Of a stretch of 64,000 nt of DNA, positions 1-64,000 are shown one piece after another (the stretch's first letter is position 1; each line of letters opens with the position of its first letter). The DNA lies in contig NZ_JAFFZE010000011.1 of the NCBI RefSeq assembly GCF_025165815.1, positions 1 through 64,000 on the forward strand. Direction: 5' to 3'. This DNA is from Actinophytocola gossypii. GTDB lineage: Bacteria; Actinomycetota; Actinomycetes; Mycobacteriales; Pseudonocardiaceae. The notes beneath the pieces are model-generated. The model did no database searches, had not been told where the DNA came from, and saw only the letters and a list, made by a program, of their open reading frames with translations. The translations under genes and the position numbers were made by a program.

Positions 1-42
1 GCGTAAGCGCCAGCCCCCCGGGTCTCCCCCCTGCCCCCCCCG

Positions 43-82
43 CCGCGCAATGTACGTCAAGTACGTGACGTACTTGGCGCGG
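43..82 (-). terminator. Stem-loop downstream of nrdJ
   Basis: The bases after the nrdJ stop form nested inverted repeats: an outer CCGCGC/GCGCGG pair (43-48 with 77-82) and an inner GTACGT/ACGTAC pair, with an alternative perfect inverted repeat AAGTACGTGACGTACTT at 59-75. There is no T-tract, as is common for actinobacterial terminators. Its position 11 nt past the stop codon makes a terminator or 3'-end-stabilising hairpin the simplest reading. Confidence 0.5.
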
Positions 83-92
83 AGGGTTCCGA

Positions 93-2894
93 TCAGCTGC
101 AGCCCGAGGTGGAGCCGCAGCCCTCGCAGACGTAGCACGAGCCGGCGGGGCGCATCTTCGTCCCGCAGGTCATGCACAGGGGGGCGTCGGCGGCCTTGCC
201 CAGGTGGAGCTCCAGCAGCTCCGTGGAGCTGTGCGCCTCGACGACCTCCGGCTCCGCCGCCGCCACCGCGGGACGGGACGGGGTCGCCTCGACCGAGCTG
301 CGCATGCCCTCGAGGTCCACATCGGACGGCGTGCCGTAGTCGTTGTTGACCTGTGCCGAGCGCTCGTCGGCGGTGAAGATGCCCAGCTGGGCACGCTTCT
401 CGTACGGCAGGTAGTCCAGGGCCAGCCGCCGGAACAGGTAGTCCAGCACGCTCGTCGCGATCCGCACGTCCGGGTCGTCGGTCATACCGGCCGGCTCGAA
501 GCGGAGGTTCTGGAACTTCGAGACGTAGAACTCCAGCGGAATCCCGTACTGCAGACCGACCGAGATGGACATCGAGAACGCGTCCATCACACCCGACAGC
601 GTCGAGCCCTGCTTGCCGAGCTTGACGAAGATCTCCCCCAGACCGTCGTCCGGGTAGGAGCCGGCGTGCAGGTAGCCCTCGGCACCGCCCACGGTGAACG
701 ACACGGTCTGCGACGGGCGCTTCTTCGGCAGGCGCTTGCGGACCGGGCGGTACTCGACCACCTTCTCGGGCTCGGCCGCGCCCTTCGCGCCCTTGCCTGC
801 CGACAGCGGCTGGCCGACCTTGCAGTTGTCGCGGTAGATCGCCAGCGCCTTGAGGCCCAGCTTCCAGCCCTCGAAGTAGATCTGCTCGACGTCGGAGACG
901 CTCGCCGATTCCGGCATGTTCACCGTCTTGGAGATCGCGCCGGAGATGAACGGCTGCACCGCGGCCATCATCCGGACGTGGCCCATCGGCGCGATCGAGC
1001 GCTCGCCCATCGCGCAGTCGAACACCTCGTAGTGCTCCTGACGCAGGCCGGGCGCGTCGATGACGTGGCCGTGCTCGGCGATGAACTCGACGATCGCCTC
1101 GATCTGCTCGTCCTGGTAGCCCAGGGCCTTGAGCGCGCGCGGCACGGTCTGGTTGACGATCTGCATCGAGCCGCCGCCGACCAGCTTCTTGAACTTCACC
1201 AGCGCCAGGTCGGGCTCGATGCCGGTAGTGTCGCAGTCCATCATCAGACCGATCGTGCCCGTCGGCGCGAGGACCGACGCCTGCGCGTTGCGCCACCCGT
1301 TCGCGGCGCCGACCCGCATGCCCTCCTGCCACTCGCGCGTCGCCAGGCGCTGCACGGCGACGTCGTTGTGGTGGTAGGTGCGGATGAGGTCGTTGGCCGC
1401 GGCGTGCTTGCGCATGACCCGCTGGTGCGCGTCGGCGTTGCGGGCGTAGCCCTCGTACGCGCCGACCACACCGGCCAACTCGGCGGAACGCCGGTAGGCG
1501 GTGCCGGTCATCAGCGAGGTGATGCTCGCCGCGAGCGCGCGGCCGCCCTCGGAGTCGTAGGCGTGGCCGGTGGCCATCAGCAGCGCGCCCAGGTTGGCGT
1601 AGCCGATGCCGAGCTGACGGAACTTGCGGGTGGTGTCGCCGATCGGCTCGGTCGGGAAGTCGGCGAAGCAGATCGAGATGTCCATCGCGGTGATGACCAG
1701 CTCGACCGAGCGGGCGAACAGCTCCGCGTCGAACATGCCGTCCTCGCGCAGGAACTTCATCAGGTTCAGCGACGCCAGGTTGCAGCTCGAGTTGTCCAGG
1801 TGCAGGTACTCGCTGCACGGGTTGGACGCGGTGATCCGGCCCGACTCCGGGCAGGTGTGCCAGTCGTTGATCGTGTCGTCGTACTGCACACCCGGGTCGG
1901 CGCACTCCCACGCGGCCTGCGCCATCTTGCGGAACAGGGTCTTGGCGTCGATCTTCTCGATGACCTCGCCGGTGGTGCGGGCGCGCAGGCCGAACTCGTT
2001 ACCGGCGTCGACGGCGTGCATGAACTCGTCGGAGACGCGGATCGAGTTGTTGGCGTTCTGGTACTGCACCGAGGTGATGTCGGAGCCGCCGAGGTCCATG
2101 TCGAAGCCCGCGTCGCGCAGCACGCGGATCTTCTCCTCCTCCTTGGCCTTGGTCTCGATGAACTCCTCGACATCCGGGTGGTCGACGTCCAGCACGACCA
2201 TCTTCGCCGCGCGCCGGGTCGCGCCGCCGGACTTGATCGTGCCGGCGGAGGCGTCGGCGCCGCGCATGAACGACACCGGGCCGGACGCGGTGCCGCCGGA
2301 GGACAGCAGTTCCTTGGACGACCGGATCCGGGAGAGGTTGAGGCCGGCACCGGAGCCGCCCTTGAAGATCAGGCCCTCCTCGCGGTACCAGTTCAGGATC
2401 GAGTCCATCGTGTCGTCGACGGCGAGGATGAAACACGCGCTGACCTGCTGAGGAGAGCTGGTGCCGACGTTGAACCAGACCGGGGAGTTGAAGCTGAACA
2501 CCTGGTGCATGAGCATCCAGATCAGCTCGTGCTCGAAGATCTCGGCGTCCTTGGGCGTGGCGAAGTAGCCGTGCTCGACGCCGGCGGTGACGTAGGTCTT
2601 GACCACGCGGTCGATCAGCTGCTTGAGGGAGTGCTCGCGGACCGGGGTGCCCACGGCGCCGCGGAAGTACTTGCTGGTGACGATGTTGGTCGCGTTGACC
2701 GACCAGAACTCGGGGAACTCGACGCCCCGCTGCTCGAAGTTGACCGACCCGTCACGCCAGTTGGTCATCACCACGTCGCGCTGTTCCCAGGTCACCTCGT
2801 CGTAGGGGTGCACCCCCTCGGTGGTGTGTACCCGGCGCACGGTGAGCCCCCGCTCAACCAGCCCACTCTCCGACGCGTCGACGGTTTCCGTCAT
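93..2894 (-). CDS. nrdJ: Vitamin B12-dependent (class II) ribonucleotide reductase
   Basis: This 933-aa adenosylcobalamin-dependent reductase converts ribonucleotides to deoxyribonucleotides without needing oxygen. It shows the NPCSE active-site motif, the finger-loop Cys in the SACFIL segment, and a C-terminal CxxCG...CxxCG cysteine cluster (CMTCGTKM and CEGCGSTSGCS) of the kind that re-reduces the active site. The ATG at 2894 gives the expected N-terminus; the open frame runs further upstream but only as antiparallel overlap with nrdR. It lies 119 bp downstream of nrdR on the same strand, so the two are probably co-transcribed and NrdR-repressed. I saw no cobalamin riboswitch in the short leader. 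Identification is firm from the sequence. Confidence 0.97.
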   Translation of the reverse strand: MTETVDASESGLVERGLTVRRVHTTEGVHPYDEVTWEQRDVVMTNWRDGSVNFEQRGVEFPEFWSVNATNIVTSKYFRGAVGTPVREHSLKQLIDRVVKTYVTAGVEHGYFATPKDAEIFEHELIWMLMHQVFSFNSPVWFNVGTSSPQQVSACFILAVDDTMDSILNWYREEGLIFKGGSGAGLNLSRIRSSKELLSSGGTASGPVSFMRGADASAGTIKSGGATRRAAKMVVLDVDHPDVEEFIETKAKEEEKIRVLRDAGFDMDLGGSDITSVQYQNANNSIRVSDEFMHAVDAGNEFGLRARTTGEVIEKIDAKTLFRKMAQAAWECADPGVQYDDTINDWHTCPESGRITASNPCSEYLHLDNSSCNLASLNLMKFLREDGMFDAELFARSVELVITAMDISICFADFPTEPIGDTTRKFRQLGIGYANLGALLMATGHAYDSEGGRALAASITSLMTGTAYRRSAELAGVVGAYEGYARNADAHQRVMRKHAAANDLIRTYHHNDVAVQRLATREWQEGMRVGAANGWRNAQASVLAPTGTIGLMMDCDTTGIEPDLALVKFKKLVGGGSMQIVNQTVPRALKALGYQDEQIEAIVEFIAEHGHVIDAPGLRQEHYEVFDCAMGERSIAPMGHVRMMAAVQPFISGAISKTVNMPESASVSDVEQIYFEGWKLGLKALAIYRDNCKVGQPLSAGKGAKGAAEPEKVVEYRPVRKRLPKKRPSQTVSFTVGGAEGYLHAGSYPDDGLGEIFVKLGKQGSTLSGVMDAFSMSISVGLQYGIPLEFYVSKFQNLRFEPAGMTDDPDVRIATSVLDYLFRRLALDYLPYEKRAQLGIFTADERSAQVNNDYGTPSDVDLEGMRSSVEATPSRPAVAAAEPEVVEAHSSTELLELHLGKAADAPLCMTCGTKMRPAGSCYVCEGCGSTSGCS

Positions 2895-3013
2895 GACCAG
2901 TCCCTCTCCCTCATTGTTCGCTCTCCCCGCCACCGGCCGCACTGCTCGGTGTGCCTGCTGTCTTGCCTCTTGCCGTGCGCGTTGCCTGACTACGGCCCGC
3001 CGCCTCGTCCGGC

Positions 3014-3481
3014 TCACTCCTGCTCCGCTTTCCTCGCGATCGCCTCGCGCAGTCCCGCGATCTCCTTCTCGAAGTCCTCGATCGAGGAGAACGAGCGGTA
3101 GACGCTGGCGAACCGCAGGTACGCCACCTCGTCGAGCTCTCGCAGCGGGCCGAGGATCGCCAGGCCCACCTCGTGACTCGGGATCTCCGCGGCCCCGGTG
3201 GAGCGGATCGCGTCCTCCACCCGCTGGGCCAGCTGCTGCAGCGCGTCCTCGTCGACGGGCCGGCCCTGGCAGGCCCGGCGCACGCCGGTGACGACCTTCT
3301 CCCGGCTGAACGGCTCGGTGACCCCGGACCGCTTCACCACCGCGAGCACGGCCTCCTCGACCGTGGTGAACCGCCGGCTGCACTTGGCGCACGAACGCCG
3401 CCTGCGGATGACCTGGCCCTCGTCCACCTCACGTGAGTCGACGACCCGGGAGTCCGAATGACGACAGAACGGGCACCGCAT
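3014..3481 (-). CDS. nrdR: Transcriptional repressor NrdR
   Basis: This 155-aa protein has the standard length for NrdR. The N-terminal zinc ribbon uses C3, C6, C31 and C34 (CPFC...CAKC), followed by an ATP-cone (about residues 46-136) that senses ATP/dATP and controls ribonucleotide reductase genes. The ATG at 3481 directly precedes RCPFC, the invariant NrdR start; a longer frame to 3568 is open but adds residues the family lacks. It is the first gene of an nrdR-nrdJ unit. The upstream region carries a palindrome resembling an NrdR box and a cluster of DnaA-box-like 9-mers, which suggests autoregulation and a link to replication. Confidence 0.97.
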
Positions 3482-3537
3482 GTCGAACCACCCCTCGTAC
3501 CCCTCGTGGCGCGCGTCAACCCAACTGGTGATCATCT

Positions 3538-3589
3538 TGTGGATGCGCGGTGGACAACCCGTGGACAAGTTGCCCCAACCTGTGGACTA
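3538..3589. promoter_or_regulatory. Cluster of DnaA-box-like 9-mers upstream of nrdR
   Basis: Four near matches to the actinobacterial DnaA box TGTGGACAA lie within 52 bp: TTGTGGATG (3538-3546, weak), GGTGGACAA (3549-3557), CGTGGACAA (3560-3568) and TGTGGACTA (3581-3589); the last three each differ at one base. They sit just upstream of nrdR. DnaA control of ribonucleotide reductase is known for E. coli nrdAB; for this gene it is inferred. Confidence 0.5.
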
Positions 3590-3591
3590 AC

Positions 3592-3617
3592 TACAGCGCT
3601 GTAACTACTAGATGTTG
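3592..3617. promoter_or_regulatory. Candidate NrdR operator region
   Basis: A perfect 12-bp palindrome TACAGCGCTGTA (3592-3603) is followed by a second imperfect dyad that reads CAACATCTAGTAGTT on the minus strand. The ACATCTAGT core resembles the AT-rich NrdR-box core. The two dyads are only about 12 bp centre to centre, closer than the classic spacing of paired NrdR boxes, so one of them may serve another regulator. Confidence 0.4.
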
Positions 3618-3756
3618 GGGTCGACGGTATGCCTAGACGCCACATGATGCAAGTCGGGCGACGGACCGGCGAGTCGCGGCCGCGGGACGGCGGGCGGCGG
3701 CGACGTCAAGCACGGTCCGTACCAGGGAGACCGGAGCACGGGCGTGGCTCGGTGAC

Positions 3757-3777
3757 GCGCGAGCGAGCGCTCGGCGC
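3757..3777 (-). terminator. GC-rich hairpin downstream of the LysM gene
   Basis: GCGCGAGCG (3757-3765) pairs with CGCTCGGCGC (3768-3777) with one bulged G and a short loop, 20 bp past the stop of the LysM gene. There is no T-tract. The rest of 3620-3796 holds no gene I can support. Confidence 0.4.
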
Positions 3778-3796
3778 GGGACGAAAATGCCGCTGG

Positions 3797-4270
3797 TCAG
3801 CCTTCGGACGGGACGCGCAGGGGACGGCCCGGCTGGAGGTCTTCGGCGAGGGCGCCGTTCAGGTCGCGGATGCGATCGACGACCGCGGCCTGGTCGCTGG
3901 ACGGAGCCATCCGGGCGGCCAGCTCGGTCAGGCTCTCGCCCGGCTGGACACGCACGACCTCGGTCCGTTCGGGGACCGCGCCGGCACCGGAGTCGGCGAG
4001 CAGGCCGAGCCCGACGACCGCCAGGCACACCGACGCGCCGACGGCGAGCATCGCCGGGATCGACAGGCGCTGCCTCGGCGGGCACGCGCGGTGCCTGACC
4101 ACCCTGGGCGCGCCGGCCACGCGCCGGCGGGTCGGTGGGCCCGAGTAGCCGTGCACCCGGACCCGGCGCGGTGGCGCGGCGACCCGCTCGGCCGCCGGAC
4201 GAACGCGCGGCGCGGGCACCCCGGCCGGGCGTTGATCTGTGTGTTCGGTCCTGTGGGCCGTCACGCTCAT
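3797..4270 (-). CDS. SOS-induced LysM membrane protein (ChiZ/DivS/YneA-like cell division inhibitor)
   Basis: This 157-aa protein has a basic, proline-rich cytoplasmic N-terminus (1-70), one membrane helix (about 71-92) and a C-terminal LysM domain (about 104-155) that would sit at the peptidoglycan. Architecture and position, divergent from lexA, match M. tuberculosis Rv2719c (ChiZ), C. glutamicum DivS and B. subtilis YneA, which delay division during DNA damage. A perfect LexA box ends 10 bp upstream of the ATG at 4270, so LexA would occlude its expression directly. Function is inferred from architecture and context; a catalytic cell-wall activity cannot be read from the sequence. Confidence 0.85.
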   Translation of the reverse strand: MSVTAHRTEHTDQRPAGVPAPRVRPAAERVAAPPRRVRVHGYSGPPTRRRVAGAPRVVRHRACPPRQRLSIPAMLAVGASVCLAVVGLGLLADSGAGAVPERTEVVRVQPGESLTELAARMAPSSDQAAVVDRIRDLNGALAEDLQPGRPLRVPSEG

Positions 4271-4279
4271 GCCGTCTCC

Positions 4280-4295
4280 TCGAACAGTCGTTCGA
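4280..4295. promoter_or_regulatory. LexA (SOS) box, perfect match
   Basis: TCGAACAGTCGTTCGA matches the actinobacterial consensus TCGAAC-R-N3-GTTYGA at every constrained position. It lies 10 bp upstream of the LysM gene start and 166 bp upstream of lexA. A degenerate second copy overlaps it at about 4294-4309. Confidence 0.92.
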
Positions 4296-4360
4296 TCGAA
4301 CCTCCGTGCGAATTTGTAGCACAGGACACCGACGGAAAACGACACCCACCCGGCGTGTCG

Positions 4361-4376
4361 TCGAACAGGTGTTTGA
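4361..4376. promoter_or_regulatory. LexA (SOS) box, perfect match
   Basis: TCGAACAGGTGTTTGA fits the consensus TCGAAC-R-N3-GTTYGA fully. It is 85 bp upstream of the lexA start and 90 bp upstream of the divergent LysM gene, which fits autoregulation of lexA. Confidence 0.93.
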
Positions 4377-4461
4377 TCTCCACCTGGTGGACGGTTAACG
4401 TCGAAGTAGCAGTGAAAACACCCGGACCGGAACAAGGTCCGGCGCGCAGGGAGGCAGGGCA

Positions 4462-5244
4462 GTGCCACGCAAACCCGGAGGAATACCCAAGGGCGTACCC
4501 AAGCGGAAGCCGCTGCGGGGCAACCTGCGCAGTTTCCCGGAGGTGAACCCGGGCGACGACACGGAGCTGCCGGTCCGGCAGCGGGAGGTCCTCGAGGTCA
4601 TCCGCACCTGGGTGGAGCGCTTCGGCTACCCGCCGAGCGTCCGGGAGATCGGCGAGGCGGTCGGCCTGACCTCCACCTCCTCGGTCGCCTACCAGCTGCG
4701 TGCCCTCGAGCAGAAGGGCTACCTGCGCCGCGACCCCAACCGGCCGAGGGCCATCGGGGTGCTGCCGCCGGACGCGATCCCCGTGCCAGCCGAGCCGGAG
4801 GTGGCCGCCGCGCTGGTCGGTGACCAGGCCACCGAGGGCGCCGCCGCCGCCGAACGCGACACCTCCCCGCAGGCCGCGTACGTGCCCGTGCTCGGCCGGA
4901 TCGCCGCCGGTGGTCCGATCCTGGCCGAGGAGGCCGTCGAGGACGTCTTCCCGCTGCCGAAGGAGATCGTCGGCGAGGGCTCGCTGTTCCTGCTGCGGGT
5001 CACCGGTGACTCGATGGTCGACGCGGCCATCACCGACCAGGACTGGGTCGTGGTGCGCCAGCAGCCGACCGCCGACAACGGGGAGATCGTCGCCGCGATG
5101 ATCGACGGCGAGGCGACGGTGAAGACGTTCAAGCGCCGGGACGGCCACGTCTGGCTGATGCCGCACAACGACGCCTACGAGCCCATCCCGGGCGACGAGG
5201 CCACGATCCTCGGCAAGGTCGTCGCGGTCCTGCGCCGCCTCTGA
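4462..5244 (+). CDS. lexA: SOS repressor LexA
   Basis: This 260-aa repressor carries an N-terminal winged helix (about 37-98) and a C-terminal S24 self-cleavage domain. The cleavage bond is A149-G150, and the catalytic dyad is S184 (GDSM) and K221 (ATVK). The 35-residue basic N-terminal extension before the HTH is longer than in E. coli but common in actinobacteria. The GTG at 4462 follows a GGAGGCAGGGC ribosome binding site. LexA is cleaved when RecA is activated, releasing the boxes found here before lexA, the LysM gene, recA and the HEPN gene. Confidence 0.97.
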
Positions 5245-5253
5245 CCTGGCCCG

Positions 5254-6282
5254 CTAGCGCCGGGACCCTCGGCGCAGGAGCAGGAACACGCCACCCACCA
5301 GCGCGACGGCCACCACGGCGGCCGGCAGGACCGGGAGCCCCGGGTCGGTGGGATCGTCGGCGGGGTCCTCGGCGACCGGCTCGGGCTCCGGCGACGGCGC
5401 TGGTGGGGACGACGGCGGGGGCGGTGCGACCAGGTCGGCCGCCCCCGGTACGACCCGCACCGGCTCGCCGGTGCCCTCCGAGGCCGACACCAGCGTGCCG
5501 TCCGGCTCGAACGCGATCGCCTCGCCCTGGGCCTCGTCGGGCAGCGGCACGCGGGTCGCCTCCGTCGACAGCGCGGCCACCAGGTCGCCGTCGACGTGCC
5601 ACAGGTAGGCGTCGGTGTAGGTGCGCAGCGCGACCACCGAGCCGTCCTGGCTGGTGGCCCCGCCGGTGACGGTGACCGAGCCGACGAACCCCGGCACCGG
5701 TCCGCCGGACGTCGTGGTCGGACTGATCCGCACCGAGCCGACCAGCTCCAGCGGGGTCGGCCCGGGACTCGTGAGCTCCGCCGCCGGGCGGTACACCTTC
5801 GCGTTGCCCGAGGTCGACTTCGTGACCACGTACGGGGTGCCGGCGCGGTCCAGCAGCAGCGCCTCGGCGTCGTGCGCGCCGTCGGGGTAGGTGAGCCGGT
5901 ACAGCGTCCCGTCGCCGTCCGGGGTGAGTGCGATGAGCGCGATCGTCTCCCGGTCCCGGTCGTTGTCTCCGGTGTCGGACAGCCAGAAGGTGCCGTCCGG
6001 CGCGCGGGCGAGGTCCTCGACGTCGTAGGGGTCGAGGTCGGCGCCGATCTCCCGCTGGACCACGCAGTCCCGGCCGACCGCGTACACGGTGACCGAGGTG
6101 CCACCGTCGTTGACCGCGTACCACCCGTCGGCGTCGGCGACGAGACCGGACAGCTCGGCGAGCCTCGGGTCGGTCATGGTGCACCGCGCCACCGGTGCTG
6201 CCGGTTCCGCGGTCGCGGCGGCCGCCGGGGTGGCCGACACCAGCCCCGACAGCAGCAACACCCCGAGTAGAGCTCCCCGCAC
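5254..6282 (-). CDS. Secreted or membrane-anchored beta-propeller-like protein
   Basis: This 342-aa protein starts with a signal peptide (GALLGVLLLSGLVSATPAAAA), continues into a body rich in short beta repeats (ELSGLVADADGWYAVND, DLDPYDVEDLARAPDG) that suggests a propeller or esterase-like fold, then a Pro/Glu/Asp-rich stalk, a C-terminal membrane helix and a basic RRGSRR tail. I chose the GTG at 6282 because GGGAGG lies about 9 nt upstream; an in-frame TTG at 6306 lacks a clear site. It converges on lexA with a 9-bp gap. The tnpB element ends about 27 bp upstream of this start, so its promoter may be altered. The specific function is unknown. Confidence 0.75.
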   Translation of the reverse strand: MRGALLGVLLLSGLVSATPAAAATAEPAAPVARCTMTDPRLAELSGLVADADGWYAVNDGGTSVTVYAVGRDCVVQREIGADLDPYDVEDLARAPDGTFWLSDTGDNDRDRETIALIALTPDGDGTLYRLTYPDGAHDAEALLLDRAGTPYVVTKSTSGNAKVYRPAAELTSPGPTPLELVGSVRISPTTTSGGPVPGFVGSVTVTGGATSQDGSVVALRTYTDAYLWHVDGDLVAALSTEATRVPLPDEAQGEAIAFEPDGTLVSASEGTGEPVRVVPGAADLVAPPPPSSPPAPSPEPEPVAEDPADDPTDPGLPVLPAAVVAVALVGGVFLLLRRGSRR

Positions 6283-6308
6283 CTGGCTTGGCACCTCCCG
6301 CGTCAACG

Positions 6309-6420
6309 TTGACGTCCTCCCCCACGTGAACGTGGGGGATTCCGGTCAATGCGGTCTAGGCCGCGCTTCCGGTGGGTTCCTGCTTCGCAGCCGACTGCTC
6401 GGGTCGCCCCGAGACTGACA
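6309..6420 (-). ncRNA. Candidate omega RNA (TnpB guide scaffold), 3' end
   Basis: In active TnpB systems a guide RNA is made from the 3' end of tnpB and the right end of the element. Here the tnpB terminus is followed by a hairpin and a GAGGACGTCAA end, the usual scaffold layout. If used, the guide would begin at 6308 and read leftward into the ribosome-binding region of the 5254-6282 gene. The 5' limit given is arbitrary, and expression is not shown. Confidence 0.35.
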
Positions 6421-7555
6421 CCGGCTCCACAGGCGTTGGTCTGTCGGCCCGTCCGGCCGCCAGAATGTTCACCGCCGCGTTGACGTCCCGGTCATGAACG
6501 GTCCCACACGGACACGTCCACGACCGGACATTCAACGACAGCTTCTCGCCGATCACCCCGCAGGTCGAACACCGGCGAGTGGAGGGAAACCACCGGTCCA
6601 CCCGGCCGAACACGCGGCCGTGCCGGGCGGCCTTGTACCCCAACATCGCCGTGAACGACGTCCAACCGGCGTCGTAAACCGATTTGGCCAGCCGGGTACG
6701 CGCCAGGCCAGCCACCGCGAGGTCCTCCACGAACACCGCTTGGTTGTCACGGATGATCCTGGTCGACAGTTTGTGGTGGAAATCCCGGCGAGTGTCGGCG
6801 ACCCGGGCATGCGCCCTGGCGACCTTCACAACGGCTTTTCTGCGGTTCTGACTACCCCGCTGCTTACGGGACAGAGCTTGCTGCAAACGACGCAACTTCC
6901 GGGCGGCCCGGCGCAGAAACTTCGGCGCGGCGATCTTCGTACCGTCGGACAGCACCGCGAAGTGAGTCAACCCCAGATCGATCCCGACCTCCGGCTCGAC
7001 CGCCGGAAGCGAGGCGTCAGGGGCCTGGACGACGAACGAGGCGAAGTACCGGCCCGCCGCATCCCGGACGATCGTGACCGACGACGGCGGGGCCGGGAGT
7101 TCCCGAGACCACCGCACCCGCAGATCCCCGATCTTCGGCAACCGCAACCTGCCATTGTCCAGCACCCGGAACCGAGCGTTCGCGGTGAACCGGACAGCCT
7201 GCCGGTTGTCCTTGCGTGACCGGAACCGTGGTGGTGCCACCCGGCGGCCCCGGCGTTTGCCCGACACGGAGGCGAAAAAATTACGGTACGCCACGTTCAG
7301 ATCGGCCAAGGCCTACTGCAACACCACCGCCGACACCTCACCCAACCACGCCCGTTCCGGCGTGGCCTTGGCGTGGGTGATCACCCGCTTGGACAGCTCG
7401 CCATCGGAGAGATAAGACAACCCGGACCGGTGGTTGTCCTGACGTGCGCGCAACCCGTCGTTGAACACGACCCGCGCGCACCCGAACGCCCGCGCCAACG
7501 CCTGCCGCTGGGCCGGTGTCGGTTCGACACGGTAGTTGTACCGGAGCCGCACCAC
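6356..7555 (-). pseudogene. tnpB: TnpB RNA-guided nuclease gene interrupted by an amber codon
   Basis: The full frame would encode 399 aa, but codon 81 (7313-7315) is TAG. The downstream half stays in the same frame, so a single CAG-to-TAG change in what reads VVLQ-stop-ALADLN explains it. The rest is intact: RuvC residues D193 (GIDLG), E277 (FVEDLA) and D357 (HDRDVN) in full-length numbering, and the zinc ribbon Cys residues (CSTC...CPC). Translation of the second half could restart at a TTG at 7309 but would lack the N-terminal part of the protein. It is probably recently inactivated; amber suppression or a sequencing error are alternatives. Confidence 0.85.
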
Positions 7556-7695
7556 CCCACCCTATATCGAGCAGCAAAAACCGCCCGATCTAGAGCACGC
7601 TCGACCGTAACCGGCCTCCCGCGCGGCCTTCACCACCGGACTGAAGCCCGGCGCACTGGCCCGCATTCCCGCAGCGCCAGGCGCCGGAGCGGGTG

Positions 7696-9147
7696 TCAGG
7701 CGGAAGTGCCGTTGACCGCGTAGCCCTCCAGCATCCCGGCGAGGTCCGCCTTGACCTTCGCGGCCATCACGGTGCCCTGCTCGGTGTGCCGTTCGGCCAG
7801 CACCTCGCCCTCCCGGTGCACGCGGGCCACCAGCTCGCCGCGCGCGTACGGGACCAGCACCTCGACCTCGACCTCCGGCCGGGGCAGCAGCTCGGCGATC
7901 CGCTCGCGCAGCGCGTCGACGCCGGTGCCGGCGTGCGCGGAGACGAACACCGCGCCCGGCAGCAGGTGCCGCAGCCTGGCAAGGGCCAGCTCGTCGGTGG
8001 CGTCGGTCTTGTTGACCACCACGAGCTCGGTCGGCAGCTTCTCCTCGCGGCGGTCGGCGATCTCGCCGAGCACCTCGCGCACCGCCTCGACCTGCCACTC
8101 CGGGTTCGGGTCGGAACCGTCGACGACGTGCACGATGAGGTCGGCGTCGGCCACCTCGTCCAGGGTGGACTGGAACGCGTCGACCAGCTGGTGCGGCAGG
8201 TGCCGCACGAAGCCGACGGTGTCGGTGAGCGTGTAGGTGCGCCCGTCCGGCGTCGCGGCGCGGCGGGTGGTGGCGTCCAGGGTGGCGAACAGCGCGTCCT
8301 CCACCAGGACCCCGGCCCCGGTCAGCGCGTTGAGCAGGCTCGACTTGCCGGCGTTGGTGTAGCCGGCGATGGCCACGCTCGGCACCGCGTTGGCCACGCG
8401 ACGGCCGCGCTTGGTGTCCCGCACGGTGCTCATCGCGGTGATCTCCTTGCGGAGCTTGGAGATCCTGGTCCGGATGCGCCTGCGGTCGGTCTCCAGCTTC
8501 GTCTCACCTGGACCGCGCAGACCGACACCGCCGGTCGCGCCGCCCGCCCGGCCGCCGGCCTGCCGGGACAGCGCCTCACCCCACCCGCGCAGGCGCGGGA
8601 GGAAGTACTGCAGCTGGGCCAGCTCGACCTGGGCCTTGCCCTCCTTGGAGCGGGCGTGCTGGGCGAAGATGTCGAGGATCAGCGCCGTGCGGTCGATGAC
8701 CTTGACCTTGAGCCGCGCCTCCAGCTGGCGCAGCTGGGACGGCGAGAGCTCCCCGTCGCAGATGACCGTGTCGGCGCCGGTGGCGGCGACCACGTCACCC
8801 AGCTCGGTGACCTTGCCGGAGCCGACGTAGGTGGCCGGGTCGGGGCGGTCGCGGCGCTGCACGAGGCCTTCGAGCACCTCCGAGCCCGCGGTCTCGGCGA
8901 GCCGGGCGAGCTCGGCGAGCGACGCCTCGGACTGCGCGGCGCTGCCCTCGGTCCACACGCCGACCAGTACGACCCGTTCGAGTCGGAGCCGCCGGTACTC
9001 GACCTCGGTGATGTCCGCGAGTTCGGTCGACAGACCGGAGACCCGCCGCAGCGCGGCGCGGTCGGAGAGCTCGAGTTCACCCGCAGAGAGCTCAGCCAGG
9101 TCAGTCAACCCGTCTTCGGTTTGCCGCTGATTGAGGTTCTCTGTCAC
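7696..9147 (-). CDS. hflX: GTPase HflX
   Basis: This 483-aa ribosome-associated GTPase has the HflX N-terminal domain (about 50-210, with the conserved GPGETKLE at 212-219) followed by a G domain with the P-loop GYTNAGKSS (262-270), a DTVGF G3 motif and NKTD G4 motif. HflX splits stalled ribosomes under stress. The GTG at 9147 has GGGAGG about 10 nt upstream; the frame is open further but the added residues are not family-like. It lies between the tnpB element and dapF, and I recall the same hflX-dapF-miaA order from mycobacteria. Confidence 0.96.
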   Translation of the reverse strand: MTENLNQRQTEDGLTDLAELSAGELELSDRAALRRVSGLSTELADITEVEYRRLRLERVVLVGVWTEGSAAQSEASLAELARLAETAGSEVLEGLVQRRDRPDPATYVGSGKVTELGDVVAATGADTVICDGELSPSQLRQLEARLKVKVIDRTALILDIFAQHARSKEGKAQVELAQLQYFLPRLRGWGEALSRQAGGRAGGATGGVGLRGPGETKLETDRRRIRTRISKLRKEITAMSTVRDTKRGRRVANAVPSVAIAGYTNAGKSSLLNALTGAGVLVEDALFATLDATTRRAATPDGRTYTLTDTVGFVRHLPHQLVDAFQSTLDEVADADLIVHVVDGSDPNPEWQVEAVREVLGEIADRREEKLPTELVVVNKTDATDELALARLRHLLPGAVFVSAHAGTGVDALRERIAELLPRPEVEVEVLVPYARGELVARVHREGEVLAERHTEQGTVMAAKVKADLAGMLEGYAVNGTSA

Positions 9148-9221
9148 GTGGTGAATTCCTCCCGTTGGTCGATCCGTGTACCGGAAATGGTCGCACGGTT
9201 CGGCGGGCGGATCGACCAGTT

Positions 9222-10037
9222 TTACCCGCCGACCGAGTCCCACCAGCCGCGATCCAGCTCGCCGCGCGCGACGAACACCGCCGGGCCGGTGAGGGTGCAG
9301 GTGTCCTCGTCGACGACGACCCGCACCCGCCCACCTGGTATGTCAACGTCCGCGGTGCCCGTTTTGTGCCCGGCACGGTGCAGGACCCCGGCGACCGCCG
9401 CGACGGTGCCGGTTCCGCAGGAGCGGGTCTCGCCGACGCCGCGCTCGTGCACCCGCATCCGGATCCGGTCCGGTGCCTCCACCACCACGAACTCCACGTT
9501 CACCCCGGCCGGGAAGACCACCCGATCGTGTACCGGCGGCACGGAGAGGTCGAGATCGTGGATCCGGTCGGTGACGCACACCAGATGCGGGTTGCCGACG
9601 TCGACGGCGACCCCGGGGAACCGGCGTCCGTCGAGGGTCGCGGCCGACTCGCCGGTCACCCGGGCCGGCCCCATGTCGACGGTGACCTCGCCGCGCTCGT
9701 CCACCCGGACGTCGCGGACGCCGGCGCGGGTGCCGACCGGGAACTCCCGGCGCTCGACGAGCCCCTGGTCGAGCAGGTACCTGGCGAAGACCCGCACACC
9801 GTTGCCGCACATCTCGGCGATCGACCCGTCGGCGTTGCGGTAGTCCATGAACCACGTGCCGTCCGGCTGTTGCGTCTCGTCGCGCACGACCCGCAGCACG
9901 CCGTCGGCGCCGATGCCGGCGCGCCGGTCGCACAACGCGCGCACCCGCGCGGGGGTCAGGTCGAGGGCGTCGTCGGGGTCGGGCAGCAGGACGAAGTCGT
10001 TCTCGGTGCCGTGCCCCTTGACGAACGGGATGCTCAC
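9222..10037 (-). CDS. dapF: Diaminopimelate epimerase
   Basis: This 271-aa enzyme interconverts LL- and meso-diaminopimelate for lysine and peptidoglycan synthesis. The two catalytic cysteines are C77 (EMCGNG) and C207 (RSCGTGT), in the two symmetric halves expected. The GTG at 10037 overlaps the end of miaA by 4 bp (GTGA), indicating translational coupling in an operon with miaA and the dioxygenase-like gene upstream. Confidence 0.97.
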
Positions 10038-10930
10038 CCGGCAGAGCCTAGAGCAGCGGCGACGAGGTCGCTCCTGGTCGCGTCGAGCCACTGGACGCGC
10101 TCGTCGCGGCGGAACCAGGAGCGCTGGCGGCGGACGAACCGGCGGGTGGCCCTGGCGGTGGCGTCGGCCGCCTCGGCGAGGTCGTGGTGGCCGTCGAGGG
10201 CGTCGAGGACCTGCTGGTACCCGAGGGCGCGGGCGGCGGTGCGACCCTCCCGCAGGCCCTCCTTCTCCAGCCGGCGGACCTCGTCGACCAGGCCGTCGGC
10301 GAACATCCCCGTCACCCGCTCGTCGACCCGGGCGTCCAGGGTGTCGGTGTCCAGGTCGAGGCCGAGCTGGACGGTGTCCCAGCGGGCCGGTCCCGGGCGG
10401 GGCATGGTCGCGGAGAACGGGCGGCCGGTCAGCTCGATGACCTCGAGCGCGCGGACCACGCGGCGACCGTTGCTCGGCAGGATCGCGGCGGCCGCGATCG
10501 GGTCGCGCTCGGTCAGCCGCGCGTGCAGGGTCTCCGCGCCGGTCGCGGCCAGCTCGGCCTCCAGGCGGGCTCGGATGCCGGCATCGGTGCCGGGGAACTC
10601 CAGGTCGTCCAGGACGGCGCGGACGTAGAGCCCGGAGCCGCCGACGAGGATCGGGCGCCGGCCGGCGGCGAGCAGGCGTTCGACGACGGCGCGGGCGTCG
10701 CGCTGGTACGCGGCGACCGAGGCGGTCTCGGTGACGTCGAGGACGTCGAGCAGGTGGTGCGGCACGCCCCGGCGCTCGGCGTCGGTGACCTTCGCGGTGC
10801 CGATGTCCATGCCCCGGTACAGCTGCATGGCGTCGGCGTTGACGACCTCGCCGCCCAGGGCCTCGGCCAGGGCGATGCCGAGCCGGGACTTGCCGGTCGC
10901 GGTGGGTCCGACGATCGCCACGGGCCTCAT
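10034..10930 (-). CDS. miaA: tRNA dimethylallyltransferase
   Basis: This 298-aa enzyme adds dimethylallyl to A37 of tRNAs that read UNN codons. The P-loop GPTATGKS is at 8-15, and [15 protein letters not shown] and the RSWFRRD segment near the C-terminus are family hallmarks. The ATG at 10930 overlaps the preceding gene by 4 bp (ATGA). The next tRNA-modification step, methylthiolation by MiaB, is encoded about 3 kb away on the same strand. Confidence 0.97.
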
Positions 10931-11658
10931 CGGGACGGCTCCCAGACCGCGAGGTGGTAGGCCACGCCGAACGGCACCAGCAGGCGGGCGTCGGTGCTCT
11001 TCCAGCCGCGCGGGTCGCCTGCGGCGAGCCCGGCGAGCACCTGCCACGGTGCGCGCCCCTCGGCGCCAAGCTCGGCGGCCAGGGCGGGGTCGATGGCCGC
11101 CAGGGCGGCGGGGTCGGCGGCGGCGAGGGCGGCGTGCACGGCGTCATCGAACGCGGCGGCTCGCGGGTCGGGCCGGCCGACCGCGCGCTCACCGTGCCGG
11201 TGCGAGCCGTCGCCGAGGACGAGCAGGCCGACGGGTTCCGGGCCGGCGAGTTCGCGGGCGAGGCGCTCGCCGTACTCGCGGCAGGCCGCGGCCGGCAGGT
11301 CGGGCGGGACGAGCCGGACGGGTACCTCGGTGGCCCCCGCTCGCTCGCGGAGCCAGCCGGCGACCAGCGCGGGCAGCGGCATGGCGGGGTCCGGCACCGC
11401 GGTACGCGCGGGGTTCGCGGACAACCGGGCGACGACGTCGACGCCGAACCCGGCGAACGTGCCGGCCTGGTGCGCGTCGAGGTCGCGGGCACCGGCCGGG
11501 TCGGCGCCGAGCCCGACCCAGCGGGACGCGGCGGCGGCCAGTTCGGCGGCCACGGCGACGGTGGCGTCGCGGACGACGCGCACCTCCGGGTGGTCGCCGC
11601 CGACGAGCTCGGGCACCAGCAGCGGCGGGTGCGGGACGACGGCGACGCGGGCGATCAC
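10927..11658 (-). CDS. Class III extradiol dioxygenase-like protein of unknown function
   Basis: This 243-aa protein has the N-terminal [10 protein letters not shown] and the central [12 protein letters not shown] segments of the class III extradiol dioxygenase subunit-B-like (DODA/LigB) fold. It resembles the conserved actinobacterial gene that precedes miaA (Rv2728c in M. tuberculosis, as I recall). The H-P-P and D-G-S-H residues could bind metal, but no substrate is evident. The GTG at 11658 lacks a clear ribosome binding site. It is the first gene of a coupled unit with miaA and dapF. Confidence 0.7.
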
Positions 11659-11832
11659 GGTGTTCGAGGCTACCCATTCCCCCGGAAGGTGAACGCTCCG
11701 GACTCGAGGCGTCACCCTGTGCTGTCGGTGCCCACCATGGAGTACCGGGCCGGGCCATGACCTGTTTGAATGCGCGCGGGTACCGCGCGAGTTTCTACGA
11801 CCCTGGGCGGGTCGGGTACCGACGTTGCCAGG

Positions 11833-11868
11833 CCCCGTGGGAGCGGGGCGCCCGCACGGTAGCGGGCG
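11833..11868 (+). promoter_or_regulatory. Double hairpin in the leader of the DUF349 gene
   Basis: Two adjacent stem-loops lie just before the ribosome binding site: CCCCG/CGGGG (11833-11848) and a perfect CGCCCGC-ACGGTA-GCGGGCG (11849-11868). The ribosome binding site GGGAGGAG follows 10 nt later, so folding could affect access to it. It matches no riboswitch class that I can name. Confidence 0.4.
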
Positions 11869-11890
11869 ACGCAGGCGGGAGGAGCCGGCC

Positions 11891-13294
11891 ATGACGGACA
11901 GGGACACGAGCCAGGACACGAGCGCAGCCCCGGAGCCGGAGGCCACAGCGCAGACCACGGCGCGGACCACGGCGCCGGCAGCGGAGGAGGCAGCCGCCCC
12001 CGCTGCGCCGCCACCCGCCGCGGTGATGCCGGCCGCTCCCCTGGCGACCGCGCACGCCGGTCCGGTGGCGGAGGCGTCGGCGGACCCCGGCAAGTGGGGG
12101 CGGGTCGACGCCGACGGCACGGTGTACGTGAAGACCGCCGACGGCGAGCGTGCGGTCGGCTCCTGGCAGGCGGGCGACCCGGCCGAGGGCCTGGCGCACT
12201 ACGCCCGCCGGTTCGACGACGTACGCACCGAGGTCGAGTTGCTGGAGGCGCGGCTGACCGCGGGCTCCGGCGACCCGAAGCACACCCAGACCAGCGCCAA
12301 GCACATCAAGGAGAGCCTGACCGACGCGGCGCTGGTCGGTGACCTGGCCGGGCTGTCGGACCGGGTCGACCATGTGCTGGCCCGCGCGCAGCAGGCCGTC
12401 GAGGCGGTCAAGCACGCCCGGGACGAGGCACGCAACCAGGCGCTGGCCCGCAAGCAGGAGCTGGTCGCCGAGGTGGAGCAGATCGCCGAGTCGTCCACGC
12501 AGTGGAAGGCGGCCGGCGACCGGCTGCGCGCCATCCTGGACGAGTGGAAGACGATCAAGGGCGTCGACCGCAAGACCGACGACCAGCTGTGGAAGCGGTT
12601 CTCCAAGGCACGGGACACGTTCAACCGGCGGCGCGGCTCGCACTTCGCCGACCTGGACCGGCAGCGCGGCGCCGCCAAGGAGCGCAAGCAGGAGCTGGTA
12701 CGCCTGGCCGAGGAGATCTCCGGCTCCGACGACTGGGGCGCCACCGCGGCGCGCTACCGCGAGCTGATGACCGAGTGGAAGGCGGCCGGCCGGGCCCCCA
12801 AGGAGGCCGACGACGCGCTGTGGCAGCAGTTCCGGGCGGCACAGGACACCTTCTTCAGCCGCCGGTCCGCGGTGTTCAACGAGCGGGACGCCGAGCTGGT
12901 GGAGAACGCCAAGCGCAAGGAGGCGCTGCTGGCGGAGGCCGAGAAGATCAACCCTGGCTCCGACCTGGACGCCGCGCGCAGCCAGCTGCACCGGATCCAG
13001 GAGCGCTGGGACGAGATCGGCAAGGTCCCGCGCGAGCGGATCCGCGAACTGGAGGGCAAGCTCCGCGCGATCGAGGACCGGGTCCGCAACGCCGCCGACG
13101 CGCAGTGGCGCCGCACCGACCCGGAGGCCGAGGCGCGGGCGGCGCAGTTCCGCGAGCGGGTCGAGCAGTTCGAGGCCCAGGCCGAGAAGGCCCGCGCGGC
13201 CGGCGACAAGCGCCGCGCCGAGCAGGCCGAGGCGCAGGCCGCCCAGTGGCGCGAGTGGCTCGCCGCCGCCGAGAACGCGGTCGCCAGCCGTTAG
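11891..13294 (+). CDS. DUF349 domain protein
   Basis: This 467-aa, highly charged protein has an Ala/Pro-rich N-terminus (1-60), then a short beta segment (VYVKTADGERAVGSW) and a long helical region made of about four DUF349 repeats (WKxxxR...LWxxF...F), with a coiled-coil C-terminus. It belongs to the conserved actinobacterial family exemplified by Rv2731. The molecular role is not established. The ATG at 11891 follows GGGAGGAG. A perfect 13-bp hairpin terminates it. Confidence 0.85.
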   Translation: MTDRDTSQDTSAAPEPEATAQTTARTTAPAAEEAAAPAAPPPAAVMPAAPLATAHAGPVAEASADPGKWGRVDADGTVYVKTADGERAVGSWQAGDPAEGLAHYARRFDDVRTEVELLEARLTAGSGDPKHTQTSAKHIKESLTDAALVGDLAGLSDRVDHVLARAQQAVEAVKHARDEARNQALARKQELVAEVEQIAESSTQWKAAGDRLRAILDEWKTIKGVDRKTDDQLWKRFSKARDTFNRRRGSHFADLDRQRGAAKERKQELVRLAEEISGSDDWGATAARYRELMTEWKAAGRAPKEADDALWQQFRAAQDTFFSRRSAVFNERDAELVENAKRKEALLAEAEKINPGSDLDAARSQLHRIQERWDEIGKVPRERIRELEGKLRAIEDRVRNAADAQWRRTDPEAEARAAQFRERVEQFEAQAEKARAAGDKRRAEQAEAQAAQWREWLAAAENAVASR

Positions 13295-13297
13295 TTC

Positions 13298-13330
13298 CCT
13301 CCTGACGGTCCCCGCGCGTCGGGGACCGTC
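13298..13330. terminator. Bidirectional hairpin terminator
   Basis: A perfect 13-bp inverted repeat (13298-13310 with 13318-13330, 7-nt loop) sits between the convergent DUF349 and membrane-protein genes and overlaps the stop codon of the latter. It can act on both strands. Confidence 0.8.
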
Positions 13331-13805
13331 AGGGCGTCGGGTCCGTGGATGGACGGGACCAGGCGGTGCGGAACCACTGGGCCGCGACCACGATCATCGC
13401 GACCTCGGCGATGACCATGCCGATGCCGAGGTCGCCGTCGGAGGACTGGCGGGACCAGATCGCCAGCACGCCGTCGACGCAGGCGAACCAGCCGCCCAGC
13501 GCGCACACCCAGGTCACCGCCCACAGCCGGGTGATCAGCGCGAGCGCCGAGGCCAGCACCCCGAACAGCACCGAGGTCGCCGCGAACAGGCGGGGCACCC
13601 AGCTCGCCCGGCCGGTGGCGTCGCCGATGCCCAGTAGCACCTCGAACCCCGACGCGCCGCCCAGCCACGGCAGCACCAGGCCCACGATCAACACGAACAC
13701 GGCGACGGCGATGACGACCGCACGGGCGCCCAGGTCGACGGTCCGGGCGGCCCTGCGCTCCACCTGGTCGATCTCCCGGCGCAGCTCGTCCTCCGGCTCG
13801 GTCAT
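13329..13805 (-). CDS. Small integral membrane protein (Rv2732c-like)
   Basis: This 158-aa protein has an acidic and basic N-terminal segment (1-27) and about four hydrophobic helices. It is coupled to miaB by an ATGA overlap at 13802-13805 and occupies the position of Rv2732c next to miaB. No functional motif is visible. Confidence 0.75.
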
Positions 13806-15271
13806 GGCGTCGGACACCCGGTCACCTGCTCGCTCACCTCGGGCGGCCCGAACGACGGCAGCCCCAACCCGACCCCGGACGTCTTCGGTCGCACCCCGGC
13901 CTCGTGGTGGTCCCCGGCCCTGGTCCGCCGGTGCGACAGCGGCGCACCGTCGGCCACCAGGTGGTGCGGCGCCGCGTAGGTGACCGTGGTCTCCACGATG
14001 TCACCGGGCCGCACGTCCAGTCCGGACGGTGCGAAGTGCACCAGTCGCCCGTCCCGCGCCCGGCCGCTCATCCGCCGGGTGTCGGCGTCCTTGCGGCCCT
14101 CGCCGACCGACACCAGCACCTCGACCGTCGACCCGACCAGCTCCTTGTTCTGCGCCCAGGACACCTCCTCCTGCACCGCGATCAGCCGGTCGAAGCGGTC
14201 CTGCACGACCTCCTTCGGCAGCTGGTCCGGCAGCACGGCGGCGGGGGTGCCCGGTCGCTTGGAGTACTGGAAGGTGAAGGCACTGGAGAACCGGGCCGCC
14301 CGCACCACGTTCAGCGTCTCCTCGAAGTCCTCCTCGGTCTCGCCGGGGAAGCCCACGATGATGTCGGTGGTGATCGCCGCGTCCGGCATCGCCGCCCGCA
14401 CCTTGTCGATGATCGACAGGTAGCGCGCCTGCCGGTAGGACCGGCGCATCGCCTTGAGCACCCGATCCGAGCCGGACTGCAGCGGCATGTGCAGCTGGTG
14501 GCAGACGTTCGGGGTCTCGGCCATCGCGGCGATCACGTCGTCGGTGAAGTCCTTGGGGTGCGGCGAGGTGAAGCGGACCCGCTCCAGGCCGTCGACCTCG
14601 CCGCACGCGCGCAGCAGCTTCCCGAACGCCAACCGGTCGCCGAACTCGACCCCGTAGGAGTTCACGTTCTGCCCGAGCAGGGTGACCTCGAGGACACCCT
14701 CCGCGACCAGGGCTGCCACCTCGGCCAGCACGTCACCCGGCCGGCGGTCCTTCTCCCGGCCGCGCAGCGACGGCACGATGCAGAACGTGCAGGTGTTGTT
14801 GCAGCCGACGGAGATCGACACCCAGCCGGAGTGCGCCGAGTCGCGCCGGGCCGGCAGCGTCGAGGGGAACACGTCGAGCGACTCGAGGATCTCCACCTCG
14901 GCGCGCTCGTTGTGCCGGGCGCGGTCCAGCAGCACCGGCAGCGAGCCGATGTTGTGCGTGCCGAACACGACGTCCACCCACGGCGCCTTCCGCACGATGT
15001 CGCCGCGGTCCTTCTGCGCGAGGCAGCCGCCCACGGCGATCTGCATGCCCGGGTTCGCGAGTTTCGTTGGCCGCAAGTGGCCAAGGTTCCCGTACAGCTT
15101 GTTGTCGGCGTTCTCCCGGACGGCGCAGGTGTTCAGCACCACGACGTCGGGCACGGCGTTGTCGGTGGCCGGCGCGTAGCCCGCGTCCTCCAGCAGGCCG
15201 GCCAGCCGCTCGGAGTCGTGCACGTTCATCTGGCAACCGAACGTGCGGACCTGGTAAGTGCGCGTGCTCAT
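13802..15271 (-). CDS. miaB: tRNA-2-methylthio-N6-dimethylallyladenosine synthase
   Basis: This 489-aa radical SAM methylthiotransferase acts on i6A37 made by MiaA. The N-terminal MTTase domain supplies cluster cysteines (FGCQMN, NTCAVRE, GGCLAQ), the radical SAM motif is CNNTCTFC, and a C-terminal TRAM domain follows. The tail after TRAM (about 60 residues) is low-complexity and variable in the family. The ATG at 15271 starts [16 protein letters not shown]. Confidence 0.97.
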
Positions 15272-15418
15272 CTCAACCGCCAAGGGTACGTGTGACCTAG
15301 TTGAAACCTTGGATGTGGTCCGACCGCATGATTCGGGCCGCGAAGGAGGGTAGGTTTCCGCCATTAACCGGCCGCTAGTCTGCACCCCTGACCTGATGCG
15401 CGCGTGTGGAGGAGATAG

Positions 15419-16174
15419 ATGACCGAAGCGAACACCGCTCCACCGATGATCCGGATGGTCGAGGTGGACAAGTACTTCGGGCAGCTGCACGTGCTCAAGA
15501 ACATCAATATCGAGGTGCCGCGAGGCCAGGTCGTGGTGGTGCTCGGGCCGTCCGGCTCGGGCAAGTCCACACTGTGCCGGGCGATCAACCGGCTGGAGCC
15601 GATCAACTCCGGCAGCATCGAGATCGACGGCAAGCCGCTGCCCGCCGAGGGCCGGGAGCTCGCCAGCCTGCGCGCCGACGTCGGCATGGTGTTCCAGTCG
15701 TTCAACCTGTTCGCGCACAAGACGATCGTGGACAACGTCATGCTCGGGCCGGTGAAGGTCCGCAAGACGCCGAAGGCGGACGCCCGCCGCACCGCGATGG
15801 AGCTGCTGGAGCGGGTGGGCATCGCCAACCAGGCCGACAAGTACCCGGCGCAGCTGTCCGGCGGTCAGCAGCAGCGGGCCGCGATCGCCCGCGCGCTGGC
15901 GATGCGCCCGAAGGTCATGCTCTTCGACGAGCCCACCTCGGCGCTCGACCCGGAGATGATCAACGAGGTGCTGGACGTGATGAGCACCCTCGCCGAGGAG
16001 GGCATGACCATGCTCGTGGTCACCCACGAGATGGGGTTCGCCCGCAACGCGGCCAACCGCGTGGTCTTCATGTCCGACGGCGACATCGTCGAGGACTCCA
16101 CCCCGCAGGACTTCTTCACCGCGCCCAAGTCGGCCCGCGCGAAGGACTTCCTCAGCAAGATCCTCACGCACTGA
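15419..16174 (+). CDS. gluA: Glutamate ABC transporter, ATP-binding protein
   Basis: This 251-aa ATPase has Walker [11 protein letters not shown]-loop FQSFNLF, signature LSGGQQQR, Walker B VMLFDEP and the H-loop THEMGF, typical of the polar amino-acid uptake family. The ATG at 15419 follows GGAGGAGATAG. It is the first of four genes in the gluABCD order known from Corynebacterium glutamicum, where the system imports glutamate. Confidence 0.95.
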
Positions 16175-16235
16175 CGAAAAGTACGGAAACAGGGACGACC
16201 CGCGTTCGCGGGTGACCGATCGGAAGGAACGGAAG

Positions 16236-17090
16236 ATGCGGTTCAGCCGAGTACTGCGCGCCGGCGCGCTCGTCGCGGCCACGAGCCTCGCGCTCGCTGC
16301 CTGCGGCGGCGGCGGTGACGACGAGGGCGGCAACGGCGGCGGTGGCGGCGAGGGCGGTTCTGGCGACTCGCTCACCATCGGCATCAAGTTCGACCAGCCG
16401 GGCCTCGGGCAGCAGACGCCGGACGGCTACGAGGGCTTCGACGTCGACGTCGCGACCTACATCGCCAAGGAAATGGGCGTCAGCGAGGACAGCATCGAGT
16501 GGAAGGAAACACCTTCCGCCGAGCGCGAGAACATGATCGACAACGGGGACGTGGACTTCATCGTCGCCACCTACTCGATCACCGACGAGCGCAAGGAGCG
16601 GGTCAGCTTCGCCGGCCCGTACTACATCGCGCACCAGGACCTGCTGGTCCGCCAGGACGACAGCGCGATCACCGGCCCGGACTCGCTGAACGGCAAGAAG
16701 CTTTGCTCGGTGTCCGGCTCCACCTCGGCGCAGCGGGTGAAGGACGAGTACGCCCAGCAGGTGGACCTGCTGGAGTATGGCGGCTACTCGGAGTGCCTCA
16801 CCGCCCTGGAGAACGGGCAGGTCGACGCGATCACCACCGACGACGTGATCCTGGCGGGCCTGGCCGCGGCCAACCCCGGCAAGTTCAAGGTCGTGGGTGA
16901 GGGCTTCAGCGACGAGAACTACGGCGTCGGCATCCCGAAGGGCGACGCCGAGCTGCAGACCCAGATCAACGACGCCATCACGAAGATGTTCGAGGACGGC
17001 GCGTGGAAGGCGGCCATCGACAAGCACCTCGGCCCGGCCGGCTTCGAGGCCCCCGAGCCCCCGGAGATCACCGAGACCTCCGCTTCCTGA
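16236..17090 (+). CDS. gluB: Glutamate ABC transporter, substrate-binding lipoprotein
   Basis: This 284-aa lipoprotein has a signal peptide ending in the lipobox LAAC (C23), a Gly-rich linker and an SBP_bac_3 domain ([34 protein letters not shown]) for polar amino acids. The ATG at 16236 follows GGAAGGAACGGAAG. A long hairpin after it probably makes it the most abundant product of the operon. Confidence 0.95.
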
Positions 17091-17111
17091 CCGGCCGGTT
17101 CGAAAGACACG

Positions 17112-17144
17112 CGGTGGCGCGTCGCGGTTCGCGGCGCGCCACCG
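17112..17144 (+). promoter_or_regulatory. Intercistronic hairpin between gluB and gluC
   Basis: A perfect 10-bp stem CGGTGGCGCG/CGCGCCACCG (17112-17121 with 17135-17144) encloses an inner CGCG/CGCG stem. Hairpins at this position in ABC-uptake operons often protect or terminate the upstream message so that binding protein exceeds permease. It lies 21 bp after the gluB stop. Confidence 0.65.
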
Positions 17145-17176
17145 TTCTCACACAGAGGGTGAGGGTGCGATAGCCC

Positions 17177-17845
17177 GTGTTCGACTTCCTCAGTGAGTAC
17201 GACGTGCTCGGTGCGTTCTGGACGAACGTGCAGCTCACGGTCTACTCGGCCATCGGCTCCCTGATCTGGGGCACGATCCTGGCGGGGATGCGGGTCAGCC
17301 CGGTCCCGGTGATGCGGGCGTTCAGTACCGCCTACATCAACGTCTTCCGCAACACGCCGCTGACGGTCCTCATCGTGGCCACCTCGCTCGGACTGAACTC
17401 CACCCTGGGCGTGACCCTGGGCGGTGAGGACTTCGACCAGATGGGCTTCCGGCTCGCCGTGCTGGGGTTCATCGTCTACACCTCGACCTTCGTGTGCGAG
17501 TCGCTCCGTGCGGGGATCAACACGGTTCCGGTCGGGCAGGCGGAGGCGGCGCGCGCGCTCGGCCTCGGCTTCTCCCAGGTACTCGGCATCGTGGTGCTGC
17601 CGCAGGCGTTCCGCTCGGTGGTCGCGCCGCTGGCCAGCGTGCTGATCGCGCTGACCAAGAACACCACGGTGGCCGCCGCGATCGGGGTCGACGAGGCCGC
17701 ACTGCTGATGGACGAGATGATCGAGATCGAGAGCCAGGCGCTGTTCCTGATCACCCTGGTCATCGCGTTCGGCTTCGTGGTGCTGACGTTGCCCACCGGG
17801 CTGCTGCTCGGCTGGGTGGCCAAGAAGGTGGCGGTGAAGCGATGA
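17177..17845 (+). CDS. gluC: Glutamate ABC transporter, permease
   Basis: This 222-aa permease has about five membrane helices and the EAA loop (GQAEAARALGLGFSQVLGIVVLPQAFR) that contacts the ATPase. It is a member of the HisM/GlnP family. The GTG at 17177 starts VFDFLSEYDV. It overlaps gluD by 4 bp (ATGA). Confidence 0.93.
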   Translation: MFDFLSEYDVLGAFWTNVQLTVYSAIGSLIWGTILAGMRVSPVPVMRAFSTAYINVFRNTPLTVLIVATSLGLNSTLGVTLGGEDFDQMGFRLAVLGFIVYTSTFVCESLRAGINTVPVGQAEAARALGLGFSQVLGIVVLPQAFRSVVAPLASVLIALTKNTTVAAAIGVDEAALLMDEMIEIESQALFLITLVIAFGFVVLTLPTGLLLGWVAKKVAVKR

Positions 17846-18759
17846 GCGCGCCCTCGGTCCTCTACGACGCTCCCGGTCCCCGCGCCAAGCGGCGCAACCT
17901 GCTCTACACCGTGCTGTTCGTGGTGGCGTTCGCCGCGTTGATGTGGTGGGTCATCGGCGCGATGGACGAGAAGGGTCAGCTCGACTGGGCCAAGTGGGAG
18001 CCCTACCTCGCCGGCACCGAGGCGTGGACGACGTACCTGCTGCCCGGGCTGGTGAACACCCTCAAGGGGGCAGGGCTGGCGATCCTGATCGCGCTGCCCA
18101 TCGGTGCGCTGTTCGGCATCGCCCGGATGTCCGACCACTGGTGGATCGCGCGGCCGGCCGGGATGATCGTGGAGTTCTTCCGCGCGGTTCCGGTGCTGGT
18201 CATGATGTTTTTCGCGAACGCGGCCTACGCCGAGTTCACCGACATCGACTCGGACGTGCGGCCGCTGTACGCGGTCGTGACCGGACTGGTGATCTACAAC
18301 TCGTCGGTGCTCGCCGAGGTGGTCCGGGCCGGGATCCTCTCCCTGCCCAAGGGCCAGAGCGAGGCGGCGCTCGCCGTCGGCATGCGCAAGGGCCAGCTGA
18401 TGACGAACGTGCTGCTGCCACAGGCAGTCACCGCCATGCTGCCGGCGATCGTCAGTCAGATCGTGGTGATCGTCAAGGACACCACGATCGGCGGCGCGCT
18501 CCTCGGCTTCGACGAGTTGCTCGCGCAGGCCAGGCCGGCCGCGTCGTTCTACCAGGCGAACACCATCGCCACGCTGGTGGTCATCGCGGTCGTCTTCATC
18601 GTGCTCAACTACCTGCTCACGTCGTTCGCGAACTGGCTGGAGCGCCGCCTGCGGCGAGGCAAGAAGAGCACGGGAGCGGTCGTGGGCGGAGACATGGTCG
18701 AGGAGCAGGCACCCGGCATGCACCTCACCGACGAGAGCACCGGCCACAGAATGAACTAG
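17842..18759 (+). CDS. gluD: Glutamate ABC transporter, permease
   Basis: This 305-aa permease has an N-terminal membrane helix (about 20-40), a periplasmic loop, and the membrane core with the EAA loop (GQSEAALAVGMRKGQLMTNVLLPQA). The C-terminal extension after RRLRRGKKS is cytoplasmic and variable. It is coupled to gluC and is the last gene of gluABCD. Confidence 0.93.
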   Translation: MSAPSVLYDAPGPRAKRRNLLYTVLFVVAFAALMWWVIGAMDEKGQLDWAKWEPYLAGTEAWTTYLLPGLVNTLKGAGLAILIALPIGALFGIARMSDHWWIARPAGMIVEFFRAVPVLVMMFFANAAYAEFTDIDSDVRPLYAVVTGLVIYNSSVLAEVVRAGILSLPKGQSEAALAVGMRKGQLMTNVLLPQAVTAMLPAIVSQIVVIVKDTTIGGALLGFDELLAQARPAASFYQANTIATLVVIAVVFIVLNYLLTSFANWLERRLRRGKKSTGAVVGGDMVEEQAPGMHLTDESTGHRMN

Positions 18760-18771
18760 CACCGAACGCGG

Positions 18772-18808
18772 AAGAGGGCGGCCCCCACTCGGGGAGCCGC
18801 CCTCTTTT
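18772..18808. terminator. Rho-independent terminator after gluD and sdhB
   Basis: A perfect 11-bp stem AAGAGGGCGGC/GCCGCCCTCTT (18772-18782 with 18796-18806) ends in TTTT on the plus strand; the opposite side supplies an A-tract. It separates two convergent operons and can serve both. Confidence 0.93.
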
Positions 18809-18818
18809 CGTCGGCGGA

Positions 18819-19580
18819 TCAGCGCTTGTGGCTGCCGCGGCGGAAGAGCTGGTTGCCGAGCCAGACGATCGGGTCGTACTTGCGGTCGGCGACGCGCTCC
18901 TTCATCGGGATCAGCGCGTTGTCGGTGATCTTGATGTGCTCCGGGCAGACCTCGGTGCAGCACTTGGTGATGTTGCAGTAGCCGAGGCCGTGCTCGTCCT
19001 GCGCCTCCCGCACGCGGTCCTCGGTGTCGAGGGGGTGCATCTCCAACTCGGCCACCCGCATCAGGAACCGGGGGCCGGCGAAGTTCTCCTTGTTCTCCTC
19101 GTGGTCACGGATGACGTGGCAGGTGTCCTGGCACAGGAAGCACTCGATGCACTTGCGGAACTCCTGCGAGCGCTCGACGTCCTGCTGCTTCATCCGGTAC
19201 TCGCCGAGGCCGAGGTTCTTCGGCGGCGCGAACGACGGGATCTCCCGTGCCTTCTGGTAGTTGTACGACACGTCGGTGACCAGGTCGCGCACCACCGGGA
19301 ACGTGCGCAGCGGGGTGACGGTGATCGTCTCGTCCTCGGTGAACACCGACATCCGGGTCATGCACAGCAGGCGCGGCTTGCCGTTGATCTCCGCCGAGCA
19401 CGAGCCGCACTTGCCGGCCTTGCAGTTCCAGCGGACCGCGAGGTCGGGCGCCTGGGTGGCCTGCAGCCGGTGGATGATGTCGAGGACGACCTCGCCCTCG
19501 TTCACCTCGACGATGAAGTCCTCCAGCCCACCGGACTCGTCGTCGCCCCGCCAGATCTTGAAGTTGCCCTTGTAACTCAC
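18819..19580 (-). CDS. sdhB: Succinate dehydrogenase iron-sulfur subunit (Sdh1 type)
   Basis: This 253-aa subunit carries three cluster motifs: [2Fe-2S] CKAGKCGSC...LLC, and the ferredoxin-like CIECFLCQDTC and CNITKCCTEVCPEHI for [4Fe-4S] and [3Fe-4S]. Electrons pass from FAD of SdhA through these clusters to the membrane quinone site. The GTG at 19580 overlaps the sdhA stop (GTGA). Confidence 0.95.
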   Translation of the reverse strand: MSYKGNFKIWRGDDESGGLEDFIVEVNEGEVVLDIIHRLQATQAPDLAVRWNCKAGKCGSCSAEINGKPRLLCMTRMSVFTEDETITVTPLRTFPVVRDLVTDVSYNYQKAREIPSFAPPKNLGLGEYRMKQQDVERSQEFRKCIECFLCQDTCHVIRDHEENKENFAGPRFLMRVAELEMHPLDTEDRVREAQDEHGLGYCNITKCCTEVCPEHIKITDNALIPMKERVADRKYDPIVWLGNQLFRRGSHKR

Positions 19581-21490
19581 TGACCGGCCCTCCCCGAGTG
19601 CTGCGCCAGCTCCTCGTCGGTGTAGTACTTCTCGAGCTCCGAGAGCTCGAAGAGCTCGAGCAGGTCCTCGCGCATCGGCTCCTGCGGCTTCTCCACGACC
19701 ACGGCGTACTCGCCGCGCTCGTCCGAGGAGCAGACCAGCAGCTTGTTGCGCCACCGGGACTCCATGCTCGGGAAGTCGTCGCGGGTGTGGCCGCCTCGGC
19801 TCTCCGTGCGCATCAGCGCGGCCTTCGCGACGCACTCGCTGACGAGCAGCATGTTCCACAGGTCGAGGCTCAGGTGCCAGCCCGGGTTGAACTCGCGGCG
19901 GCCCTCCACCGCGACGAACTTGGCCCGCTCCCGCAGCTCGACGAGCTTGTCCAGCGCCTGCTGGATCTCGTCCTCCTTGCGGATGATGCCGACCAGGTCG
20001 TTCATCGACTGCTGGAGCTCGGCGTGGATGGTGTACGGGTTCTCCGCCTGGCCGTCGGACGGCCAGTCGAACGGCGACACCGCGCGGTGCGCCGCCGCGT
20101 CCACCTCGGACTCGGCGACCGTCGGCCTGCGCTCCAGCGAGTCCACATAGGTCGCCGCGCCGAGCCCGGCGCGGCGGCCGAACACGATCAGGTCGGACAG
20201 CGAGTTGCCACCGAGCCGGTTGGAGCCGTGCATGCCGCCGGCGACCTCACCGGCCGCGAACAGGCCGGGCACGGTCGAGGACGTGGTGTCCGGGTCGACC
20301 TCGACGCCGCCCATCACGTAGTGGCAGGTCGGCCCGACCTCCATCGGCTGCGCGGTGATGTCCACATCGGCCAGTTCCTTGAACTGGTGGTACATCGACG
20401 GCAGCCGGCGGCGGATCTCGTCGGCCGGCAGGCGGCTCGCGATGTCCAGGAACACACCGCCGTGCGGTGAGCCGCGGCCTTCCTTGACCTCGGAGTTGAT
20501 CGCGCGGGCGACCTCGTCCCTCGGCAGCAGGTCGGGCGTCCGGCGGTGGTTGTCCTGGTCGTTGTACCAGCCGTCGGCCTCCTGCTCGGTCTCGGCGTAC
20601 TGCCCCTTGAACACGTCGGGGATGTAGCCGAACATGAACCGCTCGCCGGTGGAGTTCTTGAGCACGCCACCGTCGCCCCGGACGCCCTCGGTGACCAGGA
20701 TGCCCTTCACACTCGGCGGCCAGACCATGCCGGTCGGGTGGAACTGGACGAACTCCATGTTGATCAGGGTCGCGCCGGCGCGCAGGGCGAGCGCGTGCCC
20801 GTCCCCGGTGTACTCCCAGGAGTTCGAGGTGACCTTGAAGGACTTGCCGATGCCGCCGGTGGCGAGCACGATCGCCGGCGTCCGGAACAGCAGGAACTTG
20901 CCGCTGTCGCGCCAGTAGGCGAACGCGCCGGCGATCCGGTCGCCGTCCTTGATCAGCTCGGTGACCGTGCACTCGGGGAAGACCTTGAGCATGGCCTCGT
21001 AGTCGCCGTGCTCCTCGAAGTCCTCCTGCTGCAGCGACACGATCTTCTGCTGCATGGTGCGGATCATCTCGAGGCCGGTGCGGTCACCGACGTGCGCCAG
21101 GCGGGGGTAGGTGTGGCCGCCGAAGTTGCGCTGGCTGATCTTGCCGTCCTTGGTGCGGTCGAACAGCGCGCCGTAGGTCTCCAGCTCCCAGACCCGCTCC
21201 GGCGCCTCCTTGGCGTGCAGCTCGGCCATCCGCCAGTTGTTGAGGAACTTCCCGCCACGCATGGTGTCGCGGAAGTGGACCTCCCAGTTGTCCTTGGCGT
21301 TGACGTTGCCCATCGAGGCGGCACAGCCGCCCTCGGCCATCACCGTGTGCGCCTTGCCGAAGAGCGACTTGCTCACGATGGCGGTGCGCTTGCCCTGCTG
21401 CCGGGCCTCGATGGCGGCCCGCAGGCCGGCACCGCCGGCACCGATGACCACGACGTCGAAGTCGAACCGTTCGACCTGAACCTGAACCAT
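19577..21490 (-). CDS. sdhA: Succinate dehydrogenase flavoprotein subunit (Sdh1 type)
   Basis: This 637-aa subunit has the FAD dinucleotide fold GAGGAG (17-22), the AHTVMAEGG segment with the covalent-flavin His H48, and the substrate region HGSNRLGGNSL. Sequence style (few extra loops, WEVHFRDTMRGGKFLNN) and the neighbouring five-helix anchor suggest the Sdh1 class of Rv0248c rather than the classical SdhCDAB. It oxidises succinate to fumarate at the inner membrane face. It is the second gene of sdhCAB. Confidence 0.95.
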   Translation of the reverse strand: MVQVQVERFDFDVVVIGAGGAGLRAAIEARQQGKRTAIVSKSLFGKAHTVMAEGGCAASMGNVNAKDNWEVHFRDTMRGGKFLNNWRMAELHAKEAPERVWELETYGALFDRTKDGKISQRNFGGHTYPRLAHVGDRTGLEMIRTMQQKIVSLQQEDFEEHGDYEAMLKVFPECTVTELIKDGDRIAGAFAYWRDSGKFLLFRTPAIVLATGGIGKSFKVTSNSWEYTGDGHALALRAGATLINMEFVQFHPTGMVWPPSVKGILVTEGVRGDGGVLKNSTGERFMFGYIPDVFKGQYAETEQEADGWYNDQDNHRRTPDLLPRDEVARAINSEVKEGRGSPHGGVFLDIASRLPADEIRRRLPSMYHQFKELADVDITAQPMEVGPTCHYVMGGVEVDPDTTSSTVPGLFAAGEVAGGMHGSNRLGGNSLSDLIVFGRRAGLGAATYVDSLERRPTVAESEVDAAAHRAVSPFDWPSDGQAENPYTIHAELQQSMNDLVGIIRKEDEIQQALDKLVELRERAKFVAVEGRREFNPGWHLSLDLWNMLLVSECVAKAALMRTESRGGHTRDDFPSMESRWRNKLLVCSSDERGEYAVVVEKPQEPMREDLLELFELSELEKYYTDEELAQHSGRAGQ

Positions 21491-21505
21491 GAGTCCTTCT
21501 CAGTC

Positions 21506-22306
21506 TCAGTTGAAGATACGCAGGTCGGTGATCCAGCCAGCGGCCACCGACATGATGTACGCGTCGGTCAGGATCACCGTGACCAGCGAGATCATGGCGT
21601 ACTGGCCGTGCCGCGCGTTGAGCTTGGACACGAAGGTCCAGTAGCGGTAGCGCAGCGGGTGCTTGGAGAAGTTCTTCAGCCTGCCGCCGACGATGTGCCG
21701 GCAGGCGTGGCAGGAGAGCGTGTAGCAGACCAGCATCGCCACGTTGATCACGATGATCAGCGTGCCCAGGCCCATCCCGATCCCGCCGTCCTTGCCGTGG
21801 AAGGCGAGAACCATGTCGTAGATGTTGATGAGCGCGAAGATCAGGGCGCCGTAGAAGAAGTACCGGTGCGAGTTGAGGATCACCAGCGGGAACTTGCTCT
21901 CCCCGGTGTACTTCTTGTGCGGCTCCGGGACCGCGCAGGCGGCCGGCGCGAGGAACAGCGACCGGTACCCGGCCTTGCGGTAGTAGTAACAGGTGCCGCG
22001 GAACCCGGCGAGAATGATGAACGTGATGAACGCCATCGGGATGAAGGACGGGATCTCGGGCAGCGGGGTGCCGAAGTGACTGGATCCCGGCACGCACGAG
22101 TCACTCAGACAGGGTGAGTACAGGGGCGTGAGGTAGTGCTCCTCGGGCGCCCAGTACCACTGGTTCATGAAGATGCGAACCGTCGCGTAGGCGATGAAGA
22201 ACAGCAGGATGGCGCCGGTGGTTATCGGGTAGGTTCGCCAGCGGTCGGTTCGAAACGTGCGCTCGGACATTTGCGCCCGACCGGGGGCACCGACGCCAGC
22301 CTTCAT
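21506..22306 (-). CDS. sdhC: Succinate dehydrogenase membrane anchor (Sdh1 type)
   Basis: This 266-aa protein has five predicted membrane helices (about 27-46, 86-106, 148-168, 178-198, 231-252) and several His residues in helices 3-5 that could bind heme. It resembles the Rv0249c-type single anchor. The ATG at 22306 has GAGGA about 5 nt upstream. It leads the sdhCAB operon, whose promoter must lie in the 22307-22709 gap. Confidence 0.88.
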   Translation of the reverse strand: MKAGVGAPGRAQMSERTFRTDRWRTYPITTGAILLFFIAYATVRIFMNQWYWAPEEHYLTPLYSPCLSDSCVPGSSHFGTPLPEIPSFIPMAFITFIILAGFRGTCYYYRKAGYRSLFLAPAACAVPEPHKKYTGESKFPLVILNSHRYFFYGALIFALINIYDMVLAFHGKDGGIGMGLGTLIIVINVAMLVCYTLSCHACRHIVGGRLKNFSKHPLRYRYWTFVSKLNARHGQYAMISLVTVILTDAYIMSVAAGWITDLRIFN

Positions 22307-22709
22307 GGTTGTCCTCGACTCCAGAACGACAGATTTGTTTGTTCGAGACTAACGGTGATCAGCGTGGATGGCGGCGTTCCGCGTGTCACACCGGCAGGAC
22401 GGCGCCATGCCGCCAACGGTGCCGTCGGTGGCGCGTGCAGAACTACCACATGGTGGAAATCCGCCGGTGGGCGGCCCGCATCGGAGTGGTGTGCGGCACG
22501 TCCGGCTGGTCACCCGCTGACCGTACTCCCTGCGTGCGGACGCCCGGAGACGGCCTCCGTCCGGGTGTTGCGCAGCCCACTCGAATGACGGTTTTGTATA
22601 CAGTGCCGCTGATTAGTCGGCGATTTCGCCGGCACCGCCCGAACGGCGAACTGAATCGCTGCAGTAACCCGTCGGTCGCCGTGTCCACATCAGACCGGGA
22701 GCGGATGGT
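22307..22709. other. Non-coding gap between sdhC start and recX end
   Basis: This 403-bp gap must hold the sdhCAB promoter on the minus strand (near 22320-22400) and the end of the recA-recX transcript. It is less GC-rich than its surroundings at 22585-22640. A short hairpin CGGCGA-TT-TCGCCG (22618-22631) is the only structure I see. I find no gene, tRNA or recognisable operator in it. Confidence 0.5.
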
Positions 22710-23285
22710 TCAGAGCGGGCCGTCGAGGAGGTCGGTCTCCTCCCCCGCGGCCCGCAGCTCGTCGCGGACGACACGGAAGGCCAGACCCTCGGGGTAGCCG
22801 CGACGGGCGAGCATGCCGACCAGCTTCCGGATGCGGGCGGCCTCGTCGGCGGTGGTCAGGGAGCGGATCCGCTTGCGCACCAGCTGGCGCGCGCGTTCCT
22901 CCTCGGCCTCGGGGTCCACTGTGGCCACCGCCTCCGCGGCGACCTCGTCGTCGACGCCCTTGCGGCGCAGTTCCACGGCCAGCGCGCGGCGGCCGAGGCC
23001 CTGGTAGGTGTGGCGGGAGCGCACCCACACCTCGGCGAAGGCGGCGTCGTCGATCAGGCCCACCTCGTCGAGGCGGCCGAGCACCTGGTCGGCGATGTCC
23101 TCGGGGACCTCCTTGCGCAGCAACGCCTGGCGCAGTTCCGCCCGGGTGCGCGGGCGGGCGGTCAACAGGCGCAGGCAGGTGTCCTTCGCCCGCTGGGCCT
23201 GCTCCTCGGGAGACGCGGGCCGCTCGGGGGCCTTACCGGAGGACGAGTCGTCGCCGCTCGTCCTCCGGCGGCGCGGGGTGGCCAC
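22710..23285 (-). CDS. recX: RecA regulatory protein RecX
   Basis: This 191-aa protein is mostly helical, with the three-helix RecX repeats (RTRAELRQALLRKEVPEDIADQVL, LRRKGVDDEVAAEAV, LARRGYPEGLAFRVV). RecX limits RecA filament growth and activity. The GTG at 23285 lies 4 bp after the recA stop, so it is part of the same SOS-controlled transcript. Confidence 0.93.
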   Translation of the reverse strand: MATPRRRRTSGDDSSSGKAPERPASPEEQAQRAKDTCLRLLTARPRTRAELRQALLRKEVPEDIADQVLGRLDEVGLIDDAAFAEVWVRSRHTYQGLGRRALAVELRRKGVDDEVAAEAVATVDPEAEEERARQLVRKRIRSLTTADEAARIRKLVGMLARRGYPEGLAFRVVRDELRAAGEETDLLDGPL

Positions 23286-23289
23286 GGGC

Positions 23290-24339
<1,050 letters not shown>

Positions 24340-24432
24340 CTGGGATCCACCTTGGTTGCTTCGAGGCCGTTTCGAACTCACGCTTCGACGCTATCTGGAA
24401 GGGGCGACAATTTCGGGCCGCGGGCGGCGGCC

Positions 24433-24460
24433 TGTGGACAGTCGACCCGGTTGTGGACAA
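24433..24460. promoter_or_regulatory. Two DnaA-box-like sites upstream of recA
   Basis: TGTGGACAG (24433-24441) and a perfect TGTGGACAA (24452-24460), 19 bp apart, lie 94-121 bp upstream of recA. A role for DnaA here is inferred. Confidence 0.4.
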
Positions 24461-24469
24461 CCAGGCTAG

Positions 24470-24485
24470 CCGAACGCTTGTTCGA
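24470..24485. promoter_or_regulatory. LexA (SOS) box upstream of recA
   Basis: CCGAACGCTTGTTCGA matches TCGAAC-R-N3-GTTYGA except for the first base. It lies 131 bp upstream of the recA start, a normal distance for the actinobacterial SOS-controlled recA promoter. Confidence 0.8.
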
Positions 24486-24536
24486 GGCTCACGCGACACG
24501 CCGGGGCGTATGATGCGCCGGCTCGGATCAGGGGCT

Positions 24537-24731
24537 TCAGCGGCGGTCCGGCGGGACCTCGAACGCGTCGCACACGGCGCGCCAGATCTCCTTGGTTGGC
24601 ACGCCGGCCTCCAGGGCCTGGTCGACCGTGCGGCCACCCAGTACGCCGAACACGTGGTCGCGGGCCAGCACGTCGGCCCGGATCTCGCCGAACTCGTCGG
24701 CCATCATCTTGCGGAAGACGGTGATACGCAT
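24537..24731 (-). CDS. DUF3046 protein
   Basis: This 64-aa protein (MRITVFRKMMADEFG...GGRTVDQALEAGVPTKEIWRAVCDAFEVP) is a full-length DUF3046 member. The family is found next to recA in many actinobacteria (Rv2738c-like), but no function is established. A GTG at 24737 could also be the start. The 24340-24536 gap between it and recA carries the SOS and DnaA-like sites. Confidence 0.85.
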   Translation of the reverse strand: MRITVFRKMMADEFGEIRADVLARDHVFGVLGGRTVDQALEAGVPTKEIWRAVCDAFEVPPDRR

Positions 24732-24766
24732 CGACACCAGCCTACGAGACCTGGAGAATCCCGGGC

Positions 24767-24871
24767 ATGCAGCCGACCAGCCTCGAGGCCATCCTGCTCG
24801 ACATCGCGATCATCGCGGTGCTGGTGACCTCGATCGTGCTCGGCATCCGGGCGCTGCGGAACCGCCGCTAG
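24767..24871 (+). CDS. Small single-pass membrane protein (34 aa)
   Basis: An ATG at 24767, preceded by GGAG at a 10-nt spacing, opens a 34-codon frame ending at TAG (24869-24871). The peptide is one hydrophobic helix (ILLDIAIIAVLVTSIVLGI) followed by a basic tail RALRNRR, a typical small inner-membrane protein. It is transcribed divergently from the DUF3046 gene (start 24731), and its end overlaps the end of the convergent VOC gene by 4 bp. Function is unknown; its reality rests on the ribosome binding site and the coherent membrane helix. Confidence 0.55.
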   Translation: MQPTSLEAILLDIAIIAVLVTSIVLGIRALRNRR

Positions 24872-25254
24872 GCGGGCTGGATCAGGTCCCAGGCGTTGCC
24901 GTGGAGGTCCCGGAACACCGCGACCGTGCCGTACGGCTCCCGGCGCGGCTGCTCGTCGAAGCGCACGCCGTTGGCCAGCATCCTGGCGTGGTCGCGGGCG
25001 AAGTCGTCGGTGTGCAGGAACAGGCCGACCCGTCCGCCGGTCTGGTCGCCGACGCGGGCCTCCTGCGCCGCCCCCACGGCCCTGGCGAGCAGGACGCCGG
25101 TCTCCCGGGCACCGGGCGGGGCGACCACGACCCAACGTTTGCCGTCGCCCAGCGGGGTGTCCTCGCGCAGCTCGAACCCGACCGCGCGGGTGTAGAACTC
25201 GATCGCCTCGTCGTAGTCGCGGACGACGAGCGTCACCAGTCCGAGGTGTGGCAC
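24868..25254 (-). CDS. VOC family (glyoxalase/bleomycin-resistance-like) protein
   Basis: This 128-aa single VOC domain starts GLVTLVVRDYDEAIEFYTRAVGF and ends with the typical VAVFRDLHGNAWDLIQP, which supplies a metal ligand position. Such proteins are small metal-dependent isomerases, dioxygenases or drug-binding proteins; the substrate cannot be told. The GTG at 25254 lies 1 bp after the stop of the Hsp70-like gene, so it may be the last gene of that operon. Confidence 0.85.
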   Translation of the reverse strand: MPHLGLVTLVVRDYDEAIEFYTRAVGFELREDTPLGDGKRWVVVAPPGARETGVLLARAVGAAQEARVGDQTGGRVGLFLHTDDFARDHARMLANGVRFDEQPRREPYGTVAVFRDLHGNAWDLIQPA

Positions 25255-25255
25255 G

Positions 25256-27028
25256 TCAGGTTCCTGGCTGGACGCTGGCCTCGAAGAAGTCCGCCAGCAC
25301 GTCCGGGGTGAAGTCGTCGCCGGCGCGCAGGTCGGTCTTGGTGAGCCAGCCGACCAGCGGCCGGTCCTCGACGGTGAACACCAGCACGCCGGTGCCACCG
25401 CTGACCCCGGCCCGGTAGCTGCCGTCGAGGCCGTTGCCGCGCCACCGCGCCGTCACGTGCTCGCCCTCGTTCATGCTGCCGAGCTGGGCGTTCGCCACCT
25501 GGCTGGCGTCGTCCACCGACGCCACGTGGGCGTAGTTGACCCGGTAGTCCTCCGGCAGCGCGCACACCACGTCCGCGTTGGAGTCGTCGCCCGCCGGCTG
25601 GCACTCTTCGGTGTCGGCGACCTGGCCGGCGAGCTGGCGCAGGCATGAGCTGAACCCGTTCTCGTCGGTCTCGCCCTTCTGCTGGCAGCTCTCCGCGGTG
25701 GGCAGGTCGCTGTCCGGGCGGAGCAGGAACACGGCTGCCACGGCGACGGCCGCGACCACCACGACGGCGGCGACGCCGAGCAGTGCCCGGTTGCGCCGGG
25801 GGCGAGCCGGGGGTTGCGGGGCGGGTTGCGGGGTCGTCGGGTACGCGAGGGGTGGCCGGGGTGTCGGCGGGGTGGGCGGGCCGGTCGGCGTGGCCGGGGG
25901 CGGCAGCTGCGGTGGCGGCGCCGGCATGCCGCCGATGTCGCGGGTGCGCATGCTCATGCCTTCCTGCGACACGTGGTGCGCGCCGAGGGCGACGGCGGTC
26001 TCCGGCTGGTCGAGCGAGGTCGGCACGACGTTCAGCTGTTCGGCGATCAGGGTCGCCACCAGCGGGATCCGGCTCGAACCGCCGACCAGGTAGATGCCGG
26101 CGAGCCGGTCCGGGGACAGGCCCGTGGTGCGCACGGTGCCGGCCAGCAGCTCGACGCTGCGCAGCAGGCTTGGCCGGATCAGCGCCTCCAGTTCGGCGCG
26201 GGTGACGAGCACGTCCGGGAACGGCTCGGGCAGCGGCACCTCGGTCTGCGGGTGCCGGGACAGCGACTCCTTGGCGGCCTTGACGTCCTCGCGCAGCGCA
26301 CGCTGGGCGCGCCGGTCGGCGGTGGTCTCCGGCCGCAGCATCGCCTGCCAGCGGCCGGGCTCGCGGTGCGAGACCTGGCGACCGACGTGTTCGAGCAGGG
26401 CCTGGTCGACGTCGAGGCCGCCGAGGTCCGGCAGGCCCGCCTCGGCGAGCACGGCGAACCCGGTCTGGGTGGCGCCGACGATGGCGACGTCGAACGTGCC
26501 GGCACCCAGGTCGTAGACGGCGATGGCCTGGTTGGGCGCGAGCGCCTGACCGGGGAAGGAGGCGAAGTGCGCTGCGGCCGCGACCGGTTCCGGTACGAGC
26601 ACCAGGTTCGGGCCGAGGCCAGCCAGCCGGGCGGCGGCGAGCAGGACGTTGCGGCGCACCGGGCCCCACTGGGCGGGGTGGGTGAGCCGCACCTCGTCGG
26701 GTTTGGCCCCGCCGAGCTGGCGGGAGGTCTCGTCGGCCACCCGGCGCAGGACGGCGGCGAACGCGTCGGTGACCGGCACGACCTTGTCCCCGAGCAGCAG
26801 GGTGCCCTCGTCGACCCGCCGTTTCGGGTTGGGCTCGAACCGCGCGGGGTCGAGTCGGGCGCGGCGCTCGGCGTCCCGGCCGACGACGAGACCGCCGTCG
26901 TCGTCGGCGAACAGCGCGGAGGGCATGGTCGCGGAGCCGTCGACCTCGACCACTCTGGGCGGGCGGCCGTGTGCGGCGAGGACGGCGACGGTGTTGGACG
27001 TGCCCAGATCGACCGACAGGACGGTCAC
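25256..27028 (-). CDS. Membrane-anchored Hsp70-like ATPase with cysteine-rich ectodomain (copy 2)
   Basis: This 590-aa protein begins with an Hsp70-type actin-like ATPase domain (about 1-355; phosphate-1 VDLGTSNT at 6-13, phosphate-2 DLGAGTFD at 173-180, adenosine motif VGGSSRIP at 315-322). It lacks a substrate-binding domain. A proline-rich linker leads to one membrane helix (about 418-439), then an ectodomain of about 150 residues with four cysteines in the same order as copy 1. The GTG at 27028 overlaps the TAG of copy 1 by one base. The ATPase domains are near-identical between copies, the ectodomains diverged. I infer a cytoplasmic ATPase signalling to, or driven by, an envelope sensor domain. 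No DnaJ or GrpE partner is nearby. Confidence 0.85.
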   Translation of the reverse strand: MTVLSVDLGTSNTVAVLAAHGRPPRVVEVDGSATMPSALFADDDGGLVVGRDAERRARLDPARFEPNPKRRVDEGTLLLGDKVVPVTDAFAAVLRRVADETSRQLGGAKPDEVRLTHPAQWGPVRRNVLLAAARLAGLGPNLVLVPEPVAAAAHFASFPGQALAPNQAIAVYDLGAGTFDVAIVGATQTGFAVLAEAGLPDLGGLDVDQALLEHVGRQVSHREPGRWQAMLRPETTADRRAQRALREDVKAAKESLSRHPQTEVPLPEPFPDVLVTRAELEALIRPSLLRSVELLAGTVRTTGLSPDRLAGIYLVGGSSRIPLVATLIAEQLNVVPTSLDQPETAVALGAHHVSQEGMSMRTRDIGGMPAPPPQLPPPATPTGPPTPPTPRPPLAYPTTPQPAPQPPARPRRNRALLGVAAVVVVAAVAVAAVFLLRPDSDLPTAESCQQKGETDENGFSSCLRQLAGQVADTEECQPAGDDSNADVVCALPEDYRVNYAHVASVDDASQVANAQLGSMNEGEHVTARWRGNGLDGSYRAGVSGGTGVLVFTVEDRPLVGWLTKTDLRAGDDFTPDVLADFFEASVQPGT

Positions 27029-28980
27029 TAGGCCCCTCCGTCGCTGCCCGGCTTGACGTGTTCGTCGTAGAAGTCGGTGAGCGAGCCGCCGCCGCTGCTG
27101 GTCAGGTCGACGCGCATGAGCACGCCGAGCAGCGGGGCGTCGTCGACCTGGAAGAGCAGCACACCGGCGCCGCCCGCCTCGTACGCGGTGTAGGTGCCGT
27201 TGAGCCCGTTGCCGTCCCAGTCGCCCTTCGTCGGGTCGGTGCCCATGCCGAGGTTCTCGAACTGCTGGTTGAACGTGTCGACGTAGGTCTTGGCGTTGTC
27301 CACGCCCGACCGCTCGCTGCCGTCGGCGTTCTCCGAGGAGCCGAAGTGCATGTACATGACCGTGTAGTCGTCCTGCATGGTGCAGGAGGCCACGGTCGCG
27401 CCGGGGGTCTCGAGGTTCCCCCCGCCCATCGGGTTGGTCGCGCCCTCCTGGCAGTCGTTGTGCTCCGGCACGGAACCGGCGAGGTCGCGCATGCACGGGC
27501 TGAAGCCCTGGTCGTCTGGTTTGCGGTCGGAGCAGGCGCCGGCCGCGGTGTCGCCCTCGCCCTCGCCGCCGCCGGAGGTGGCGATGAGGATGCTGACCAC
27601 CGCGACCACGACGACCGCGACCACCGCGGTGGCGATGTACCAGGGCTTGTTGTTCGACCCCGTCGCGGCGGGCTGCGGGGGCGGCGGGCCGAAGGCGGGG
27701 GTCGGCCCGGTCGGCGGGCGGGGCGGCAGCTGTTGGGGACCGGACGGCGGACCGGTCGGCACGCGCTGGGGGCCGCTGGCCGGGAACGGGTTCTGTGCCG
27801 GGGTGGCGCCGGTGGGTGGCGCGGCGAACGCGGCCGGCGGGGGGACGACCTTGGCGGTGCGCTGGACGTCCTCGATGGTGTTGCTGATGTCGCTGGTGCG
27901 CATGGTGGCGCCGTCGCGGGGCACGTGGTGGGCGCCGAGGGCGACGGCGGTCTCCGGCTGGTCGAGCGAGGTGGGCACGACCTTGAGCTGCTCGGCGATG
28001 AGGGTGGCGATCAGCGGGATCCGGCTGGAGCCGCCGACCAGGTAGATGCCGACGAGCCGGTCGGCGGTCATGCCGGTGGAGCGGATGGTGCCGGCGAGGA
28101 GTTCGACGCTGCGCAGCAGACCGGGGCGGATCAGCGCCTCCAGCTCGACCCGGGTGACCAGCACGTCGTCGAACGGTTCCGGCAGCGGCACCTCGGTCTG
28201 CGGGTGCCGGGACAGCGACTCCTTGGCGGCCTTGACGTCCTCGCGCAGCGCCCGCTGGGCACGGCGGTCGGCGGTGGACACCGGGCGCAGGAGGCTCTGC
28301 CAGCGGCCCGGTTCGCGGTGCGAGACCTGGCGGCCGACGTGTTCGAGCAGGGCCTGGTCGACGTCGAGGCCGCCGAGGTCGGGCAGACCCGCCTCCGCGA
28401 GGACGACGAAGCCCTTCTGGGTGGCGCCGACGATGGCGACGTCGAACGTGCCGGCGCCGAGGTCGTAGACGGCGAGCGCCTGGTTGGGCGCGAGGGTCTG
28501 GCCGGGGAAGGAGGCGAAGTGCGCGGCGGCCGCGACCGGTTCGGGGACGAGCACCAGGTTGGCGCCCATGCCGGCCTGGCGGGCGGCGGACAGCAGCACG
28601 TTGCGCCGGACCGGGCCCCACTGGGCGGGGTGGGTCAGCCGCACCTCGTCCGGCTTGCCGCCGCCGAGCTGGCGGGAGGTCTCGTCGGCGACGCGGCGGA
28701 GCACGCCGGCGAGCGCGTCGGTGACCGGCACGACCTGGTCACCGAGCAGCAGGGTGCCCTCGTCGACGCGCCGTTTCGGGTTGGGCTCGAACCGGGCCGG
28801 GTCGAGTCGGGCGCGCCGTTCGGCGTCCCGGCCGACGACCAGGTTCCCGTCCTCGGCGGCGAACACCGCGGACGGCATCATCGACGCTCCGTCCACGTCG
28901 ACCACCCGCGGGGGCCGGCCGTAGGCGGCCAGCACGGCGACCGTGTTGGAGGTGCCGAGGTCCACCGACAGGACGTTCAC
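27028..28980 (-). CDS. Membrane-anchored Hsp70-like ATPase with cysteine-rich ectodomain (copy 1)
   Basis: This 650-aa protein has the Hsp70 ATPase domain (1-355), a Pro/Gly-rich linker (about 375-445), a membrane helix (about 447-468) and an ectodomain (469-650) with C483, C496, C510 and C533, enough for two disulfides. The second phosphate loop reads DLGAGTFD where DnaK has DLGGGTFD. Catalytic residues otherwise look intact. The GTG at 28980 follows GGGGAGAG. It is first in a two- or three-gene operon with copy 2 and the VOC gene. The architecture recalls other actinobacterial Hsp70-family membrane proteins of unknown role; topology (N-in, C-out) is predicted from the TM and basic residues. 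Confidence 0.87.
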   Translation of the reverse strand: MNVLSVDLGTSNTVAVLAAYGRPPRVVDVDGASMMPSAVFAAEDGNLVVGRDAERRARLDPARFEPNPKRRVDEGTLLLGDQVVPVTDALAGVLRRVADETSRQLGGGKPDEVRLTHPAQWGPVRRNVLLSAARQAGMGANLVLVPEPVAAAAHFASFPGQTLAPNQALAVYDLGAGTFDVAIVGATQKGFVVLAEAGLPDLGGLDVDQALLEHVGRQVSHREPGRWQSLLRPVSTADRRAQRALREDVKAAKESLSRHPQTEVPLPEPFDDVLVTRVELEALIRPGLLRSVELLAGTIRSTGMTADRLVGIYLVGGSSRIPLIATLIAEQLKVVPTSLDQPETAVALGAHHVPRDGATMRTSDISNTIEDVQRTAKVVPPPAAFAAPPTGATPAQNPFPASGPQRVPTGPPSGPQQLPPRPPTGPTPAFGPPPPQPAATGSNNKPWYIATAVVAVVVVAVVSILIATSGGGEGEGDTAAGACSDRKPDDQGFSPCMRDLAGSVPEHNDCQEGATNPMGGGNLETPGATVASCTMQDDYTVMYMHFGSSENADGSERSGVDNAKTYVDTFNQQFENLGMGTDPTKGDWDGNGLNGTYTAYEAGGAGVLLFQVDDAPLLGVLMRVDLTSSGGGSLTDFYDEHVKPGSDGGA

Positions 28981-29139
28981 GTCTCTCCCCTCGTCCCCGT
29001 CATGTGGGGAAGATGCTGCCATGCGGGGCCGAAGCGGTGGGACGGGTCCCGCACATCCGTCACTGTGTCGCGGATGCGCTACGAAACGTGACGAGGTGCT
29101 GTTCGGGAAACTGTCGGTGGGTGGGGTCATGATGGTCTG

Positions 29140-32100
29140 GTGAGTTCCTCCGACGACGTGCTCGAGCTGTTCTCGCCGGCGACCAGGCAGTGGTTCACCG
29201 GCGCGTTCGCCGCGCCGACCGGTGCGCAGGCCGGTGCGTGGCGGGCGGCCGCGGCGGGTGAGCACGCGTTGGTGGTGGCGCCGACGGGGTCGGGCAAGAC
29301 GCTGGCGGCGTTCCTGTGGGCGCTCGACCGGCTGGCGTCGAGCCCCCGGCCGGCCGAGCGGACGCGGCGGTGCCGGGTGCTGTACGTGTCGCCGCTGAAG
29401 GCGTTGGCGGTGGACGTGCAGCGGAACCTGCGGGCGCCGCTGGCCGGCATCGGGCAGGCGATGCACCGTCTCGGGCTCGGCGAGCCGGGGATCACGGTGG
29501 GCATGCGCACCGGGGACACGCCGGCCGAGGAGCGGCGCGCGTTCGCCCGCACGCCGCCGGACGTGCTGGTGACCACACCGGAGTCGCTGTTCCTGCTGCT
29601 CACGTCCGCGGCGCGGGAGTCGCTGCGCGGCGTGGAGACGGTGATCGTGGACGAGGTGCACGCGGTGGTCGGCACCAAGCGCGGGGCGCACCTGGCGTTG
29701 TCGCTGGAGCGGCTCGACGAGCTGCTGCCGGCGCCGGCGCAGCGGATCGGGCTGTCCGCGACGGTGCGGCCGATCGACGAGGTGAGCTCGTTCCTGGCCG
29801 GGCCCCGGCCGGTCACGGTGGTGGCGCCGTCGATCGGCAAGACGATCGAGATGCGGGTGGTGGTGCCGGTCGAGGACATGACCGAGCTGGACACCCGGCC
29901 ACCGCCGGACGGGCCCCGCACACCGGACCCGGATCTCGACCCGGACGATCCGGAGCCGCCGCGCCGGCCGTCGATCTGGCCGGCGGTCGAGGAGCGGGTG
30001 CTGCAGCTGGTCCGCGAGCACCGGTCGACGATCGTGTTCACGAACTCGCGGCGGCAGGCGGAGCGGCTGACGTCGCGGCTGAACGAGCTGGCCAGTGAGC
30101 AGACCACCGAGCGTGCGGTGTACCCGGCCGACGTGGGGCGGTTCCCGGCGGAGGCGATCGCGGAGTCGGGCTGGGCGGCGGGGGTGGCGAACCCGACGGT
30201 GGCCAGGGCGCATCACGGCTCGATGTCGCGGGAGCAGCGGACCTCGGTGGAGGAGGACCTCAAGTCGGGGCGCCTGCCGTGCGTGGTGGCCACGTCGTCG
30301 TTGGAGCTGGGCATCGACATGGGCGCGGTCGACCTGGTGGTGCAGATCGAGGCGCCGCCTTCGGTGGCGTCCGGCATGCAGCGGATCGGCCGGGCGGGGC
30401 ACCAGGTGGGGGCGGTGTCGCGCGGGGTGATGTTCCCGAAGTTCCGCGGTGACCTGGTGTCGTGCGCGGTGGTGGCGGAGCGGATGGCCGAGGGCGCCAT
30501 CGAGTCGATGCGGTACCCGCGCAACCCGCTGGACGTGCTGGCCCAGCAGGTGGTGGCGATGGTGGCGCTGGAGCCGTGGCCGGTCGAGGAGCTGGCGGCG
30601 GTGGTGCGCCGGGCGGCGCCGTTCGCGGGGCTGCCGGACAACGCGCTGCACTCGGTGCTGGACATGCTGGCCGGGCGGTACCCGAGCGAGGAGTTCGGCG
30701 AGCTGCGGCCGAGGATCACCTGGGACCGGATCAACGGGGAGCTGCGCGGTCGGCCGGGGGCGCAGCGGTTGGCGGTCACCTCGGGCGGCACCATCCCCGA
30801 CCGTGGCCTGTTCACCGTGATGACGCCGCCGGGCGAGAGCGGGCCCGGTTCGCGGGTGGGCGAGCTGGACGAGGAGATGGTGTACGAGTCGCGGGTGGGC
30901 GACACGTTCCTGCTCGGCACGTCGGCGTGGCGGATCGAGGACATCACCCACGACCGGGTGATCGCGGTGCCGGCGCCGGGCGAGCCGGCGCGGATGCCGT
31001 TCTGGAAGGGCGACTCGCCGGGGCGGCCGCTGGAGCTGGGGCGCGCGCTGGGGCGGTTCCTGCGCGAGGTGTCCGGCATGGCCGAGCCGGCGGCGCGGGC
31101 GCGGGCCGGCGACGCGGGGCTGGACCCGCTGGCGGCGAACAACCTGATCGCGTACCTGGCGGAGCAGAAGGCGGCCACCCGGCACGTGCCGGACGACCGC
31201 ACGGTGCTGGTGGAGCGGTTCCGCGACGAGCTTGGCGACTGGCGGCTGGTGGTGCACTCGCCGTTCGGGGCGCAGGTCAACGCGCCGTGGGCGCTGGCGA
31301 TCGGCGCGCGGCTGCGGGAGCGGCGCGGGGTCGAGGGCCGGGTGGCCCACTCCGACGACGGCATCGTGATCCAGCTGGCGGACACGGTCGACGACGAGGG
31401 CCGCGAGGTGGTGGCGAACGCGGAGGACGTGCTGCTCGACCCGGAGGAGGTGGAGCAGATCGTGGTCGCGGAGGTGGGCGGCTCGGCGCTGTTCGCCTCG
31501 CGGTTCCGGGAGTGCGCGGCGCGCTCGCTGCTGCTCCCCCGGCGTGATCCTCGCCGGCGGACCCCGCTGTGGCGGCAGCGGCAGCGGTCGGCGCAGCTGC
31601 TGTCGGTGGCGGCGAAGTACGAGCGGTTCCCGGTGGTGCTGGAGGCCATGCGGGAGTGCCTGCGGGACGTGTACGACGTGGACGGCCTGCGGGAGCTGAT
31701 GGCCGACGTGCGGGCGCGGCGGGTGCGGGTGGTGGAGGTGGAGACGCCGTCGGCGTCGCCGTTCGCGCGGAGCCTGCTGTTCGGGTACGCGGGCATGTTC
31801 CTCTACGACGCCGACCAGCCGCTGGCGGAGCGGCGGGCGGCGGCGTTGTCGCTGGACAGCTCGCTGCTCGCGGAGCTGCTGGGCTCGGAGGCGATCCGGG
31901 AGCTGCTGGACGTCGAGGTGCTGGCCGAGGTGGAGCGGTCGCTGCAGCGGCTGGAGCCGGAGCGGGCGGCCCGGCACGCCGAGGACGCGGCCGACCTGCT
32001 GCGGTTCCTGGGTGACCTGTCGGCGGCGGAGGCGCGGGCGCGGGGGGTGCGGCCGGAGTGGCTGGCGGAGCTGGAGCGGCAGCGGCGGATCATCCGGGTG

Positions 32101-33768
32101 CGGATCGCCGGCGAGGAGCGGTTCGCGATCGTCGAGGACGCCGGGCGGCTGCGGGACGCGCTGGGCACGGCGCTGCCGGTCGGGGTGCCGGAGGCGTTCA
32201 CCGAGCCGGTCGCCGACCCGCTGGGTGACCTGCTGTCCCGGTACGCGCGGACGCACGGGCCGTTCCCGGCCACGGTGGCGGCGGAGCGGTTCGGGCTGGG
32301 GGTCGCGGTGGTCACCGGCGTGCTGGAGCGGATGGTCGGCACCGGCCGGATGGTGCGCGGGGAGCTGCGGCCGGGCGGGACGCACATGGAGTACTGCGAC
32401 GCCGACGTGCTGCGGCGGCTGCGGCGGGCGTCGCTGGCCCGGCTGCGAGCCGAGGTGGAGCCGGTGGAGCCGGCGGCGTTGGGCCGGTTCCTGCCGGTGT
32501 GGCACGGGGTGGGCAAGCGGTTGCGGGCGGCGCCGAGCGCCGAGGACGTGCTGTCGGTGGTGGAGCAGCTGGCGGGGGCGCCGCTGCCGGCGAGCGCGCT
32601 GGAGTCGCTGGTCCTGCCGTCGCGGCTGCCCGGGTACACCCCGGCGCTGCTGGACGAGCTGACCACGGCCGGCGAGGTCACCTGGTGCGGCACGGGTGCG
32701 CTCGCGGGCGGCGACGGCTGGGTCGCGGTGGCCCCGACGGACGTCGCCGACCTGCTGCTGCCGGACGTGGAGGAGGCGGTGCCGGACACGCCGCTGCACA
32801 CGGCGGTGCTGGCGGCGATGGACGGAGGCGCGTTGTTCTTCCGGCAGCTCGCCGAGCGGGTGGGCGCGGCGCTGGTGGACGGCGGCGCGGAGGTCCCGGC
32901 GGACGCGGAGGTCGTCGCGGCGTTGTGGGACCTGGTGTGGGCGGGACTGGTCACCAACGACACGATCGCGCCGCTGCGTGCGCTGGTGGCCGGGCGCGGG
33001 GCGGCGCACAAGCCGCGCGCGTCCGCGCCGCGTGGGCGGTACGCGCGGCTGCGCGGGGCCCGGCCGGCGATGCCGAGCCGGACCGGACCGCCGACGGCGG
33101 CGGGGCGGTGGTCGCTGGTCACGCCGCGCGAGCTGGATCCGACGCGGCGCGCGCACGCCCGCGCGGAGTCGTTCCTGGAGCGGCACGGGGTGCTGACCAG
33201 GGGTGCGCTGGACACCGAGCGGGTGTCGGGCGGGTTCAGCGGGGTGTACAAGGTGCTGCGCGCGATGGAGGAGTCGGGGCAGATCGTGCGCGGTTACGTG
33301 GTGGAGGGGCTCGGCGCGGCGCAGTTCGCGGCCCGGGGGGCGGTGGACCGGCTGCGTGCGCTGTCCCGGTCCGACGGCACGCCCGCGCCGGGTGCGGACC
33401 TGGTGGCCAGGGTGCTGGCGGCGGCCGATCCGGCGCAGCCGTACGGGGCGGCGTTGCCGTGGCCGGACCCGGTCGGGGACGGGAAGCACCGGCCGGGGCG
33501 CAAGGCCGGGGCGCTCGCCGTGCTGGTCGACGGGGAGCCCGCGCTGTACGTGGAGCGCGGCGGGCGGTCGCTGCTGTCGTTCACCGAGGACGACGCGGCG
33601 TTGCGGGCGGCGGCCGAGGCGCTGTCCAGGGCGGTGCGCGAGGGCTGGCTCGGGCAGTTGGCGGTGCGGAAGGCGGACGGCGAGGTCGCGTTGACCTCGA
33701 ACCTGTCCGCCATCCTGCGCGACGCCGGCTTCCGCGCAACGCCCAACGGGCTACGCCTGCGCGCCTGA
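29140..33768 (+). CDS. lhr: Large helicase-related protein, Lhr-type ATP-dependent helicase
   Basis: This 1542-aa superfamily 2 helicase has motif I APTGSGKT, motif II DEVH, motif III SAT, and motif VI QRIGRAGHQ in the first 550 residues, followed by the long winged-helix and Lhr-specific C-terminal domains with a DUF1998-free end, the usual Lhr length. Lhr is a 3'-5' helicase linked to DNA repair and induced by DNA damage in mycobacteria. The GTG at 29140 is preceded by a weak GGTGGGG. I see no LexA box upstream. Its 3' end overlaps the convergent regulator gene by 18 bp. Confidence 0.93.
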   Translation: MSSSDDVLELFSPATRQWFTGAFAAPTGAQAGAWRAAAAGEHALVVAPTGSGKTLAAFLWALDRLASSPRPAERTRRCRVLYVSPLKALAVDVQRNLRAPLAGIGQAMHRLGLGEPGITVGMRTGDTPAEERRAFARTPPDVLVTTPESLFLLLTSAARESLRGVETVIVDEVHAVVGTKRGAHLALSLERLDELLPAPAQRIGLSATVRPIDEVSSFLAGPRPVTVVAPSIGKTIEMRVVVPVEDMTELDTRPPPDGPRTPDPDLDPDDPEPPRRPSIWPAVEERVLQLVREHRSTIVFTNSRRQAERLTSRLNELASEQTTERAVYPADVGRFPAEAIAESGWAAGVANPTVARAHHGSMSREQRTSVEEDLKSGRLPCVVATSSLELGIDMGAVDLVVQIEAPPSVASGMQRIGRAGHQVGAVSRGVMFPKFRGDLVSCAVVAERMAEGAIESMRYPRNPLDVLAQQVVAMVALEPWPVEELAAVVRRAAPFAGLPDNALHSVLDMLAGRYPSEEFGELRPRITWDRINGELRGRPGAQRLAVTSGGTIPDRGLFTVMTPPGESGPGSRVGELDEEMVYESRVGDTFLLGTSAWRIEDITHDRVIAVPAPGEPARMPFWKGDSPGRPLELGRALGRFLREVSGMAEPAARARAGDAGLDPLAANNLIAYLAEQKAATRHVPDDRTVLVERFRDELGDWRLVVHSPFGAQVNAPWALAIGARLRERRGVEGRVAHSDDGIVIQLADTVDDEGREVVANAEDVLLDPEEVEQIVVAEVGGSALFASRFRECAARSLLLPRRDPRRRTPLWRQRQRSAQLLSVAAKYERFPVVLEAMRECLRDVYDVDGLRELMADVRARRVRVVEVETPSASPFARSLLFGYAGMFLYDADQPLAERRAAALSLDSSLLAELLGSEAIRELLDVEVLAEVERSLQRLEPERAARHAEDAADLLRFLGDLSAAEARARGVRPEWLAELERQRRIIRVRIAGEERFAIVEDAGRLRDALGTALPVGVPEAFTEPVADPLGDLLSRYARTHGPFPATVAAERFGLGVAVVTGVLERMVGTGRMVRGELRPGGTHMEYCDADVLRRLRRASLARLRAEVEPVEPAALGRFLPVWHGVGKRLRAAPSAEDVLSVVEQLAGAPLPASALESLVLPSRLPGYTPALLDELTTAGEVTWCGTGALAGGDGWVAVAPTDVADLLLPDVEEAVPDTPLHTAVLAAMDGGALFFRQLAERVGAALVDGGAEVPADAEVVAALWDLVWAGLVTNDTIAPLRALVAGRGAAHKPRASAPRGRYARLRGARPAMPSRTGPPTAAGRWSLVTPRELDPTRRAHARAESFLERHGVLTRGALDTERVSGGFSGVYKVLRAMEESGQIVRGYVVEGLGAAQFAARGAVDRLRALSRSDGTPAPGADLVARVLAAADPAQPYGAALPWPDPVGDGKHRPGRKAGALAVLVDGEPALYVERGGRSLLSFTEDDAALRAAAEALSRAVREGWLGQLAVRKADGEVALTSNLSAILRDAGFRATPNGLRLRA

Positions 33769-34122
33769 ACCGTTCTCCAGCGCGGCGAGGCGGAGTTCGA
33801 GTTGGTCGACGCGGCTGCGCAGCAGGGTCACCTGGGCTTCGAGGCCGAGTTCGCGTTCGGCGCGGCGCTGGATCCGGGGTGAGCGGGCGGCCCGTTCGAC
33901 CACGGCGTCGAGCGGCACCAGGCGCTGTGGTCCGTTGGGGCCGTCGACCAGGCGGGAGCGGATCTCGCCGGTGCGGTACCAGGAGCGCAGGGCGGAGCGG
34001 GAGACCCCGGTCTCCTGCTCGGCCCTGGCGAGGGTGACCCAGGGGGTGTCGGCCAGCTGCGCGAACAGCTCCAGCTCGTCCTGCCAGCGGGCGACGCGGT
34101 CGTCCCAGTCCGAGGTCGTCAC
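33751..34122 (-). CDS. MerR/BldC-like DNA-binding protein
   Basis: This 123-aa protein has an acidic N-terminus, a MerR-type winged helix (about 29-75: WVTLARAEQETGVSRSALRSWYRTGEIRSRLV) and a C-terminal coiled coil (LEAQVTLLRSRVDQLELRLAALEN) for dimerisation. No effector domain is present. It is divergent from the Clp N-domain gene with 61 bp between starts, so it may regulate that gene and itself. The GTG at 34122 begins V-TTSDWDD. Confidence 0.75.
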   Translation of the reverse strand: MTTSDWDDRVARWQDELELFAQLADTPWVTLARAEQETGVSRSALRSWYRTGEIRSRLVDGPNGPQRLVPLDAVVERAARSPRIQRRAERELGLEAQVTLLRSRVDQLELRLAALENGSGAQA

Positions 34123-34132
34123 CTGGATACCC

Positions 34133-34154
34133 TATCACTGACATGGTATTGACA
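34133..34154. promoter_or_regulatory. Direct repeat and -35-like element in the divergent promoter
   Basis: TGACA occurs twice, at 34139-34143 and 34150-34154, exactly 11 bp apart and each within a TAT...TGACA context. The second copy is part of a consensus -35 hexamer TTGACA (34149-34154) facing the Clp N-domain gene. BldC-type proteins bind direct repeats, so this is a plausible operator for the neighbouring regulator. Confidence 0.4.
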
Positions 34155-34183
34155 GGCTTTGTGCGCAGGTCGAGCATGAGTAC

Positions 34184-35167
34184 ATGTTCGAGCGCCTCAC
34201 CGAGGACAGCCGCAACGTCGTCGTCCAGGCCCAGCAGGAAGCCCGCGGCCTGCGGCACAACCGGATCGGCACCGAGCACCTGCTGCTCGGTCTGCTCGCC
34301 GTGCCCACCGGGATCGGCGCGCACGCGCTGCGACAGCTCGGCATCAGCGCCGAGCAGGTGCGGGCGGACATCGAGGAGGTCGTCGGCACCGGCGCGGAGG
34401 ACCCGTCGGGACGCGCGCCGTTCACCCCGCGAGCGAAGAAGGTGCTAGAGCTGTCGTTGCGGGAGGCGTTGCAGCTCCACCACAACTACATCGGCACCGA
34501 GCACATCCTGCTGGCCCTGGAACGCGAGGGCGGCGGCCTCGCGGCGAAGGTGCTCGCCAGGCACGTGCCGGACCTGGGCGAGATCCGGCGGACGGTGAAG
34601 GCGATGCTGGCCGGCCAGTCGACGCAGGGCGCCGCGCGGCCGACGCGCACCACGGCGGCGGACGAGGTGGTCGCGGCGGCGGAGGCGCTGGCCGGCGACG
34701 CACCGATGGGCAGCCACCACCTCCTGGAGGCGTTGATCCGGGCCGAGGGCAGCATGGCCGCCACCGTGCTCGCCCAGCTCGGCGTCAACCCGGAAGCCGT
34801 CGCCAGCAAGGTGGACGCGATGGACTCCGACGCCACCACCGACGCCACGCCGGAGGAGACCGCCGCGCGCAAGATGGAGCTCCGGGTCGAGGGCGACGAG
34901 GTCCACCTGGTCTTCCGCGACCAGGCGACGCTGGCGCTCGCGCGGACGGTGCAGGAGCTGACCACGGCGCCGATCCGCGCCACCGGCCCGCTGGCCGGCC
35001 GGTTCGTGCCCCTGTGGACCCAGACGAACGAGGCCCTGCTGACCCTCGTCCAGTCGCTGCGGCCCGAGGCGGAGGCCGAGACCCGCGACGTCAGCAGGGC
35101 GACCATGCTGGTCCGCCGCGTGCTGCACGACCGGCTGCGCCGCCACAACCCCCCGGCCGAGGACTGA
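34184..35167 (+). CDS. Stand-alone Clp N-terminal domain protein
   Basis: This 327-aa protein has two Clp-N repeats (about 1-75 and 77-150; MFERLTEDSRNVVVQAQQEARGL... and FTPRAKKVLELSLREALQL...), then a partial third region (about 158-210), but no AAA+ domain. It starts like ClpC. The C-terminal 100 residues are of unknown fold. Such proteins may bind adaptors or substrates of ClpC without unfolding them, acting as decoy or chaperone; this is inference. The ATG at 34184 has only a weak upstream AGGTCGAG. Confidence 0.8.
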   Translation: MFERLTEDSRNVVVQAQQEARGLRHNRIGTEHLLLGLLAVPTGIGAHALRQLGISAEQVRADIEEVVGTGAEDPSGRAPFTPRAKKVLELSLREALQLHHNYIGTEHILLALEREGGGLAAKVLARHVPDLGEIRRTVKAMLAGQSTQGAARPTRTTAADEVVAAAEALAGDAPMGSHHLLEALIRAEGSMAATVLAQLGVNPEAVASKVDAMDSDATTDATPEETAARKMELRVEGDEVHLVFRDQATLALARTVQELTTAPIRATGPLAGRFVPLWTQTNEALLTLVQSLRPEAEAETRDVSRATMLVRRVLHDRLRRHNPPAED

Positions 35168-35171
35168 GCCG

Positions 35172-35525
35172 GTGACTGAGCCGGCGGAGACCGTGCTGTC
35201 CACCTGCGCGGAGGACATCCGCCCGCTGGCCCGCACGGTGTTCGACCGCCTGCACGCCGCACTGCCCGAGGCGGTGGTCACCGCCGACGCCGACAGCATC
35301 GGGCTCGGCACCGGTCCGGGCTATCGGCACCTGGTGTTCACCGTGCTCCCGCACAGCCGCCACGTGACGATCGGCTTCGCGCGCGGCGTGGACCTCCCCG
35401 ACCCGGCCGGCGTGCTGGCCGGATCGGGGAAGATCCACCGCCACGTCAAGATCCACGACGAGGCGGACCTGGACCGCCCGGAACTGACGGCCCTGGTCGC
35501 CGCCGCCGTCGCGAGGATCGGCTGA
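35172..35525 (+). CDS. DUF5655/DUF1801-like protein
   Basis: This 117-aa protein contains the pattern GYRHLVFTVLPHSRHVTIGF followed by LPDPAGVLAGSGKIHRHVKI, typical of the small DUF5655/DUF1801-like (YdhG) fold. It starts at GTG 35172, four bases after the stop of the Clp N-domain gene, so the two are probably co-transcribed. Function is unknown. Confidence 0.75.
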   Translation: MTEPAETVLSTCAEDIRPLARTVFDRLHAALPEAVVTADADSIGLGTGPGYRHLVFTVLPHSRHVTIGFARGVDLPDPAGVLAGSGKIHRHVKIHDEADLDRPELTALVAAAVARIG

Positions 35526-35528
35526 CGC

Positions 35529-35969
35529 TCAGGCCGTGCGGTGGTACCGGGCCGTGCCCTGCTGCACGTCGGTGCCCGCGAGCCGGAAGCCGGCCTTCTC
35601 CAGCACCCGCACCGAGGCGAGGTCGGCCGGCTCCACGGTGGCGGAGACCGAGGACACACCGGGTGCGGTGAGGGCGAACGCGGTCAGCGCGCGGGTGGCC
35701 TCGGTGGCGTGACCACGTCCCCACCGGGAGAGCACGACGCGGTACCCGAGTTCGAGGGCGCCGTCGGTCGGCGGCCAGAACAGGCCGATCGACCCGACCA
35801 CGAGGCCGGTGGCCCGTTCGACGAGCTGCCGGTGGCCGAACTCCCCGAGCCAGGCCGGGTGCTCGGCGAACAGGCCGGCGACGACCTGGTCGCCGTCGGA
35901 CCCCGGACCGCGCTTCAGCGTCGCGCGGACCGGGAGAGGGCAGGCTGAGGAACGGCCGCTGGCAGCCAT
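35529..35969 (-). CDS. GNAT family N-acetyltransferase, short N-terminus
   Basis: This 146-aa protein shows the RimJ-like GNAT core: GSIGLFWPP, ELGYRVVLSRWGRGHATEATRAL (acetyl-CoA loop R/Q-x-x-G-x-G/A) and VRVLEKAGFRLAG. The first 40 residues lack the usual RPW-type substrate strand, so the gene may be trimmed at the 5' end. The ATG at 35969 has GGGAGG at 9 nt; another ATG at 35975 is too close to it. It lies 43 bp after the esterase gene on the same strand. Confidence 0.7.
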   Translation of the reverse strand: MAASGRSSACPLPVRATLKRGPGSDGDQVVAGLFAEHPAWLGEFGHRQLVERATGLVVGSIGLFWPPTDGALELGYRVVLSRWGRGHATEATRALTAFALTAPGVSSVSATVEPADLASVRVLEKAGFRLAGTDVQQGTARYHRTA

Positions 35970-36012
35970 GGTCATCAACCTCCCTGGTCGCTCGAAGATC
36001 AGGTTAACCCGT

Positions 36013-37581
36013 TCAACGGGACAGGCGGCGCCAGAGGACGTAGTTGTGGTCCTCCGGGTAGTCGGTCCGGCCGATGCGCTCGGCGGCCAGGGACTGCACG
36101 TACTCACCCCGCCGGAACGACGGCCACCCGGGCAGGTCGTCGCGGCCGTTCGGGTCGCCGTCGGCGACGAAGCCGGTCCAGTAGTCGATCATCGTGGCGC
36201 GCAGGTAGGTCCGGGTGGCCGGCTCGATGTAGTCGACCTCGAACAGGTACGGCAGCTCCGCCATGTGACTCGCGCCAACCGGGAAGCTCGGACGCGGCAG
36301 GCCGGGGAACCACCCCGTGTCCCGCTCGGCGAACTCGTAGCCGAACGTCGGTACCCGGCGGGAGAACGCGCGCAGCGTGTCGTACGTGGACCTGGCCCAG
36401 TTCCGGTCGGTGAGCACCGCGGTCAACGCCTCGCTCGGCGACCCGTAGGCCGACAGCGGGTACGCCTCGAACACCTCGTGCGCGTGCCGGCCGGCGATCG
36501 CCCGCACCTCGCGCACGTAGTCCTCGGCGGTCAGCGGTTCCGCCCCCGGCACGAGCTCCAGGCCGCCGAGCCGACCGCCGTCCTCGTCGTGGTTGGCGCC
36601 CACCAGCACGGGCACCCGGTGGAACCGGCCGGTACGCACCGCGGCGGCGGGGTCGCGCGGCAGCAGCGGGGTGCCGGCGACCGGGTGGAAGTCGTCGTGA
36701 GCGTTGCCGCCCGCCGCGACGAGCGCGTCGGTGGACGTCTCCCGCAGGCAGCGCGCGGCGGTCGCCACGTCGTCGCAGCCGACCTCCTCGGCCACCGCGA
36801 GGCCCTGCCGCTCGGCCGCCGCCCGGGTGTGGGTGGTGCCGCCGGTACAGGGCGCGCTCTGCATGATCGCCCGGTCGAAGAGGCCCTCGGCCGCCGGTGA
36901 CGTCAGCTGTGCGCAGACGCTGTAGCCGCCACCGGACTGGCCGGCCAGCGTGACGTCGTCCGGGTCGCCGCCGAACGCGGCGATGTTGTCCCGCACCCAG
37001 CGCAGCGCGGCCTGCTGGTCGGCCAGGCCCAGGTTGGCCGAGTCGGGCAGCGCCGGGTGGGCCAGGAAGCCGAGCGTGCCGAGCCGGTAGTTGACCGTCA
37101 CGACGACGACGTCACCTCGGGACGCCATGTCGGCGGCGCCGTAGCTGTCGCCCGCGCCGTAGACGAGGCTGCCGCCGTGGACCCACACCAGTACCGGTAG
37201 GTCCCGGCCGCGGGTGGGTGCGGTGACGTTGAGGTTCAGGCAGTCCTCGCCCTGCGGTTCGGCGGCGATCGGCAGGTCCGTTGGCTGGGGGCAGGCGTTG
37301 CCCTGCCTGGTCGCGTCGCGCACGCCGGTCCAGTCGGCCGGTGACGCGGGCGGCGCCCATCGTCGTTCGCCGACCGGGGCGGCGGCGTACGGGATGCCCT
37401 GGAAGGTGCGTACCCCGTCGGCACGCGAGCCGCGCACCGTGCCGCTGGTCGTGTCGACGAGCACGTTCCCCGCGTTCACCTGGTCCCCGGCCGGCGGCGC
37501 TTCGCCGAACGCCGCCGCCGTTCCGTAGACACCGCCCGCGACGAGCGCGGCGAGCGCCAGGCCGAGTCCGATCTTCTTCAT
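36013..37581 (-). CDS. Secreted type B carboxylesterase
   Basis: This 522-aa alpha/beta hydrolase has a signal peptide (1-24), the oxyanion region VWVHGGSLVYGAG, the nucleophile elbow GQSGGG (S216), and the conserved EDCLNLNV and GASHMAELPYLF segments of the cholinesterase-like family, the latter holding the catalytic His. The ATG at 37581 follows GGAGGGG. It is divergent from a TetR regulator, with a perfect inverted repeat between the two, so substrate-induced expression is likely. The natural ester is unknown. Confidence 0.93.
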   Translation of the reverse strand: MKKIGLGLALAALVAGGVYGTAAAFGEAPPAGDQVNAGNVLVDTTSGTVRGSRADGVRTFQGIPYAAAPVGERRWAPPASPADWTGVRDATRQGNACPQPTDLPIAAEPQGEDCLNLNVTAPTRGRDLPVLVWVHGGSLVYGAGDSYGAADMASRGDVVVVTVNYRLGTLGFLAHPALPDSANLGLADQQAALRWVRDNIAAFGGDPDDVTLAGQSGGGYSVCAQLTSPAAEGLFDRAIMQSAPCTGGTTHTRAAAERQGLAVAEEVGCDDVATAARCLRETSTDALVAAGGNAHDDFHPVAGTPLLPRDPAAAVRTGRFHRVPVLVGANHDEDGGRLGGLELVPGAEPLTAEDYVREVRAIAGRHAHEVFEAYPLSAYGSPSEALTAVLTDRNWARSTYDTLRAFSRRVPTFGYEFAERDTGWFPGLPRPSFPVGASHMAELPYLFEVDYIEPATRTYLRATMIDYWTGFVADGDPNGRDDLPGWPSFRRGEYVQSLAAERIGRTDYPEDHNYVLWRRLSR

Positions 37582-37620
37582 GTCCCCTCCACCGGTTGTT
37601 GACGACGAGGACTGTACAAA

Positions 37621-37657
37621 CGCCTTAGGCAATCGAGCAAGACGTTTGCCTAAGGCG
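37621..37657. promoter_or_regulatory. Perfect inverted-repeat operator between esterase and TetR genes
   Basis: CGCCTTAGGCAA (37621-37632) and TTGCCTAAGGCG (37646-37657) form a perfect 12-bp inverted repeat with a 13-bp spacer. An extra half-site TTAGGC lies at 37675-37680, next to the TetR start. It lies 39 bp from the esterase start and 30 bp from the TetR start, as expected of a shared operator. Confidence 0.88.
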
Positions 37658-37687
37658 AATGCGTCAGGCGCTTGTTAGGCTGCCGGC

Positions 37688-38269
37688 ATGGGAAACCGGG
37701 AGGACCTGCTGGCCGCGGCGAAGCACTGCCTGCTCGAGAAGGGGTACGACCGCACGACGGTCCGGGACATCGCCTCGGCGGCCAAGGTGAGCATGGCCGC
37801 GATCGGCTACCACTACGGCTCGCGGGAGGCCCTGCTGAACGAAGCCCTGTTCGAGGCGATGGACGACTGGGGCGACCGGGTCGGCCGGGCACTCGCGCCC
37901 GACTCGGGGGACGAGGGTTCGTCGGCGGAGCGGTTCGCGGCCAGGATCGCGCGGATGACGGAGTCCCTCGGCGAGAACCGGCAGTTCTGGCTGGCCAGCT
38001 TCGAGGCGTTCATGCAGGCACAGCGGTCCCCCGAACTGCGGGAACAGCTCGCGACGGGTCAGGCGGACGGACGCCGCGGGCTGGCGGCGATGGTGCTCGG
38101 CGTCCCGGAGGACGAGGTCCCCGACGACGCGGCCCGCACCGTCGGCGCGGTGCAGCTGGCGCTGATCTCGGGCATCGCGGTCCAGTGGCTCAGCGACCCG
38201 GACACGGCGCCGACCGGCGCGGACGTGCTCGCCGGCCTCCGCGCCCTGCTCGGCGTGCGCGCGGACTGA
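37688..38269 (+). CDS. TetR family transcriptional regulator
   Basis: This 193-aa regulator has an N-terminal HTH (DLLAAAKHCLLEKGYDRTTVRDIASAAKVSMAAIGYHYGSREALL) and a helical ligand-binding domain. It probably represses the divergent secreted esterase and itself through the shared inverted repeat. The ATG at 37688 lies near the third TTAGGC half-site. The ligand is unknown. Confidence 0.92.
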   Translation: MGNREDLLAAAKHCLLEKGYDRTTVRDIASAAKVSMAAIGYHYGSREALLNEALFEAMDDWGDRVGRALAPDSGDEGSSAERFAARIARMTESLGENRQFWLASFEAFMQAQRSPELREQLATGQADGRRGLAAMVLGVPEDEVPDDAARTVGAVQLALISGIAVQWLSDPDTAPTGADVLAGLRALLGVRAD

Positions 38270-38288
38270 CCCGGCCCGCGCGGTCGGT

Positions 38289-39038
38289 TCAGCGCGGGGT
38301 CAGCACACAGAACTCGTTGCCTTCCGGGTCGGCGAGCACACGCCACGGCACGCCCGTCTGCCCGACGTCCGCCGGCTCGGCGCCGAGGGCGCGCAGGCGG
38401 TCGGCCTCGGCCGCGATCGTGCCGTCCGGAGGCGGCGCGACGTCCAGGTGCACCCGGTTCTTCACCGTGTGCGGCTCGGTCGTGCGGACGAACTCCAGCC
38501 ACGGGCCCCGGCCGTCCGGGTCGCGCAGGGAGGCCAGCGCAGGGTCGGCCCGCACGACCGGCCACCCGCTGGCCGCCGACCAGAACCCGGCCAGCGCGGG
38601 CGGGTCCGCGGCGTCGGCGACCACGGCGGCGACCGCGCCGGTGTCGGCGTACTCGGGACGCGGCTCCAGCACGCAGAACTCGTTGCCGCCGGGGTCGGCG
38701 AGCACGAACCACGGCACGTTGCGCTGGCCGATGTCGACCCGCTTCGCCCCGAGTGCGAGCGCGCGGTCGAGGATCGCCATCTGCTGGTCCGCCGACGCGC
38801 TCGCCAGGTCGAGGTGCAGCCGGTTCCGGACCGTCTTCGGCTCGGACACCGGCACGAACACCAGGTCCCAGCGCCAGCCGTCGCCGGGCGGGGCCTGGAC
38901 CTCGACCTCCCCGTCGACCTCCCCGTCGACCTCCCCGGCCGACAGGCTGACCCGCCAGCCGAGCAGGGCGCACCAGAACTCCGCCAGCGCCGCCGGATCC
39001 GCCGCGTCGACGACCACGTTGACCAGTCGCGTGGACAT
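38289..39038 (-). CDS. Double VOC-domain protein
   Basis: This 249-aa protein holds two VOC modules (about 1-125 and 130-249), each ending DPxGNEFCVLxPR, a pattern common in the glyoxalase-like domain found in actinobacteria. The acidic loop in the first module is built from a 12-bp tandem repeat (GEVDGEVDGEVEV). No substrate is evident. The ATG at 39038 has no strong ribosome binding site. Confidence 0.82.
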   Translation of the reverse strand: MSTRLVNVVVDAADPAALAEFWCALLGWRVSLSAGEVDGEVDGEVEVQAPPGDGWRWDLVFVPVSEPKTVRNRLHLDLASASADQQMAILDRALALGAKRVDIGQRNVPWFVLADPGGNEFCVLEPRPEYADTGAVAAVVADAADPPALAGFWSAASGWPVVRADPALASLRDPDGRGPWLEFVRTTEPHTVKNRVHLDVAPPPDGTIAAEADRLRALGAEPADVGQTGVPWRVLADPEGNEFCVLTPR

Positions 39039-39069
39039 GATCCAGACGCTAGCCGACGGCACCGACAGT

Positions 39070-39837
39070 TCAGTGCGTCGCGAGCCGCAGCAGGTGCCAC
39101 AGCTGCCCGATGCCCGTGCGGTCGCCGGCGGGGGTGACCGTGCGGATCGGCCGCCTGCCCCACAGCCACAGGTACATACCGGTCGGGTCGGTCGCCACGG
39201 TCGCGTCCACGCCGTCGACCTCGTCCTCCCCCGCCCGCCAGGCCGACGTGCCGGTGGCGGTCATGCTGGCGATCCACCGCCGGCGCCCGGTGAGCACCGC
39301 GACCTGTCCGCGCCACGCGTTCGTCACGCCGAGCACGCCGAGCCGGTGGGTGAACCACAGCGTCAGCGCCTCGTCGACGCCGTCGAGCGCCACCTCGTCG
39401 TCGATGCCGCCCACGGTCATCCGCGCCGCCGCCTGCTGCACATCGATCCGGTGCACCGTGGTCTCGTGCGCGAGCCTGCGGTACCAGAACCCGTAGGCCT
39501 GGTGCACCGGCCACCAGGTCGGACAGCCCTCCTCCGGGTCGTGCGCGGCCAGCTCGGCGACCAGCTCGCGGTGCCCGGCACGCAGGTAGTCCTCGAGCGA
39601 CTCCCCCGGCGCCGGCGCGCGCTGCCACCTGGTCGGCTGGTCGCCGGCCCGCAGCCACGCCGTGACCATCCGGTACACGCTGCCGACGTGCCGCACGGTG
39701 CCGCCGAGCGTCATCCCGGGCGCGTTCGGCACGGCGAGACCGGGGTCGGCGCCGTGGGCCGACGACGCGAGCAGTTCCCCCTCGGAGACCAGCACCTCGA
39801 GCAGGCGACCGTAGCCGGCCAGTGCCCGACCCGTCAT
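39070..39837 (-). CDS. Mycothiol-dependent maleylpyruvate isomerase-like (TIGR03083) protein
   Basis: This 255-aa protein has the N-terminal DinB-like metal-binding bundle (RHVGSVYRMVTAWL, HETTVHRIDVQQA) and a C-terminal SCP2-like domain (WIASMTATGTSAWR...ATVATDPTGMYLWLWGR), as in the MDMPI family that uses mycothiol in actinobacteria. His residues in the bundle would bind metal. It overlaps the stop of the HEPN gene by 4 bp (ATGA), so it is co-translated with an SOS-linked gene. Confidence 0.82.
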   Translation of the reverse strand: MTGRALAGYGRLLEVLVSEGELLASSAHGADPGLAVPNAPGMTLGGTVRHVGSVYRMVTAWLRAGDQPTRWQRAPAPGESLEDYLRAGHRELVAELAAHDPEEGCPTWWPVHQAYGFWYRRLAHETTVHRIDVQQAAARMTVGGIDDEVALDGVDEALTLWFTHRLGVLGVTNAWRGQVAVLTGRRRWIASMTATGTSAWRAGEDEVDGVDATVATDPTGMYLWLWGRRPIRTVTPAGDRTGIGQLWHLLRLATH

Positions 39838-40262
39838 CGTGAACCGGATCGGGTGCCGCTTCCGCGGATCGCGCGGGTGACCAGCTCGAGGAACTGGCCG
39901 GACTGGCGGACCAGGTCGTCGGCGGACCGGGCGGTGACCGCGCGGGTGATGCCGGCCTGCACGGACGCGCGGGTGGCCGAGCAGGACGCGAAGAACGCCG
40001 CCCACTCGCGCATCTCCGGCGCCACCGACGCGAGCAGCGTCCACACGCTCATCGGCCGCGCCCTGGCCCGGTGCGGACGGCCGCGCATGGCGAGCAGCGC
40101 CGCCGCGGCACGCAGGGCGGACAGGTAGGCCTGGGCGAACCGCTGCGCGGCGTCGGGGTCGACCTCGGCCTCGGCGAGCCCCCGTTCGGCCTGGGAGAGC
40201 AGGGTGAGCGCGGACTCCGGCGCGTTCGGCAGCTGGTCCCGATGGTCCAGGGTTGTGGTCAC
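39834..40262 (-). CDS. SAV_6107-family HEPN domain protein
   Basis: This 142-aa all-helical protein (LTLLSQAERGLAEA...AQRFAQAYLSALRAAAALLAMRGRP...VWTLLASVAPEMREWAAFFA) matches the SAV_6107-type HEPN family. I do not see the R-x4-6-H ribonuclease motif of toxic HEPN proteins. The GTG at 40262 follows GAGGAGGAG. A perfect LexA box lies 111 bp upstream, and it is coupled to the TIGR03083-like gene. A damage-response role is inferred from the box. Confidence 0.75.
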   Translation of the reverse strand: MTTTLDHRDQLPNAPESALTLLSQAERGLAEAEVDPDAAQRFAQAYLSALRAAAALLAMRGRPHRARARPMSVWTLLASVAPEMREWAAFFASCSATRASVQAGITRAVTARSADDLVRQSGQFLELVTRAIRGSGTRSGSR

Positions 40263-40372
40263 CTGACTCCTCCTCGCGGTCCGAGATCGTCACTGGGCGT
40301 GACGTCATGCCGTGGGGAAGCCGGCGCGCTCGGTGGCGAGGCGCTTCCCCCGCCCCGCCACCGAGCCTGTGC

Positions 40373-40388
40373 TCGAACGCATGTTCGA
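40373..40388. promoter_or_regulatory. LexA (SOS) box upstream of the HEPN gene, perfect match
   Basis: TCGAACGCATGTTCGA fits TCGAAC-R-N3-GTTYGA exactly. It lies 111 bp upstream of the HEPN gene and 95 bp upstream of the divergent ybaK-like gene, so it could control either. Confidence 0.9.
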
Positions 40389-40482
40389 ACACGTTCCGAG
40401 CTTAACTCCGGCCACCGGCAGACTCAACCTCGGTACGGAATTTGGGCGGCGACGCGGGCCACACCTGTGCTCTGATGTGCGT

Positions 40483-41004
40483 ATGAGCTCTCTGGACCAC
40501 CCCGCGATCAGCAAGACCGCCGCCGCCCTGCGCGAGGCCGGCCTCACCGCCGCCGCCGACGGCATCCGCGTGCTGGCCGACGACGTGCGCACCGCGGCGG
40601 CCGCCGCCGAGGCCGTCGGGGTGCCGGTCGGCGCGATCGCGAACAGCCTCGTGTTCCGGGCTACCGAGGGTGACCGGGTGTTCCCGTTGCTCGCGCTGAC
40701 CTCCGGCGCGCACCGGGCCGACACCGACGCGCTGGCCCGGCTGGCCGGAGCGAGCGCGGTGGGTCGTGCGGACCCGGCGTTCGTGCGCGAGCACACCGGG
40801 CAGGCGATCGGCGGCGTGGCGCCGGTCGGCCACCCCCGGCCGGTGCGCACGCTGGTCGACACCGCGCTGGCGCGGTACGAGGTGGTGTGGGCCGCCGCCG
40901 GTCATCCGAAGGCGGTGTTCCCGACGACGTTCGCCGATCTGGTGGAGCTGACGGGGGGCGTGGCTGCGGACGTGGCGGGCGAGGAGGACAATTCCGTGGT
41001 GTGA
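40483..41004 (+). CDS. YbaK/EbsC-type aminoacyl-tRNA deacylase
   Basis: This 173-aa protein has the YbaK fold: AIANSLVFRA, LALTSGAHRAD, GQAIGGVAPVGHP and YEVVWAAAGHPKAVFPTTF, with the conserved Lys and GGVxPxGHP motif. Family members hydrolyse misacylated Cys- or Ala-tRNA(Pro). The ATG at 40483 is preceded by a plausible start region; the stop overlaps the next GNAT gene by 4 bp (GTGA). Confidence 0.9.
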   Translation: MSSLDHPAISKTAAALREAGLTAAADGIRVLADDVRTAAAAAEAVGVPVGAIANSLVFRATEGDRVFPLLALTSGAHRADTDALARLAGASAVGRADPAFVREHTGQAIGGVAPVGHPRPVRTLVDTALARYEVVWAAAGHPKAVFPTTFADLVELTGGVAADVAGEEDNSVV

Positions 41005-41564
41005 CCTCGGTTCCGCCACGGGTCGAACGCTTCGTCGACCTCAACCAGGACGAGTTGCGCCGTCGGCTGCACGAAGCGCTGTCGCTGTACGTCACGGCGA
41101 TGCGCTACCCCGCCGGCACGGCGGAGCAGCGCGCGCCGATGTGGCTCGCGCACATGCTGCGCCCGGACTGGCGCTGCGTCGCCGCGCTGGACGCCGACGA
41201 CACGATGGTCGGCATCGCCTACGGCTACCGGGGGGCGGCCGGGCAGTGGTGGCACGAGCAGGTGCGGCGCGGTGTCGTGGAACGCTCCGGCCAGGAGTTC
41301 GCGGACAGCTGGCTCGACGACTACTTCGAGCTGACCGAGGTGCACGTGCGCCCGGCGTCCCAGGGCCGAGGGGTCGGCGAGGACCTGCTGCGGCGGCTGC
41401 TGGCCACGGTGCCGGCGAGCAAGGTGCTGCTGTCCACCCCGGAGGGCCCGTCGCGCGCGTGGCGGCTGTACTACCGGGTGGGCTTCACCGACGTGCTGCG
41501 GAACTACCGGTTCACCGGGGACCCGCGCCCGTTCGGCGTGCTCGGCCGGACCCTGCCGCTGTAA
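41001..41564 (+). CDS. GNAT family N-acetyltransferase
   Basis: This 187-aa acetyltransferase has VGIAYGYRG, ELTEVHVRPASQGRGVGEDLLRRLL (acetyl-CoA loop SQGRGVG) and a C-terminal YYRVGFTDVLRNY. The GTG at 41001 overlaps the ybaK-like stop and GAGGAGGA lies upstream, so the two are coupled. The acceptor is unknown. Confidence 0.85.
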   Translation: MTSVPPRVERFVDLNQDELRRRLHEALSLYVTAMRYPAGTAEQRAPMWLAHMLRPDWRCVAALDADDTMVGIAYGYRGAAGQWWHEQVRRGVVERSGQEFADSWLDDYFELTEVHVRPASQGRGVGEDLLRRLLATVPASKVLLSTPEGPSRAWRLYYRVGFTDVLRNYRFTGDPRPFGVLGRTLPL

Positions 41565-41616
41565 CGGGGGCCGCGCGCACAACCGGACCACAACCAGGCC
41601 GGGCTACACAGACCGC

Positions 41617-42422
41617 ATGTGTGCCAGAGACATGAGATCAGCGGCTCTGCTCGTCGTCACCACCGTCGTCACCGCCGTCGTCGCCCTGCTGGGCGGTGCC
41701 TCGACGCCCACGGCCGCCGCGGCGGAGTGCGCGTTGCCGAGGGTGTCGGTGGCGACCACGGACCGGTACGAAGGCTCCGGCGGTGGTACGAACGAGTTCA
41801 CGTTCACCGTCCGGGTCACGGCGTCCGGCGAGGACTGCTCCATGCCGGGGTCGGTGCGGTACCGAACGCGTGACGGAAGTGCGGAAGCCGGGTCGGACTA
41901 CACCGCCGAGGCCGGCACCGTCAGTTGGAAAAGCCCCGGGTCGCACGAGCTCGTGGTGCCGGTCGCGCGGGACGACCAGCCCGAGTACACCGAGGACTTC
42001 AGCGTCGAGCTGTCCGCGCCGTGGAACGCGGTCATCGCCGGTTCGAGCGCCACGGCGACCGTGTTCAACGACGACAAGCTCATCGAGGCGGACTTCCCCG
42101 GGGTGGAGACCGCGATCGCCCAGGGAGGCATCTGCTGGTGGCCGGACGACCAGGTCGCGCTTCCGCTCCGGCTGAACGTCTCCCCGAAGGCGCCGATCAC
42201 GGTTCGGCTGTACGCCAAGGACGGGACCGCGGTGGCCGGGAAGCACTACGACCCGTGCGGTCGACCGTCACCTTCGCCGAGGGAGTCGAGAAGGCCGAGC
42301 TGCCGATCAAGATCATCGGTGGGCCGGCCGAATCCGACTACCGCCTGCCGTCCCGCACCCTGACCTACGACGGCTTCGACGGCCGCTACCAGGTCGACCT
42401 GCACTGGCAGGTCAACCGCTGA
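41617..42422 (+). pseudogene. Secreted Calx-beta domain protein, frameshifted
   Basis: A signal peptide (MRSAALLVVTTVVTAVVALLGG...AAAA) leads to two Calx-beta modules (RVSVATTDRYEGSGG...YRTRDGSAEAGSDYTAEAGTVSW and LRLNVSPKAPITVRLYAKDGTAVAGKHYDP). Near 42254-42256 the frame breaks: the natural continuation VRSTVTFAEGVEKAELPIKI lies in the next frame and ends at TGA 42420-42422, whereas the original frame runs on to 42363 with unrelated residues. Restoring one base in CCGTGCGG (as CCGGTGCGG) repairs the module. It is either a recent pseudogene or a sequencing error. Start is ATG 41617 or 41632. Confidence 0.82.
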
Positions 42423-42434
42423 CGACCCTCCCCG

Positions 42435-42470
42435 CGCGGGCGTGGGTGGCTCCGGCCGCCCGCGCCCGCG
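42435..42470. terminator. Bidirectional GC-rich hairpin
   Basis: CGCGGGCG (42435-42442) pairs with CGCCCGCG (42463-42470), and the inner bases continue the stem with two G-T pairs to a TCCG loop. It lies between the convergent Calx-beta and DUF885 genes. Confidence 0.7.
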
Positions 42471-42476
42471 CACGGG

Positions 42477-44132
42477 TCACAGGGCGGCCAGGCGTTCGCG
42501 GAGGGTGTCGAGGCCCATCTGGCCCATGCGCAGCGCCCGCATGTGGAAGTCCTTGAGGTCGAAGCCGGGACGGGACCTGGCCTCCTCGCGGGCGGACAGC
42601 CACAGACGCTCGCCGAGCTTGTACGCCGGAGCCTGGCCGGGCCAGCCCAGGTAGCGGTCGATCTCGTCGCGGACGTGGGCCTCCTCGCTGATCGTGCGGG
42701 TCAGCATGAACTCCAGGCCCAGCTCCGGGGTCCACCGCTCGCCCTCGTGGAAGCCGGTGCCGCGCGGGATCTCCAGCTTGAGGTGCATGCCGATGTCGAT
42801 GATCACCCGCGCCGCCCGGAACAGGTTCTCGTTCAGCATGCCGAACAGGTTGCCGTCGTCGGACAGGTAGCCGAACTCCTGCATCAGGCGCTCCGCGTAC
42901 AGCGCCCAGCCCTCGCTGTGGGCCGGCACCCACGCCAGCATGCGCTGGAACTTGTTCAGGTCCGACGTGTGCTGCGCGGTCGCGATCTGCAGGTGGTGCC
43001 CCGGCACACCCTCGTGGTAGACGATGCTGACCTCACGCCACGTGGAGAACTCGTCCTTGTCCGGCGGCAGCGCCCACCACATCGTCCCCGGACGGGTGAA
43101 ATCGTCGGACGGGTTCGTGTAGTACGCGCCCGCCCCGCCGCCGGGCGGTGCGATCCGGCAGTCCAGCCGGACGATCTCGTCCGGGATGTCGAAGTGCGTC
43201 CCGCGCAGGTCGGCGACCGCCTGGTCGGACAGCCGCTGCATCCAGTCGCGGAACTCCGACCGGCCGCTGACCAGGTATCTCGGGTCGACGTCGAGCGCGG
43301 CGGCGGCCTCGGGGATGGTCGCGCCGCGCTTGATCCGGTTCGCGACCTCGGTCATCTCGGTCTCGATCCGGGTGAACTCCGCCCACCCCCACTCGTAGGC
43401 CTCGCGCAGGTCCAGCCGCGCGCCAAGGTACGTCCGCGACCACAGGCCGTAGACGTCCTCGCCGACCGCGTCCTCGGCCGGCGCCTTCGCCAGCAGCTCC
43501 CCGCGCAGGAAGTCGGCCAGGTCGGCGTAGGCCTGGTCGGCCGCGGCGGCACCCGCGTCGAGCTCCGCGCGGACCTCGTCCGGCCCGCCCGAGGCGAACG
43601 TCGTGAAGAACGCGGGCTCGGCGCCCCGGCCGGACCAGGTGTCGCACTGCTCGGCGACCTTCGACACCTGCCGCGCGGCGGACACCACTCCGTTCCTCGC
43701 GGCGTGCCGCAGGCCCTCGCGGTAGCCGGCGATCGCCTCCGGCATGGCCGCCATCCGGCGCGCGATCGTGCGCCAGTCGTCGACGGTCTCGGTCGCCATC
43801 AGATCGAACACCTGGCGCATGCCCTGCGGCGGGCTGGCCAGCACGTTCAGCGACCCGGCCATCAGGCCGGCCTCGTGCGCCTCGAGCTCGACCCCCAGCC
43901 GCTCGGTGAACACCGCCTTGGCGGCACGCTCCCCGTCGTCTACCGGCTCCAGTGCGGCGACCTCCCGCAGCGCGGCGGCGGCCAGCTCGGCGCGGGCGGC
44001 GTGGCCGGCGGCGGAGAAGTCCGGCAGCCGGTCGTCGTGGCCGGGGATGCCCAGCTCGGTGGCCACGGTCGGCTCCAGCCGCACGTAGGAGTCCACATAG
44101 GAGTCGCAGACGCGGTGCACGGGGGTGTCCAT
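42477..44132 (-). CDS. DUF885 family protein (possible metallopeptidase)
   Basis: This 551-aa protein is a full-length DUF885 member. It has the HExxxHH-like motif YHEGVPGHHLQI and downstream SEGWALYAERL, a gluzincin-like arrangement that suggests zinc peptidase activity. No signal peptide is seen, so it should be cytoplasmic. The ATG at 44132 starts MDTPVHRVCDSYV. It is divergent from lppM with 66 bp between starts. Confidence 0.88.
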   Translation of the reverse strand: MDTPVHRVCDSYVDSYVRLEPTVATELGIPGHDDRLPDFSAAGHAARAELAAAALREVAALEPVDDGERAAKAVFTERLGVELEAHEAGLMAGSLNVLASPPQGMRQVFDLMATETVDDWRTIARRMAAMPEAIAGYREGLRHAARNGVVSAARQVSKVAEQCDTWSGRGAEPAFFTTFASGGPDEVRAELDAGAAAADQAYADLADFLRGELLAKAPAEDAVGEDVYGLWSRTYLGARLDLREAYEWGWAEFTRIETEMTEVANRIKRGATIPEAAAALDVDPRYLVSGRSEFRDWMQRLSDQAVADLRGTHFDIPDEIVRLDCRIAPPGGGAGAYYTNPSDDFTRPGTMWWALPPDKDEFSTWREVSIVYHEGVPGHHLQIATAQHTSDLNKFQRMLAWVPAHSEGWALYAERLMQEFGYLSDDGNLFGMLNENLFRAARVIIDIGMHLKLEIPRGTGFHEGERWTPELGLEFMLTRTISEEAHVRDEIDRYLGWPGQAPAYKLGERLWLSAREEARSRPGFDLKDFHMRALRMGQMGLDTLRERLAAL

Positions 44133-44198
44133 GGTTGGCGACGCTACCCAACCCGTCACCCGAATTTCCCCTCGGTGCGGTTCTGGCAGGATGGCGCG

Positions 44199-44888
44199 GT
44201 GCGCAGCGCCGGCCGACACCATGTCCGCAGAGTGCTCGGGCTCCTCGTGCTGCTCGGGCTCCTGACCACGTCGCTGACCGGCTGCCTGCGGATCCACGCG
44301 GCGCTGGCGGTCTCCCAGGACGACGTGGTCTCCGGTGACGTCGTGGTCTCGGCGCTGCCCCGGGACCGGGAGGACAAGGGCCCGACGCTGACGATCCCGC
44401 CGGAGCTCGCGGACAAGGTCACCATGGAGCCGTACTCGGCGGACGGGTACGTCGGCCAGAAGCTCACCCTGAACAACGTCGGGTTCACCGAGTTCGCCGT
44501 GCTCGTCGAGTCGATCTCCACGGCCGAGCAGTACCGGATCGCGTTCCACCGCTCGGGGAGCCTGGTGTCGCTCGCCGGCTCGATCGACCTCACCCGGGTC
44601 CCGGCGGACCGCGCGGACGTGCAGCTCAAGGTCGCCTTCCCGGGCACGGTCACCCGCACGACCGGCGACAACACCGACGGCACGGTCACCTGGGAGCCCA
44701 AGCCGGGCGCGGTGACCGAGTTCAACGCGACCACCCAGTACGCGAACTCCTCCGGCGTCTCCTGGATCCAGTGGGTGGCCATGGTCGGCGGCGGCGCCGT
44801 GCTCGTGGCGCTGCTGGTGGTCGTGCTGGCCCTGTCCGCCCACCGGCGCACGCTCCGCGCCGAACGCCTCGCCGCGGCGAGGCGATAG
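44199..44888 (+). CDS. lppM: LppM-like lipoprotein
   Basis: This 229-aa lipoprotein has a signal peptide ending in a lipobox (LTGC), a beta-rich LppM domain (RIHAALAVSQDDVVSGDVVVSALP) and a C-terminal membrane helix (about 196-218), the same layout as Rv2171 LppM. The N-terminal extension before the helix is basic. The GTG at 44199 has a weak AGGA upstream. It neighbours metF, as in mycobacteria. Confidence 0.85.
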   Translation: MRSAGRHHVRRVLGLLVLLGLLTTSLTGCLRIHAALAVSQDDVVSGDVVVSALPRDREDKGPTLTIPPELADKVTMEPYSADGYVGQKLTLNNVGFTEFAVLVESISTAEQYRIAFHRSGSLVSLAGSIDLTRVPADRADVQLKVAFPGTVTRTTGDNTDGTVTWEPKPGAVTEFNATTQYANSSGVSWIQWVAMVGGGAVLVALLVVVLALSAHRRTLRAERLAAARR

Positions 44889-44894
44889 CCGGAC

Positions 44895-45794
44895 TCAGCC
44901 CACGGCGGTCGCCGGGCGGGTGTCCAGCAGGCCGAGCCGGGCCACCATCTCCTTGGTCGCCTTCGCCCGGTTGAACGTGTAGAAGTGCAGCCCCGGCACA
45001 CCCTCCGCGAGCAGCCGCTCACCGAGCTCCGCGGTCGCGTCCATGCCCTCGGCGCGGAACGCCTTCGGGTCGTCGGCCAGCGGGTCGAGCCGGGCGGCCA
45101 GCGACGCGGGCACCGGCGCCCCGGAAAGCTCCACGGTCTTCGCCAGGATCCTCGGCGTGGTCAGCGGCATCACGCCGGGCAGCAGCAACGCGTCGCACCC
45201 GCGCGCGACCACGCGGTCCCGCATCCGCAGGAAGTCGTCGGCCTCGAAGAACAACTGCGCGATCGCGAAGTCCGCCCCCGCGCGCAGCTTGCGCACCAGG
45301 TACTCGGTGTCGGTGTCCAGGTCGTTCGAGCGCGGGTGGCCGTAGGGGAACGCCGACACGCCGACGCAGAAGTCACCCAGCTCGCGCACCAGCCGCACGA
45401 GCTCCTCGGCGTACTCCAGGCCCTCCGGGTGGCGCACCCACTCGCCCATCACGTCGCCGGGCGGGTCGCCGCGGAGCGCGAGCACGTTCCGGATGCCCAG
45501 CGAGGCGTACCAGCCGATGACGTTGCGCAGCTCCGCGACCGAGTGGTCGACGGCGGTCAGGTGCGCCATCGACACCAGCGTGGTCTCCTTGACCACGCGC
45601 CCGGTGGTGCGGATCGTCCGGTCACGACTCGACCCGCCCGCCCCGTAGGTCACCGAGACGAACGCCGGGTCCAGGCCCTCCAGCGAGCGGATGGCGTTCC
45701 ACAGCCGCTGCTCGTCCGCGTCGTCCCGCGGGGGCATGAACTCGACGGAGAACACCGGCCGGTCACCCGGGATCCGATCCACCACCGAAGTCAT
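44895..45794 (-). CDS. metF: 5,10-methylenetetrahydrofolate reductase
   Basis: This 299-aa FAD-dependent reductase makes 5-methyl-THF for methionine synthesis. It shows the TIM-barrel signature SVEFMPPRDD...FVSVTYGAGGSSRDRT, NVLALRGDPP and AQLFFEADDFLRM. The ATG at 45794 is standard. Its 3' end is 6 bp from the end of lppM. Confidence 0.95.
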   Translation of the reverse strand: MTSVVDRIPGDRPVFSVEFMPPRDDADEQRLWNAIRSLEGLDPAFVSVTYGAGGSSRDRTIRTTGRVVKETTLVSMAHLTAVDHSVAELRNVIGWYASLGIRNVLALRGDPPGDVMGEWVRHPEGLEYAEELVRLVRELGDFCVGVSAFPYGHPRSNDLDTDTEYLVRKLRAGADFAIAQLFFEADDFLRMRDRVVARGCDALLLPGVMPLTTPRILAKTVELSGAPVPASLAARLDPLADDPKAFRAEGMDATAELGERLLAEGVPGLHFYTFNRAKATKEMVARLGLLDTRPATAVG

Positions 45795-45900
45795 GACAAC
45801 CAGGGTAATGAGGACGCGTCCGGTCCAACCAGACTCCCGAGCAAGTCCCAGTCGACCCCCGCTGGTATGCGGGTTCACGCCACCACGCACCATTGGTCGC

Positions 45901-47022
45901 GTGCCGACCACCGACCAGTCCGTCGACGATCCCATCGACGCTCCCATCGACGCCGCCGTGCACCGGCACGTCGAGGACGTCGTGTCCACCTACCTCGCCG
46001 AACGGCGGGCCGAGCTGCCCGAGCTCGCGCGCACGTTCGCCAAGGCCGTCGACCACCTGTCGGACTTCGCGCTGCGCGGCGGCAAGCGGTTGCGGCCGAC
46101 GTTCGCCTGGTGGGGCTGGCGCGCGGCGGGCGGGGACGCGGACGGGCCGGAGGCGCGGGCGGTGCTGCGCGCGGTGTCGGCGCTGGAGCTGATCCAGACC
46201 TGCGCGCTGGTGCACGACGACATCATGGACGCCTCCGAGCTGCGCCGGGGGCAGCCGACCGTGCACGTGCGGTTCACCGAGGCGCACCGCGCGGGCGGCT
46301 GGCTCGGCGAACCGGAGCGGTTCGGCACCGCGGCCGCGATCCTGCTCGGCGACCTGGCCCTGGCCTGGGCGGACGACCTGTTCGAGAGCGCCCCGCTCAC
46401 CCCGGAGATGCGGGACGCGGCGCGCGGGCCGTGGCAGGCGATGCGCGCGGAGATGTTCGCCGGGCAGTACCTGGACGTGCTCGCGCAGGCCGAGGGCGAC
46501 GAGTCCGAGGAGCGTGCCCTGGGCGTGGCCCGGCTCAAGACCGCCGCGTACACCGTGGAGCGGCCGCTGCACATGGGGATCGCGTTCGCCGGTGCCGACC
46601 AGGCGACCGTGGACGCGGTGCGCACGTTCGGCACCGACATCGGGGTGGCGTTCCAGCTCCGCGACGACGTGCTCGGCGTGTACGGCGCCCCCGAGGTCAC
46701 CGGCAAACCGGCCGGCGACGACCTGCGCGAGGGCAAGCGCACCCTGCTCGTGGCGCTCGGCCTGGCCTACGCCGAGCGGGACGGCCGGCACTCGGACGCG
46801 GCGATGCTGCGCGGTGCCCTCGGCGACCAGAACCTGCCCCAGGTGACCATCGAGCGGGTACGGGACCTGCTCGTCGAGGTCGGCGCGGTGGCCGAGCTGG
46901 AGCGCCGGATCGACGCGCTGACCACGTCGGCGATGACCGCGCTGACCGGCGCCGGCCTGGCCGAGCCTGGCGTCACCCGGCTCGCCGACCTGGCGGTTGC
47001 GGCGACCCGGCGGGACCGGTGA
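45901..47022 (+). CDS. idsA2: Polyprenyl (geranylgeranyl) diphosphate synthase
   Basis: This 373-aa prenyltransferase has the first Asp-rich motif DDIMD (106-110) and the second GDDLREGK (about 261-268), each with the spacing of GGPP-type synthases. The GTG at 45901 starts VPTTDQSVDD. It overlaps crtI by 4 bp (GTGA), which makes supply of GGPP for carotenoids its likely job here. In mycobacteria the same position holds idsA2; crtE is an equally fair name. Confidence 0.93.
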   Translation: MPTTDQSVDDPIDAPIDAAVHRHVEDVVSTYLAERRAELPELARTFAKAVDHLSDFALRGGKRLRPTFAWWGWRAAGGDADGPEARAVLRAVSALELIQTCALVHDDIMDASELRRGQPTVHVRFTEAHRAGGWLGEPERFGTAAAILLGDLALAWADDLFESAPLTPEMRDAARGPWQAMRAEMFAGQYLDVLAQAEGDESEERALGVARLKTAAYTVERPLHMGIAFAGADQATVDAVRTFGTDIGVAFQLRDDVLGVYGAPEVTGKPAGDDLREGKRTLLVALGLAYAERDGRHSDAAMLRGALGDQNLPQVTIERVRDLLVEVGAVAELERRIDALTTSAMTALTGAGLAEPGVTRLADLAVAATRRDR

Positions 47023-48542
47023 GGCAGGTCACCGGACCCACCGACCACGTGGTGGTGGTCGGGGCGGGTCTGGCCGGGCTCTCGGCCGCGCTGCACCTCC
47101 TCGGCGCGGGCCGCTCGGTCACGGTCGTGGAGGCCGGCGAGACCGCGGGCGGGCGCGCGGGCGGCGCGCGTCTGGACGGCTACCGGATCGACACCGGGGC
47201 GTCCGTGCTCACCATGCCCGAGCTGGCCGACGAGGCGTTCGCCGCGGTCGGCGAGTCCATGACCGACCGGGTCACGCTCACCCGCCTCGACCCCGCCTAC
47301 CGGGCACACTTCGCCGACGGCACCAGCCTCGACGTGCGCAGCGACGCCGAGGCCATGGCCGACGAGGTCCGCCGGTTCGCCGGCCCGCGCGAGGCCGACG
47401 GCTACCTGCGGCTGCGCCGCTGGCTCACCGAGCTGTACCGGCTCCAGCGGGACAAGTTCATCGGCAGCAACTTCGACAACCCGCTCGGCATCGTCTCCCC
47501 CGAACTCGCCCGGCTCGCCGCGATCGGCGGGTTCGGCCGGCTCGGCCCGACCGTCGGCCGGTACCTGCGCGACGAGCGGCTGCGCCGGGTGTTCTCCTTC
47601 CAGGCCCTCTACGCCGGGCTCGCCCCGCGGCAGGCACTCGCCGCGTACGGCGTGATCGCCTACATGGACACCGTCGCCGGCGTGTGGTTCCCCCAGGGCG
47701 GAATCGGCGCGGTGGCCGAGGCGATGGCCGCCGCGGCCGTGCGCGCCGGCGGCCGGATCCACTACCGCACCGCCGCGGCCTGGCTGGAGCGCACCGGCGA
47801 GCGGGTCACCGCGGTGCGCACCAGCCACGGCGAGCGGATCCCGTGCGACGCGGTGGTGCTGACCCCCGATCTGCCGGTCAGCTACCGGCTCCTCGGCGGC
47901 GCGCCGCGCAGGCCGGTGCGGCCGCGCTGGTCGCCGTCGGCGGTGGTGCTGCACGCCGGCCTGGACCGCACGTGGCCGGAGCTCGCGCACCACACGGTGT
48001 TCTTCGGCGCCGCCTGGCAGCGCACGTTCGACGAGATCCTCGACCACGGCAGGCTGATGAGCGACCCGTCGCTGCTGGTCAGCCGGCCGACCGCGACCGA
48101 CCCCGGGCTCGCGCCGGCCAGCCGGCAACTGGTGTCGGTGCTCGCGCCGTGCCCGAACACCGAGGTCGGCCCGATCGACTGGGCCAGGGTCGGGCCGGCC
48201 TACCGCGCCGAGCTCGGCCGGGTGCTCGCGGCGCGCGGGCTCACCGGGTTCGACGACGCGGTGGAGGCCGAGCTGCTGGTCACGCCGGCCGACTGGGAGG
48301 CGGCCGGGCTCGCCGCGGGCACCCCGTTCTCCCTGGCGCACACGTTCCGCCAGACCGGGCCGTTCCGGCCGCGCAACCTGGTGCGCGGGGCCGGGAACGT
48401 GGTGCTCGCCGGCTGCGGCACGACGCCGGGCGTGGGCGTGCCGCCGGTGCTGGTGTCCGGCCGGCTCGCCGCGGCGCGGATCGTGGGGACACCGATTCGT
48501 AGCGAATCCGTCAGGCGTGCGCCCCACATGTCCGTTCGGTGA
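47019..48542 (+). CDS. crtI: Phytoene desaturase-type FAD oxidoreductase
   Basis: This 507-aa enzyme has an N-terminal FAD-binding fold (VVGAGLAGLSAALHLL) and a C-terminal CrtI signature (NVVLAGCGTTPGVGVPPVLVSGRLAAARI). Its substrate is probably phytoene, given the adjacent GGPP synthase and phytoene synthase; the number of desaturations cannot be read. The GTG at 47019 is coupled to idsA2. Confidence 0.93.
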   Translation: MRQVTGPTDHVVVVGAGLAGLSAALHLLGAGRSVTVVEAGETAGGRAGGARLDGYRIDTGASVLTMPELADEAFAAVGESMTDRVTLTRLDPAYRAHFADGTSLDVRSDAEAMADEVRRFAGPREADGYLRLRRWLTELYRLQRDKFIGSNFDNPLGIVSPELARLAAIGGFGRLGPTVGRYLRDERLRRVFSFQALYAGLAPRQALAAYGVIAYMDTVAGVWFPQGGIGAVAEAMAAAAVRAGGRIHYRTAAAWLERTGERVTAVRTSHGERIPCDAVVLTPDLPVSYRLLGGAPRRPVRPRWSPSAVVLHAGLDRTWPELAHHTVFFGAAWQRTFDEILDHGRLMSDPSLLVSRPTATDPGLAPASRQLVSVLAPCPNTEVGPIDWARVGPAYRAELGRVLAARGLTGFDDAVEAELLVTPADWEAAGLAAGTPFSLAHTFRQTGPFRPRNLVRGAGNVVLAGCGTTPGVGVPPVLVSGRLAAARIVGTPIRSESVRRAPHMSVR

Positions 48543-48589
48543 CTTGCGATACTCCAACGCAGACTCGCGCCAGCCGGATGGGGGACAGC

Positions 48590-49999
48590 ATGCGTTCACG
48601 ACCGGGCCGGGCCACGCTCGCGGGCCTGCTGGTCGGGCTCGTGCTGCTGGTCACCGGCTGTACGAGCACGGTCGCCGGCACGCCGGACGGCGTCGACATC
48701 GGACCGCTGACCACCGAGGCCGGCACCGCCCAGGCACTGCTCGACTTCACCGAGGTCGGCGCGGTGCACTACACCGGCAGCCTGGTGGCCGCCGACGGCG
48801 CCGCGTTCACCGTGGACGTGCACGCGCTGGCCACCGGCGCGGTGTTCGGCCGGATCTCGGTCAACGGGATGAGCGCCGCGGTCACCGTGATCGACGACGT
48901 GCTCTACCTCAAGGGTGACGGGCGGTTCTGGAACGGGATGGCGGCCAGGTTCGGCGTCGCCGGCGGCAACGGCGAGGCGTTCGCCGACCGCTGGGTGAAG
49001 CTGCCGACGTCGCTGATCGGCGTCGAGTTCGGCGAGGTCTTCGCCCCCGACGTGATCAGCCGGACGGCGGGCCCGGTGGTGGAGTCGGACGCGCGGAGCG
49101 AGCTGTCGGCCAACCCCAGGGAGAGCGTCGCCGGGACCGAGGTGTACGTCGTCCAGGTCGACGGTGGGAAGATCTACCTCGCCGCCGAGGCCCCGCACGG
49201 CCCGCTGCGCTTCGAGCTCGACCGGATCGGCAGCGCGGACACCACGGCGGTCACCGACGTGGTGCTGGACGTCGCGGACGCCTCGCCCTCGGCACCGACC
49301 ATCTACCGGGACCTGGCCAAGCGCGCGAGGACCGAGCTGACCACGGCCGTCGACGCGCTGGTCGGCATCGAGCAGGGCGAACACCGGTTCGAGGCGTGCG
49401 GCGCGCCGAGCTGCACGCTGCGCGTGGACATCCGCAACACCGGCAAGAGCGCGGTCCGGGTGCACCTCAAGGCCGACTGGACCGGCGACAGCGCCCCGCT
49501 CGGCAGCTGCGAGGCCAAGGTCGGGCCGGTGGCACCCGGCGCGGCGAGCACGATCGGGTGCAAGATCACCACCCAGGCGTGGGTGGACTTCTACCAGCGG
49601 GCCAACTCGGTGCCCGGGACGCACCCGTACGGCGCGCAGTGGTCGGCGCTGGTGCTGGCCGAGCCGCCGAAGGCCACCGAGCTGACCGCCGCCGCGCGGG
49701 CCGAACCGGCGACCGCGGACCCGGCGAGGACCGAGGGCAGCCACGCGGTCTACCAGATCGTGCACGCGGGCACGGTGTGGAAGTACGGAGTGGTGTCCCA
49801 GCAGTTCTGGCGCGACCACACCGACGGTCAGCTCCCCGGCTGTCTGACGCAGACCGAGTCGGCGTGCTCGGCGTCCCTGGTGACCGCCGCGGACGGGTCG
49901 GCGTCGGCGCACGCGCTGCTCACCCAGCTGGTGGCGGACTACCGCGACGAGAACGGCGAGTGCCCGGCGGGACAGTGGGTCGCTTGCGTCCCGGCCTGA
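48590..49999 (+). CDS. Lipoprotein with LppX/LprG-like domain
   Basis: This 469-aa lipoprotein has a signal peptide with lipobox LVTGC and an N-terminal half resembling LppX/LprAFG proteins ([37 protein letters not shown]...DDVLYLKG), which carry lipids across the mycobacterial envelope. The C-terminal half contains a Cys-rich beta region. It sits between crtI and crtB, so a link to carotenoid or lipid handling is possible but unproven. The ATG at 48590 has GGGGGA at the right spacing; ATG 48578 is an alternative. Confidence 0.8.
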
Positions 50000-50904
50000 G
50001 CCACGCCTACCGGGAGTGCCGGCGGATCAACGCACGGCACGGCCGCACGTACTTCCTGGCCACCCGCCTGCTCCCGGCCGACCGCCGCCCCGCCGTGCAC
50101 GCCCTGTACGCCTTCGCCCGCCTCGCCGACGAGATCGTCGACGCCGCCGACGTGCCCCACCGCGCCGACACCCTCACCGGCCTGGAGCACGCCCTGACCG
50201 AATGCCTCGACGGTGACCTTCATGGCATTGCCACCCCCGTGCTAGTCGCGGTGGCGGACACCGTGGCGCGGTACCGGATCCCGCGCGGGCTGTTCGCGGA
50301 CTTCCTCGCGTCCATGCGGATGGACCTCACCGTCACCGACTACGCGAGCTTCGCCGACCTGGCCGCCTACATGCGGGGTTCGGCCGGCGTGATCGGCCTG
50401 CAGCTGCTGCCGGTGCTCGGTACCGACGGCCCGACCGAGGAGGCGGCACCGTTCGCGGAGGCGCTGGGCGAGGCGTTCCAGCTGACCAACTTCCTGCGTG
50501 ACGTCGGCGAGGACCTCGACCGGGGACGGGTGTACCTGCCGGCCGACGAGCTGGCCGCGTTCGGCGTCGACCGGGCGCGGCTGGAGTGGGCGCACCGCAC
50601 CGGCCGGCACGACCCGGCGGTGCGGCGCGCGCTCGCGCACCTGGTGTCGTACACGCGGTCGGTGTACCGGCGGGCCGAGCCGGGGATCGCGCTACTGCGC
50701 CGGGAGTCACGTCCGTGCGTGCGGGTGGCGCGCACGCTCTACCGGCGGATCCTGGACGAGATCGTCGACCGCGACTACCGCGTCCTCGGCCACCGGGTCG
50801 TGGTCCCGGCCCACCGGCGACTCGGCGTGGCGCTGCCCGGTCTGGTCAGCGCCTACGCCAGTCGGGTGGGGACTACAGGGCCAGTGCCTGCGCGCGGCGC
50901 TTGA
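49975..50904 (+). CDS. crtB: Phytoene synthase
   Basis: This 309-aa enzyme condenses two GGPP to phytoene. It shows both Asp-rich motifs ([12 protein letters not shown] and [18 protein letters not shown]) of the squalene/phytoene synthase family. The start is uncertain; GTG 49975 overlaps the lipoprotein gene by 25 bp, and TTG 49984 is also possible. With idsA2 and crtI it completes the route to a coloured C40 carotene; a cyclase is not in the window. Confidence 0.92.
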
Positions 50905-51247
50905 CCTCCCGCCCGCCGGTCGCCCGCAGGGCGTCGACGGGACGGCCGGGGAGCGTGTCGTCCGCGGTGAACAGCCAGCGGACCATCTCCTCGGGGGTGA
51001 AACCGGCGTCGGCCAGCACGGTGATCGTGCCGGGCAGGCCCTTGACGATCGCGCCGTCGTCGGTGAGGAAGGCGGCCGGGACGCACAGCACGCCGTCGCG
51101 GCGGACCGCGACCAGCTGACCGTCCCGCAACGCCTGCCTGACCTTCGTGACCGGCAGCCCGAGCCGCTCCGCCACGTCGGGCAGAGCGAGCACCTCAACC
51201 TGGGGATCGAGCACGTCGTCGGCGGAGGGTGTCGCACTCACGACCAT
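50873..51247 (-). CDS. Rv2175c-like DNA-binding protein, probable PknL substrate
   Basis: This 124-aa protein has a winged HTH at the N-terminus ([32 protein letters not shown]) and a conserved C-terminal domain ([39 protein letters not shown]), the layout of Rv2175c, which PknL phosphorylates in M. tuberculosis. It is divergent from the kinase gene, as in mycobacteria. Its 3' end overlaps crtB by 32 bp on the opposite strand. The ATG at 51247 has no clear ribosome binding site. Confidence 0.85.
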
Positions 51248-51333
51248 CACGATGCCACAGACCGGGCCGCCGTGCGGGGCCGAGTTGGGCGGCTTCACCA
51301 CGCGCGCTCGTTCCCCTCCGTACCATCACGGGC

Positions 51334-54974
<3,641 letters not shown>

Positions 54975-54975
54975 G

Positions 54976-56355
54976 CTAGCCGGCCGGTCGGGCGTCCGCC
55001 CACGGGTGGGCGCGCTCGAACTGGCCGGACAGCGAGAGCAGCAGGTGCTCGCCGAACGCGGGCCCGACCAGCTGCACGCCCATCGGCAGCCCCACCTTGT
55101 CCCGGCCGGCCGGCACGGCGGCCACCGGGTAGCCCAGCACGTTCCAGGTCGGGTAGTACGGGATACCCAGCGCGACCCCGCCGAGGGTGTGCGCGGCCCC
55201 GCTGCCGTGGTAGCGCCCGATCCTCGGCTGCCGGCCGGTCCAGCCGGGCTGCAGCAGCAGGTCGTGGTCCTGGAAGAAGGTGCGCATCACGCCGTCAAGG
55301 CCGGACTCCGCGGCCCGCGCCCTGGCCAGCACGCTGTCCGGGATCCGCCGTCCCACCGCGGCGATCCGGCGGGTCCTCGGCTCCACCCACTCCGGATGGG
55401 GCAGCGCGGCGACGTCGTCGGCCACGCCACGCAGGTAGCGGGTGAGGAACTGCGGGTTCGGCCGGATCCCGAGCGGCGGGTCGGCCTCGGTGACCTGGTG
55501 GCCGAGTGCGCGCAGCCGGTCGGCCACGGTCAGCACCGCCCGCTTGCGCTCCGCCTCGATCGGCGGCCTGCCGAGCGGGGTGCGCCAGGACAGCGCGATC
55601 CGCAGCGGTCCGGGGTCCGCGGCCGCCGAGTCGCGGTACAGCCCGCCGGGGTGGTCGTCGTCGGCGAGCACGTCGAGCATCGCGGCCGCGTCGGCCACCC
55701 TGCGCCCGAGCGGGCCGAGCACGGCCAGACCGTGCCAGTGCTCCTCGGGGCCCATGTCCACCAGGCCGCGGGTGGTCTTGAGCCCGAACACCCCGCAGTG
55801 GTTCGCCGGGATGCGTACCGAGCCGCCGCCGTCCGAACCGGTGGCGACGCCGACCACGCCGGCCGCGATCGCCGCGGCCGAGCCGCCCGACGAGCCGCCC
55901 GGGGTGTGGTCGAGGTGCCACGGGTTGCGGGTCGCGCCGTGGGCGAGGGACTCGGTGAACGGCCACAGGCACCGGTCGGGCGCGTGCGTGTGCCCGACGA
56001 GCACCGCGCCGGCCGCGCGCAGCCGGGCCACCGCGGGGGCGTCCTGCTCGGCCGGCGCGAACTGCGGGCGGCCGCCCACGCCGGTGGCGACGCCCGCGAC
56101 GTCGAGGTCGTCCTTGACCGCGACGGGCACGCCGAGCAGCGGGGTGCGCTCACCCGCGTCGATCCTGCGCTGGGCGTCGGCGGCCGCGGCCCGCGCCGCC
56201 TCCGCGTAGACCACGCGGAACAGGTTCAGCCGACGGTCGACCGCCTCGACGCGGCGCAGCACCGCCTCGAGCAGGTCCGGTGCCGAGACGGTGCCGTCAC
56301 GCAACGCCTGGGCCTGTGCGTCCGCGCCGGCCCAGAGCAGCTCCTCGAGTTCCAT
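54976..56355 (-). CDS. Amidase signature enzyme
   Basis: This 459-aa hydrolase has the Ser-cisSer-Lys triad: K81 (VAVKDD), cis-Ser in GGSSGGSA (155-159) and the nucleophile S179 in GSDGGGSVRIPA. It is not obviously GatA, since GatB/C partners are absent. The substrate amide is unknown. It is convergent with aroG (1-bp gap) and 16 bp after the pfk stop on the same strand. Confidence 0.9.
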   Translation of the reverse strand: MELEELLWAGADAQAQALRDGTVSAPDLLEAVLRRVEAVDRRLNLFRVVYAEAARAAAADAQRRIDAGERTPLLGVPVAVKDDLDVAGVATGVGGRPQFAPAEQDAPAVARLRAAGAVLVGHTHAPDRCLWPFTESLAHGATRNPWHLDHTPGGSSGGSAAAIAAGVVGVATGSDGGGSVRIPANHCGVFGLKTTRGLVDMGPEEHWHGLAVLGPLGRRVADAAAMLDVLADDDHPGGLYRDSAAADPGPLRIALSWRTPLGRPPIEAERKRAVLTVADRLRALGHQVTEADPPLGIRPNPQFLTRYLRGVADDVAALPHPEWVEPRTRRIAAVGRRIPDSVLARARAAESGLDGVMRTFFQDHDLLLQPGWTGRQPRIGRYHGSGAAHTLGGVALGIPYYPTWNVLGYPVAAVPAGRDKVGLPMGVQLVGPAFGEHLLLSLSGQFERAHPWADARPAG

Positions 56356-56371
56356 GCCGGAACTCTAGTGC

Positions 56372-57397
56372 TCAGCCGAAGAAAGCCTCGGCCTCCTGGT
56401 ACCGCTCGAGCGGTACGGTCTTCAGCTCGGCGGTGGCCTCCGCGAGCTTGACCCGCACGATGTCGGTGCCGCGCAGCGCGACCATCACGCCGAAGTCGCC
56501 GTCCTGCACCGCGTCCACGGCGTGCAGGCCGAAGCGGGTGGCGAGCACCCGGTCGTAGGCGGTCGGCGTGCCGCCGCGCTGGGTGTGGCCGAGCACGACC
56601 GCCCGGGACTCCTTGCCGGTGCGGTGGGCGATCTCGTCGGCGAGCCAGTTGCCGATGCCGCCGAGCCGGACGTGCCCGAACGCGTCCTTCTCGCCGGTCA
56701 GCAGCTTCTCCTCGCCGCCCTCGGGCAGCGCGCCCTCGGCGACCACGATGATCGGCGCGTACTCGCGCTCGAACCGGCGCTCCACCCACTCGACGACCTG
56801 GTCGACGTTGAAGTGCCGCTCCGGCACCAGGATCACGTTCGCGCCGCCGGCCAGGCCGGAGTGCAGCGCGATCCAGCCGGCGTGCCGGCCCATGACCTCG
56901 ATGACCAGGGCACGGTGGTGCGACTCGGCGGTGGTGCGCAGCCGGTCGATGGCCTCGGTCGCGATGTGCACGGCGGTGTCGAAGCCGAACGTGTAGTCGG
57001 TGGCGCCGAGGTCGTTGTCGATCGTCTTCGGCACGCCGACCACGCCGACACCGTCGTCGGTGAGCCGCTTGGCGACCCCGAGGGTGTCCTCGCCGCCGAT
57101 CGCGACCAGGGCGTCCACGCCGTGCTCGGCGAGCGTCGCCTTGATCCGGTCGACGCCGCCGTCGACCTTGTAGGGGTTGGTGCGCGACGAGCCGAGGATC
57201 GTGCCGCCGCGGGTCAGGATGTCCTCGACGTCGTCGAGTCCGATCGGCTTGACCAGGCCCTCGATCGGCCCGAGCCAGCCGTTGCGGAAGCCGACGGTCT
57301 CCCAACCGTGGGCCTCGATCCCCTTGCGGACGACGGCCCTGATGACCGCGTTGAGTCCTGGACAGTCACCGCCACCGGTGAGCAGGCCGACGCGCAT
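56372..57397 (-). CDS. pfp: 6-phosphofructokinase, probably PPi-dependent
   Basis: This 341-aa enzyme phosphorylates fructose-6-phosphate. Residue 104 is Asp (GGED) and residue 124 is Lys (PKTIDND); ATP-using PFKs have Gly at both, and the PPi-using enzyme of Amycolatopsis methanolica, which it resembles, has Asp and Lys. I therefore infer reversible PPi-dependent activity. The ATG at 57397 is preceded by GGAGGA. A 7-bp hairpin lies in the leader. Confidence 0.88.
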   Translation of the reverse strand: MRVGLLTGGGDCPGLNAVIRAVVRKGIEAHGWETVGFRNGWLGPIEGLVKPIGLDDVEDILTRGGTILGSSRTNPYKVDGGVDRIKATLAEHGVDALVAIGGEDTLGVAKRLTDDGVGVVGVPKTIDNDLGATDYTFGFDTAVHIATEAIDRLRTTAESHHRALVIEVMGRHAGWIALHSGLAGGANVILVPERHFNVDQVVEWVERRFEREYAPIIVVAEGALPEGGEEKLLTGEKDAFGHVRLGGIGNWLADEIAHRTGKESRAVVLGHTQRGGTPTAYDRVLATRFGLHAVDAVQDGDFGVMVALRGTDIVRVKLAEATAELKTVPLERYQEAEAFFG

Positions 57398-57435
57398 GTG
57401 CTGATCCTCCATCCGGCTGCTTGAGCTCTGGGTCT

Positions 57436-57455
57436 TACGGGCAGGTCCGCCCGTA
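57436..57455 (-). terminator. Leader hairpin between exonuclease and pfp genes
   Basis: TACGGGC (57436-57442) and GCCCGTA (57449-57455) form a perfect 7-bp stem with a 6-nt loop. It lies 39 bp upstream of the pfp start and 39 bp past the stop of the exonuclease gene, so it could terminate the latter or act in the pfp leader. Confidence 0.5.
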
Positions 57456-57494
57456 GCCTTCCATCCTCTGGATCGGTGCAGCAACCGCCCCCGG

Positions 57495-57998
57495 CTAACG
57501 TTCCGGGAAACCTCGCCTGACCCACTCGGCCTCGATGACCTTCCAGCGGGCGAGGTTGTGCCGGGCGTCGGCGAGCGCGTCGTGGGCGTCCGCCGGCGGG
57601 TCCGGGAGCACCGGCTTCCCCACGTCCTCCCAGCGCTGGCGCAGCTCGCGGGTGAACCGGGGCAGCTCGCGCGGCAGGGCCGGCATGTCACCCCAGAGCT
57701 GGGCGAGCACGACGTGGTCGTAGGCGGCGAACCACGCCCACAGCTCGATGCGGTCCTTGCCCCGCCGGAGGAACTTCAGCAGCCGGTCGCGGATCGCCTG
57801 CCGGTCGCACCAGGACGGGTCGGAGGGCGGCGGCAGCTTGTCCAGGACGTGTTCACGCACCCAGCGGCCGGCCCGGTTCGGGTCGAACTCGGTGGACACG
57901 GCGTAGAACTCGCGGCCGTCCTCGTCGACGACACCGATCGACACCAGGTCGATGGTGGTCCCGTCCTCGATGAACTCGCAGTCGTAGAAGTACCGCAC
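57495..57998 (-). CDS. Rv2179c-type 3'-5' exoribonuclease
   Basis: This 167-aa nuclease has the DEDD-type residues: DCEFIEDG near the N-terminus (D6, E8), WAWFAAYDHVV in the middle (D94) and HDALADARHNL near the C-terminus. It is the length of Rv2179c, which degrades 3' overhangs of RNA. The ATG at 57998 starts MRYFYDCEF. The position next to aroG is as in mycobacteria. Confidence 0.9.
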   Translation of the reverse strand: MRYFYDCEFIEDGTTIDLVSIGVVDEDGREFYAVSTEFDPNRAGRWVREHVLDKLPPPSDPSWCDRQAIRDRLLKFLRRGKDRIELWAWFAAYDHVVLAQLWGDMPALPRELPRFTRELRQRWEDVGKPVLPDPPADAHDALADARHNLARWKVIEAEWVRRGFPER

Positions 57999-58020
57999 CC
58001 GGCGAGGGTAGTGGTGGCGT

Positions 58021-58788
58021 TCAGCCCGCCTCGGTCTCGGGGATCCGGTCGGCGTCGTCGGCGGCGTGCCGCTGCTGGGTCGGCAGCGCGGCCGGTTCGC
58101 CCGCGTCCTGCGCGGCCAGCAGCTCCTTGGCCTTCGCCGCGTACATGTCGACGTACTCCTGGCCGGAGAGCTCCATCAGCGCGTACATGATCTCGTCGGT
58201 GATCGACCGCTCGACGAACCGGTCGCCGGACAGGCCCTCGTACCGGGAGAAGTCCATCGGCTTGCCGATCTTGATGCGGATCTTGCGCGGCCGCCACATC
58301 TTCGAGCCGATCGGGTTGGCCTTGTCGGTGTCGAACATGGCCACCGGGACCACCGGGACGCGCGACTCCAGCACCATCCGCGCGAGACCGGTCTTGCCCT
58401 TGTAGAGCCGGCCGTCGGGCGAGCGGGTGCCCTCGGGGTAGATGCCGAGCAGGTGGCCCTCGCCGAGGAGCCGGACGCCCGTGTCGAGCGCGGCCTGCGC
58501 GGCGGCGCCGCCCGACCGGTCGATGGGGATCTGGCCCATGCCGGTGAAGAACCACTTCTTGAACCGGCCCTTGATCCCGGGCTGGGTGAAGTACTCCAGC
58601 TTCGCCGGGAACGTCACCCGGCGCTTGAGCATCAGCGGGAGGAAGAACGAGTCGGCGACGGCGAGGTGGTTGCTGGCCAGCAGCGCTCCGCCGGTGGCCG
58701 GAACGTTCTCCTCGCCCTCGATCGAGGGGCGGAAGAAGAGCTTGAGCAGTGGTCCGAGGAACACGTGCTTCATCAACCAGTACAGCAC
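58021..58788 (-). CDS. plsC: 1-acyl-sn-glycerol-3-phosphate acyltransferase
   Basis: This 255-aa membrane-associated acyltransferase has NHxxxxD (H41, D46) and YPEGTRS (E119-R122), the two catalytic and phosphate-binding blocks. The Rv2182c-like position supports a phosphatidate-forming role. The GTG at 58788 has AGGAGG 11 nt upstream. The 58789-59026 gap to the divergent membrane-protein gene must hold the promoters; I see no clear operator there. Confidence 0.93.
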   Translation of the reverse strand: MLYWLMKHVFLGPLLKLFFRPSIEGEENVPATGGALLASNHLAVADSFFLPLMLKRRVTFPAKLEYFTQPGIKGRFKKWFFTGMGQIPIDRSGGAAAQAALDTGVRLLGEGHLLGIYPEGTRSPDGRLYKGKTGLARMVLESRVPVVPVAMFDTDKANPIGSKMWRPRKIRIKIGKPMDFSRYEGLSGDRFVERSITDEIMYALMELSGQEYVDMYAAKAKELLAAQDAGEPAALPTQQRHAADDADRIPETEAG

Positions 58789-59026
58789 CGCTACCCGCGC
58801 CTCCTGAGTTCTCCCGGCCGTTCGTCGAGCGTACGAAGGGTGTCCGACCGGCACAATGCCGCGCCACCCGAATGTCGGAACCTGTAACAGCGGCCACGGT
58901 GTGACAGATTTCTTCGACGCCACGGTACCCAACGAGTAAACAAGGCGGTGGGATCCGGCCACAGCCCATCCAGTTCGTGCGACGATGGCCACACCACCTG
59001 TACGTGCCTGAGGCGAGGAGGTCCAG

Positions 59027-59512
59027 GTGCCCGACCGGCCGGAGGATGTCGACGCCGCGTTCGCCGAGATCGTGGCGGGGCTCGAACGCGAAGGCGTGGG
59101 CAGCCGACCGCCCCAACTGGACGATCCGGACGACACTCCCCCTGGCGGGGTGGTGGCGGCCGAGGAGCGCGCCGAGCCAGAACCGCCGACCCAGCCGCCG
59201 AAGCCGCCGCCGACCGCGTGGCGCGGCTCGGACACCGAGTGGGACTGGACCTGGGGCACCGACGAGGATCACTACGTCCCGCCGGAGCCGCCGCCACTGC
59301 CGAGGCTTCGCCCGATGACGATCGTGGCGCTGGTGTTGATCGTGGTGTCGGTGGTGCTGTTGATCGTGCCCGGCGTGATCGGCCTGGCGCCCCGCGTCGG
59401 TACCCCGATCGCGCTGATCGCGCTGACCTGCGGCGGCGTACTGCTGCTGCTCCGTGTGCGCAAGACCCCCGAGGATCCGAACGACGGCCGGGACGACGGC
59501 GCCCAGATCTGA
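59027..59512 (+). CDS. Acidic membrane protein of unknown function
   Basis: This 161-aa protein has an acidic, proline-rich cytoplasmic N-terminal half (1-95) and two C-terminal membrane helices (about 98-118 and 123-143). The GTG at 59027 has GAGGAGG 5 nt upstream. It occupies the slot between plsC and the ArsA-like ATPase; I recall a conserved membrane protein there in mycobacteria (Rv2183c), but on the other strand. No motif is visible. Confidence 0.75.
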   Translation: MPDRPEDVDAAFAEIVAGLEREGVGSRPPQLDDPDDTPPGGVVAAEERAEPEPPTQPPKPPPTAWRGSDTEWDWTWGTDEDHYVPPEPPPLPRLRPMTIVALVLIVVSVVLLIVPGVIGLAPRVGTPIALIALTCGGVLLLLRVRKTPEDPNDGRDDGAQI

Positions 59513-59521
59513 CCGGCCACC

Positions 59522-59605
59522 GGGAACGTACGACTCGCGCAACGGGAACGTACGACTCGCGAAGCCCGCGAGTCGTACGTTCCGGGCCGGTGAGTCGTAC
59601 GTTCC
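59522..59605. repeat. Four-copy inverted repeat array (GGAACGTACGACTC)
   Basis: Two direct copies (59522-59539 and 59544-59561) are followed by two inverted copies (59567-59583 and 59591-59605) of GGAACGTACGACTC, most with a CGCG end. Copies 2 and 3 fold into a strong hairpin that can end both converging transcripts. The near-perfect duplication suggests a dispersed intergenic repeat family. Confidence 0.9.
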
Positions 59606-59612
59606 GGGAGCG

Positions 59613-60563
59613 TCAGCGGGGGTCGGCGGCCAGGGCCGCGGCGCCGACCAGGGCGGCGTCGTCGGCCAGTTGGGCGGTGCGGATGCGGGCGAGGGGGCGG
59701 TAGCCGGCGCCGGTGACGCGCTTCTTGTAGTGGTCGCGGGCGTCGTCCAGGAACAGGGGGGCGGACTCGGACACGCCGCCGGCGATCACGATGATCTCGG
59801 GGTCGTAGATGTCCGCGGCCAGGGCCAGGCCCTCGCCGAGCCAGGTGGCCAGCTCGGCCATGGCGCGTTGGGCGAGGGGGTCGCCCTCGCGGGCGGCGGC
59901 GGCGACCTTCCGGCCGGTGACGGCCCGCTTGTCGCCGGCCACCTCGCGGTCCAGGACGGTGGAGCGGCCGGGGTGGCGGGCCAGCAGCTCGACGGCCGTG
60001 GTGGACAGGGCGGTGCCGCTGCAGTAGCGCTCCCAGCAGCCGGTCTTCCCGCAGGGGCACGGGCGCCCACCCGGCACCAGCGACAGGTGACCCAGCTCGG
60101 GGGCCACGCCGTACGCGCCGCGGAAGACCTTGCCGTCCAGCAGCAGGCCGCCGCCGATCCCGGTCCCGATCGCGACCAGCAGCGCCACCCGCGCTCCCCG
60201 GGCCGCCCCGAACCGCTGTTCGGCGACCACCGCCGCGTTGGCGTCGTGCTCCAGCACCACGGGCAGCCCGAGACGGGACGCGATCCGGTCGGCGACCGGC
60301 GCCGAGCGCCACGCCAGGTGCGGCGCGAACATCACCGAGCGGCGATCCGTCGCGACGAAGCCAGCCACGGCCAGGCCCACCGCCGTCACCCGGTGCCGCG
60401 CCGCCAGCCCCCCGACGGCCGACACGATCGCGGCCTCCAGCGCCGCCTCGCTCGTCGGGGTCGGAGCGCGCGCGGTGTCCAGGACGGTGCCGTACCGGTC
60501 GACGACCCCGGCCCGCACGCTCGTCCCCCCGATGTCGACCCCGATCGTCGTCCTGGCCCTCAC
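59613..60563 (-). CDS. ROK family sugar kinase (glucokinase-like)
   Basis: This 316-aa kinase has the N-terminal phosphate loop DIGGTSVRAGVVD, the ROK motif with zinc ligands CPCGKTGCWERYCSG, and the catalytic EHDANAAVVAE. It most resembles bacterial glucokinase; no regulator HTH is present. The GTG at 60563 overlaps the upstream gene by 4 bp (GTGA). The repeat array terminates it. Confidence 0.93.
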   Translation of the reverse strand: MRARTTIGVDIGGTSVRAGVVDRYGTVLDTARAPTPTSEAALEAAIVSAVGGLAARHRVTAVGLAVAGFVATDRRSVMFAPHLAWRSAPVADRIASRLGLPVVLEHDANAAVVAEQRFGAARGARVALLVAIGTGIGGGLLLDGKVFRGAYGVAPELGHLSLVPGGRPCPCGKTGCWERYCSGTALSTTAVELLARHPGRSTVLDREVAGDKRAVTGRKVAAAAREGDPLAQRAMAELATWLGEGLALAADIYDPEIIVIAGGVSESAPLFLDDARDHYKKRVTGAGYRPLARIRTAQLADDAALVGAAALAADPR

Positions 60564-60904
60564 GTGCGTCGCACCGGGATCGGCTGGACGGTCGGCCCGT
60601 CGCCGCGGGGCCGGGGCGGCGGGGTGAACCCTGGCATGTGCGGGGCGCCCGGTTCCCACCGGTCGGCCAGCACCGCGCGCAGCAACGCCACCAGCTCGGC
60701 GGCGTGCTCCAGGCCGCGCGCGGCCAGCGCGTTCGGCTCCCCGCGCACCAGCGCGACCACCGCGCACACCGGGCACCAGTCGCACGACCCGGACGGCTCC
60801 GCGGCCACCTGGTCCAGCCACGGCCCGGCCCGCTCGGCCACCGAATCCAGCAGCAGCCGCAGCTCCTCCACCAGCCGGCTCCCCGGCTCGGCGCGGTCGG
60901 TCAC
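60560..60904 (-). CDS. Conserved hypothetical protein with CxxCxxC motif
   Basis: This 114-aa protein has an N-terminal helix (SRLVEELRLLLDSVAERAGPWLDQVA), a CDWCPVC segment likely to bind metal, and a Pro/Arg-rich tail. The GTG at 60904 overlaps the ArsA-like gene by 4 bp, and its end overlaps the ROK gene by 4 bp, so it is the middle of a coupled three-gene unit. No function can be assigned. Confidence 0.7.
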   Translation of the reverse strand: MTDRAEPGSRLVEELRLLLDSVAERAGPWLDQVAAEPSGSCDWCPVCAVVALVRGEPNALAARGLEHAAELVALLRAVLADRWEPGAPHMPGFTPPPRPRGDGPTVQPIPVRRT

Positions 60905-62040
60905 GCCGGCCCTCCTGACTTCCCCGACTCGAACCGCAGCACCAGCCCGTCGCCGTCGGCGGTCGCGTCCACCACGGTGTGCCGGCACAGCAGCACCGGC
61001 AGCGCCACCAGCCGGCGCACCCCGTCGACGGTGATCGCCAGCTCGTCGCCGACCCGCGCCAGGTCCAGCGAGCTGGCGTCGGTCAGCGGCAGCGCGATCC
61101 GCAGCTCGTGCGCGGTATCCGACACCGTCCGGATGCTCATCAGCGGCCGGGCGTCCCCTAACGGGACCGCCAGCGGGTCGGCGTCCCCGTACAGCTCCTC
61201 GGCCAGCGACAGCAGCGGGCCCCGGCCGACCGGTTCGACCGGACGGTGCTCCACCACCCGCACCGGCAGCGGCGTCGACGCGTCCAGTTCGGACAGTACC
61301 GCGTCCTGCTCGGCGCGGCGGGTGCGCAGCCAGCTCGCCGCCGGGCCGCGCCACCGGCTCGCCCTGGGCACCAGCCGGTTCGCGACCAGCGTGTCGACCT
61401 GGATCCCGCGCAGTGCCAGCGCGGTCAGCGTCCGCCTGGTCTCGGCGACCACCAGCCGCTCCGGGGTGAGCACCAGCCGCACGCTCGTCGTGGCCGGGTC
61501 GACGAGCAGGGCACGCAGCCCGGCGAGGTGCTCGGCCAGCCGGTGGGTGGCGTCCACGGTGGACAGCCGGGCCAGGTAGCCGGCGACCGCCTCGGGCAGG
61601 GCCAGCAGCCGCAGCGTCTCCGCGGTCGGGCCGCAGTCGACGACCACGACCTCCCACTGACCCTCGCGGGCGAGCCGGGCGACCTCGGTGAGCGCGAGCA
61701 GCTCGTCCACCCCGGGCAGCACGGTCAGCTCGGCCGCGTCCAGTTCGTCGAGGCCGGCGCCGGCGAGCGCGTGCCGCAGGTGCCGGCGGATGTCCTGCCA
61801 CGCCTTGTCGACCAGCCCTCTGGCGTCCACGTGCGCCGCGTACAGGCAGGTGTCCACTTCGGACGGTTCGCCGGTCAGCGACAGGTCGAACGCGTCGCCG
61901 AGGGAGTGCGCCGGGTCCGCCGAGCACACCAGGACCTTGCGCCCGCCGACCGCCAGGCGGGCAGCGGTCGCCGCGGCAAGGGTGGTCTTGCCGACTCCCC
62001 CCTTGCCGGTGAACAGCAGGACGCGCGACCGGCCTTCCAC
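60901..62040 (-). CDS. ArsA/Get3-like ATPase
   Basis: This 379-aa P-loop ATPase has the deviant Walker A GKGGVGKTT (12-20), SADPAHS switch I-like motif and VVDCGPTAETLRLL switch II-like motif of the ArsA/Get3 family. It is a single-module form, as in Rv2184c. The C-terminal region (about 290-379) is a small beta domain. No arsenic genes are nearby; a client-targeting role is inferred. The GTG at 62040 is close to the SRPBCC gene. Confidence 0.87.
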   Translation of the reverse strand: MEGRSRVLLFTGKGGVGKTTLAAATAARLAVGGRKVLVCSADPAHSLGDAFDLSLTGEPSEVDTCLYAAHVDARGLVDKAWQDIRRHLRHALAGAGLDELDAAELTVLPGVDELLALTEVARLAREGQWEVVVVDCGPTAETLRLLALPEAVAGYLARLSTVDATHRLAEHLAGLRALLVDPATTSVRLVLTPERLVVAETRRTLTALALRGIQVDTLVANRLVPRASRWRGPAASWLRTRRAEQDAVLSELDASTPLPVRVVEHRPVEPVGRGPLLSLAEELYGDADPLAVPLGDARPLMSIRTVSDTAHELRIALPLTDASSLDLARVGDELAITVDGVRRLVALPVLLCRHTVVDATADGDGLVLRFESGKSGGPA

Positions 62041-62046
62041 CGCCGC

Positions 62047-62484
62047 CTAGTCGCCCTCGGCCCGGCGCTTGAGCTCCTTGAGCGCGATGTCCATGATCAT
62101 CTTCTCGGCCTTGCGGCGGAACAGCCCGATCATCGGGACCGCGAGCTGCACGGACAGCGTGTAGGTGACCCTGGTCCGCTCGCCGGCCGGGGTGAGCAGG
62201 TAGCGGCCGTTCTGCGCACGCTGCATCTGGCCCTTGACCAGCGTCCAACTCACCGACAGCCCGTCGCCGGCCCAGTCGTAGGCCAGCGTGTAGACGTCCT
62301 TGAACGCGCCGGCGTCGAGCGTGAACCGCACCTGCCGGGCTCTGCCGTCCGGCCCGTCCTCGAGGACCTCGGTCTTCTTCACCGCGTTGGCCCACTCCGG
62401 GTACGCGGGGAAGTCCGCGATCACCGCCATGATCTCCTGCGGTAACGCGTCGACCTCGATGGACTGGGTGGACTCGTCGGCCAT
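62047..62484 (-). CDS. SRPBCC family protein (Rv2185c-like)
   Basis: This 145-aa START-like protein (SIEVDALPQEIMAVIADFPAYPEWANAVKKTEVL) is a typical small ligand-binding SRPBCC fold, ending in a basic helix KAEKMIMDIALKELKRRAEG. It is 6 bp upstream of the ArsA-like gene and co-directional, matching the Rv2185c-Rv2184c order. The ligand is unknown. Confidence 0.87.
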   Translation of the reverse strand: MADESTQSIEVDALPQEIMAVIADFPAYPEWANAVKKTEVLEDGPDGRARQVRFTLDAGAFKDVYTLAYDWAGDGLSVSWTLVKGQMQRAQNGRYLLTPAGERTRVTYTLSVQLAVPMIGLFRRKAEKMIMDIALKELKRRAEGD

Positions 62485-62503
62485 GCGGGGGAGGTTACCC
62501 GGG

Positions 62504-63292
62504 TCACCAGCGCAGCACGTAGGGGCGCTCGGTGCGCTGGAAGTGTCCGACGTTGACGCACTCGGTCCTGGACACGCGCATCCGTGGCGCCAGCGGCTGG
62601 TGCACGTGCCCGAACAGCGCCCACCTCGGCTTCTGCGCCGTGATCAGCTCGCGCAGCGCGGCCGAGCCGACCTCGGTCCGCCTGGCCACCACGTCGTAGG
62701 TCAGCTCCGGCACGTCCGGCGGGATGTGGCTGCACAGCACGTCGACGTCGGTGAGCCGGTCGACCCCGGCCGCGAACTCCTCCGGCGTGCGCATGTACGC
62801 GCGGAACACCCCGGCCCGCCGCCTCGGCACGCCGGGAGCGAGCTGTCCGCCGCCGACGAACCCGAAGCGCAGCCCGCCGAGCTCGACCACCTCGCCGTCG
62901 AGCACCCGCACGCCCTCGCCCGCGAACTCGGGCCAGAGCGCGGGCACGTCCACGTTTCCGGGGGTGGCGTAGGCGGGCGCCGGCAGCGCGTCGAACAGCC
63001 GCCGGTACTGGTCGCGCACGGCCTCCTCGACCACCGCGGCCGGGTCGGCCAGGCCGGTCCACAGGGTCCTGGTGTACTCGGCCAGCTCCCCCGGCCTGCC
63101 CCGCCTGCGCAGCCGGGCGAACTCCGCGACCGTGTCCGGGCCGAACACCGCGCCCATGATCCCGCCGGTGTGGTCGTGGTAGTCGACGAAGTCGATCAGG
63201 TCGCCGAGGACCACCAGCGCGTCCGCGCCGTCCCCGGCCTTGGCCAACGCCTCGGCGTTGCCGTGCACGTCTGACACCACGTGTACCCGCAC
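62504..63292 (-). CDS. Metallophosphoesterase
   Basis: This 262-aa protein has the calcineurin-like motifs: VVSDVHGN, VLGDLIDF, a GNVD loop, SHIPP and the final GHVHQP. It is a cytoplasmic phosphoesterase of unknown substrate. The GTG at 63292 starts V-RVHVVSDVHGN. It lies 19 bp upstream of the SRPBCC gene. Confidence 0.92.
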   Translation of the reverse strand: MRVHVVSDVHGNAEALAKAGDGADALVVLGDLIDFVDYHDHTGGIMGAVFGPDTVAEFARLRRRGRPGELAEYTRTLWTGLADPAAVVEEAVRDQYRRLFDALPAPAYATPGNVDVPALWPEFAGEGVRVLDGEVVELGGLRFGFVGGGQLAPGVPRRRAGVFRAYMRTPEEFAAGVDRLTDVDVLCSHIPPDVPELTYDVVARRTEVGSAALRELITAQKPRWALFGHVHQPLAPRMRVSRTECVNVGHFQRTERPYVLRW

Positions 63293-63302
63293 GGAGTCGA
63301 GG

Positions 63303-63686
63303 TTAGTTGCCCGGCGGGCATCCCGGGCGGCGCCCGTCCTCGAGCAGGGCCTTCAGATCGAGCGCGACGGCCTTCGCCGCGAGCTGGCGACGGGTCTTCT
63401 CCCTGGTCAGGCGGCCGCGGCGGGTCGCGGTGCCCGCAGGGAGGTCGGCACGGAGGAAGTAGTGGAGCACGGTGCCGTCCAGCACGGGCTCCAGCCACAC
63501 CTCCATGGTGCCGACGAGCGCGCCGCCGACGGTCCAGCGCAGGCCCTCGTCGCCCCGGTCGGCGTACACCTCCAGCCGCAGGTCCGGCCAGAACCGCCGC
63601 CACGCGCCCGGATCGGTGAACGCCCTGGCCACGGTCGCGGGCGGCACGGCGAGGAAGGTCTCGTCGATCACGTCCACCTCGGGCAC
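63303..63686 (-). CDS. SRPBCC/DUF2505-like protein
   Basis: This 127-aa protein (VDVIDETFLAVPPATVARAFTDPGAWRRFWPDLRLEVYADRG) is a START-like fold. It is divergent from the acyl-CoA ligase gene with 42 bp between starts and is the first gene of the run that continues through the phosphoesterase to the ROK kinase. Function unknown. Confidence 0.8.
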   Translation of the reverse strand: MPEVDVIDETFLAVPPATVARAFTDPGAWRRFWPDLRLEVYADRGDEGLRWTVGGALVGTMEVWLEPVLDGTVLHYFLRADLPAGTATRRGRLTREKTRRQLAAKAVALDLKALLEDGRRPGCPPGN

Positions 63687-63728
63687 CCGTGCAGCATGTC
63701 ACGGACCGGGACGCGCTAGTTTTTCGGT

Positions 63729-64000
63729 GTGACCGACCAGGAGAGCTTGACCGACATGGTCCGGGCGAACGCGGAGCGGTTCGGGGGAGCTGTCGGCGTT
63801 CGCCGACGGCGGGGCGGCTCGTGGGTGGACGTGACCACCCGGGAGTTCGCCGGGCAGGTGCACGACCTCGCTCGCGGGCTGATCGCCGCCGGGCTGCGGG
63901 CGGGCGACCGGGTGGCGCTGCTCGCCGGCAGCCGGTACGAGTGGACGCTGTTCGACTTCGCGGTGTGGTCGGCCGGCTGCCAGACGGTGCCGGTCGACCC
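63729..64000 (+). CDS. fadD15: Long-chain fatty-acyl-CoA ligase (AMP-binding), 5' end only
   Basis: The window ends after 90 codons of a gene that starts at GTG 63729 (VTDQESLTDMVRANAERFGG...). The visible part is the N-terminal domain of an acyl-CoA synthetase, with GLRAGDRVALLAGSRYEWTLFDFAVWSAGCQTVPVD. Its position after the SRPBCC genes matches fadD15 (Rv2187). The catalytic AMP-binding motifs lie beyond the window. Confidence 0.85.
   Translation, partial: MTDQESLTDMVRANAERFGGAVGVRRRRGGSWVDVTTREFAGQVHDLARGLIAAGLRAGDRVALLAGSRYEWTLFDFAVWSAGCQTVPVD

Follow-up and report, generated by a model that had tools for sequence, protein, structure and literature searches.

The hspA–hspB locus

Within the window (that is, the whole 64,000-nt stretch of DNA analysed), two adjacent genes on the minus strand each encode an Hsp70-type ATPase domain (NBD) joined through a linker and a transmembrane (TM) segment to a four-cysteine ectodomain: gene A (hspA; 27028..28980, GTG start, 650 aa) and gene B (hspB; 25256..27028, GTG start, 590 aa). 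Base 27028 is common to the TAG stop of gene A and the GTG start of gene B, confirming the one-base overlap described in an earlier, sequence-only reading of this DNA. An lhr-type helicase gene (29140..33768, plus strand) diverges from gene A, recA (23290..24381, minus strand) lies downstream (both were named by reading the sequence and were not scanned), and a VOC/glyoxalase gene (PF00903; 24868..25254, minus strand, start read from the sequence) is found directly 3′ of gene B. Among 78 related loci, the lhr-type gene is present in 72, downstream recA in 75 and the lhr–recA setting of the hsp gene(s) in 70; the VOC/glyoxalase neighbour (2 loci at E 1e-8) is not conserved. The pair, previously treated as a unit, is not obligatory, given that 62 of the 78 loci sampled hold one copy only, and in Amycolatopsis and Saccharothrix the lhr–recA hsp gene is single-copy. 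The window contains no exact match to the consensus of the HAIR-type heat-shock operator.

The ATPase domains occupy 27919..28980 of gene A (approximately residues 1–354) and 25967..27028 of gene B, both on the minus strand. The best Pfam HSP70 stretch (PF00012, cut-off 20.6 bits) covers residues 90–350 of A (109.5 bits) and of B (120.9 bits) and stops at profile position 368 of 599, so that the substrate-binding half is missing, as had been claimed; beyond the NBD, each protein consists of linker, TM segment and ectodomain, with no C-terminal substrate-binding domain. The motifs DLGTSNT, NPKRR, PEPVAA and YDLGAGTFD are found in all 97 complete homologous copies (79 loci, window included; the fragments L031_c2 and L044_c3 and one cut NBD match of L044 are excluded) and GG[SP]SR in 90 of them. 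Alignment with the genome's own DnaK locates the Hsp70 catalytic residues in both NBDs, together with a partly shortened IIB region, and the conserved hydrophobic (VLLLD-type) interdomain linker of DnaK is lacking. In its place, gene A carries a conserved segment (27853..27924, minus strand) with the motif V-x-x-[DE]-G-x-x-x-R-T (R-T in 88 of 97 copies), followed in the A type by a helix predicted at residues 365–376, a low-confidence region of the model.

Given the Hsp70 ancestry of the NBD, the proteins might be envelope foldases or holdases, that is, true chaperones in which the ectodomain binds exported proteins and the cytosolic ATPase regulates this binding. We consider this improbable, as the substrate-binding domain and the DnaK linker are both missing and as DnaK positions R167, N170 and T173 (J-domain contacts) are V, P and V in this family. 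P146 and V149 never vary among the 47 sequences aligned, and an ATPase independent of J proteins would be predicted. MreB_Mbl also exceeds its Pfam cut-off in A and B (36 and 33 bits versus 27), although more weakly than HSP70, and actin and Hsp70 NBDs have the same fold. A membrane-anchored actin-like scaffold, with the NBD polymerising in the manner of MreB or FtsA and the filaments tied to the wall by the ectodomain, could be drawn from these two points, and we judge it very improbable.

The linker is rich in proline, as had been noted (21% Pro; 44–137 aa, median 92, in the 97 copies), and one of this length, composition and low model confidence speaks against the rigid transfer of force or signal; the 'mechanoenzyme' of the earlier reading is unsupported. 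Hydropathy agrees with one TM helix each, with a single strong segment at 27580..27636 in gene A (minus strand; 3.07) and at 25727..25783 in gene B (minus strand; 2.96); no further 19-residue window reaches 1.6 in A, one (1.61) falls within the NBD of B, and weak additional hydrophobic windows occur in 48 of the 97 copies. The N-terminal side of this segment is rich in K/R across the family, and 95 of the 97 copies have more K/R residues before it than beyond it, the other two having the same number on either side. On the basis of this positive-inside bias, A and B are predicted to be single-span, N-in proteins with the ectodomain outside. Of the earlier interpretation as a whole, the Hsp70-type ATPase devoid of a substrate-binding domain, the predicted extracytoplasmic ectodomain and the duplication with diverging ectodomains are retained, and the mechanoenzyme is not.

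The four-cysteine ectodomain

The ectodomains span 27031..27579 in gene A (Cys483, 496, 510 and 533) and 25259..25726 in gene B, both on the minus strand, with exactly four cysteines in each. Four cysteines are likewise found in 96 of the 97 complete copies (five in the remaining one), and an alignment of 96 ectodomains retains the four columns in 96, 96, 94 and 96 sequences (L033_c2, whose ectodomain is unrelated, is omitted from this alignment and from the column counts), in agreement with the earlier description of domains that have drifted while keeping their cysteine order. The domain is predicted to be compact, and an AlphaFold model of the B ectodomain (25259-25705, 149 aa) has a mean pLDDT of 94.7. 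Judging by the secondary structure, disulfides may pair the first cysteine with the second and the third with the fourth.

No catalogued family was matched in the libraries searched. Scanned against Pfam and NCBIfam, 46 ectodomains gave only scattered weak matches, each in at most two members (best E 0.011 and 0.0056), and sequence comparison with the PDB returned none at E up to 10. Rv0361_Cterm was rejected as an identity, its weak matches (E 0.056 and 0.17) spanning the TM region only. A search of the genus for relatives of PknH_C (PF14032) gave no match, but neither did the control genomes. Neither the PDB nor the viral library gave a Foldseek match at E ≤0.001; the best, weak match (E 4.8e-3) was SciW, a T6SS effector chaperone, which would speak for a foldase or holdase.

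In six same-genus genomes, for which all first-look candidates were scored with the ectodomain profile, only the 12 copies at the lhr–recA locus match (E up to 1); other carriers, such as kinases, were thus rejected for these genomes. Across the order, where no more than 14 candidates were scored in any one genome, 32 of 249 genomes match at E 0.01, including 27 of 42 within the family as counted from the matches listed. At 12 loci of weaker order-wide matches, all 12 proteins consist, by eye, of an Hsp70-type NBD, a hydrophobic segment and the ectodomain.

Duplication and unequal rates of change

The ATPase halves of A and B, which had been called almost identical, are closely alike, although their identity is 88% over 365 aa. 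Within a genome, A and B NBDs are 79–91% identical, whereas the best A–A identity between species is 93–99% (16 of 16 genomes), pointing to an old duplication instead of a recent copy and making recent gene conversion unnecessary as a cause of the likeness. Trees of 51 NBD and 50 ectodomain rows, hand-chosen from the 97 (the alignments A1 and A2 comprise 46 and 47 chosen sequences, with L044_c1 omitted from A1), place the A copies of both genera in one supported NBD group and the B copies of both genera in one ectodomain group (16 rows, support 100/99). In the NBD tree, B copies from the two genera fall into two groups apart from each other, the deep branches being weak, and the B NBD is often nearer to its own A (79–91%) than to the median B of others (83–86%). 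Such a pattern would follow from a faster-evolving B, and old or partial gene conversion may also be its source.

Relative to 10 Actinokineospora loci, the median identity of the window is 90% for RecA and 81% for Lhr, 92% for the A NBD versus 43% for the A ectodomain, and 83% for the B NBD versus 61% for the B ectodomain. Over five pairs, dN/dS is 0.04–0.08 in the A NBD versus 0.52–0.77 in the A ectodomain, and 0.08–0.16 in the B NBD versus 0.30–0.44 in the B ectodomain; the B ectodomain has a conserved C-terminal sheet and that of A is fast-changing. The duplicated ectodomains therefore now evolve differently, as the separate ligand specificities suggested earlier would predict.

Receptor-type reading and known systems

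The NBD–TM–ectodomain architecture is that of a larger actinobacterial family. In each of six genomes, protein A has 8 to 13 matches, a count that takes in DnaK and fragments, and at least 6 of 149 genomes across the phylum, own genome included, match at E 1e-35, a lower bound because at most eight candidates per genome were scored. Three NBD–TM paralogues of the genus (L004, L006 and L028), approximately 50% identical to each other, carry a propeller-like ectodomain (PQQ_2 reaches 26.9 bits in L028, under the cut-off of 27.6, and only E 0.042 in L006, with none in L004), two (L170 and L171) carry Exop_C (113.5 and 104.8 bits, cut-off 26.1), and a third copy at the lhr–recA locus of another species (G003) has an unrelated four-Cys ectodomain. 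Neighbourhoods were fetched for two Exop_C-type genes: a LuxR-type response-regulator gene diverges from one of them (Pfam), and a similar gene lies near the other, beyond a short ORF that looks kinase-like (both by eye). The layout is also found in L007, L023, L025 and L026 (L007 only was scanned), and L007, from the same genome, matches TIGR03931 (101.4 bits, cut-off 47.6) and adjoins genes that by eye resemble EccC, EccD, mycosin and a WXG protein. The novelty is thus narrower than the earlier reading held, since the architecture belongs to a larger family; the ectodomain itself matches no catalogued family in the libraries searched.

L007 could serve as the prototype of an assembly or export factor, in which a membrane-tethered ATPase aids the assembly of an envelope or secretion complex, or the release of exported proteins, while the ectodomain docks outside. 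One study lists rv3446c with the genes gained as ESX-4 arose (PMC4791881), which would suit such a role. However, no secretion gene was seen adjoining the window pair, whose lhr–recA setting is widely kept; TIGR03931 matches neither A, B nor the 46 ectodomains (hhalign probability 0.1, against a TIGR03931 profile of four sequences only); and such fast evolution is unexpected for a docking part. We therefore regard an assembly or export role as rather unlikely for A and B.

The architecture looks more like that of a cell-surface receptor than of a chaperone, and we suggest, with the chances evenly balanced, that A and B are receptor-type membrane Hsp70 ATPases with the ectodomain as input and the NBD switch as output. 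Each would be a single-span, N-in protein whose ectodomain may recognise an envelope or extracellular ligand; binding may cluster or position the proteins, and the membrane-tethered NBD, switching between ATP and ADP, may bind or let go of a conserved partner in the cytosol. Output would be constant, through the NBD module, and input exchangeable, through the ectodomain module, on the plan of receptor Ser/Thr kinases but with an Hsp70 ATPase replacing the kinase; the proposed constancy and variability follow from the differences in identity and dN/dS, and the proposed modularity from the propeller-like, Exop_C, TIGR03931 and unrelated four-Cys ectodomains of the paralogues. The A/B pair would then have arisen by duplication of a receptor, the copies having similar outputs but an input each (the more conserved B ectodomain and the fast-changing A ectodomain), and would offer a natural experiment in receptor duplication. 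More tentatively, and with the balance against it, 'receptor Hsp70s' might form a further class of actinobacterial transmembrane receptors, in addition to histidine kinases and Ser/Thr kinases. Their ectodomains (four-Cys, propeller-like, carbohydrate-binding or secretion-associated) would be interchangeable and would govern an Hsp70-type ATP switch serving as the docking site of a conserved partner in the cytosol, and tandem pairs would combine like outputs with two inputs. If true, an Hsp70 ATPase domain has been co-opted to serve as the cytosolic part of a receptor (the open-access literature searched yielded no description of this or of the A/B architecture), a function is suggested for the whole paralogue set, and a frame is provided for the Rv3446c component of ESX-4.

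Among known systems, DnaK/HscA-type chaperones share the NBD fold and catalytic motifs with A and B, which have a TM segment and ectodomain instead of the substrate-binding domain and VLLLD-type linker. The T7SS_Rv3446c family (TIGR03931, ESX-4-associated) is similar in that its member L007 combines an Hsp70-type NBD, a Pro-rich linker, one TM segment and a C-terminal ectodomain, but this ectodomain has no detectable sequence relation to those of A and B, and L007 belongs to a secretion cluster rather than to the lhr–recA setting. The Hsp70 proteins of GAP1-N2 conflict systems, mainly from actinobacteria and firmicutes, also have no peptide-binding domain, but are accompanied by a GTPase system, GrpE and a full Hsp70, and the passages describing them mention no TM–ectodomain fusion (PMC7159879). 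The receptor Ser/Thr kinases PknH and PknD, each with a single TM segment, resemble the receptor-type reading in joining a cytosolic nucleotide-using module to an outside sensor, although a Pfam scan of A and B, which matched HSP70 and MreB_Mbl only, found no protein kinase domain. The PknH-type sensor has two disulfides and the PknD-type sensor is a propeller (PMC3601408), paralleled here by the four-Cys and propeller-like ectodomains.

Layout, topology and setting of the tandem pair

Gene A (hspA; 27028–28980, minus strand, 650 aa) and gene B (hspB; 25256–27028, minus strand, 590 aa) overlap by one base and encode proteins of the same order, that is, a Hsp70-type ATPase domain (NBD; best PF00012 stretch at residues 90–350 in both), a Pro-rich linker, one strong transmembrane (TM) segment and a four-cysteine ectodomain. 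ORF calling places A inside a longer frame that is open upstream, which we take to be a chance product of GC-rich DNA; homologues and a preceding purine-rich stretch rather point to a start at 28980. Across the 97 complete homologous proteins (window included), the linker before the hydrophobic segment spans 44–137 aa (median 92), and Lys and Arg are more numerous in the 15 residues before the TM segment than in the 15 after it in 95 copies (equal in the other 2). This excess predicts that the NBD lies inside and the ectodomain outside a putatively spanned membrane.

Related loci (78, drawn from the best 80 of 130 matches to A, with contig ends cutting at least L044, L082 and L098) carry a lhr-like helicase gene upstream on the opposite strand in 72 cases, recA downstream in 75 and both flanks in 70. 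Two or more copies are present at 16 of the 78 in addition to the window, in Actinophytocola (5), Actinokineospora (10) and Labedaea. The top-scoring relatives in the database belong to Actinophytocola, which is probably also the genus of the host. Both A and B were found in all six Actinophytocola genomes searched (including the 7.4-Mb source genome, where the window lies on contig C46), and one of these also has a third copy. Two Actinokineospora loci (L035 and L041) have A without B; all other single copies score best against B. A fragment between the A and B copies of one locus (L031:9005–9112) matches the first ~36 NBD residues and is likely to be the remnant of another duplicate. Separately, RecA falls into two overlapping tblastn pieces ~1 kb apart in L033, L094 and L098, which looks like a RecA intein. 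The locus labelled Rhodococcus rhodnii (L047) has the same layout as Kibdelosporangium loci at nearly the same positions, and that labelled as an Actinophytocola bin (L098) groups with Thermocrispum; these record labels may be wrong.

Unequal evolution of NBD and ectodomain

Within the pair, the NBDs are 88% identical across 365 aa and the ectodomains 33%. Median identities between the window and ten Actinokineospora loci are 90% for RecA, 81% for Lhr (best aligned piece), 92% and 43% for the A NBD and ectodomain, and 83% and 61% for those of B; the corresponding values for five Actinophytocola loci are 95, 86.5, 96, 62, 90 and 75%. The A NBD is thus conserved like RecA, whereas the A ectodomain is not. 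Nei–Gojobori dN/dS in five within-genus pairs is 0.04–0.08 (NBD) and 0.52–0.77 (ectodomain) for A, and 0.08–0.16 and 0.30–0.44 for B. When dN/dS is scanned along six Actinophytocola copies in windows of 30 codons, A reaches 0.88–1.19 in the last five, and B shows 0.21–0.35 in the last three, preceded by 0.79. Such a pattern is consistent with a pair of receptors in which one faces a ligand that changes; the simpler alternative is that constraint on A has been relaxed. For A, the trees support an old duplication. They are not fully clean for B, whose untidy placement leaves room for an exchange of NBDs long ago.

Paralogues and ectodomain types

Two further proteins of the source genome (L004 and L006) have NBDs 72–73% identical to that of A, followed by a TM segment and an ectodomain of 424–428 aa; their ectodomains and that of L028, from another genome, are ~50% identical to each other. 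Against PQQ_2, L028 scores 26.9 bits (slightly below the cut-off of 27.6), L006 reaches only E = 0.042 and L004 has no match to it. Exop_C, a galactose-binding-like domain, is carried by two members in another Actinophytocola genome: a LuxR-type response-regulator gene adjoins one (L191:10829–11494; Pfam) and a similar gene lies one ORF from the other (L190:7882–8658; by eye). Near the latter, L190:5283–6203 resembles a histidine kinase. Elsewhere, one genome has more tandem NBD–TM pairs at two other loci (L161 and L162), and the third copy within the lhr–recA locus of G003 (L033, second copy; L021:1042–2844) bears an unrelated four-cysteine ectodomain, with no Pfam match besides the NBD. Given such variety, the NBD and the ectodomain behave like separate modules. 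Some relatives lack a TM segment by the hydropathy cut-off (L008, L166, L172, L177 and L179); in these, the Hsp70-type NBD is followed by a tail rich in Pro or in charged residues. L008, without key phosphate-2 and catalytic residues, may be a pseudo-ATPase. The distant members L156 and L157 each give at least two separate ectodomain-profile matches.

L007, likewise of the source genome, has the layout of A and B with the T7SS_Rv3446c domain (TIGR03931), and its neighbours resemble, by eye, EccC, EccD, mycosin and WXG protein genes. That A and B are assembly or export factors, for which Rv3446c would be the prototype, seems to us unlikely.

Receptor-type reading and known systems

The sequences show the layout, motifs and conservation of A and B and predict their topology. 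We give about even weight to the reading that they are receptor-type ATPases with a ligand outside and an Hsp70-type switch inside; what probability the receptor and export readings leave falls to other roles, such as that of a foldase or of a scaffold. As receptors, they would bind a ligand through the ectodomain, the flexible tether could allow proteins to be clustered or positioned, and the NBD would grip a cytosolic partner in an ATP/ADP-dependent manner. The component parts of this architecture are already known and one branch is already catalogued as TIGR03931; in the open-access literature searched, we found no description of a class of membrane receptors whose inner half is an Hsp70 NBD. 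Receptor Ser/Thr kinases offer the nearest functional analogue: the sensor of PknH has two disulfides and a cleft, and that of PknD a propeller (PMC3601408).
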